A program made the position numbers and the translations under genes. Positions 1 to 33,564 of a DNA stretch of 33,564 nucleotides are shown here, in pieces. The DNA is taken from contig JACDAM010000011.1 of NCBI GenBank assembly GCA_013695435.1, forward strand, positions 1-33,564. The letters are read 5' to 3'. Each line of letters opens with the position of its first letter. Positions within the stretch are counted from its first letter, which is position 1. This DNA is from Burkholderiales bacterium (GTDB lineage Bacteria; Pseudomonadota; Gammaproteobacteria; Burkholderiales; JACMKV01). The notes beneath the pieces are model-generated. The model made no database searches, was not told the origin of the DNA, and saw only the letters and a list, made by a program, of their open reading frames with translations.

Positions 1-660
1 GCGCACGAGGTTAAGTTCGCCACGCCCTGCGCCGCCCCTGCTTTGCTTCGATACATTTTTGACGCTGAGCTGGTTATTGACGGCGTTAACACCCTGCGTC
101 TGCCCGGCGATTTTCATCACTTTATCCAATTGCGCCATGGTTTCGACTTGTCCGCTCAGGGTTACCACGCCGCGATTGGTGTCGACGTCTATCATCAAAC
201 CCTTGATTTCGGCGTCGGCGACCAGAGCGGTTTTTACCTTGCCGGTTATGATTCCGTCATCGACGGCTCGGCCGATACCGCGTTGCTCGTCGCCCTTCGC
301 GCCGGCGTCGAAAGCGACAGAATCCCTGCCCACGGTCAGATTATTGCTCACTGATTCAACACCCTCCACCCCAGCCGCCAGCCGCTCCGCTTGATTGATT
401 TGCGCCGCCTCGTCTACCGCCCCTTTCAGGGTAACGACGCCGTTTTTCGTATCGACATCGATCGGCAGCCCATCGACGCGCTTGTCCGTCAGCAGCGCGG
501 TTTTAACCCGCGCTGTGATCATTGCATCGCTTGCGAATTCACGCGCATCCTGCTGCGACTCGGCGCGCGAGCCGGCATCGGCGCTTACCGAAGCGGACAT
601 GGGTACGAAAAAGCAGCTTGCCGCGATTGCGGCCGCTACCTGGAATCTTTTCGAGGACAT
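1..660 (-). CDS. Two-BON-domain periplasmic protein (OsmY-like), 3' end cut by window edge
   Basis: The open frame runs from ATG at 660 to the left edge without a stop, so 220 residues are visible and the C-terminus is missing. A GGAGGG ribosome site lies 4 nt before the ATG. Residues 1-28 look like a Sec signal peptide: basic start (SSKR), hydrophobic alanine-rich core, then ASVSADA. Two repeats follow, at about 46-110 and 135-200. Each has the BON pattern: a start of the type ITxxVKTAL, a central IDVDT..GVVTL.G strand pair, and a hydrophobic helix ending in GV..V.N.L.V. BON proteins bind phospholipid or peptidoglycan surfaces and often answer osmotic or envelope stress. That role is family knowledge, and nothing here shows the stimulus. 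The gene diverges from the PilZ-like gene at 978. Confidence 0.88.
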   Translation of the reverse strand, partial: MSSKRFQVAAAIAASCFFVPMSASVSADAGSRAESQQDAREFASDAMITARVKTALLTDKRVDGLPIDVDTKNGVVTLKGAVDEAAQINQAERLAAGVEGVESVSNNLTVGRDSVAFDAGAKGDEQRGIGRAVDDGIITGKVKTALVADAEIKGLMIDVDTNRGVVTLSGQVETMAQLDKVMKIAGQTQGVNAVNNQLSVKNVSKQSRGGAGRGELNLVR

Positions 661-813
661 TTCTCCCTCCTGGTTTGTGGACGCCGTTTGCAATTTTTGC
701 GAGCAATCAATGTGCCACTATTTCATCCCGCTCTTGCTGCAAGGGTATGCGCCAAGCGCGTTGCGCCCGTCGGCTCGAGTGTTTCCGATGCGGCTTGAAA
801 TTCACGGAAAAAA

Positions 814-829
814 TTACATGCAGATGTAA
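814..829. repeat. Perfect inverted repeat TTACAT-GCAG-ATGTAA
   Basis: Six-base arms with a 4-base spacer lie just upstream of the riboswitch-like element. The short, AT-rich symmetric form suits a dimeric repressor or activator site, but no regulator family could be assigned. A chance palindrome is possible. Confidence 0.3.
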
Positions 830-834
830 GAATT

Positions 835-940
835 ACAGTGGCATAACTATTCGGGACGGGGAATCGTAGGACGCAAAGGCTGATATTCGTCGCGCCGGTA
901 CCAATGATAATAAGCCCCGCGAGTATTGCGCGCGACGAGC
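835..940 (+). promoter_or_regulatory. Candidate variant c-di-GMP-I (GEMM) riboswitch ahead of a PilZ-like gene
   Basis: The order of conserved blocks follows the GEMM-I aptamer. ACAG (835-838) is followed by GGCATAAC (840-847), which resembles GGCAAACC. Next come a stem ATTC/GAAT (849-852 with 861-864) and GGACGCAAAG (869-878), which matches the hallmark GGGACGCAAAG. CT 847-848 can pair with AG 868-869, and GGC 840-842 with GCT 879-881 (one wobble), as in the basal part of that helix. A second hairpin with 9-bp perfect arms (887-895 and 930-938) stands where the second aptamer helix should be. Departures: a longer first loop (8 nt instead of GAAA), an extra G before the basal pairing, and no clear tetraloop receptor. 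TGGCA 839-843 can also pair with TGCCA 947-951, a possible switch pairing. The downstream gene is PilZ-like, which fits the ligand. Confidence 0.42.
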
Positions 941-977
941 ATCGAGTGCCATCATCGTTTCACAGGAGGATGCTGGT

Positions 978-2543
978 GTGCTTGACTGGATAAGAAGGCT
1001 GAGCGGCGCGGATGACACGGCGCCCATTGACCTTAAACAAACGAGGAAATTCATCGCGGAGCTGCCGGCGGGGAATTCCTTCAAATGTCTGGAGGAGCTC
1101 GGCTACGCGCTGGAGTCGTTGCGCAACTCGGACGAAGTGGAGCCGGCCACGAACTTTGAGATCATCGATCTGATCGATCATACCGCGAAGACGCATTACG
1201 CCAGGCTGAGTCAGGAATACCTCGCTTCGCGTTTGCACAAGTATCAGGAAAATCTGCTGTGGACCACCATCTTCCAGTTCTGCAAGCAACTGAGCAGCGC
1301 TTATCTCGATTGCATCGAAGCGTTTAACACAGTGGCGAAGCATAAAGCCGGGCTCGCAAGCCGTTTACCCGTGATTGCCACACGGACGACGGCCGCGCTG
1401 GCTATGCAGCTCAAGTGGGGCTTGCTGCGCTACGGCCCGGTCGACGAGCAGATATGGGCTGATCTCGGCAAGGTCTACGCATTTGCCGAAGCGCGCGCCA
1501 TTCATCGAACCGAGAACGCGATGTATCCGGCGCTTTACGGGGCTTCGTCGGTCTGCCGCGAGTTTCTGAAAGCCCTGATGCTCGCCGTCTCATCCACGGA
1601 CAAACTCCTGCCGATTCAACTCGAGATCGCAGAGCGCATCGTCAGCCATTTTTCCGGCTGGTTCACAATCGAGTTAAGTCCAAGCCCTGCCACACCCTAT
1701 TACTTCGATCTGAACGGCAGTGCGCCGCCTGCACGTCGCTTGCAAGACGCCGATCTTGGCGGCAATCTGCGCTTTTTTGGCCCGGGAAAGAGTTCCCGGG
1801 AACTCGACAATTTAATTCATTCGATCAAGATCGGGCCAACGCCGGACGAGTTGAATCTTGGCCCGGCCTACACGCAGCGCGCCGTGATCGAGGTGCTTCG
1901 CCATTTCGCCCAGTTCTGGGCCGCGAAGCCGCCAGCGCGCAAAGCGGAACGACGCAATTCGATGAACCGGCTTGCCGTGCTGCATGGTTACGAGCAAATC
2001 TTCAGTACGCTGTGCAGGCGCGGTGAAGATAGCGCCGAACCAGACGGCGCCGAAAGCTGGATCGCGCAAAACATCAGTGCGGGAGGCTATGGCGCGGTCA
2101 TCGAAAACGTCAAAGGCGACTGGCTCCGCGTAGGCGGCCTGGTTGGCATCAAAACCGAAGCGGAGCGCGAATGGAGCATCGGCATCATCCGCCGGCTGAG
2201 CCGCGATTCACAGCACCAGCGCCATGTCGGAATCGAGGTTTTGGCGCGCTCGGTGCAGCCCGCGCGACTATTCGAAATTCAGGCCGCTACCGAAAGCGCG
2301 CTGACCATCGATAGTCAGAACGACAGCAAAAAGGATCCTGAATTGCACTGCATGTTGCTGTCATTCGAGCCGGCCGACAGCGGCGAAGTCACCCTTCTGC
2401 TGCAGCCGGGCTGCTTCAATGCTGAACAAAGCTTCGAGCTGCGTGTGCGCGGACAAAGCTTTTTGCTCGCACCGGAAAAGCTGATTGAGGAAGGCGAGGA
2501 ATACGATCTCGGCGAGTTCCGGCTCATCCAGCGATTGGCCTAG
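978..2543 (+). CDS. Large conserved protein with PilZ-like C-terminal region
   Basis: The frame starts at GTG 978 with AGGAGG 8 nt upstream and gives 521 residues. No signal peptide or membrane segment is seen. Residues 1-330 are mostly helical and are not recognised. Residues 330-435 look like a PilZ-type beta barrel: NISAGG at 365-370 fits the N/DxSxxG motif, and strands LRVGGLVGI, SIGIIRRL and HVGIEVLA follow. The upstream arginine motif is uncertain; RKAER at 321-325 is the best candidate and is unusually far from NISAGG. PilZ domains bind cyclic di-GMP. I infer a c-di-GMP effector or a degenerate, non-binding PilZ-like protein. The riboswitch-like leader just upstream supports a link to c-di-GMP. 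Its stop codon overlaps the stop of the convergent esterase gene. Confidence 0.72.
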   Translation: MLDWIRRLSGADDTAPIDLKQTRKFIAELPAGNSFKCLEELGYALESLRNSDEVEPATNFEIIDLIDHTAKTHYARLSQEYLASRLHKYQENLLWTTIFQFCKQLSSAYLDCIEAFNTVAKHKAGLASRLPVIATRTTAALAMQLKWGLLRYGPVDEQIWADLGKVYAFAEARAIHRTENAMYPALYGASSVCREFLKALMLAVSSTDKLLPIQLEIAERIVSHFSGWFTIELSPSPATPYYFDLNGSAPPARRLQDADLGGNLRFFGPGKSSRELDNLIHSIKIGPTPDELNLGPAYTQRAVIEVLRHFAQFWAAKPPARKAERRNSMNRLAVLHGYEQIFSTLCRRGEDSAEPDGAESWIAQNISAGGYGAVIENVKGDWLRVGGLVGIKTEAEREWSIGIIRRLSRDSQHQRHVGIEVLARSVQPARLFEIQAATESALTIDSQNDSKKDPELHCMLLSFEPADSGEVTLLLQPGCFNAEQSFELRVRGQSFLLAPEKLIEEGEEYDLGEFRLIQRLA

Positions 2544-3202
2544 CCGCCTTTCAGCACACGGCCGAGCCAGGCGTCGATATCCGCGATTTCTTCGTTGTTT
2601 ACAGAATGCGGCATCGGATATTCGTGCCATTCGACCGCATAGCAGTGCTCCTGCAAAATCCCGCAAGAGTCCGTCGCGATTGACAGCGGAATAACATTGT
2701 CATAAGTACCGTGCGCCATGAAGATGGGCAAGCCATGATTTTCGCGGTGTCGTTCAGTGGCCAGGGTTTGCCCGAGCGGCAGGTAGGTCGAAAGCGCCAG
2801 AATGCCGGCCAGGCGCTGCGTAGAACGCAGGCCGGCTTGCAGGGCGATCGCGCCGCCCTGTGAAAAGCCCGCCAATACGATCTTGCCTGGTGATATGCCG
2901 CGCTCGATTTCGTGTTCGATCAATTGATCGATCATGCCCTGTGATTTCCGTATACCGGCTTCGTCTTCGCGCCGCGCCATGTTCTGGTCGCTGATGTCAT
3001 ACCAGGCGCGCATCACGGAGCCGCCATTGATCGTCACTGGCTGCATCGGCGCGTGCGGAAAAACGAAACGGGTAGGGAGTGGCAAATGAAGCTGACGGGC
3101 GATCGGCGCGAAATCATTGCCATCGGCGCCTAGCCCATGCAGCCAGATCACGCTCGCCCGCGGATTTGGTCCGGTCTCGATTTCAATCGCGGCTGCATTC
3201 AT
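2540..3202 (-). CDS. Alpha/beta-hydrolase carboxylesterase (lysophospholipase-like, EstB type)
   Basis: The 220-residue protein belongs to the small carboxylesterase/acyl-protein thioesterase family, which cleaves short carboxylic esters in the cytoplasm. LHGLGADGND (21-30) forms the oxyanion region. The nucleophile is Ser114 in GFSQGG, and the other triad members are Asp168 in GTYDNVIP and His199 in PMPHSV. Length is normal for the family. The ATG overlaps the stop of the upstream mog gene by 4 nt (ATGA), so the two are translationally coupled. Its TAG stop and the stop of the gene at 978 share the palindrome CTAG at 2540-2543. The natural substrate cannot be told from sequence. Confidence 0.9.
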   Translation of the reverse strand: MNAAAIEIETGPNPRASVIWLHGLGADGNDFAPIARQLHLPLPTRFVFPHAPMQPVTINGGSVMRAWYDISDQNMARREDEAGIRKSQGMIDQLIEHEIERGISPGKIVLAGFSQGGAIALQAGLRSTQRLAGILALSTYLPLGQTLATERHRENHGLPIFMAHGTYDNVIPLSIATDSCGILQEHCYAVEWHEYPMPHSVNNEEIADIDAWLGRVLKGG

Positions 3203-3753
3203 TTCTTGTCCCGGAGCGCTGTTTTGGGGCGAAAAGCCTTGACGATTTCTTCATGTGTTTCGATGTACGGCCCACCGATCAGATCGATGCAATAAGGGAC
3301 TGCGGCGAACACGCCGTCGAGCGTTTCCTTGATCGCCTTCGGCTGGCCCGGCAGGTTCAGTATCAGCGTTTTGCCGCGAACGGCGCCGACCTGACGCGAC
3401 AGGATGGCAGTCGGAACGTATTTCAGGCTGACTGCGCGCATCTGCTCGCCGAAGCCGGGCAATTCGCGGTCAGCCACCGCCAATGTCGCTTCCGGCGTCA
3501 CATCGCGCGGCGCCGGGCCGGTGCCTCCTGTCGTTAATACGAGGTGGCAACCGGCCTGATCGGCCAGCTCGCGAAGCGTCGCCTCGATGATCGCGCGTTC
3601 GTCCGGGATGATTCGCGTTACCGCGTTCCAGCGGCTCGCCAGCGCGAGCTGCAACCAGGCCGTCAGTGCCGGAATGCCTTGATCCTGGTAGACGCCTTGC
3701 GATGCGCGGTCGCTGATCGTCACTAGGCCGATGACTATCTCTTGTTCGTCCAT
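3199..3753 (-). CDS. mog: Molybdopterin adenylyltransferase (MogA/MoaB family)
   Basis: The protein activates molybdopterin by adenylation before molybdenum insertion, in molybdenum cofactor synthesis. The chosen ATG at 3753 gives 184 residues beginning MDEQEIVIGLVTISDRAS. The open frame extends 19 codons further, but that stretch lacks family similarity. TTGGTGPAPRDVTPEAT (74-90) is the MoCF signature. Asp51 (IPDE) and Asp84 (RDVTPE) match the two acidic residues required in E. coli MogA. NLPGQPKAIKETL follows near the C-terminus. No strong ribosome site is seen. It overlaps the esterase gene by 4 nt and is probably transcribed with it. No other molybdenum genes are in the window. Confidence 0.9.
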   Translation of the reverse strand: MDEQEIVIGLVTISDRASQGVYQDQGIPALTAWLQLALASRWNAVTRIIPDERAIIEATLRELADQAGCHLVLTTGGTGPAPRDVTPEATLAVADRELPGFGEQMRAVSLKYVPTAILSRQVGAVRGKTLILNLPGQPKAIKETLDGVFAAVPYCIDLIGGPYIETHEEIVKAFRPKTALRDKK

Positions 3754-3879
3754 AACCGTGGTGCGGGAAATCCGGCATCGTAACGCGGCGTGCCGGGCGC
3801 CGCAAAGCAACCGGAATTGCGGCTTGCCCAGTCACCCGCCGCTACCTATACTGAAACCGGACATTCGCGAGGAGCGGCT

Positions 3880-5925
3880 ATGGCATCACATGCAACTGAA
3901 GCGATACGCACGCTCGCGCTGGTCGGTCACGGCGGCAGCGGCAAAACGAGCCTGGCTGAGGCGCTGCTTTTCAAAGCCGGCGCGATCAACGCGCTGGGCA
4001 GCCTCGAGCGCGGCACGACGGTATGCGACTACGATCCGCTCGAACGCGCGCATCAGCATTCGCTGAACGCCGCAATCGTCAATTTCAATCATGCCGGGGC
4101 TCATGTCCACCTGATCGACACACCAGGCTATCCGGATTTCATGGGGCAGGCGATCAGTGCGCTGCCGGCAGTCGAAACCGCGGCGGTTGTCATCAATGCG
4201 TCGAACGGCATCGAAATGATCACCAGCCGCATGATGCGGTGGGCGGCGAAACGCCGCTTGTGCAGGATTATAGTCGTCAACAAGATAGACGCCGAAAACG
4301 TCGATCTTCCAGGTTTGCTCGAAAAAATTCAGGCGGCGTTCGGCAGGGAATGTTTGCCGATCAATTTGCCGGCCGATACAGGCAGGCGCGTGGTCGACTG
4401 TTTTTTCAATCCGGCTGGCGACTCGGATTTTTCCTCGGTTGCAGCCTCGCACAGCGCGCTTGTCGATCAGGTCGTCGAGGTCGACGAAGACCTGATGGCG
4501 CTGTATCTCGAACAGGGCGAGATCTCGCCCGAGCAGTTGCACGCGCCATTCGAGGCGGCGCTGCGCGAAGGCCATCTGATTCCCGTTTGCTTCGTTTCAA
4601 CCCGCAACGGCGCCGGCGTTGGCGAGCTGCTCGATGTGATCGTCAAGCTGCTGCCGAATCCGGCCGAGGGCAATCCGCAATTGTTTCTGAAAGGCGAAGG
4701 CACTGACGCGGAAGAAATGTACGCGCAGCCCGATCCGGCTAAACACGTGCTTGCGCATGTGTTCAAGGTCATCATCGATCCCTTCGTGGGCAAGCTCGGT
4801 GTGTTTCGCGTGCACCAGGGCACGATCACGCGCGATACTCAACTGTTCATCGGCGATGGCCGCAAACCGTTCAAGGTCGGACATCTTTTCATGCTGCGCG
4901 GCAAGGATTATGTCGAAACCGATGTCTGTGTTCCCGGCGATATCGGCGCGATCGCCAAGATCGACGAAATCGAGTTCGACAGCGTGCTGCACGATTCGCA
5001 CGACGAAGACCACATCCATCTGCGGCCGCTCGATTTCCCCAAGCCCATGCATGGCCTCGCCGTGGAACCGAAACGCCGCGGCGACGAGCAGCGTATATTC
5101 GATGTTCTGCACAAGCTGGAAGCCGAAGACCCATGCTTTCGTGTCGAACGCAGCGCCGCCACGCACGAGACCGTGATCCGCGGGCTCGGCGATCTGCACC
5201 TGCGCTGTGTGCTCGAAAAAATGGCGCAGCAATATCATGTCGAAGTCGATACGCGTCCACCGCGCATCCCATACCGCGAAACCGTGACGGCGAATACCGA
5301 GGGCCACCACCGCCACAAGAAGCAAACCGGCGGGGCAGGGCAGTTTGGCGAAGTTTTTTTGCGCATAGAGCCGCTTGCGCGCGGCGAGGGATTCAGCTTT
5401 GTCAACAGCGTGTATGGCGGCGCGATTCCCTCGCAATTCATTCCCGCGGTCGAAAAAGGCGTGCGTCAGGTTCTGGAAGCGGGGCCGGTGGCGGGATATC
5501 CGGTGCAGGATGTCAAAGTGACCGTCTACGACGGCAAGCATCATCCGGTCGATTCGAAAGAAGTCGCGTTCGTGGCGGCCGGCAAGAAAGCTTTCCTCGA
5601 TGCCATGTTGAGGGCGCGGCCTATCGTGCTCGAGCCCATCGTCAACATCGAAGTCATCGCCCCCGATGCCAGCATCGGCGAGATTACCGGCGATTTATCC
5701 GCTAAGCGAGGCGTGATTAACGGCACGCAGCCGTTGCGCGGCAACAGCGTCGCGATTACCGCCCAGGTTCCGCTTAGCGAGCTGAGTAATTACCAGTCAC
5801 GGATCAAAGCCGTGACTGCCGGACAGGGATCGTATTCGCTCGAGCTGAGCCATTACGAGCCGGTGCCGCCGGCCGTGCAGCAACAACTTGCCTCGCAATA
5901 CAAGGGACTGCGCGAGGAGGATTGA
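3880..5925 (+). CDS. Elongation factor G-like GTPase (FusA2 type)
   Basis: The protein is a 681-residue translational GTPase related to EF-G but outside the canonical group. The ATG at 3880 follows GAGGAG; upstream in-frame codons lack family similarity. The P-loop reads GHGGSGKTS (16-24) instead of the AHIDAGKTT of true EF-G. DTPGYPDF (80-87) is G3 and NKID (134-137) is G4. Domains II-V follow, ending with the EF-G C-terminal pattern (IGEITGDLSAKRG, then LSELSNYQSRIKAVTAGQGSYSLELSHYEPVP). Homologues form the EF-G-like/EF-G2 family found beside a normal fusA. Their role is poorly defined, and some paralogues lack translocation activity. It diverges from mog and stands alone. Confidence 0.88.
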   Translation: MASHATEAIRTLALVGHGGSGKTSLAEALLFKAGAINALGSLERGTTVCDYDPLERAHQHSLNAAIVNFNHAGAHVHLIDTPGYPDFMGQAISALPAVETAAVVINASNGIEMITSRMMRWAAKRRLCRIIVVNKIDAENVDLPGLLEKIQAAFGRECLPINLPADTGRRVVDCFFNPAGDSDFSSVAASHSALVDQVVEVDEDLMALYLEQGEISPEQLHAPFEAALREGHLIPVCFVSTRNGAGVGELLDVIVKLLPNPAEGNPQLFLKGEGTDAEEMYAQPDPAKHVLAHVFKVIIDPFVGKLGVFRVHQGTITRDTQLFIGDGRKPFKVGHLFMLRGKDYVETDVCVPGDIGAIAKIDEIEFDSVLHDSHDEDHIHLRPLDFPKPMHGLAVEPKRRGDEQRIFDVLHKLEAEDPCFRVERSAATHETVIRGLGDLHLRCVLEKMAQQYHVEVDTRPPRIPYRETVTANTEGHHRHKKQTGGAGQFGEVFLRIEPLARGEGFSFVNSVYGGAIPSQFIPAVEKGVRQVLEAGPVAGYPVQDVKVTVYDGKHHPVDSKEVAFVAAGKKAFLDAMLRARPIVLEPIVNIEVIAPDASIGEITGDLSAKRGVINGTQPLRGNSVAITAQVPLSELSNYQSRIKAVTAGQGSYSLELSHYEPVPPAVQQQLASQYKGLREED

Positions 5926-5953
5926 GTCTGAAGCGGCTCTCCGGCGCTGCGCT

Positions 5954-6229
5954 TCAAATCGAAGGATGCACGTCGAAGCGGCTGTAATAACCGCTGCCTT
6001 CGTCAAGCTGCACCGATTCCACCAGCGCGCGATCCGGGCCGGTTCTGGCCCACGCCACTATTTCGCCGAGCGCTTCGCCCGTGCCTTGCACCATCGCTTC
6101 GACACTGCCGTCGCGGCGGTTGCGCACCCAGCCTGTGACTTTCAATTCGCGCGCTTTCATCGCCATAGACTCGCGAAAATAAACGCCTTGCACGCGGCCG
6201 CGAATGATCAGGCGGCTTACGTTGGCCAT
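5954..6229 (-). CDS. acyP: Acylphosphatase
   Basis: The 91-residue protein hydrolyses acyl phosphates such as carbamoyl phosphate or 1,3-bisphosphoglycerate. The ATG at 6229 sits 11 nt after AGGAA; the longer open frame has no family similarity upstream. GRVQGVYFRESM carries the phosphate-binding loop and the catalytic arginine. GWVRNRRDGSVEAM carries the catalytic asparagine and the family signature. Length is exactly typical. It lies 40 bp downstream of metG on the same strand and may be read from the metG transcript. It converges with the EF-G-like gene with 28 bp between the stops. Confidence 0.93.
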   Translation of the reverse strand: MANVSRLIIRGRVQGVYFRESMAMKARELKVTGWVRNRRDGSVEAMVQGTGEALGEIVAWARTGPDRALVESVQLDEGSGYYSRFDVHPSI

Positions 6230-6269
6230 GCTTGCGCTCTTTCCTTCCCCTCGGGTCGGAAGGAGAAAA

Positions 6270-8309
6270 TCATTTGACCCGCATGCCGGGTCCGGCGCCG
6301 TCATCGGGGCTCAGCAGGTAGATTCCTTCGCCATTTCCGGCTGCCAGCACCATGCCCTCGGATACCCCGAACTTCATCTTGCGCGGCGCGAGATTCGCGA
6401 CCAGCACCGTCAACCGGCCGACCAGTTGTTCGGGACGATAAGCCGTTTTGATGCCGGCGAAAACGGTACGCTCTTCGGCGCCCAGGTCCAGCGTGAGTTT
6501 CAGCAGCTTGTCGGCTTGCTCGATGTGCTCGGCCTTGACGATGCGCGCGATGCGCAAATCGATTTTGGTAAAATCGTCGATGCCTATGGTGGTCGAGTCT
6601 ACCGCCGGAATCGTTCGAGCGACGGAGGCGGGCGCGACGGAGGTCGATGCCACCTGCATATTTTCCCGGTTCGCATCGAGCAGGGCGGCGATCTGCTTTT
6701 GATCGACGCGCGTCATCAGGTGTTGGTAGGGCTTGGTCCGATGCCCGGCGGGAAGATGCTTCCAAGCGTCGTCCCAGCGCAAAATGTCGAGATTCAACAA
6801 CTGGCAGGCGCGCAACGCGGTTTGCGGCAACACGGGCGCAAGGTACAAGGTCAGATCGCGAAACAGGGCAAGCGCAGTGGAACAGACGGCATGCAGCGAT
6901 CCTTCTTTGGCGGTTTCTTTGGCAAGCTCCCAGGGTTTGTTTGCGTCGACATACTGGTTTGCCAGATCGGCGAGATGCATGATTTTTCGCAGCGCCTTGC
7001 CGAACTCGCGTTTCGCGTAATATCCCGCGACTTCTTCCGGAGCGGCGGCGAACGCATTTTCAATATCGGCGGGAAACTCGGGCGCCGCCAACACGCCGTC
7101 GAAGCGCTTCGTCAAAAATCCAGCGCAGCGGCTCGCAATGTTGACGTATTTGCCGACCAGATCGCTGTTCACGCGCGCGACGAAATCATCGAAGTTGAGA
7201 TCGATGTCTTCCATCGAGCCATTCAGTTTGGCGGCATAGTAATAGCGCAGCCATTCCGGGTTCAGTCCCTGTTTCAGATAGCTTTCCGCGGTGATGAAAG
7301 TGCCGCGCGACTTCGACATCTTTTCGCCGTTTACCGTCAGAAAGCCGTGCGCGAAAATCTGCGTCGGCTTGCGGTAGCCCGAGAATTCGAGCATTGCCGG
7401 CCAGAACAACGCGTGGAAATACAGGATGTCCTTGCCGATGAAGTGATACAGCTCGGTGCGCGCATCCGCGCGCCAGAATTCGTCGAAGTCCAGATGCAGT
7501 CGATCGCATAAATTCCTGAAACTGCCCATGTAGCCGACCGGCGCGTCGACCCAGACGTAGAAAAATTTGCCGGGGGCGCCGGGGATCTCGAAGCCGAAAT
7601 ACGGCGCATCGCGTGAAATGTCCCAGTCGGACAAGCCGGAGGTCAGCCATTCGTCGAGCTTGTTGGCGGCTTCCGGCTGCAAGGTGCCCGCGCGCGTCCA
7701 CGCCTGCAGAAATTCCCTGCAGCGCGGATCGCTGAGCCTGAAGAAATAATGTTCCGATTCTTTTTTGACTGGTACCGCGCCCGACACCGCGGAATACGGG
7801 TTGATCAGATCGGATGGCGTGTACGCCGAGCCGCAGACTTCGCACGAATCGCCGTATTGATCCCGCGCGCCGCACTTCGGGCATTCACCTTTAACAAACC
7901 GGTCGGGCAAAAACATGTTCTTCACCGGATCGTAAAGTTGTTCGATTTCGCGCTGGTCGATCAGCCCGTTTCGCTGCAACTCGAGATATATGCTTTCGGA
8001 ATAGCGGCGGGTTTCGCCCGAGTGGGTAGAGCCGTAGTTGTCGAAAGCGACATGAAAGCCCTGAAAATCGCGCAGATGCTCGCCGTGCACGCGCGCGATC
8101 AACTGCTCGGGCGCGATCCCTTCGGCTTCCGCGCGGAGCATGACCGGCGTGCCGTGCGTATCGTCCGCGCATGCGTAATAGCATTCGTGGCCTTGCATTT
8201 TCTGGAAGCGGACCCAGATATCGGTCTGAATATATTCGACCAGATGCCCGAGATGGATGCTGCCATTGGCATACGGCAGGGCGGAGGTGACGAGAATTTT
8301 GCGCGACAT
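6270..8309 (-). CDS. metG: Methionyl-tRNA synthetase with C-terminal tRNA-binding domain
   Basis: The enzyme charges tRNA(Met) in the cytosol. The ATG at 8309 gives 679 residues, the length of the long, dimeric bacterial form. [14 protein letters not shown] carries the HIGH-type motif (HLGH, 19-22). GEKMSKS near residue 330 is the KMSKS loop. The knuckle CPKCG...CEVCG, near 142-159, is the four-cysteine zinc site. After a linker rich in Ala, Ser and Val, the last 105 or so residues form the EMAP/Trbp111-type OB domain ([18 protein letters not shown], then [13 protein letters not shown]), which aids tRNA binding and dimerisation. A -10-like TACAAT (complement of 8333-8338) would give a leader of only about 20 nt. 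The gene diverges from apbC. Confidence 0.97.
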
Positions 8310-8356
8310 GGGCGGCAGCGGAATAAACTGAAATTGTAGCAAAGCGTGGCGGCGCG

Positions 8357-8393
8357 GGTATCGGGCAGCGGCGGGTATCGGCGCAGGTATCGG
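8357..8393. repeat. Three direct copies of GGTATCGG between metG and apbC
   Basis: Copies lie at 8357-8364, 8374-8381 and 8386-8393, with starts 17 and 12 bp apart, in the 138-bp divergent promoter region. The last copy overlaps the place where the -35 of apbC should lie, given a -10-like TAGAAT at 8414-8419. The copies could be binding sites or slippage repeats; no regulator is recognised. Confidence 0.45.
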
Positions 8394-8447
8394 TGTTCGG
8401 CCGGCAATTGTTCTAGAATGCGTATCCCAACGATGATTGGAAGCATC

Positions 8448-9545
8448 ATGAATGTTTCGACTGTTTCAGATTCCCAGATTAAAAGCGCGCTGCAGGAAAT
8501 CAGCGATCCGAATACCGGGCGCGACCTGATGGCGGGGAAAATCGCGCGCAATATCAAAATCGAAGGCGATGACATCGCGCTCGACCTCGTTTTCGGCTAC
8601 CCGGCGAAAAACGTGATGGACGGCCTGCGCAAACAGGTCATCAGCCGGCTTAAAAAAATCCCGGGCGCCGGCAACGTCAGCGTCAATGCCGGCGTCAAGA
8701 TTGTTTCGCACAGCGTGCAGCGCGGCGTCAAGCTGATACCGAACGTCAAGAACATCATCGCGGTGGCGTCGGGCAAGGGCGGCGTCGGCAAGTCGACTAC
8801 GGCAGTCAATCTGGCGCTGGCGCTGGCGGCCGAAGGCGCTTCAGTCGGCGTGCTCGACGCCGATATTTACGGGCCTTCGCAACCGACCATGCTTGGCATT
8901 CAGGGCCGTCCCGAGTCGCATGACGGAAAAACTCTGGAGCCGATGGAAGGCCATGGCATACAGGCGATGTCGATCGGTTTTCTGATCGACATCGAAACGC
9001 CGATGGTCTGGCGCGGGCCGATGGTCACCCAGGCGCTCGAACAATTGCTGACCGAAACACGCTGGCGCGAAATCGATTATCTGGTCATCGACCTGCCCCC
9101 CGGCACCGGCGATATCCAGCTGACGCTCGCGCAAAAAGTGCCGGTCACGGGTGCGGTCATCGTCACCACGCCGCAGGACATAGCACTCCTCGATGCGCGC
9201 AAAGGGCTCAAGATGTTCGAGAAGGTCAGTATCCCGATCCTCGGCATCGTCGAAAACATGAGCACCCACATTTGCTCGAACTGCGGCCACGAGGAGCATA
9301 TTTTCGGTGCCGGCGGCGCGCAACACATGGCGACGGATTACAAGGTCGATTTGCTGGGTTCGCTGCCGCTCGATATCGTCATCCGCGAAAACGGGGATTC
9401 GGGGATGCCGACGGTCGTCGCCGATCCCGATGGAAAGATCAGTCACATCTATCGCGCCATCGCGCGCAGGATCGCCCTGAAAATCGCCGATCAGGCGCAG
9501 GACAGAACCGCGCTGTTCCCGAAGATCGTCATTCAGAATACGTAA
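8448..9545 (+). CDS. apbC: Iron-sulfur cluster carrier ATPase, Mrp/NBP35 family
   Basis: The 365-residue protein is a P-loop ATPase that carries and delivers Fe-S clusters to apoproteins in the cytoplasm. ATG 8448 is preceded by GGAAG; earlier in-frame ATGs have weaker context. Residues 1-95 form the MIP18/DUF59 domain. The P-loop [12 protein letters not shown] has its GKGGVGKST at 109-117, the deviant Walker A with the signature lysine. [14 protein letters not shown] (138-150) and DLPPGTGD (215-222) are the switch regions. Cys276 and Cys279 (HICSNCGHE) are the CxxC pair that binds the bridging cluster between two subunits. In many proteobacteria mrp stands back-to-back with metG, as here. 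Confidence 0.95.
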
Positions 9546-9582
9546 GAAACCCTGTTATCAACTTGTCAATCCCGTTCCCGCT

Positions 9583-9692
9583 GTCATTCCCGCGCACGCG
9601 GGAATCCAGAGTTGTGTAACTCCGGATGATCAAAACCCCTGGATTTCCGCTGCAGCCTGCCCTCGAATGATTTAATCGGGGGCGGGAATGAC
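9583..9692. repeat. 110-bp element bounded by inverted GTCATTCCCGC
   Basis: GTCATTCCCGC at 9583-9593 recurs inverted as GCGGGAATGAC at 9682-9692. The left end is itself a perfect hairpin (ATTCCCGCG-CA-CGCGGGAAT, 9586-9605) followed by a CCAGAG-type tail. This fits the dispersed REP/MITE-like repeats with the GTCATTCCCGC end that are common between genes of proteobacteria. It fills most of the space between apbC and dcd. A related degenerate unit lies at 11953-12011. Non-autonomous mobility is inference. Confidence 0.6.
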
Positions 9693-9770
9693 GGCGAGGG
9701 GTTTGTCCGCTACCGTTGGTGCCAACAACAGCTTCCGTACAACGTTTCTGAGCTTCCCAAAAGGGTATTT

Positions 9771-10343
9771 ATGAGCGTCAAATCCGATAAATGGATACGC
9801 CGCATGGTTCAGGAATGCGGCATGATCGAACCGTTCGAGCCGGATCAGATCAAGGAAGTCGGCGGTCGGCGGGTGGTTTCTTACGGCACATCGAGCTACG
9901 GTTACGATATTCGCTGCTCGGAAGAATTCAAGTTGTTCACCAATTTGAACAGCACGATCGTCGACCCAAAAAAATTCGATCCGCAATCGTTCGTCGATGT
10001 GCATGGCGAATTCTGCATTATCCCGCCGAATTCTTTCGCGCTGGCCCGCACCGTCGAGTATTTCCGGATTCCGCGCAATGTGCTGACCATCTGCCTCGGC
10101 AAATCGACCTACGCGCGTTGCGGCATCATCGTCAACGTGACGCCGCTCGAACCGGAATGGGAGGGATACGTCACGCTGGAATTTTCCAACACGACGCCGC
10201 TGCCCGCCAAGATTTACGCAAACGAGGGCGTCGCCCAGGTGATCTTCATCGAATGCCAGCCCGATGATGTTTGCGAGACGTCTTATCGCGACCGCGGCGG
10301 CAAGTATCAGGGGCAGAAAGGCGTGACGTTGCCAAAAATCTAG
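9771..10343 (+). CDS. dcd: dCTP deaminase
   Basis: The enzyme deaminates dCTP to dUTP, the main source of dUMP for thymidylate synthesis in many proteobacteria. It is a 190-residue trimer-forming member of the dUTPase fold family. ATG 9771 follows AAGGG. The catalytic segment [18 protein letters not shown] holds Ser112 and Arg116, and VTLEFSN holds the catalytic Glu137. [14 protein letters not shown] (37-50) is the conserved N-terminal signature. Length and motifs are standard for the monofunctional deaminase. No Dut-type bifunctional features are seen. Confidence 0.96.
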
Positions 10344-10549
10344 GCCTCGTTTCCGTCCCGCCGTCGTTCCGGTGCGGGTAAACTCCGTGCCTCGAAAAAC
10401 AGCCTTTCCTTGGATCGCCTGAACAACTCCTTTTGTTTTTTCGCTCGCCCGTCACGATTGGTTCCGATGCGCCGCGAACTCATTCGCGCACGTCTGTCTA
10501 ATCGCGTTTCAGCTTTTCTTTCAATCGTTTTTCCAGCGGCAAATATCGC
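10344..10549. other. Intergenic, nothing recognised
   Basis: No coding potential, repeat or clear terminator was seen between dcd and the decarboxylase promoter. The stretch has scattered T-rich runs (around 10430-10440 and 10510-10530) without a convincing stem. Confidence 0.5.
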
Positions 10550-10577
10550 TTGATTCCGGGGGCGTGCAGCCTATAAT
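10550..10577 (+). promoter_or_regulatory. Strong sigma-70 promoter of the ornithine decarboxylase leader
   Basis: TTGATT (10550-10555), a 16-bp spacer and a perfect TATAAT (10572-10577) predict a transcript start near 10584, exactly where the leader hairpin begins. It is the best promoter match in the window. Confidence 0.75.
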
Positions 10578-10583
10578 TCGCTC

Positions 10584-10607
10584 CTCGGACGTCCTCCGGC
10601 GTCCGAG
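10584..10607 (+). promoter_or_regulatory. Leader hairpin with anti-Shine-Dalgarno loop
   Basis: CTCGGACG (10584-10591) pairs perfectly with CGTCCGAG (10600-10607) around an 8-nt loop, TCCTCCGG. The loop contains CCTCC, complementary to GGAGG in both downstream ribosome sites: AGGAGG at 10613-10618 for the leader peptide and at 10702-10707 for the decarboxylase. The two sites lie in the identical octamer CAGGAGGC. The hairpin stands at the predicted 5' end, so it may also protect the transcript. Control of translation is inference. Confidence 0.55.
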
Positions 10608-10622
10608 CCAACAGGAGGCATC

Positions 10623-10691
10623 ATGGCCAGTAGAAAGATCTATGAGATGTTCAGCACCGATTTGGTTAACGTCCACATTCCCGTTACGTAG
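10623..10691 (+). CDS. 22-codon upstream ORF (putative leader peptide)
   Basis: ATG 10623 lies 4 nt after a full AGGAGG site, and the frame ends at TAG 10689-10691, 21 nt before the decarboxylase start. The peptide begins MASRKIYEMF and ends NVHIPVT, with its only proline three codons from the stop. Three features suggest it is translated: a consensus ribosome site, a position inside the transcript predicted from the strong promoter, and the same CAGGAGGC octamer as the structural gene. Ornithine-sensing leader peptides are known ahead of speF in enterobacteria, but this peptide is not related to those in any way I can see. A regulatory role is inference; a small functional protein is the alternative. 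Confidence 0.6.
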   Translation: MASRKIYEMFSTDLVNVHIPVT

Positions 10692-10712
10692 TGCCTTTTT
10701 CAGGAGGCTGAG

Positions 10713-11885
10713 ATGCAGATGCGCAATGCTGTTTACAAAGAAATCGAAACCGAAGAGCTGTTCGACACCCACCCCGAAATCAGCCTGGACTTCAGTCACG
10801 TCCGGCGCGCCGTCGAAGCAGGCTATAGCAGACCGTTCCTGCTGGTCGACACCGAAATCGTCCGTAGCAAGACCCGCCGCTTCAAGGATGCGATGCCGCG
10901 CGTTCACCCGCATTACGCGGTCAAGGCGAATCCGCACCCGCAAGTCCTGCGCGCGCTGATCGAAGAAGGCGCCGGTTTTGAAATCGCGTCGATCGCCGAA
11001 CTCGATCTGCTGCTCGGTCTCGGCGTTCCGGCCGCTGAAATCTATTACAGCAATCCGATGAAGTCGCGCGAATACGTCGAGTACGCCGCGCGTCACGGCG
11101 TCGAATGGTACGTGCTGGACAGTGTCGAAGAATTGCGCAAGATTCACAGCGTCAAGCCCGACGCCAAACTTTATCTGCGCATTGATACGCCGAACATCGG
11201 CAGCGATTGGCCGCTGTCGGGCAAATTCGGCGCGCATCCCGAAGAAGTCACCGACATTATCGCGACGGCCGCCGCCCTCGGCGCCGATCTGGCGGGCGTG
11301 ACGTTCCACGTCGGGTCGCAATGCCGTAATCCGGACAACTGGCGCGTCGGTATCGAAAGCGCCAAACGAGTGTTTGCGCAAATGCGCCTCGCCGGCCTCA
11401 AGCCGCGCCTGTTGAACATCGGCGGTGGCTACCCGGTGCGCCACGTCAAGCCGATTCCGTCGATCGAGGCGATTGCCGATGTCGTGAACGAGGCGATCCG
11501 CGATCTACCGCCGGAAATGCGCGTCATGGCCGAGCCGGGCCGTTATCTGGTATCGGATGCCGCTTATTTCGTATGCCGCGTCGTCGGCACCGCGACGCGC
11601 GCCGGCAAGCGCTGGATGTACTGGGATGCCGGTGTGTTCGGCGGCATCATCGAAACCCAGGAAGGCCTGATTTATGAAATCCGCACCGACCGCAACGGCC
11701 GCGAGATTCCGTGGGTGGTGGCAGGGCCGACTTGTGATTCGATGGACGTGCTGATGCGCGATCAGATGCTGCCGGAAGATGTGCAGGAAAACGATTTCAT
11801 CTATATCCCGAACGCAGGCGCCTACACAAGTTCGTACGCGAGCAACTTCAATGGCTTCCCGTTACCGGAAGTCCGCGTGTTTTGA
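10713..11885 (+). CDS. Ornithine (or lysine/ornithine) decarboxylase, alanine-racemase fold
   Basis: The protein is a PLP enzyme of fold type III that makes putrescine from ornithine; some relatives also make cadaverine from lysine. It has 390 residues. ATG 10713 lies 5 nt after AGGAGG. The N-terminal barrel begins with PFLLVDTEIV, and Lys71 in HYAVKANPHP is the PLP lysine. FHVGSQC (198-204) and NIGGGYP (235-241) bind the cofactor phosphate. Glu274 in AEPGRYLV contacts the pyridine nitrogen. Cys341-Asp342 in GPTCDSMD are the catalytic pair from the partner subunit, as in eukaryote-type ODC, and they rule out diaminopimelate decarboxylase as the likeliest call. It is preceded by a leader ORF and hairpin and followed by a strong terminator, so it appears to be a single-gene unit. 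Confidence 0.88.
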   Translation: MQMRNAVYKEIETEELFDTHPEISLDFSHVRRAVEAGYSRPFLLVDTEIVRSKTRRFKDAMPRVHPHYAVKANPHPQVLRALIEEGAGFEIASIAELDLLLGLGVPAAEIYYSNPMKSREYVEYAARHGVEWYVLDSVEELRKIHSVKPDAKLYLRIDTPNIGSDWPLSGKFGAHPEEVTDIIATAAALGADLAGVTFHVGSQCRNPDNWRVGIESAKRVFAQMRLAGLKPRLLNIGGGYPVRHVKPIPSIEAIADVVNEAIRDLPPEMRVMAEPGRYLVSDAAYFVCRVVGTATRAGKRWMYWDAGVFGGIIETQEGLIYEIRTDRNGREIPWVVAGPTCDSMDVLMRDQMLPEDVQENDFIYIPNAGAYTSSYASNFNGFPLPEVRVF

Positions 11886-11904
11886 GTTGGCGACCGTCGT
11901 AAAA

Positions 11905-11935
11905 AGCCGGCTGGTTTTGTCCAGCCGGCTCCTTT
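11905..11935 (+). terminator. Rho-independent terminator of the ornithine decarboxylase unit
   Basis: AGCCGGCTGG (11905-11914) pairs perfectly with CCAGCCGGCT (11921-11930) around TTTTGT. An A-run precedes the stem, and the T-rich CCTTTATTTGTTT follows it. Confidence 0.88.
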
Positions 11936-11952
11936 ATTTGTTTACCGCGATC

Positions 11953-12011
11953 GTCATTTCTGCGGAAGCGGGAATCTCGCATTCGATAAGCAGATTCCAG
12001 CTTCGCTGGAA
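11953..12011. repeat. Degenerate copy of the GTCATTCCCGC-type repeat
   Basis: GTCATTTCTGCGG and AGCGGGAATC (11953-11976) resemble the left end of the element at 9583. A perfect small hairpin TTCCAGC-TTC-GCTGGAA (11995-12011) follows. It lies between the terminator and the convergent sulfurtransferase gene. Confidence 0.45.
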
Positions 12012-12057
12012 ATAACATCCTTGGCCGAAAAACCTTGAAGGCGCCGCTCGATTACGC

Positions 12058-13272
12058 TTATCCGGTGGCTATCGGCCGCCGCGTATCCGAGCACCACTCG
12101 CTCCACGAGCCTGGATAAAGCCGTGAGCCGCTCAAGCCGGCGATTTCCATGGCGAGCAGGTTATGGCAGGCGGTCACACCCGAGCCGCACTGGTGCACGA
12201 TCTGGCCCGGCGAGCCCGAACCGAGCATCTCCTGGAATTCCCGCCTGAGGACGTCCGCCGGCTTGAAGCGTCCCTGCTGGTCCAGATTGTTCTTGTAGGA
12301 GCGATTGAGAGCGCCGGGGATATGGCCGCCGATCGGATCCAGGGTTTCGTTCTCGCCGGCGAAGCGATCCGCCGCGCGCGCATCGAGCAGGCGCATGGAC
12401 GCTTGCTGCAGATGGCTATGGACGAAATTGACGTCGACGGCGCCGCTTGCGGCCGATGCGTAAAACTCGCGCGGCGTCAGTTCCGGTGGTTCGGTCGTGG
12501 CCGGATATCCGGCCATCGCCCAAGCTTGCCAGCCGCCGTCGAGCACGGCGACCTTGTCGTGGCCGAGCCAGCGCAGCAGCCACCACAAACGCGCGGCGAA
12601 TATTCCGCCCGACGCGTCGTATGCAACAACCTGCGAGTCGTTCGCCACGCCCTGACTGCCGAGCCACGCCGCCATATCCTTCGGATGAGGAAGCGGATGA
12701 CGCCCATTCCTGCCGTTTTTCACACCCGCCAGATTCCGGTCGAGGTGAGCAAAACGCGCCCCCGGAATATGGCTTTCGCCATAGCTGCTTTCGCCGGCAT
12801 CGAAATCGGCCAGATCGTGACGACAATCGAAAATAATCCAGTTGGGATCGGAAAGATGCGTGATGAGTTGTGACGCGGCGATCAGCGTCGAATAAGAACT
12901 TTCCACGGTTTGCATCGTCTCGACGGCTTGCCCGGTCAGCCATTCCAGTGCCTGCGCGTCTTCGTCGAACACGCGCAAATCGGCGTGAATGAACAGGCGC
13001 GACAGCCATGCCGTCCAGATCATCCATTGCTCGTCGGTAACGATCGCGATCTTGCCGAAATCGTCGGCATGGCTGCGGCTGAAACGGATCTCCTCCCAGG
13101 CGACGTCGAGCGTGTAGCCGAGCATATCGCGCAAATCCATCAGCACGTCGACCTTGCCTGCTTCCGGCAACACCGCAAGCATTTCGCGTTCGAACTCGCG
13201 GTAATCGTCAAGCGTGAATTCGCCCATGACGGCGACCGAAACCAGTTTGTCTTTGCGTGAAATTGCAATCAT
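12058..13272 (-). CDS. SpoIIAA/STAS-like domain fused to a tandem-rhodanese sulfurtransferase
   Basis: The 404-residue protein joins two units. Residues 1-115 look like the SpoIIAA-like/STAS-type domain (IAISRKDKLVSVAVMGEFTL, DVLMDLRDMLGY, then a WMIWTAW helix). Residues 128-402 form two rhodanese domains of the SseA/thiosulfate-3-mercaptopyruvate sulfurtransferase type. The first is inactive, with YDASGG where an active loop would be, which is normal for the family. The second has the active loop QCGSGVTACH with Cys362. The CGSGVT loop points to 3-mercaptopyruvate rather than thiosulfate (CRKGVT type) as donor. SseA proteins are usually about 280 residues, so the N-terminal domain is an addition. 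It lies 16 bp downstream of the EamA gene. The ATG at 13272 has no clear ribosome site, which fits coupling. Confidence 0.85.
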   Translation of the reverse strand: MIAISRKDKLVSVAVMGEFTLDDYREFEREMLAVLPEAGKVDVLMDLRDMLGYTLDVAWEEIRFSRSHADDFGKIAIVTDEQWMIWTAWLSRLFIHADLRVFDEDAQALEWLTGQAVETMQTVESSYSTLIAASQLITHLSDPNWIIFDCRHDLADFDAGESSYGESHIPGARFAHLDRNLAGVKNGRNGRHPLPHPKDMAAWLGSQGVANDSQVVAYDASGGIFAARLWWLLRWLGHDKVAVLDGGWQAWAMAGYPATTEPPELTPREFYASAASGAVDVNFVHSHLQQASMRLLDARAADRFAGENETLDPIGGHIPGALNRSYKNNLDQQGRFKPADVLRREFQEMLGSGSPGQIVHQCGSGVTACHNLLAMEIAGLSGSRLYPGSWSEWCSDTRRPIATG

Positions 13273-13288
13273 AGAAAATTCGTCGAAA

Positions 13289-14143
13289 TCAATCGGTGGC
13301 AGCCGGCGCGCGTGGTGCTATCTTTACCGCGACGATGCCGCTCAGAACAATCAGTATAGCGCCGGCCAGACCGAGCGGCGGCAGCATCTCTTGCCAAAGC
13401 ACGATGCCAAATACTGTCGCGAACAGGACCGTGCTGTAGGCGAGCGCGCCGACAACCAGCGTGTTGCCGGTCCGGTAAGCGCGCGTCATTGCGAGTTGCG
13501 CGATAGTCGCGCTGCTGCCAAGACCGAGCAGCAGCAACAGGTCGCCCTGATCGACCGCGTGAAATTCATGGACGAGCATCCAGATGCCGGCGCCGACCGT
13601 CGAGATCAGCGTGAAATAGAAAACGATGCGCCATTCCGGTTCGCCCAGTTCACCCAGCTGACGGACGTTAAGATAAGCGATGCCGGCGAGAAAGCCCGAG
13701 GCAAGACCGACCAACCCGCCGGTCAGCAGTTCGCGATCGATTGCCGGGCGCAATAGCAGGCCGACGCCCACAAAGCCGACGATGACGGCAACAATCAGCG
13801 GCCACTGTGGGCGCTCGCGCATGATGACAATCGTAAACAGCGCAAGGAAAAGTGGCGAGGTGTAGTTCAGCGTCACGGCGCTCGCGAGCGGCAGCAGGCT
13901 GATCGCGTAAAAGTACAACATCAACGAAAAGAACCCGGACAAGCCGCGCAGCACGTGCATTTTCCGGTGGGGCGTCGCGGCCGGCAGACCACGCGCCCGC
14001 ATCAGGCCGACCATCAGTATCAGGCTGATGAACGAGCGGTAGAACACGAGTTCGGCGCTGGAAAAATGCGCCGAGCCGAGCTTGACGAACACGCCCATGA
14101 CAGCGAACAGCAGCCCGGCGACCAGCATCCACAATGCGCCCAT
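13289..14143 (-). CDS. EamA/DMT-family membrane transporter
   Basis: The protein is an inner-membrane carrier of the drug/metabolite transporter superfamily, probably an exporter of amino acids or other small metabolites. About ten hydrophobic helices fill the protein in two EamA repeats, roughly residues 1-130 and 140-275. Typical signatures are a first helix GALWMLVAGLLFAVMGVFVK, FYRS at the start of helix two, and ALAYSTVLFATVFGIVLWQE before the last helices. ATG 14143 gives 284 residues. The frame extends to a TTG at 14194, and neither start has a good ribosome site. It lies between the Rieske oxygenase gene (68 bp upstream) and the sulfurtransferase gene (16 bp downstream) in an apparent operon. 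The substrate is unknown. Confidence 0.88.
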   Translation of the reverse strand: MGALWMLVAGLLFAVMGVFVKLGSAHFSSAELVFYRSFISLILMVGLMRARGLPAATPHRKMHVLRGLSGFFSLMLYFYAISLLPLASAVTLNYTSPLFLALFTIVIMRERPQWPLIVAVIVGFVGVGLLLRPAIDRELLTGGLVGLASGFLAGIAYLNVRQLGELGEPEWRIVFYFTLISTVGAGIWMLVHEFHAVDQGDLLLLLGLGSSATIAQLAMTRAYRTGNTLVVGALAYSTVLFATVFGIVLWQEMLPPLGLAGAILIVLSGIVAVKIAPRAPAATD

Positions 14144-14211
14144 CGACAGATGAAGGGAGGTGAAAAAAGGGCGAGCGCTTCGACCCGCCTTCAAATAGCG
14201 GCGGAAACCGG

Positions 14212-15324
14212 TTAAACGGAGTCGAGGTGCTGTCCGAGCTCGCGTTGCAGGAATTCGTGAAAATGCTGTAAGCCATCTTCCATCGGCGACTGGTACGGCC
14301 CGGCTTCCGAGCGGCCCTGCTCATACAGCGCGCGCCTGCCCTCGGTCATGAGCTGGCAGATTTCGTCGTCCTCGCGCGCGGTTTCGTCATAAGCGACGCG
14401 TTCGGCTTCGACATAATCGCGCTCGAATAGCGCGATCTCTTCCGGGAAATAGAATTCGACGATATTCGTACAAGCTTCCGCGCCACGAGGTATCAGCGTG
14501 CTGATGACCAGCACGTGCGGATACCATTCGATCATGACGTTCGGATAATAGATCATCCAGACGGCCCCGTACTTCGGCATTGCGCCGTCGCCGTAGCGCA
14601 GCACCTGCTCATGCCATTTGCCGTAATTCTGCGTGCCCGGCCTGGCCAGATTCTGCTTGATGCCCACCGTCTGCACGCTGAAACGGTCGCCGAACTGCCA
14701 GTTGAGTTCATCGCAATCGACAAAGCCGCCGAGCCCCGGGTGATAGGGGATGACGTGATAATCCTCGAGATAAACTTCGACGAAGGTTTTCCAGTTGAAC
14801 GGGTATTCGTCGATCTCGACGCGATCGAAGCGATAGCCGTTGAAATCGATTTCGCCCATCACCCCGACTTGGGCGAGATCGCGCGCAACGTCGCGCTCGC
14901 CTTCGAACAGCAGTCCGTTCCAGCGCGCGAGCCTGGTCTTGCCCAGATCGAGGCACGGGTTGGCCGGAAAATGCGGTGCACCGAGCAGTTTGCCCTCGAT
15001 ATCGTAAGTCCAGCGGTGCAGCGGGCAGACGATGTTTCCGGCATTGCCGTGCCCCTTGCGCAAGATCGACTGGCGGTGGCGGCAGACGTTGCTCATCAAT
15101 TCGATGCCGTTGTCATTACGGACCAGCGCTTTCGCGTGCCCCATCCATTCCAGCGTGTGATAGTCGCCGATCTCCGGCGTCATCAGCTCATGGCCGACAT
15201 AGCGCGGCCCGCGCGCAAACAGCAGGCGCGCCTCGGCCGCGGCCACGGTCCGGTCGAAATACCATGCGACCGGTGTGTGGGTCTTCGCCGCAGCCAGCGC
15301 CGCGCATTCGACAAAATGGGTCAT
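14212..15324 (-). CDS. Rieske non-heme iron oxygenase, alpha subunit
   Basis: The 370-residue protein looks like the oxygenase component of a ring-hydroxylating or N-demethylating dioxygenase. ATG 15324 has GGAGG 5 nt upstream and is preferred over the in-frame ATG five codons earlier. The Rieske 2Fe-2S ligands are Cys81-x-His83 and Cys100-x2-His103 (VCRHRQS, then VCPLHRW). The mononuclear iron site is probably in VYLEDYHVIPYHPGL, with His190 and His195; its acidic third ligand lies further on and was not assigned. No reductase, ferredoxin or beta subunit is nearby, so the electron donor must be elsewhere. The substrate is unknown. It heads an apparent operon with the EamA transporter and the sulfurtransferase fusion. 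Confidence 0.87.
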   Translation of the reverse strand: MTHFVECAALAAAKTHTPVAWYFDRTVAAAEARLLFARGPRYVGHELMTPEIGDYHTLEWMGHAKALVRNDNGIELMSNVCRHRQSILRKGHGNAGNIVCPLHRWTYDIEGKLLGAPHFPANPCLDLGKTRLARWNGLLFEGERDVARDLAQVGVMGEIDFNGYRFDRVEIDEYPFNWKTFVEVYLEDYHVIPYHPGLGGFVDCDELNWQFGDRFSVQTVGIKQNLARPGTQNYGKWHEQVLRYGDGAMPKYGAVWMIYYPNVMIEWYPHVLVISTLIPRGAEACTNIVEFYFPEEIALFERDYVEAERVAYDETAREDDEICQLMTEGRRALYEQGRSEAGPYQSPMEDGLQHFHEFLQRELGQHLDSV

Positions 15325-15476
15325 CAGACCTCCAGTCAAAAACGGAAATCAGGCTTGACAGGACTCGCTCGGGGTTGAATCAGACCGGGTATTTTTTCGG
15401 AAATTCCCGCACTGCGCAACAAGAACTTCGATCAAGCCGCGCATGCAGCCGCGTCAGAATTCGCGGGCGTTCGCCG

Positions 15477-15506
15477 TTGACCGCAAAGCGGCGATTGCGC
15501 TATGGT
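15477..15506 (+). promoter_or_regulatory. Candidate promoter of the xseB-ispA-dxs operon
   Basis: TTGACC (15477-15482), an 18-bp spacer and TATGGT (15501-15506) lie 40 bp upstream of the xseB start. Confidence 0.5.
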
Positions 15507-15545
15507 ACGCCTTCCTGAAAGCGGCCTTTTCCTCCATTGGCCCGA

Positions 15546-15782
15546 ATGAGCAAACCCCCAGACAAAACCCAGACCTTCGAGACGGCGCTGGCCGAACTCG
15601 AAGCGATAGTCGCGAGCATGGAGGCCGGGCAATTGCCGCTCGAGCAATCGTTCGCTGCCTATAAACGCGGCGCCGAGCTTTTGCAGTATTGTCAGGGCGC
15701 GTTGCAGCAAGTGCAGCAGCAAGTGAAGGTGCTGGAGGCCGACACCCTCAAAGACTTGTCGGGTGTCCATCATCCACAATGA
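15546..15782 (+). CDS. xseB: Exodeoxyribonuclease VII small subunit
   Basis: The 78-residue protein is the small helical subunit that pairs with XseA to degrade single-stranded DNA from either end. The family pattern is clear: FETALAELEAIVASMEAGQLPLE, then SFAAYKRGAELLQYCQGALQQVQQQVKVL. ATG 15546 is chosen over the in-frame ATG 9 bp upstream because homologues begin close to MSKP. It overlaps ispA by 20 nt, which implies translational coupling. xseB-ispA-dxs is a common proteobacterial operon. The large subunit gene xseA is not in the window. Confidence 0.95.
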   Translation: MSKPPDKTQTFETALAELEAIVASMEAGQLPLEQSFAAYKRGAELLQYCQGALQQVQQQVKVLEADTLKDLSGVHHPQ

Positions 15783-16665
15783 TTTTCAGCGGTGGACGGC
15801 GGACAAGCAGCAACGCATCGAAATGCTGCTCGATTCGCTGCTGCCGCCCGTCGAAATCGCACCGCAGCGCCTGCACCGGGCGATGCGCTATGCTGTGCTT
15901 GGCGGTGGCAAGCGCATCCGGCCGCTGCTCGCTTTCGCCGCCGGTGAGCTTGCAGAGGCCGACGTGGAACGCGTCGCAATTGCCGCGGCGGCGACCGAGC
16001 TCATCCATGCCTATTCGCTGGTGCACGACGATTTGCCGTGCATGGACGATGATGTTTTGCGTCGAGGCAAGCCAAGCTGTCACGTAGAATACGACGAGGC
16101 GACGGCGCTATTGTGCGGCGACGCGTTGCAAAGCCTGGCCTTCCAGTTGATCGCCGACTACCGGCTCGCGGATGAGCCTGCCGCGCAACTCGAAATGGTC
16201 AAGCTGATGGCAGTCGCAACCGGATCGCGCGGCATGGCCGGCGGCCAGGCAATCGATCTCGACAGCGTGGGCAAAAACCTGTCGCTACCCGAAGTCGAGG
16301 CGATGCACATTCACAAAACCGGCGCGCTGATTCGTGTCGCCACCTTGTTCGGCGCGCGTTGCGGCAACAGCCTTGACGATGACGGGTTCGCCCGGCTCGA
16401 TCGCTATGCGCAGTGCATGGGCCTCGCATTCCAGGTCGTCGATGATCTGCTCGATGCCGAATCGACGACCGCAACCCTGGGCAAGACCGCCGGCAAGGAT
16501 GCCGACAACAACAAGCCGACCTACGTCAGCTTGCTCGGGCTTTCGGCCACGCGCGATTTGGCCGAGAGCTTACGCTGCAACGCGTTCGAAGCCGTGCGCG
16601 GCTTTGGCGCAGAAGCCGTAAGGTTGCGCGAAATCGCCGACTATATTGTGCTACGTAAATTTTGA
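15763..16665 (+). CDS. ispA: Farnesyl diphosphate synthase (geranyltranstransferase)
   Basis: The enzyme condenses IPP with DMAPP and then GPP to give farnesyl diphosphate, the precursor of undecaprenyl phosphate and ubiquinone side chains. The start is GTG 15763 ([10 protein letters not shown] follows), inside xseB, giving 300 residues. [10 protein letters not shown] (45-54) binds IPP. The first aspartate-rich motif is DDLPCMDDD (89-97), and the second is VVDDLLD near 226-232. KTGALIRVA carries the lysine that binds the allylic diphosphate. The stop TGA shares one base with the ATG of dxs, continuing the coupled operon. Confidence 0.96.
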
Positions 16666-18593
16666 TGCCGAGTGCCAGCGTGTACGACCTTCTGGAAACA
16701 ATCGACAGCCCAGCGCAGTTGCGAGTTCTGAGCCGCGACAAGCTGCAGCAGCTCGCGGTCGAGTTGCGCGCTTTCCTCGTCGAATCGGTCAGCCGGACCG
16801 GTGGACATTTATCGTCGAACCTCGGCACCGTCGAGCTGACGATCGCGCTGCACTACGTGTTCGACACACCGCACGATCGCCTGATCTGGGATGTCGGCCA
16901 TCAGACCTACGCGCACAAAATACTGACCGGCCGGCGCGGCGGGATGGATCGCTTGCGCATGCACGGCGGCCTGGCCGGTTTTCCGCGCCGCAGTGAAAGC
17001 GAATTCGATACGTTCGGCACCGCGCATTCGAGTACGTCGATCAGCGCCGCGCTCGGCATGGCGGTCGCTGCCGAGCAGAAAAACATCGATCGTCACGTGG
17101 TCGCCATCATCGGCGACGGCGCGATGACGGCGGGCATGGCGTTCGAAGCGCTCAACAACGCCGGCGCAATGGACACCAACCTGCTCGTCGTGCTCAATGA
17201 CAACGACATGTCGATTTCGCACAACGTCGGCGCGCTGAACAATTATCTGGCGCGCCTGATGTCGGGTCGTTTTTACGCAGCGGCGCGCAAGGCCAGCGGC
17301 CGGCTGCTGAAAAGCGTGCCACCGATGCGTGAACTCGCGCGGCGCGCCGAAGAGCACATGAAAGGCATGGTCACGCCGGGAACGCTCTTCGAGGAATTCG
17401 GCTTCAACTATATCGGCCCGATCGACGGCCACGATCTCGACGTGCTGGTCGATACGCTGAACAACCTGAAAAATCTCGAAGGCCCGCAGTTGCTGCACAT
17501 CGCGACGCAAAAAGGCAAGGGTTACTATCTGGCCGAGGACGACCCGATTCTGTATCACGGCCCGCCGAAGTTCGATCCGGAAGTCGGCATCGTGGCCAAA
17601 GGCGGCGCCAAGCCGACCTACACCCAGGTATTCGGCGACTGGCTTTGCGACATGGCCGAACAGGACGAACGCCTGATCGGCATCACGCCGGCGATGCGCG
17701 AAGGCTCCGGCCTGGTCAAATTTTCACAGCGTTTTCCCAAGCGCTACTTTGATGTCGGCATCGCGGAACAGCATGCTCTGACATTTGCCGCCGGGCTTGC
17801 CTGCGAAGGGCTGAAACCGGTTGTCGCGATTTACTCGACTTTTTTGCAGCGCGCCTACGACCAATTGATCCACGACATCGTGCTGCAGAATCTGCCCGTT
17901 GTGTTTGCCATCGATCGCGCCGGACTGGTCGGCGCCGACGGTCCCACGCACGCGGGCAGTTTCGATATCAGTTATTTGCGCTGCCTGCCGAATATGGTCG
18001 TGATGACCCCGGCCGACGAAAACGAATGCCGGCAAATGCTGTATACCGCGTTCCAGATCGATGGGCCCACGGCAGTCCGTTATCCGCGCGGCAGCGGTCC
18101 TGGCGCCGTCATCGAAAAAACCATGCGCTCGTTGCCGCTCGGTCGCGGCGAAATCCGCCGCCGCGGCACGCGCATCGCATTGCTTGCTTTCGGCAGCATG
18201 CTGACGCCTTGCCTGCAGGCGGCCGTAGAGCTGAATGCGACGGTTGCCAACATGCGTTTCGTCAAGCCGCTCGACGAAGCGCTGATCGCCGAGCTTGCGG
18301 CGAGCCACGAATTGATAGTGACTGTCGAAGAGAATACCGTGCTCGGCGGCGCCGGCAGCGCCGTGCTCGAATATCTGCATTCCCGCGCCGTTGGCGAAGC
18401 GAGCCCGATGCCGCCGCTGCTGCAGCTCGGATTGCCCGACCGGTTCATCGATCATGGCGATCCCGGAATTTTACTGGCCGGATGCGGTCTGGACCAAAAG
18501 GGCATCCTGGCCGCCGTCCAGAAAAGGCTGGCCGAGGAGCAAAAGCGGGCCGAGGGGCAGAATCCGCCCCGCAAGCGGCGGCTCGCCGAGTAG
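16665..18593 (+). CDS. dxs: 1-deoxy-D-xylulose-5-phosphate synthase
   Basis: The enzyme joins pyruvate and glyceraldehyde 3-phosphate with thiamine diphosphate, the first and rate-setting step of the MEP isoprenoid pathway. ATG 16665 overlaps the ispA stop by one base. The protein has 642 residues, slightly over the usual 620; the excess is a Lys/Arg/Glu-rich tail after residue 620. Conserved parts are GGHLSSNLG (with His48), [18 protein letters not shown] (150-167), which binds Mg-thiamine diphosphate, and [17 protein letters not shown] with the catalytic glutamate. A transketolase C-terminal domain follows. Being next to ispA ties isoprenoid supply to its use. Confidence 0.97.
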
Positions 18594-18615
18594 CATAGAC
18601 CCTGGCTTTGCGCTC

Positions 18616-18621
18616 TATAAT
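18616..18621 (+). promoter_or_regulatory. Candidate -10 box of folE2
   Basis: A perfect TATAAT lies 40 bp upstream of folE2, just after dxs ends. No good -35 stands at the right distance, so an activator or an upstream-weak promoter is possible. folE2 may also be read through from dxs. Confidence 0.4.
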
Positions 18622-18660
18622 TCGACTTCGAACCCTTGCGGGGCCGTCAAAGGAAACGCC

Positions 18661-19497
18661 ATGAACTATCCCGACACCCTCTATCCCGATCCCATCGAGG
18701 ATGTGCAGAATACGCCCGATACGCGACGGCTTGCGATCGACCGCGTCGGCATCAAGGCGATCCGCCACCCGGTGCGCGTCGCCGATAAAAGCGGTGGCGT
18801 GCAGCATACGATCGCGACGTTCAAGATGTACGTGCATCTGCCGCACAATTTCAAGGGCACGCACATGTCGCGCTTCGTCGAAATCCTGAACGCGCACGAA
18901 CGCGAGATTTCCGTCGAATCGTTCGAGAGCATCCTGCGCGAGACGGTCGAGCGGCTGGATGCCGAAGCCGGTCACATCGAAATGAATTTTCCATATTTCA
19001 TCAACAAGACAGCGCCGGTCACCGGCTCGCAGAGCCTGCTCGATTACGACGTTACCTTCATTGGCAATATCGAAAAAGGCGAATACCATTTCACGATGAA
19101 AGTCGTCGTGCCGGTCACGACGCTGTGTCCGTGCTCGAAGAAGATTTCGGATTACGGCGCGCATAATCAACGTTCGCATGTAACGGTGACTGCGGAAACC
19201 GACGATTTCGTCTGGATTGAAGAAATCGTGCGCTACGCTGAAGACCAGGCCTCGTGCGAGCTGTATGGCCTGCTGAAACGTCCGGACGAGAAATTCGTCA
19301 CTGAGCGCGCTTACGACAATCCCAAGTTCGTCGAGGACATGGTGCGCGATATCGCCGCTGTGTTAAATCGCGACAAGCGCATCGACGCCTATGTGGTCGA
19401 GTCGGAAAACTTCGAGTCGATCCACAACCATTCCGCATACGCTCTGATCCAGCGCGACAAACGCACGCAGCCCGAAGGCGCGTGGCACGCGGTATAA
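18661..19497 (+). CDS. folE2: GTP cyclohydrolase IB (FolE2)
   Basis: The enzyme makes 7,8-dihydroneopterin triphosphate from GTP, the first step of folate (and queuosine) synthesis. It is the metal-flexible type IB enzyme, unrelated in sequence to FolE. ATG 18661 follows AAAGGA and gives 278 residues. The metal ligand is Cys156 in [19 protein letters not shown], with the nearby histidine in [13 protein letters not shown] and SIHNHSAYA are further family signatures. FolE2 can replace FolE under zinc shortage, and its gene is often Zur-controlled, but no Zur-box symmetry was seen upstream. Confidence 0.96.
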
Positions 19498-19642
19498 GCA
19501 CAACGCGTACTTGGATTCGTGCGACAGAAGTCAACGCAGCGCCGTGTTATCGCGCACGCCCTGATAGCTTTCGCGCCAGATTGAGCTACCTCGTTTCAAG
19601 CGGACGGCGCATTGCCGGCAAGGACGCCGGGACAGCGCACGC

Positions 19643-20083
19643 ATGGCGCTGAAAACAGTCGGCTCTTTCGCCAGTTCGTCCCCGCTTCCAGACGCCGCGG
19701 CGCGCGAAAAACTCGAGCGCCTGTCGCACTGGCTGGACGATCGTTTCGCAATTCCGGGAACGAACTGGCGCATCGGTCTCGACGGCATCATCGGGCTTGT
19801 GCCCGGCATCGGCGACGTAGTCACGACAGCGCTTGCGGCCTACATTGTGATCGAGGCGCGGCGGATGGGCGTACCGAAAACGGTGCTCATGCGCATGATC
19901 AAGAATGTGGTCGTGGACGCCGCGGTCGGCAGTGTGCCCTTGATCGGCGACGTGATCGATATCCGCATGAAAACCAACCGCAAGAATCTTGCGCTCCTGA
20001 ACGATTATTTCGATTCGCTGCGCGAGATCGAGGTGGGAAAGCGCAAAGCCAGATGGGCGCGAGGCCGCCGCGGAAAACGCTGA
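19643..20083 (+). CDS. DUF4112 membrane protein
   Basis: The 146-residue protein matches the DUF4112 family: WRIGLDGIIGLVPGIGDVVTTALAAYIVIEARRMGVP (about 42-78), then DAAVGSVPLIGDVIDI (about 90-106) and a basic tail. The two paired P.IGD motifs within hydrophobic stretches are the family hallmark. Function is unknown; an inner-membrane location is likely. The C-terminus is strongly basic (KRKARWARGRRGKR), suggesting a cytoplasmic tail. The IS630 element begins 37 bp after its stop. Confidence 0.85.
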   Translation: MALKTVGSFASSSPLPDAAAREKLERLSHWLDDRFAIPGTNWRIGLDGIIGLVPGIGDVVTTALAAYIVIEARRMGVPKTVLMRMIKNVVVDAAVGSVPLIGDVIDIRMKTNRKNLALLNDYFDSLREIEVGKRKARWARGRRGKR

Positions 20084-20119
20084 TGCAGCGCGAAAAGAGA
20101 GCAGGGTGATTTGGCTTTC

Positions 20120-21218
20120 TAGTGGCCTGTAACGTTGATATCCGTGGTACAATATGAGGCATGAACAACGCGCTCAATTTGACGACGGAGGAGCGGCGCG
20201 TGCTGGGTTCGCTGACGCGCTCGCGGGTGGCAAGCGCGGCGGATGCAAAGCGTGCGCGGCTGATCCTGATGCTCGATGAAGGCACGAGTTGGAATGCGAT
20301 CAGCTCCCAACTGCCGTGCACGCCGGACTACATCAGTCGCTGGAAGGGCCGTTTTGAATCGGAGCGGCTGGGAGGTTTGTACGCGCGCCACCGAGGTCGG
20401 GTGCCCGCCTCGGACAGCGCCCGGGTCGAGGCGAAGATTCTTGCCTGGACGCAGAAGACTCCGAGCGATGGCGCCACGCACTGGAGCAGTCGCAGGCTCG
20501 CCAAGACGCTGGGGATTTCGCACATGATGGTGGCTCGGGTATGGGCCAGGCATGGGCTCAAACCGCACCGGCTTGCGCGCTATATGGCCTCCAACGACCC
20601 GGACTTTGAAGCCAAGGCTGCCGATGTTATCGGCCTGTACCTGAATCCGCCAGCGCATGCGGCGGTATTCTGCGTTGATGAGAAGACGGCCATTCAAGCT
20701 CTGGATCGACTCGATCCGGTGCTGCCGCTGTCTCCCGGACGCATCGAGCGACACGGATTTGAGTACTACCGTCATGGCACGCTTTCCCTTTATGCCGCCT
20801 TCAACACCAGGACCGGCGAGGTCTTGGGCAAGACGGCGGCCCGGCACACCAGCGCCGAGTTCGTGGCATTCCTGGCCGACATCGTCGCGCATCAGCCCAG
20901 GCGCAAAGAGATCCATGTCATCTGCGATAACCTTTCGGCTCACAAGACCAAGAGCGTCGATGCGTTCTTGGGCGAGCATTCCCACGTGCATCTGCACTAC
21001 ACCCCGACCTACTCGTCTTGGCTGAACCAGGTAGAGCTCTGGTTCGCCAAGATCGAGCGCGATGTGATCGCGCGTGGCGTCTTCACCTCGCTACCCGATC
21101 TCAAGAGAAAGCTCATGCGTTATATCCGCAAATACAATACCGCGCCCAAACCAGTGAAATGGGTCTACCGCAACACCGCCCATCGAATCACTACGGTTTC
21201 ACGCGTTACAGTTCACTA
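20120..21218 (+). mobile_element. Complete IS630-family insertion sequence with TA target duplication
   Basis: The ends are CTAGTGGCCTGTAACG (20119-20134) and CGTTACAGTTCACTAG (21204-21219). As inverted repeats they match at 14 of 16 positions. TA at 20120-20121 and 21217-21218 is the duplicated dinucleotide target that defines this family. Internal length between the TAs is 1095 bp, with one intact transposase filling it. The empty site can be rebuilt as GGCTTTC-TA-GTACCG, where the TA belongs to the stop codon of the retropepsin-like gene. Near-identical ends and an intact gene suggest a recent insertion. No second copy lies in this window. Confidence 0.92.
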
Positions 21219-21219
21219 G
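20161..21219 (+). CDS. IS630-family transposase
   Basis: The 352-residue protein is a DDE transposase of the IS630/Tc1-mariner group. The N-terminal helix-turn-helix (residues 20-75) includes AKRARLILMLDEG and YISRWKGRFESERLGGL. Catalytic residues are Asp173 (CVDEKTAIQAL), Asp256 (ICDNLSAHKT) and Glu292 (TPTYSSWLNQVELWF), giving the D-x35-E spacing of the family. The frame is intact. The -10-like TACAAT (20148-20153) and GAGG (20156-20159) are very close to the ATG, so expression is probably weak or starts nearly leaderless. Its TAG stop lies in the right inverted repeat and uses the TA of the target site. Confidence 0.95.
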   Translation: MNNALNLTTEERRVLGSLTRSRVASAADAKRARLILMLDEGTSWNAISSQLPCTPDYISRWKGRFESERLGGLYARHRGRVPASDSARVEAKILAWTQKTPSDGATHWSSRRLAKTLGISHMMVARVWARHGLKPHRLARYMASNDPDFEAKAADVIGLYLNPPAHAAVFCVDEKTAIQALDRLDPVLPLSPGRIERHGFEYYRHGTLSLYAAFNTRTGEVLGKTAARHTSAEFVAFLADIVAHQPRRKEIHVICDNLSAHKTKSVDAFLGEHSHVHLHYTPTYSSWLNQVELWFAKIERDVIARGVFTSLPDLKRKLMRYIRKYNTAPKPVKWVYRNTAHRITTVSRVTVH

Positions 21220-21863
21220 TACCGTTTGGTCAGCGTCATATTGCTGCCGTCGCGCCGCATTTCGACGCGGTTCAAGAAGCTCATTCCCAGCAGTACGATA
21301 TCGAGGTTGTTGCCTTCGTGAACCAGGCCGTCGACGTTGTGCAATTGAATATCGCCGACTTTGACTCTGTCGAGCTTGATGCGGTAGACCGGAACAACGC
21401 CGTTGGCGGTCGATGTATAACCGCGCTCGCCCTGCAGATAGTTGATGCCGAGCCGCTTCGCCTCGGTGTTGCTCATCGAGATCATGGTTGCGCCGGTATC
21501 GACAAGAAACGTGACCGAGCGGCCGTTGATGCTGCCGGCAGGCTGGAAATGACCGCGTCCATCCGCAGCCAGCGTGACGCTCGCAACACCCGTGGGCGCG
21601 AAGCTGGCTGAAATGCTTTGCCCCATGCGCAGCGTCTGGCGGGCGCCGCCGATCTCGAAGACAGCCGCCTCACTGGTCGCGCTGATCAGTTTCACTTTGT
21701 CGGGCCCGGTTCCGCCCGCGCTCAACGTGCGCGCTTTGCCGCCATTGATGGTTACGACCGCCTTGCCCGAGGTCAGCCCGATGACATTGACCTCAGTCGC
21801 GCCGGCGTGGGCGGGCCAGATGATCTGACACAACAGCAACGCATGCCGTAAGCGAATACTCAT
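21216..21863 (-). CDS. Retropepsin-like aspartic protease (TIGR02281 type), exported
   Basis: The 215-residue protein begins at ATG 21863 with AGGGAG upstream. Residues 1-22 form a signal peptide (SIRLRHALLLCQIIWPAHAGA). The protease part is at about 108-212. VTFLVDTGATMISMS carries the catalytic Asp122 of the single DTG motif, as in clan AA retropepsins that work as dimers. LDIVLLGMSFLNRVEMRRDG is the conserved C-terminal flap-and-strand signature. It probably acts in the periplasm; substrates are unknown. The IS630 element is inserted exactly at its stop codon, and the TAG is preserved by the insertion and followed at once by TGA. The coding sequence is therefore intact, but its downstream region has been replaced. 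Confidence 0.9.
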   Translation of the reverse strand: MSIRLRHALLLCQIIWPAHAGATEVNVIGLTSGKAVVTINGGKARTLSAGGTGPDKVKLISATSEAAVFEIGGARQTLRMGQSISASFAPTGVASVTLAADGRGHFQPAGSINGRSVTFLVDTGATMISMSNTEAKRLGINYLQGERGYTSTANGVVPVYRIKLDRVKVGDIQLHNVDGLVHEGNNLDIVLLGMSFLNRVEMRRDGSNMTLTKRY

Positions 21864-21887
21864 CCCACGCTCCCTGAATCCTGCCTG

Positions 21888-22598
21888 ATGAAACCCATCG
21901 CCATTTTTCGCCATTTCGCATCGGAAGGGCCGGGCTATTTTGCCACATATCTCGATCGGCGGCGGCTGCCCTGGCAACTCATCGAAATAGATCGCGGAGC
22001 GGCGGTGCCGATCGATCCGATCTCGTTTTCGGGGATCGCGTTGATGGGCGGGCCGATGAGCGTCAACGACGATCTGCCGTGGATTCCGCCGCTGCTCGAT
22101 TTGCTGCGAAAGGCCGTGTCAAGCGACGTGCCACTGCTCGGTCATTGCCTCGGCGGCCAGTTGATAGCGAAAGCGCTGGGGGCGAAGATAAGCGCGAATC
22201 CGGTCAAGGAAATCGGCTGGGGCATGGTTGCTGTGGAAAACAGCGCACTTGCGCGCGAATGGTTTGGCGCGCTGACGGGATTCGAAGCGTTTCACTGGCA
22301 CGGCGAAACGTTCGACATTCCCGACGGCGCGGGCAGGCTGCTCGGCAGCCCGTATTGCCGTAATCAGGCTTTCGCCATGGGAAAACACCTGGCTTTGCAA
22401 TGCCACGTCGAGATGACGCCCGTCCTGATCGCAAGCTGGTGCGAGAGTGGCGCCGATGAAATCGCGAAACATCCCGCGTCGTCGGTGCAGAACCCGGCAA
22501 CGATGCAGGCGAACATCGAGCCGCGCCTCGCCGCGCTGCACGAAGTCGCCGATCGCTTGTACGATCGTTGGTTCGAGGGCTTGCGTTACGAGCGGTAG
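21888..22598 (+). CDS. Class I glutamine amidotransferase-like protein
   Basis: The 236-residue protein has the triad of class I glutamine amidotransferases: Cys87 in LLGHCLGGQLIAKALG, and His173 and Glu175 in LQCHVEMTP. LMGGPMSV (52-59) and WHGETFDIPDGA (137-148) are further family features. It stands alone without a synthase partner, so it is probably one of the free-standing GuaA-like amidotransferases or peptidases whose acceptor is unknown. ATG 21888 has no clear ribosome site and lies only 24 bp from the divergent protease start, so the two promoters must overlap the neighbouring genes. Confidence 0.88.
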   Translation: MKPIAIFRHFASEGPGYFATYLDRRRLPWQLIEIDRGAAVPIDPISFSGIALMGGPMSVNDDLPWIPPLLDLLRKAVSSDVPLLGHCLGGQLIAKALGAKISANPVKEIGWGMVAVENSALAREWFGALTGFEAFHWHGETFDIPDGAGRLLGSPYCRNQAFAMGKHLALQCHVEMTPVLIASWCESGADEIAKHPASSVQNPATMQANIEPRLAALHEVADRLYDRWFEGLRYER

Positions 22599-22687
22599 CA
22601 GGGGCCTCAACCGGATCGCAAAACAATAACGCGGTTTGTCGCTGAATTTCTCGATTGATCGGATGATTGGTCGGATAAACTCGCGGT

Positions 22688-22957
22688 TCACTCGCGGTAC
22701 GGTTTATCGCTTCGAGGAGCTTGAGGCGCCTGATCGTCTAGCGATTGACGATAGCGGATGCAACCACGGAGGAACTGCGGCCAATCGGGGACGACAGGAA
22801 GCGGATCCGATCTCTCGGGCAACAGCGACCACAACGCCGGATGGTGCCAGCACAACTCGTGACCCGTGCTGTCGCGATGCTCGCGAATACCCTGCCGCAG
22901 CCTTTTGACTTCGGCGACAAGTTGATCACGCGACATGGCGTCGACATCAGAATCCAT
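22688..22957 (-). CDS. Small conserved hypothetical protein
   Basis: The 89-residue frame has a GGAGG site 5 nt before ATG 22957, which supports translation. The protein opens with a short charged helix (MSRDQLVAEVKRLRQGIREHRD), then LCWHHPALWSLLPE and PDWPQFLRGCIRYRQSLD. Trp-, His- and Pro-rich blocks of this kind look conserved rather than random. I recall similar small proteins across several bacterial phyla but know no function. No signal peptide or membrane segment is present. Confidence 0.7.
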   Translation of the reverse strand: MDSDVDAMSRDQLVAEVKRLRQGIREHRDSTGHELCWHHPALWSLLPERSDPLPVVPDWPQFLRGCIRYRQSLDDQAPQAPRSDKPYRE

Positions 22958-23102
22958 AGCGCCTCCGTTTCAAACCTGGAAAGTCATGGCATTCGGCGGG
23001 GGCAGGCAATTGTCGTCGGCGAAGCCTCGAAGGAGAAACCTTTAGAGACGAGATCGAGTCCGGCCTCTGGATGCCCTCGGCGATTCCTGCACCCGTCGCC
23101 GG

Positions 23103-23702
23103 TCAAGCCGCGGATGGCGAAAACAACTGCTTCACGCTCAGACTGAAATCGGAAAACAAAAGCGGCGAGATGACCTTGTCACCGTCGGGTCGCAGTATGC
23201 GCTGGTACCCTTTCATGCCCGGTTCTTGATGAATCTCGATCGCTTCATCCTTGAGGTTGACAAGCCAGACTTCAGGAACGCCGCTTTTCCCATAAAGCGG
23301 AAGCTTGATATCGCGATCGTATTCGATCGAGGTGTCGGCGACTTCGATCAGCAGAAGGATGTCGGCAGGGGCCGGAAGCGCATGGCGATAATAATCGGCG
23401 CGCGCCTTGAGAAGAACAAGATCGGGCTGCGGCTGGGAACGGTCGCTCAGCAGGATCGAACTTTGCACGCTGACCACTGCTTTATCCGCTGCCGCGACGA
23501 CCATCATCTTGGTCAGCAAGGCGATGGCGCCTATATGTCCGGGCCCGATTGGCGCCATGTCGATCAGCTCTCCCTCGATCAGTTCGACCCTGTCGTCCTC
23601 GCGCAGAATGCCGACCTCCGCCATACGAGCAAAATCCATCACCGTAAGTGGATGTTTCCCCGTTACGGCGAGGCCTTGCTGGAATGTAAGCGGTTCGCCC
23701 AT
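23103..23702 (-). CDS. Uma2-family putative endonuclease (DUF820)
   Basis: The 199-residue protein belongs to the Uma2/DUF820 group with a PD-(D/E)xK nuclease fold. The core is VELIEGELIDM (Glu43), QPDLVLL (Asp94) and LLLIEVADTSIEYDRDIKLPLYG (Glu120). YGKSGVPEVWLVNL is the usual strand after the active site. The family is greatly expanded in cyanobacteria and sporadic in proteobacteria, so gene transfer is plausible, though base composition looks like the neighbours. The cellular role is unknown; the presence of an intact active site is what is seen. Confidence 0.88.
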   Translation of the reverse strand: MGEPLTFQQGLAVTGKHPLTVMDFARMAEVGILREDDRVELIEGELIDMAPIGPGHIGAIALLTKMMVVAAADKAVVSVQSSILLSDRSQPQPDLVLLKARADYYRHALPAPADILLLIEVADTSIEYDRDIKLPLYGKSGVPEVWLVNLKDEAIEIHQEPGMKGYQRILRPDGDKVISPLLFSDFSLSVKQLFSPSAA

Positions 23703-23822
23703 GGTTTGGATTGTAGCAGTCTGTAATCCGCAAGCAATTCAAGCTGCCGATTGTGCTTGCGCTTCGTAGCCATCAATCAGACGCATTGCTTCCCAGGCTA
23801 ATCAATAACCTTCCCGGTCAGC

Positions 23823-24308
23823 TCAATCCCTGAAATTCTGAAACTGCAAGGGAAAATCCGTCACCGATTTCTTGATCAGCGCAATCGCCTCCTGCAGGTT
23901 GTCGCGTTTCGCCCCGGTCACGCGCACCGCGTCGCCCTGTATGCTCGCCTGCACCTTGAGTTTGCTGTCCTTCAAGAGCTTGACGATTTTCTTGGCGCGT
24001 TCCGACTCGACGCCGACTTTCATCGCGATCGTTTGCTTGACCTTGTTGCCGCTGACCTTCTCGATCTTGCCCATGTCCATCGAGCGCACGTCGATGCTGC
24101 GCTTGGCCAGCTTTCCATGGAGGATGTCGAGCACCTGTTTCAATTTGAAGTCGTCGTCGGCGTAAACACTCAGCACGTATTCCGCCTGTTCGATGCGCGC
24201 GTCCGAGCCTTTGAAATCGAAGCGCGTCGCAATTTCCTTGTTGGCCTGATCGACGGCGTTGCGCAACTCCTGCTTGTCGATTTCCGAAACGATGTCGAAT
24301 GAGGGCAT
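23823..24308 (-). CDS. yajQ: YajQ-family nucleotide (c-di-GMP)-binding protein
   Basis: The 161-residue protein is a full-length Yaj[37 protein letters not shown], then [22 protein letters not shown], and the C-terminal [10 protein letters not shown]-like end. It has two ferredoxin-like halves. Some YajQ homologues bind cyclic di-GMP and regulate transcription with a LysR partner, as shown in Xanthomonas; in other bacteria the role is unclear. AGGA lies 9 nt before the ATG. It is 27 bp downstream of the proteasome homologue and may share its transcript. It is the second protein in the window tied to c-di-GMP. Confidence 0.95.
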
Positions 24309-24335
24309 CTGGTAATCCTGAGTTGTTGGTTCCCG

Positions 24336-24911
24336 CTATTTGCCGATCAGTTTGATCGAATGCGACAGCACGGGCAGCGCTGTGCCGTCGTCGAATTCGG
24401 CGGCGGTGACGATGGCGTGGCGCGCCAGATCCTCGGCGGATTTCGCTGGATCGCCGTAACTCGAATAGAGCGCGCCGAGCGCGTAGTCGCCGCCGCTACC
24501 CAGCGCATAAAACTTCGAGTATTCCTGCACCGTGCGGTGCGCGGCGACGCCAAAAATGCCATGTGGATTCGCGATCAACACGTCCATGCGCGACGACTCG
24601 AGCTCGTCTTCCTTGTCTTCTTCGGGATTCAGAAAATACTTGTCCTTTAGCGCGCTGTGCAGAGCGTGCCAGACCTTGAAGATATTGCCGATCGTATCGA
24701 GCCGCACGGTGCCCATGTCATCGAAGTATTCGGCGGTAATCATCTTGAACGTCGCCGAACCGGTGATCGCGATGAAACTGTCGCCGATGCGCAATATCTT
24801 TTCGTGATTGATGACGTAATCGGCCGATTCCTTCGCCGGGCCCCACTTGGTCAGGGTATCGGCGGCGATGGCGGCAACGCCGTTTTTTTTGACGACGGCA
24901 AGCGTGGTCAT
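24336..24911 (-). CDS. Betaproteobacterial proteasome homologue (Ntn-hydrolase)
   Basis: The 191-residue protein is a proteasome-fold threonine peptidase subunit. It starts MTTLAVVKKNGVAAIAADT, so removal of Met would expose Thr as nucleophile. Counting from that Thr, Asp falls at 17, as in proteasomal beta subunits. A lysine of the Lys33 type is in NHEKILRI. YALGSGGDYALGAL matches the conserved GSGG block that holds the catalytic serine region. The compact form, without a propeptide, matches the group described as BPH and argues against Anbu (longer, different start). It is not HslV: no hslU is nearby and the sequence differs around Asp17. Such proteins form self-compartmentalised rings. No AAA ATPase partner is present here. 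It lies between ppnP and yajQ. Confidence 0.82.
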   Translation of the reverse strand: MTTLAVVKKNGVAAIAADTLTKWGPAKESADYVINHEKILRIGDSFIAITGSATFKMITAEYFDDMGTVRLDTIGNIFKVWHALHSALKDKYFLNPEEDKEDELESSRMDVLIANPHGIFGVAAHRTVQEYSKFYALGSGGDYALGALYSSYGDPAKSAEDLARHAIVTAAEFDDGTALPVLSHSIKLIGK

Positions 24912-24932
24912 GGTTGGGGTATGGCCATTCTG

Positions 24933-25244
24933 TCAGCCGAAGTGGCAGACATAATCGATCGTTTCGATCGTTTCTATCTCGAACGAGCTGTTGGCGGGAA
25001 CGCTGAAGCGCTCGCCTTCGCGAAATCTTTGCCATTCGGCGGCGCCGGCGAGCTTGACTTTGCATTCCCCTGCCTGCAGCTCTACGGTTTCTTTTTCACC
25101 GGTTTTGAAGGTCAATATGCTTGGGAAAATGACGCCTACGGTTTTACGCGCGCCGTTTTCGAACAGAACGGTATGGCTGACGCATTTGCCATCAAAGTAA
25201 ACGTTGGCCGTTGTGATGACGCTGACATTATCGAATTGTGGCAT
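24933..25244 (-). CDS. ppnP: Pyrimidine/purine nucleoside phosphorylase (PpnP, DUF1255)
   Basis: The 103-residue protein is a small cupin that splits nucleosides with phosphate to base and ribose 1-phosphate. It begins [26 protein letters not shown] at ATG 25244; the longer open frame upstream lacks family similarity. [24 protein letters not shown] and [15 protein letters not shown] are family blocks, and the protein ends YVCHFG as in E. coli YaiE. It lies 21 bp upstream of the proteasome homologue and probably shares its transcript. Nothing links its chemistry to proteolysis, so the pairing may be positional only. Confidence 0.95.
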
Positions 25245-25371
25245 TTTGAACTCTTTGCCTGTTTGGTTGCACGGGGCGGAAGCGCACCGCGAAAATCTTT
25301 GTGAACCGTGCAGCCAGGGAAAGCCGGATGCAGCGTAGCCGAATTGCGCGGAACCGCCCTGCTTCGAGCGC

Positions 25372-26598
25372 TCATGAAACGTGCTTCTTGCTGCGCAGCC
25401 TGGCTGCGATGCGCATGCGCAATGCATTCAGTTTGATGAACCCGGCGGCGTCCTGCTGGTTGTATGCCCCTTGGTCGTCCTCGAAAGTCACGACTGCGGC
25501 ATCGAACAGCGAATCGCTGGCCGAGCTGCGGCCAACGATCATGACGTTGCCCTTGTAAAGCTTGAGGCGCACCGAGCCGTTCACGCTGGTTTGCGAGGCA
25601 TCGATCATCTGTTGCAGCATTCTACGCTCGGGGCTCCACCAGTAGCCGTTGTAAATAAGCTCGGCATAGCGCGGCATCAGCTCGTCTTTCAGATGCGCGA
25701 CCTCGCGATCGAGCGTGATCGATTCGATGGCGCGGTGCGCCTTCAGCATGATCGTGCCGCCGGGCGTTTCGTAGCAGCCGCGCGATTTCATGCCGACATA
25801 GCGATTCTCGACCAGATCGAGGCGGCCGATGCCGTGCTTGCCGCCGAGGCTATTCAGCTCGGTCAGAACATCGGCCGGGCTCAAACGCTTGCCGTTCAAC
25901 GCGACGATATCGCCGCGTTCGTAATCGATTTCCAGGTATTCGGCCTGATCGGGCGCTTTTTCGGGCGACGCGGTCCAGCGCCACATCGAATCATCCGGTT
26001 CGCAGGACGGGTCTTCGAGCGCGCGTCCCTCATAGGAAATGTGCAGCAGATTCGCATCCATGCTGTACGGGCTGCCGCTTTTCTGCTTCATCTCGACCGG
26101 AATGCCGTGGCTCTTTGCGTAGGCGAGCAGCTTCTCCCGCGAGGTCAGGTCCCATTCGCGCCACGGCGCGATCACGCGGATGTCGGGTTGCAGCGCGTAA
26201 TAGCCGAGTTCGAAACGCACCTGATCGTTGCCCTTGCCGGTCGCGCCGTGGGACACCGCATCGGCGCCGGTCTGGCGCGCGATTTCGATTTGCCGTTTCG
26301 CGATCAGCGGCCGCGCGATGCTGGTGCCGAGTAGATATTCGCCTTCGTAAACCGCGTTCGCGCGGAACATCGGAAACACGAAGTCGCGCACGAATTCCTC
26401 GCGCAAGTCGTCGATGAAAATTTCCTTGATACCGAACTGCTTTGCCTTGGCGCGCGCCGGCTCGAGCTCTTCGCCCTGGCCGATATCGGCGGTAAAAGTG
26501 ACGACTTCACAGGCGTAGGTATCCTGCAGCCATTTCAGAATGACTGAAGTATCGAGTCCGCCAGAGTAGGCGAGGACCGCTTTCCTGATTTCATTCAT
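25372..26598 (-). CDS. argG: Argininosuccinate synthase
   Basis: The enzyme joins citrulline and aspartate with ATP to form argininosuccinate, the penultimate step of arginine synthesis. It has 408 residues. [15 protein letters not shown] (10-24) is the N-type ATP pyrophosphatase loop. [11 protein letters not shown] and [14 protein letters not shown] are the substrate-binding signatures. ATG 26598 has no strong ribosome site. It is the third gene of the minus-strand order argD-argF-argG, 82 bp after argF. Confidence 0.97.
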
Positions 26599-26680
26599 GT
26601 TGGTTGGATCATGCTGGTCGGCTGTAGTGAGATGCCAGGTATCGATTCTAATCGGCGGGTCTTGCTCCGGACGCAGCGGC

Positions 26681-27601
26681 TTACTTCGCGACTCTTCCCA
26701 GCAGCAGATACTCCATCAACGCCTTCTGCGTATGCAGCCGGTTCTCGGCTTCATCCCAGACCACGCTTTGCGGGCCGTCGATGACTTCGGCGGCAACTTC
26801 TTCACCGCGATGCGCCGGCAGGCAGTGCATGAACAGCGCGTCGGGACCGGCCAGGCTCATCATTTCGGCGTCGACCTGAAAATCGGCGAATTCGCGTTTG
26901 CGATCTTCGGTTTCAGCCTCGAAACCCATACTGGTCCAGACATCGGTTGTGACCAGATCCGCGCCGCGCGCCGCGTCAAGCGGATCGGCGAAGCATTCCA
27001 GATGCATGCTGGCGTAGCTTTCGCCGCGCTCGGGCTCGACTTCGTAGCCGGGCGGCGTCGATACGTGGAAATTGAAGTCGAAAATTTTTGCCGCTTGCAG
27101 CCAACTGTTGCAGACGTTATTGGAATCGCCGATCCATGCCACCGTCCTGCCCTGGATCGAGCCGCGATGTTCGATGTAGGTGAAGATATCGGCGAGGATC
27201 TGGCATGGGTGATACTCGTCTGTCAGACCGTTTATCACCGGCACGCGCGAGTTTGCGGCGAAGCGCTCGATGATGTCCTGCTCGTAGGTGCGGATCATGA
27301 CCAGATCGACCATGCGCGAAATCACGCGCGCGGCGTCCTCGACCGGCTCGCCGCGGCCGAGCTGCGTTTCACGCGTGGAGAGATAGATTGCCGAACCGCC
27401 GAGCTGATGCATGCCGGCCTCGAACGACAAACGCGTGCGCGTCGACTGCTTTTCGAAAATCATCGCCAGCGTGCGATCCTGGAACGGCCAGTAGGGACGA
27501 TACTCCTTGAATTCCGAGCGTATCCAGCGTGCCCGCTCAAACAGGTGTTCGAAATCGGCCAGCGAGAAATCCTTGAACTGCAGGAAATGCCTGGGTTGCA
27601 T
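26681..27601 (-). CDS. argF: Ornithine carbamoyltransferase
   Basis: The enzyme makes citrulline from ornithine and carbamoyl phosphate. ATG 27601 gives 306 residues beginning [20 protein letters not shown]. The open frame runs much further upstream, but that part is the shadow of argD. STRTR (53-57) binds carbamoyl phosphate, and [10 protein letters not shown] is the carbamoyl-binding HPxQ motif. [13 protein letters not shown] holds the HCLP motif with the catalytic cysteine, and DVWTSMG is the ornithine-loop DxxxSMG motif. It lies 14 bp after argD, so the two are very likely cotranscribed. Confidence 0.97.
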
Positions 27602-27615
27602 CACGCCCTGCGAGA

Positions 27616-28824
27616 CTATGCGGCCGCCGCGGCGGATGGCTTGGCAGCCTCGTTCAAAAACGTCTTGACCAGATGCGACAAACGTTCGATCAACAGCTGC
27701 GCCTCGGCGCGCGACATGACGAGCGGCGGCAATAGACGAATCACCGAATCGGCCGTCACGTTGATCAGCAAACCCTGATCCAGCGCGACGCGAACCAGTT
27801 CCCCGCAGGGGCGAGCGAGCTCGATGCCTATCATCAATCCGAGCCCGCGTACCTGGTTGACGCCGGCCACCTTTGCCAGTTGCGCGGCGAGGCCATCGCG
27901 TATCATTTCGCCGATCGCCCTGGCGTGGTGGAGCAGGCCATCGTCGGCGATGATCTGCAATGTCGTGTGCGCGGCGGTACAGGCAAACGGACTGCCGCCG
28001 AACGTCGAGCCGTGGTTGCCGGGCTTGAACACGTCCGCTGCCGCGGCGGCGGCGAGGCAGGCGCCGATCGGGATTCCCGAGCCCAATCCTTTCGCCAAAG
28101 TCATCACGTCGGGCTTGATAGCAGTGTGCTGATAGGCAAACCAGACGCCGGTACGCGCGATTCCGCATTGCACCTCATCCAGCATCAATAGCCAGTTGTG
28201 CCTGTCGCACAGTTCGCGCAAACCGGCGAGATATTCGGGCAGAGGCTGCGGCACGCGCACGCCTCCTTCGCCCTGGATAGGCTCGACCAGCACGGCGACG
28301 ATGTTCTTGTTGTTTGCTGCGACCTGCGCGACCGACGCGACATCGTTGTACGGAACGCGCACGAAGCCGCCGAGCAGCGGTTCGAATCCAGCCTGCACCT
28401 TGCGGCTGCCGGTCGCCGTCAAGGTCGCCATGGTGCGGCCGTGGAAGCTTTTCTCCATGACGATGATGGTCGGCGTATCGACGCCGCGCTGATGGCCGTA
28501 CAGCCGCGCCAGCTTGATCGCGGCTTCGTTGGCTTCGGCGCCGGAGTTGCAGAAGAAAACCTTGTCCATGCCCGACAGCCGGCACAATTCCGCGGCGAGG
28601 TTTTCCTGTTCCTCGATCCGGTACATGTTGGAAGTATGAATCAGACGCGCCGCCTGCCCGGCAATCGCCGCCGTGAACCGCGGATGCGCGTGCCCCAGGC
28701 CGTTGACCGCAATGCCGGCAATCGCATCGAGATAGCGCTTGCCCTGCGCATCGAACAGGAAGACGCCTTCGCCGCGTACGAAGGCAACCGGCAATCTGGC
28801 ATAGGTGTTCATCAGATGCGACAT
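27616..28824 (-). CDS. argD: Acetylornithine aminotransferase
   Basis: The PLP aminotransferase converts N-acetylglutamate semialdehyde to N-acetylornithine; family members often also serve in lysine synthesis. ATG 28824 gives 402 residues starting MSHLMNTYARLPVAFVRGEG; an ATG four codons later is the alternative. NSGAEANEAAIK (93-104) binds the cofactor phosphate. LDEVQCGIARTG holds the Asp that pairs with the pyridine nitrogen. The PLP lysine is Lys245 in TLAKGLGSGIPIG, and GSTFGGSPFAC follows. It leads the argD-argF-argG run. An alanine tail (PSAAAAA) ends the protein. Confidence 0.95.
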   Translation of the reverse strand: MSHLMNTYARLPVAFVRGEGVFLFDAQGKRYLDAIAGIAVNGLGHAHPRFTAAIAGQAARLIHTSNMYRIEEQENLAAELCRLSGMDKVFFCNSGAEANEAAIKLARLYGHQRGVDTPTIIVMEKSFHGRTMATLTATGSRKVQAGFEPLLGGFVRVPYNDVASVAQVAANNKNIVAVLVEPIQGEGGVRVPQPLPEYLAGLRELCDRHNWLLMLDEVQCGIARTGVWFAYQHTAIKPDVMTLAKGLGSGIPIGACLAAAAAADVFKPGNHGSTFGGSPFACTAAHTTLQIIADDGLLHHARAIGEMIRDGLAAQLAKVAGVNQVRGLGLMIGIELARPCGELVRVALDQGLLINVTADSVIRLLPPLVMSRAEAQLLIERLSHLVKTFLNEAAKPSAAAAA

Positions 28825-28882
28825 AGCTATCCCGAGCGTCAGATTTCGCGAAACGGGGTTTGGCGCGCGGCGGCTGAAACGC

Positions 28883-28918
28883 GCGCGGCGGCCCGGTGTT
28901 TCCCTGGAGCCGCCGCGC
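28883..28918 (-). promoter_or_regulatory. GC-rich hairpin in the argD leader
   Basis: GCGCGGCGGC (28883-28892) and GCCGCCGCGC (28909-28918) are perfect 10-bp arms around a 16-nt loop, 60-95 bp upstream of argD. It could end transcription coming from the decarboxylase gene (no T-run follows) or act in the argD leader. No ARG box was found. Confidence 0.45.
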
Positions 28919-28924
28919 AACGAA

Positions 28925-28940
28925 GGAACCTCTAATCAAC
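28925..28940. repeat. Solo terminal-repeat-like end GGAACCTCTAATCAAC
   Basis: This matches the right inverted repeat of the MITE at 31048-31288 (read as GGAACCTCTGATTAAG) at 13 of 16 positions. It lies alone between argD and the decarboxylase gene, so it may be a relic of a second insertion. Confidence 0.45.
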
Positions 28941-28984
28941 CAATGGGAGCGTATCCCGCTTCAATAAGGCGAATCGAGCGCGTA

Positions 28985-29013
28985 GTTTTATCCGAATCAT
29001 CCGCCGCTGGCAA
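28985..29013 (-). promoter_or_regulatory. Candidate promoter of argD-argF-argG
   Basis: On the minus strand TTGCCA (29013-29008), a 17-bp spacer and TAAAAC (28990-28985) give a 5/6 and a 4/6 match to sigma-70 boxes. It lies just after the decarboxylase stop. Confidence 0.4.
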
Positions 29014-29052
29014 GCGCAGGCCGCATGAAAACCCGCGTTAGTCGACCTCAAG

Positions 29053-31044
29053 TCATTGCGAAATAAGCTTTGTTACGCTGCTTTCTTCGGCTTCCGTAAG
29101 CACGCGCAAACACGGCATATAGCCGTCGTAGGCGATGCCGTGCAGCTCGACTCTTTTCTGCGATCGCAGCAGCGCGACCAGATACTCGATCACGTCGGCC
29201 GTGATCATTTGCCCGGGGACCAGCACCGGTATGCCCGGCGGGTAGGGCACGATCTGATCGGCGCATACGCGCGTCGCGAGCGCGTGATTGACCGCATCGC
29301 GTTCATCGAGCAGCGGAACGAGAGCGCCGCCGCAATAGAACGCGTCGCGCGGCAGGCAGATCAGGTCGGTAAAATGCGGCACATCGGGCGTTTGATAGAG
29401 CCGCCGCGTCGCCCGGCCTTCGCGTGCGATGCGCATGATCGCATCGTAAAGCCGCGACACCTTGCTGCGCGTCGTGCCGATGGTCAGCAGTAAAGTCAGC
29501 GTATTGAACGTCGATTTCTCGACCTGAATGTTGTAGCGCTCGAACAGCTCGTGCTGCAATTCCTCGACGGTATAGCCGCAACGCGATATGTCGACCGTGA
29601 CTTTGGTCGGATCGAGCAGCACCTTGTCGTTGGCGACTTCCTCAGGCAGCAGGTCGGGCAGTTCGAGCACGCGAAACACGTTGCTCGAATTGATTTGCGT
29701 GCGCAGTTCCTTCGCCAACTCGAGCGTGCGGTTCAACAGCTTGTAGCCTTCCATCATCACCTGTTTGCGCGCGACATCGAGGCTCGCGATCATGCTGTAT
29801 TGCGGGCTGGTCGACGTGTGCATATTGAAGTTTTCGCGGAAGATGTGCTCGTTGAAATCCGGGTCGTTGACGTGGATCATCGACGCCTGCGAAAACGCGG
29901 ACATGACTTTGTGCGTGCTTTGCGTCGCGTAATCGGCGCCGGCTTCCAGCGCGGTTGGCCGGAATGCCGGATGAAAGCGCGCGAAGCCATACCACGCCTC
30001 GTCGATGATGACTTTTATGCCTTTGGCATGGGCTGCTTCGATGATCGGCGCAAGGTCATAGCGCAAGCCGTCGTACGTGCACGAAGTCAAAATCAGCGCC
30101 TGTGCGTCGCCGTGCTGCGCGATCGCATCGAAGATGGTTTTCTTCGGCACCGGGCCGTAAACGCCGTATTTGCGATTGACCGACGAATCGAGATAGACCG
30201 GATAGGCGCCCGACAGCACGACGCCGTGGTGCACGGATTTATGGCAGTTGCGATCGAGCAGCAGCTTTTCCCCCGGCGCCAGCAGCGTCTGGAAAATGAC
30301 TTTGTTGGCGGTCGACGTGCCATTGGTAGCAAAAAACGTTCGGCGCGCGCCGAACGCCTTGGCGGCGACATTTTGCGCTTCGGCGATCACGCCCGTAGGT
30401 TCCATCAGCGAATCGAGCGTCGGCACCGAAACCGACAGGTCGGCGTCGAAAATATGTTCACCCATGAATTCGTAAAAATCGTTTATCCATGGGCTGCCGC
30501 GCAAGCTTTCGCCGGAGGAATGGCCGGGTGTGTGCCAGGCGTCTTTCGCCATCAGCACGTAGTTTTTCAGTTGATCGTAAAACGGCGTGCGGGCTTTTTC
30601 CTGAATCTGCGCGTTGAGGATGCGGTACCAGCCGCGGTAATCGCGCTCTTCGCGATAGAAGTAACCATCGACCGCTTCCGAGAACAGCGAATCGACGACC
30701 TCATCTTCTTTTTCCTGCGCGATCAGGATGTAGACATCGATCTCGGGCCGAAACCGCGTAATCTTCTGCACCAGCTTCAAGGCCGACATTTGCAGCGAGC
30801 GCGAGCCATTGCCGCCGTTCGATTCGCTTTTCAGCGAATACAGCCGATCGTCGACGACTACCGCCTGGATGTCGCCGTCTTCCTCGATCGCGCGCAAAGC
30901 TTCGCGCGCCGTGGCGACGCCGATAAAAACGATGCCGAGCGGGTTGTCGAGGCTTTTGGCGGCCGCGTTCAAACCCTTGATCAATTCTTTCAGGACCAGC
31001 TTCTCGTCGTTGATGACGAGGATGCGGCTTACGGGCTTACGCAT
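29053..31044 (-). CDS. Orn/Lys/Arg decarboxylase, fold type I, with receiver-like N-terminal domain
   Basis: The 663-residue PLP enzyme decarboxylates a basic amino acid. Residues 5-130 are the receiver-like wing domain (SRILVINDEKLVLKELIKGL, AVVVDDRLY). The core follows with TPGHSSGES (172-180), FFATNGTSTANKVI (237-250), NCHKSVHHG (266-274), IDEAWYGFARFHP (347-359) and QSTHKVMSAFSQ with the PLP lysine Lys379. The C-terminal domain contains FYCGGALVPL and PYPPGIPVLVPGE-like (here PGQ). Family knowledge allows ornithine, lysine or arginine as substrate; sequence alone does not settle it. ATG 31044 touches the target duplication of a MITE, and its ribosome site GAGG is inside the MITE end. It is not homologous to the decarboxylase at 10713. 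Confidence 0.9.
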   Translation of the reverse strand: MRKPVSRILVINDEKLVLKELIKGLNAAAKSLDNPLGIVFIGVATAREALRAIEEDGDIQAVVVDDRLYSLKSESNGGNGSRSLQMSALKLVQKITRFRPEIDVYILIAQEKEDEVVDSLFSEAVDGYFYREERDYRGWYRILNAQIQEKARTPFYDQLKNYVLMAKDAWHTPGHSSGESLRGSPWINDFYEFMGEHIFDADLSVSVPTLDSLMEPTGVIAEAQNVAAKAFGARRTFFATNGTSTANKVIFQTLLAPGEKLLLDRNCHKSVHHGVVLSGAYPVYLDSSVNRKYGVYGPVPKKTIFDAIAQHGDAQALILTSCTYDGLRYDLAPIIEAAHAKGIKVIIDEAWYGFARFHPAFRPTALEAGADYATQSTHKVMSAFSQASMIHVNDPDFNEHIFRENFNMHTSTSPQYSMIASLDVARKQVMMEGYKLLNRTLELAKELRTQINSSNVFRVLELPDLLPEEVANDKVLLDPTKVTVDISRCGYTVEELQHELFERYNIQVEKSTFNTLTLLLTIGTTRSKVSRLYDAIMRIAREGRATRRLYQTPDVPHFTDLICLPRDAFYCGGALVPLLDERDAVNHALATRVCADQIVPYPPGIPVLVPGQMITADVIEYLVALLRSQKRVELHGIAYDGYMPCLRVLTEAEESSVTKLISQ

Positions 31045-31047
31045 TAA

Positions 31048-31288
31048 GAAACCTCTGACTAAGTCCTTCGCGGATCGCGCTTCGACACGCAAAGACAGCT
31101 CAGCGGGGCTTTGCCTGTCGAAACCCTTCGGGAGGGCGCTTTGCGGGCGGTCTGCTTTGTCGCGCCGCTCGTGAATGGGATGACCATTCGCTTCGCACGC
31201 GAAGACAGGCGCAGCCTGGGCTCCGCCCATCTGCCCGTGCATCCCGCAAAGTCCCGTCGCGACCGCGCGGGACTTAATCAGAGGTTCC
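31048..31288. mobile_element. 241-bp MITE with IS5-type ends, inserted at the decarboxylase start codon
   Basis: GAAACCTCTGACTAAGTCC (31048-31066) and GGACTTAATCAGAGGTTCC (31270-31288) are 19-bp inverted repeats with two mismatches. They are flanked by TTAA (31044-31047) and CTAA (31289-31292), both fitting the YTAR target of IS5-group elements, with one base changed. There is no transposase gene. Inside lies a long hairpin: TTCGACA-c-GCAAAG and CTTTGC-c-TGTCGAA, near 31080-31121. On the minus strand the end nearest the decarboxylase supplies AGAGG 7 nt before the ATG. Confidence 0.72.
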
Positions 31289-31371
31289 CTAACTTCCGCG
31301 GGGGGCGTGACTAATTGCTGCGAGGGCCGCGAGCGGCAGAGACGGAAAGAAGATACGGAAGGTTTACAAAG

Positions 31372-31426
31372 AAGCCGGCTGGGGAAATCCTAGGCCAGCG
31401 CCTTGATCGAAGCCGACAGCCGGCTT
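31372..31426 (-). terminator. Possible rpsT terminator with one arm inside the coding sequence
   Basis: AAGCCGGCTG and CAGCCGGCTT (31372-31381 and 31417-31426) are perfect 10-bp complementary arms with a 35-nt loop. On the minus strand the upstream arm is in the last codons of rpsT and the downstream arm is followed by TCTTTGT. The core is the same as that of the terminator at 11905. The large loop and short T-run make this uncertain. Confidence 0.35.
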
Positions 31427-31653
31427 TTGTGCCGTGCCGCCTTGTTCTTGTGAATGATGCGCTTATCCGCAATCGAATCCAGGGTCGAAATCGAGGTGCG
31501 GAATACCGCTTCGGCGGCCGTTTTGTCGCCGGCATCGATTGCTTTTTTGACGCGCTTGATCGCGGTGCGCAACTTGGAGCGCAGGCTCGTGTTGTGGCGG
31601 CGCCTTTTTTCGGACTGGATTGCGCGTTTTTTCGCTTGTGCGCTATTGGCCAT
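31390..31653 (-). CDS. rpsT: 30S ribosomal protein S20
   Basis: The 87-residue basic protein binds 16S rRNA early in small-subunit assembly. [21 protein letters not shown] at the start and [18 protein letters not shown] at the end are the family ends, and length is standard. AGGAG lies 8 nt before ATG 31653. A good promoter lies 46 bp upstream. rpsT next to murJ, divergent, is common in proteobacteria. In this window the space between them carries a permease remnant. Confidence 0.98.
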
Positions 31654-31917
31654 AGGAACTCCTGCGTGCTTGCGGAAGGTGTTACGGAAAAGGCGGCAAT
31701 GGTACGTTTATTAGCCCCGCCTTGCAAGTTGTCCGCGGACGAAGACGCATAGCACATGACACCCGCCTTGACACCTTATGTCGGCATTCCGCCCCATTTT
31801 TTCACGCTGCTCACGAACGTGTCGTCATGCTGAACGGCGCAGCATACGATTTGCCAATCTACGGCCCGAATCCCATACAATACCGCCGTCGTTTTAATTC
31901 CTCGTGACCTACCATCC
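31654..31917. other. Intergenic part between rpsT and the permease remnant
   Basis: It holds the rpsT promoter (31699-31727). The remainder to about 31917 has no recognised gene. A weak -10-like TACAAT at 31876-31881 points rightward with TTGCCA 19 bp before it. CTCGTG-ACCTACCATCC just before the remnant looks like the start of a gene that is otherwise gone, but this is uncertain. Confidence 0.4.
31699..31727 (-). promoter_or_regulatory. rpsT promoter
   Basis: On the minus strand TTGCAA (31727-31722), a 17-bp spacer and TACCAT (31704-31699) lie 46 bp before the start codon. Confidence 0.65.
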
Positions 31918-32085
31918 AGCGTCGGCCTCGGCTACCTGCTGTACATGGGCCGCGAACTCAACGATGCTTCGCAGGTGATCGGCGTCATGGTGCTGACGAT
32001 CCTGTTCGGCTTCCTGCTCGACCGCTTTCTGTTCGGCGTGATCGAAAAGCGCATACGCCGCCGCTGGGGTCTGCAGAGCAATTAG
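31918..32085 (+). pseudogene. 3' remnant of an ABC transporter permease (nitrate/sulfonate/taurine type)
   Basis: The last 55 codons of a permease are open to TAG 32083-32085. They read VGLGYLLYMGRELNDASQ, then a hydrophobic helix VIGVMVLTILFGFLLDR, then a basic end VIEKRIRRRWGLQSN. This is the normal C-terminus of NrtB/SsuC/TauC-type permeases, which are about 250-290 residues. The frame continues upstream to a stop at 31831-31833 but without family similarity, and no start is evident. About four fifths of the gene are missing, so it is a decayed relic. A neighbouring ATPase or binding protein is not seen. Confidence 0.7.
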
Positions 32086-32117
32086 AGCGGCGCCGATTAT
32101 CGACCGCGCTGCCGTCG

Positions 32118-32142
32118 CGCTTTTGCGATAAACGCGAAAGCG
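32118..32142. repeat. Hairpin upstream of murJ
   Basis: CGCTTTTGCG (32118-32127) pairs with CGCGAAAGCG (32133-32142) with one wobble around ATAAA. It could be the old terminator of the lost permease gene or a leader structure of murJ; no T-run follows. Confidence 0.4.
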
Positions 32143-32172
32143 GCCGCTTCCAACTAAACGAAAACACTCCGC

Positions 32173-33564
32173 ATGAATTTGCTACGGGCGACAGCTAGCG
32201 TCAGCAGCATGACCTTGATTTCGCGCATCGTCGGTTATATACGCGATGTCGTGATCGCGCGCTCTTTCGGCGCCGGCTTTTACACCGACGCGTTTTTCGT
32301 TGCGTTCCGAATTCCGAACCTGCTGCGCCGGTTGTTCGCGGAAGGCGCATTCACGCAGGCGTTCACGCCGATCCTGGCCGAATACAGAAATCGCCTGGGC
32401 TTCGCTGCCACGCACGCGCTGGTCGATCGCGTTGCGACCCTGCTCGCGCTGATCCTGTTCGTCGTCACCGCGCTCGGCGTGGCCGGCGCGCCGTTTATCG
32501 TTTACGCCAGCGCTTACGGTTTTGTCGCCGAGCCGGACAAATTCGACCTGACGGTTCAGCTTCTGCGTATCGTTTTTCCGTATATCTTTTTTATTTCGCT
32601 GGTGTCTCTGGCGGCCGGCATTCTGAACATGTACAGCCAGTTCAAGGTGCCCGCGTTTACGCCGGTGCTGCTGAACGTTTCTTTCATCAGCTTCGCCTTG
32701 TTTGGCGCGCCGTATTTCGATCCGCCGATCAAGGCGCTGGCGTGGGGCGTTTTTTTCGGCGGCATACTGCAGCTCGTGTTTCAGATTCCGTTTCTGCGCA
32801 AGCTTGGATTGCTGCCGCGCTTCAAATTCGATATGAAGGATGCCGGCGTCTGGCGCGTGCTCAAACTGATGGCGCCCGCCGTATTCGGCGTTTCCATCGC
32901 CCAAATCAGTTTGCTCATCAATACGCTGCTCGCATCGTTTCTGCCGCATGGCAGCGTATCGTGGCTTTATTATGCCGAGCGCCTGATGGAGTTTCCGTCG
33001 GCGCTGCTCGGGGTGGCGCTCGGAACCGTGCTGCTGCCAAGTCTCGCCAGGCATTATGCCGACCGCGACAGCACCCAATATTCCGAACTGCTCGATTGGG
33101 GCTTGCGCCTCGCGATGGTGCTGACCTTGCCGGCAGCTCTGGCCCTGGCGCTACTGTCGGCGCCGCTGATTGCCACCCTGTACCACTATGGTGCGTTCAG
33201 CATCGAGGATGTTGCGATGACGCGCCAGGCTTTGCTCGCCTACAGCCTCGGCCTGACCGGCATGATCATGGTCAAGATCCTCGCTCCCGGTTTTTATGCG
33301 CGGCAAAATATCAAGACGCCGGTCAAGATCGCGCTCGTCACGCTGGTGGTAACCCAGATGTTCAATCTGATTTTCATCTGGCGGCTGCAGCACGCCGGGC
33401 TGGCGCTCGCGATCGGCCTCGGCGCCTGCACCAATGCCGGTTTGCTCTATCACAAGCTGCGCAAGCACAATATTTATCGGCCGCAGCCCGGTTGGCGAAT
33501 GTATGCGATGAAAGTGACGATCGCGCTGATCGCGATGAGCGTGGTGCTGTGGTTCAGCGCGGGC
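32173..33564 (+). CDS. murJ: Lipid II flippase MurJ, 3' end cut by window edge
   Basis: The frame opens at ATG 32173 and runs to the right edge, giving 464 residues of a protein usually of about 510. MurJ moves lipid II across the inner membrane for peptidoglycan synthesis. The start MNLLRATASVSSMTLISRIVGYIRD is typical. Arg18, Arg24 and Asp39 fall at the same numbers as the essential residues of E. coli MurJ. At least eleven hydrophobic helices follow, including FRIPNLLRRLFAEGAFTQAF and SWLYYAERLMEFPSALLGVA, the MVF-family signatures. No strong ribosome site is seen before the ATG. Confidence 0.95.
   Translation, partial: MNLLRATASVSSMTLISRIVGYIRDVVIARSFGAGFYTDAFFVAFRIPNLLRRLFAEGAFTQAFTPILAEYRNRLGFAATHALVDRVATLLALILFVVTALGVAGAPFIVYASAYGFVAEPDKFDLTVQLLRIVFPYIFFISLVSLAAGILNMYSQFKVPAFTPVLLNVSFISFALFGAPYFDPPIKALAWGVFFGGILQLVFQIPFLRKLGLLPRFKFDMKDAGVWRVLKLMAPAVFGVSIAQISLLINTLLASFLPHGSVSWLYYAERLMEFPSALLGVALGTVLLPSLARHYADRDSTQYSELLDWGLRLAMVLTLPAALALALLSAPLIATLYHYGAFSIEDVAMTRQALLAYSLGLTGMIMVKILAPGFYARQNIKTPVKIALVTLVVTQMFNLIFIWRLQHAGLALAIGLGACTNAGLLYHKLRKHNIYRPQPGWRMYAMKVTIALIAMSVVLWFSAG

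Follow-up and report, generated by a model that had tools for sequence, protein, structure and literature searches.

A short open reading frame with a conserved C-terminus and UAG stop precedes an alanine-racemase-fold decarboxylase gene in betaproteobacteria and may encode a termination-arrest peptide

Introduction

Why should an open reading frame (ORF) of only 22 codons, equipped with a full ribosome site of its own, stand between a promoter and the gene of a basic amino acid decarboxylase? The question is raised by a contig of a Burkholderiales bacterium (GCA_013695435.1, contig JACDAM010000011.1), analysed from position 1 to 33,564 on the forward strand; this whole stretch of 33,564 nucleotides is called the window below. 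Few natural small-molecule-sensing arrest peptides are known. A preliminary description of the locus had pointed to a leader ORF with a proline close to its stop, reminiscent of arrest peptides, and to a hairpin at the 5′ end of the transcript that might mask ribosome sites. Here the locus is compared with its relatives and with the leader systems already described.

Layout of the locus

The gene order in the window is dcd, promoter, 5′ hairpin, 22-codon leader ORF with a full Shine–Dalgarno sequence, and decarboxylase gene with a Shine–Dalgarno sequence of its own. The dcd gene (dCTP deaminase; 9771–10343) lies directly upstream of the leader, and a dcd-like C-terminal sequence also precedes the leader in several relatives. 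The sigma-70-type promoter, TTGATT-16-TATAAT (10550–10577, + strand), has its −35 element TTGATT at 10550–10555 and its TATAAT at 10572–10577, separated by a 16-nt spacer. It matches the consensus at 10 of 12 positions (0.2 expected in shuffles), and its position predicts a transcript start at about 10584. The same TTGATT–16 nt–TATAAT arrangement also precedes the leaders of relatives, for example at loci L003 and L005. The remaining elements follow on the + strand: the hairpin (10584–10607), the leader Shine–Dalgarno AGGAGG (10613–10618), the leader ORF (10623–10691; 22 codons plus TAG, MASRKIYEMFSTDLVNVHIPVT) and a second AGGAGG (10702–10707), which begins 11 nt past the leader stop and belongs to the decarboxylase, whose ATG start codon is at 10713. 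The octamer CAGGAGGC stands before both starts, and the sole proline of the leader is its third-last codon (P-V-T-stop). The promoter, the ORF, both AGGAGG sites, the shared octamer and the single proline are all located where the preliminary description had placed them.

The decarboxylase (10713–11885, + strand; 390 residues) contains the Pfam domains PF02784 (Orn_Arg_deC_N) and PF00278 (Orn_DAP_Arg_deC), which make it a basic amino acid decarboxylase of the alanine-racemase fold. Its nearest solved structure is that of the lysine/ornithine decarboxylase 2PLJ (E 1e-70). An NCBIfam search of the protein gave nothing above the curated cut-off, and its substrate can therefore be named only as likely ornithine, possibly also lysine.

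Conservation of the leader peptide and its stop codon

Upstream regions were gathered by decarboxylase homology alone, from 80 loci in named betaproteobacterial genomes (Nitrosomonas, Nitrosospira, Nitrosovibrio and many metagenome-assembled genomes). A leader was counted wherever an ORF of 15–26 codons with a ribosome site ended in Pro-x-Thr-stop. Such an ORF was present ahead of the same alanine-racemase-fold decarboxylase at 76 of the 80 loci; shuffled regions gave a mean of 0.1 in 80, with none of 20 trials exceeding 1, and the reverse strand gave 1, so that the leader occurs far beyond chance. Its C-terminus and stop are kept across some ten betaproteobacterial families, as in Nitrosomonas europaea (MRSKINLFIQTDWVQVHIPET), N. 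oligotropha (MRSTKNFFAPADLVNIHIPET) and Nitrosospira multiformis (MTGKANYFITADLVNIHTPVT). The leaders start with AUG and span 19–24 codons, with exactly 21 codons in 76 of 88 distinct leaders.

The leader evolves as a protein. Over 76 aligned 21-codon leaders, pN/pS was 0.32 in codons 12–21, 0.57 in codons 2–8 and 0.88 in codons 9–11, and the two shifted frames of the conserved part gave 1.32 and 1.67; with synonymous differences close to saturation, the true values lie below those given. The proline is encoded by CCT, CCC, CCG or CCA, and Ile, His and Asn use their common codons. The element thus has the properties of a regulatory leader peptide or upstream ORF (uORF): it is short and conserved, has a separate ribosome site, always precedes the one gene in cis and is under coding selection. 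The occurrence at 76 of 80 loci and the coding signature together lend strong support to the leader ORF of the preliminary description, whose frame, C-terminal residues and TAG are conserved far beyond close strains.

The constraint is tied to the C-terminus: the five residues before the stop (positions −5 to −1: H/D, I/L, P, V/E, T) have the lowest entropy and give the signature [HD]-[IL]-P-[VE]-T, and a second low-entropy stretch is found at −10 and −9 (D, L). The zero entropy at P and T arises partly by selection, as the leaders were gathered by P-x-T; the count of 76 in 80 is free of this bias. In the window, the H-I-P-V-T codons and the UAG stop that form the proposed arrest signal occupy 10674–10691 (+ strand). 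Leaders of family f51 (L222 and L223) have 24 codons and a wholly different middle part, yet they end in QHIPVT and QHTPVT. The stop itself is TAG in 87 of 88 leaders, compared with 22 of 80 decarboxylase genes. ACG encodes the final Thr in 60 of 76 leaders, against a background share of 21% of the Thr codons in decarboxylase genes. Conserved residues adjoining a constrained stop codon characterize termination-arrest peptides, and this constraint on both the P-site codon and the stop fits an event during termination at a release factor 1 (RF1) stop.

Spacing, ribosome sites and RNA structure

The distance from the leader TAG to the decarboxylase start has a median of 22 nt (5–95%: 18–25), and the decarboxylase Shine–Dalgarno of the relatives begins a median of 9 nt past the TAG. 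Toeprints show a ribosome to cover about 10 nt past a stop codon that occupies its A site; a ribosome held at the leader UAG would therefore touch or abut the decarboxylase Shine–Dalgarno and exclude a 30S subunit from it. The Shine–Dalgarno duplex energy averages −10.7 kcal/mol for the leader and −7.4 kcal/mol for the decarboxylase in the relatives, the leader site being the stronger in 79 of 88. The stop-to-start distances in all three frames exclude, as a rule, read-through or frameshifting into the decarboxylase.

No conserved RNA structure was detected in the leader. RNAalifold returned zero consensus pairs for 68 aligned leaders, in an alignment that begins at the leader Shine–Dalgarno and has the 5′ hairpin outside its scope, and the folding energy of the leader region was no lower than that of shuffled or resampled sequence (mean MFE z +0.39). 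No terminator-like site was found in the leader region. A transcription-attenuation leader with a regulatory codon run was rejected, given that the consensus holds no codon run and the region neither a terminator-like site nor conserved structure. The palindrome GTCATCATGAC was likewise rejected as a binding site, being broken wherever codon 2 is AAA or AGA.

The 5′ hairpin of the window has arms at 10584–10591 and 10600–10607 that form 8 Watson–Crick pairs; in RNA, extra U-G and C-G pairs extend the stem to 10 bp, closed by a CUCC tetraloop. The 8-bp hairpin of the preliminary description is therefore present, but the CCTCC that it placed in the loop is not all free in the RNA. The window contains 15 perfect 8-bp stems with loops of 3–10 nt, which makes a single hairpin weak evidence. 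Only one other such hairpin was seen among the genomes read, in the sister genome L002 of the same genus; in other families there were by eye none, or other ones.

A possible arrest mechanism and its alternatives

We propose, with a probability of about 0.5, that the leader ORF encodes a cis-acting arrest peptide, on which the ribosome would stall at the UAG and cover the decarboxylase ribosome site, probably as a feedback by polyamines or ornithine. The very strong leader Shine–Dalgarno would load ribosomes onto the leader; once [HD]-[IL]-P-[VE]-T lay beside the peptidyl transferase centre and the A site held UAG, RF1 would release the peptide slowly or not at all. The halted ribosome would reach the decarboxylase Shine–Dalgarno about 9 nt downstream, so that new 30S subunits would be shut out and less enzyme made. 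Upon normal termination at the leader stop, the decarboxylase site would be left free or be reached by coupled re-initiation. That no switchable structure was found in the leader region counts in favour of such an arrest by occlusion, and termination arrest at RF1 or RF2 stops has precedents in TnaC and SpeFL (PMC8429421).

Stalling, its dependence on a ligand, the identity of that ligand and the repressive direction are what we infer from this pattern. The gene context suggests ornithine or polyamine sensing; the trigger would most likely be an abundant end product (putrescine, spermidine or cadaverine) or the substrate. Feedback by an end product is favoured, since it is hard to see how a stall at the leader stop could fail to block the decarboxylase. 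Two observations stand against the arrest reading. Some genomes with a close decarboxylase have a shortened or altered peptide, or no leader at all. The spacer between the leader Shine–Dalgarno and the ATG, TCATC, is near invariant in the relatives (T in 70, C in 77, A in 86, T in 82 and C in 84 of 88; CATC at 10619–10622 in the window), and arrest at the stop does not explain the conservation of a non-coding spacer. So conserved a spacer is unusual; its sequence looks like an extension of the pairing with the 16S rRNA end, apart from one mismatched C.

The leader might instead serve plain translational coupling, its strong Shine–Dalgarno recruiting ribosomes and passing them on 22 nt downstream while the peptide senses nothing. 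The stronger leader site in 79 of 88 relatives and the fixed stop-to-start spacing, which a plain coupling leader could share, agree with this, as does the fact that in some lines only the block around the ribosome site is kept, while the ORF has 7 codons or is altered. Coupling, however, needs no conserved H-I-P-V/E-T end, no preference for UAG over UAA or UGA and no ACG as last codon; it accounts for the spacing but not for the peptide, and we regard it as unlikely.

An activating arrest peptide of the SpeFL kind, whose stalled ribosome would either block Rho or unmask a ribosome site that lies downstream and is concealed by RNA structure, is less probable again. It would act before the same kind of gene, SpeFL being an L-ornithine sensor that inhibits RF1 (PMC8429421), and expression of Salmonella speF requires the speF leader ORF (PMC6386406). 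There, however, the speF start is at nt 516 and the leader ORF at nt 32, whereas the roughly 22 nt between stop and start found here would put the stalled ribosome on the decarboxylase site. Activation of this kind would need such a distance or a structure, and the region shows neither a conserved site-hiding structure nor a terminator-like site.

Conservation at the coding level would also suit a small protein that works in trans and might, for instance, bind the decarboxylase; the peTrpL leader peptide of Sinorhizobium is a precedent for such a role (PMC7298713). A role in trans gives no reason for the identity of the stop, the last Thr codon, the fixed distance or the strict cis linkage, and appears improbable. 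Finally, it is most improbable that the hairpin is a switch hiding both ribosome sites, as the preliminary description had proposed on account of a CCTCC loop complementary to the GGAGG of both: although L002 carries a hairpin at the same place, its sequence and loop differ, none is seen outside the genus, the loop in RNA is the CUCC tetraloop, folding energies are no better than those of shuffles, and a 5′ hairpin protecting the mRNA end, which this one may be, would look alike.

Comparison with known leaders

The leader had no match in NCBIfam, and with E values up to 10 allowed, neither the window peptide nor those of three relatives matched a Pfam family. The leader resembles SpeFL (ORF34; Pfam DUF2618, PF10940) of enterobacterial speF, also a short ORF before an ornithine decarboxylase, with nascent-chain control at the stop via RF1 as proposed here. 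The SpeF enzyme differs in fold from the present decarboxylase. SpeFL has 34 residues and an HIRRT core, lies about 480 nt before the speF start and involves Rho and long-range RNA folding (PMC6386406), whereas the leader described here has about 21 residues ending in IP[VE]T, stands 22 nt before its gene and has no structure that we could find. Membership in the SpeFL/PF10940 family was rejected, there being no Pfam match and no DUF2618 motif in the leaders listed. TnaC of tnaCAB, with 24 residues, a conserved proline near the stop and arrest during termination (PMC8429421), is similar in outline, but its proline is last, its stop is UGA, it has a Trp12 and it controls Rho, while the present leader has its proline in third-last place, stops at UAG and adjoins the gene start.

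The preliminary description knew of no such leader before decarboxylases of this fold in betaproteobacteria. Two elements qualify that statement, as the speF RNA RF00518 (PMC1273637) and the odc1 motif (PMC8632094) of alphaproteobacteria both precede ornithine decarboxylases; neither of them is the element described here. RF00518 lies upstream of COG0019 decarboxylases, the same family as here, and it was not found to bind ornithine, lysine, putrescine, cadaverine or spermidine (PMC1273637). It differs in being a long structured RNA without a homologous leader ORF at the 15 loci inspected. The Rfam search gave no gathering-level match in the window, none below threshold at 10500–10800 and none in nine relatives, and the RF00518 matches that were found are all in genomes outside the class of the window. 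At these loci (L060–L074), a common stretch AAGCAACGACG..CGGGCTTTTTTGGTCTC can be translated as KQRR-x-G-F, but the codon in front of it is variable (TTG, CTG, TTA, TCA), so that the stretch is probably conserved at the RNA level. Lacking a homologous ORF and a constant start codon before KQRR-x-G-F, RF00518 was rejected as the same element.

The odc1 (uORF-25-1) motif is also a conserved uORF of fixed length before a gene annotated as ornithine decarboxylase, with 11 residues, a UUG start that adjoins the main start, likewise UUG, a hairpin and a pseudoknot (PMC8632094). The present leader, with 19–24 codons, an AUG start, separate ribosome sites, a main start about 22 nt past the stop and zero consensus pairs, does not belong to it. 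Among eukaryotes, the uORF of AdoMetDC (MAGDIS) stands before a polyamine gene, and its peptide is thought to repress the main ORF in a sequence-specific manner linked to termination. It differs in being a hexapeptide that involves the eukaryotic release factor, in preceding another gene and in having no sequence relation to the leader.

No description of the leader was found in the searchable literature, with most subscription papers outside its reach. It is quite possible, and we put it forward tentatively, that the [HD][IL]P[VE]T-UAG leaders form an undescribed family of ligand-sensing termination-arrest peptides, which would block RF1 and sterically close the start next to them, and so give betaproteobacteria direct polyamine (or ornithine) feedback on ornithine decarboxylase, a bacterial counterpart in logic of the AdoMetDC uORF. 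If true, this would explain how polyamine synthesis is tuned in these bacteria, ammonia oxidisers included. The leader is short, carries a clear signature at its C-terminus together with a constrained stop, and occurs in cultured Nitrosomonas and Nitrosospira, so that stalling, ligand and release-factor dependence are directly testable.

Distribution and probable loss of the leader

In 399 order-level genomes, every match of a leader model at E up to 1e-4 lies next to the decarboxylase, except for one at the end of a contig, and none of them stands ahead of another gene, as judged by comparing gene contexts by hand; four weaker matches were inspected and the leader was not present. Among 274 class-level genomes, the only match was the window's own genome. 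By hand count, 36 of 50 order-level genomes with a decarboxylase of at least 67% identity had the P-x-T-TAG leader, about 9 had an altered one and 5 had none; all 17 genomes with a decarboxylase of at most 62% identity were without it. In the altered genomes the Shine–Dalgarno/start block is kept and the peptide is shortened or changed, for example to MTRTRNY or to ORFs of 37–38 codons running into the gene start. Control by the leader thus appears to be dispensable in some lines. Presence of the leader is clustered on the enzyme tree (6 changes versus a shuffled mean of 14.5), with the deep forks open, and an early origin with repeated loss is likely.

In one genus of family f19 (L224, L225, L227 and L228), a conserved stretch, GTGTGACTTGAAAAAGC..TTGATAGGAG..GGTGAATCACTG, replaces the leader ORF before the decarboxylase; an Rfam search of L224 and L227 gave no match, and the stretch is possibly another regulatory RNA. 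In family f23 (L057, L058, L209–L212 and L214), the start block AAGGAGGTCATCATGACA is kept, followed by a 7-codon ORF or by a 37–38-codon ORF that overlaps the decarboxylase start, and GTCA(C/T)GAAAGAC is still conserved before the gene start.
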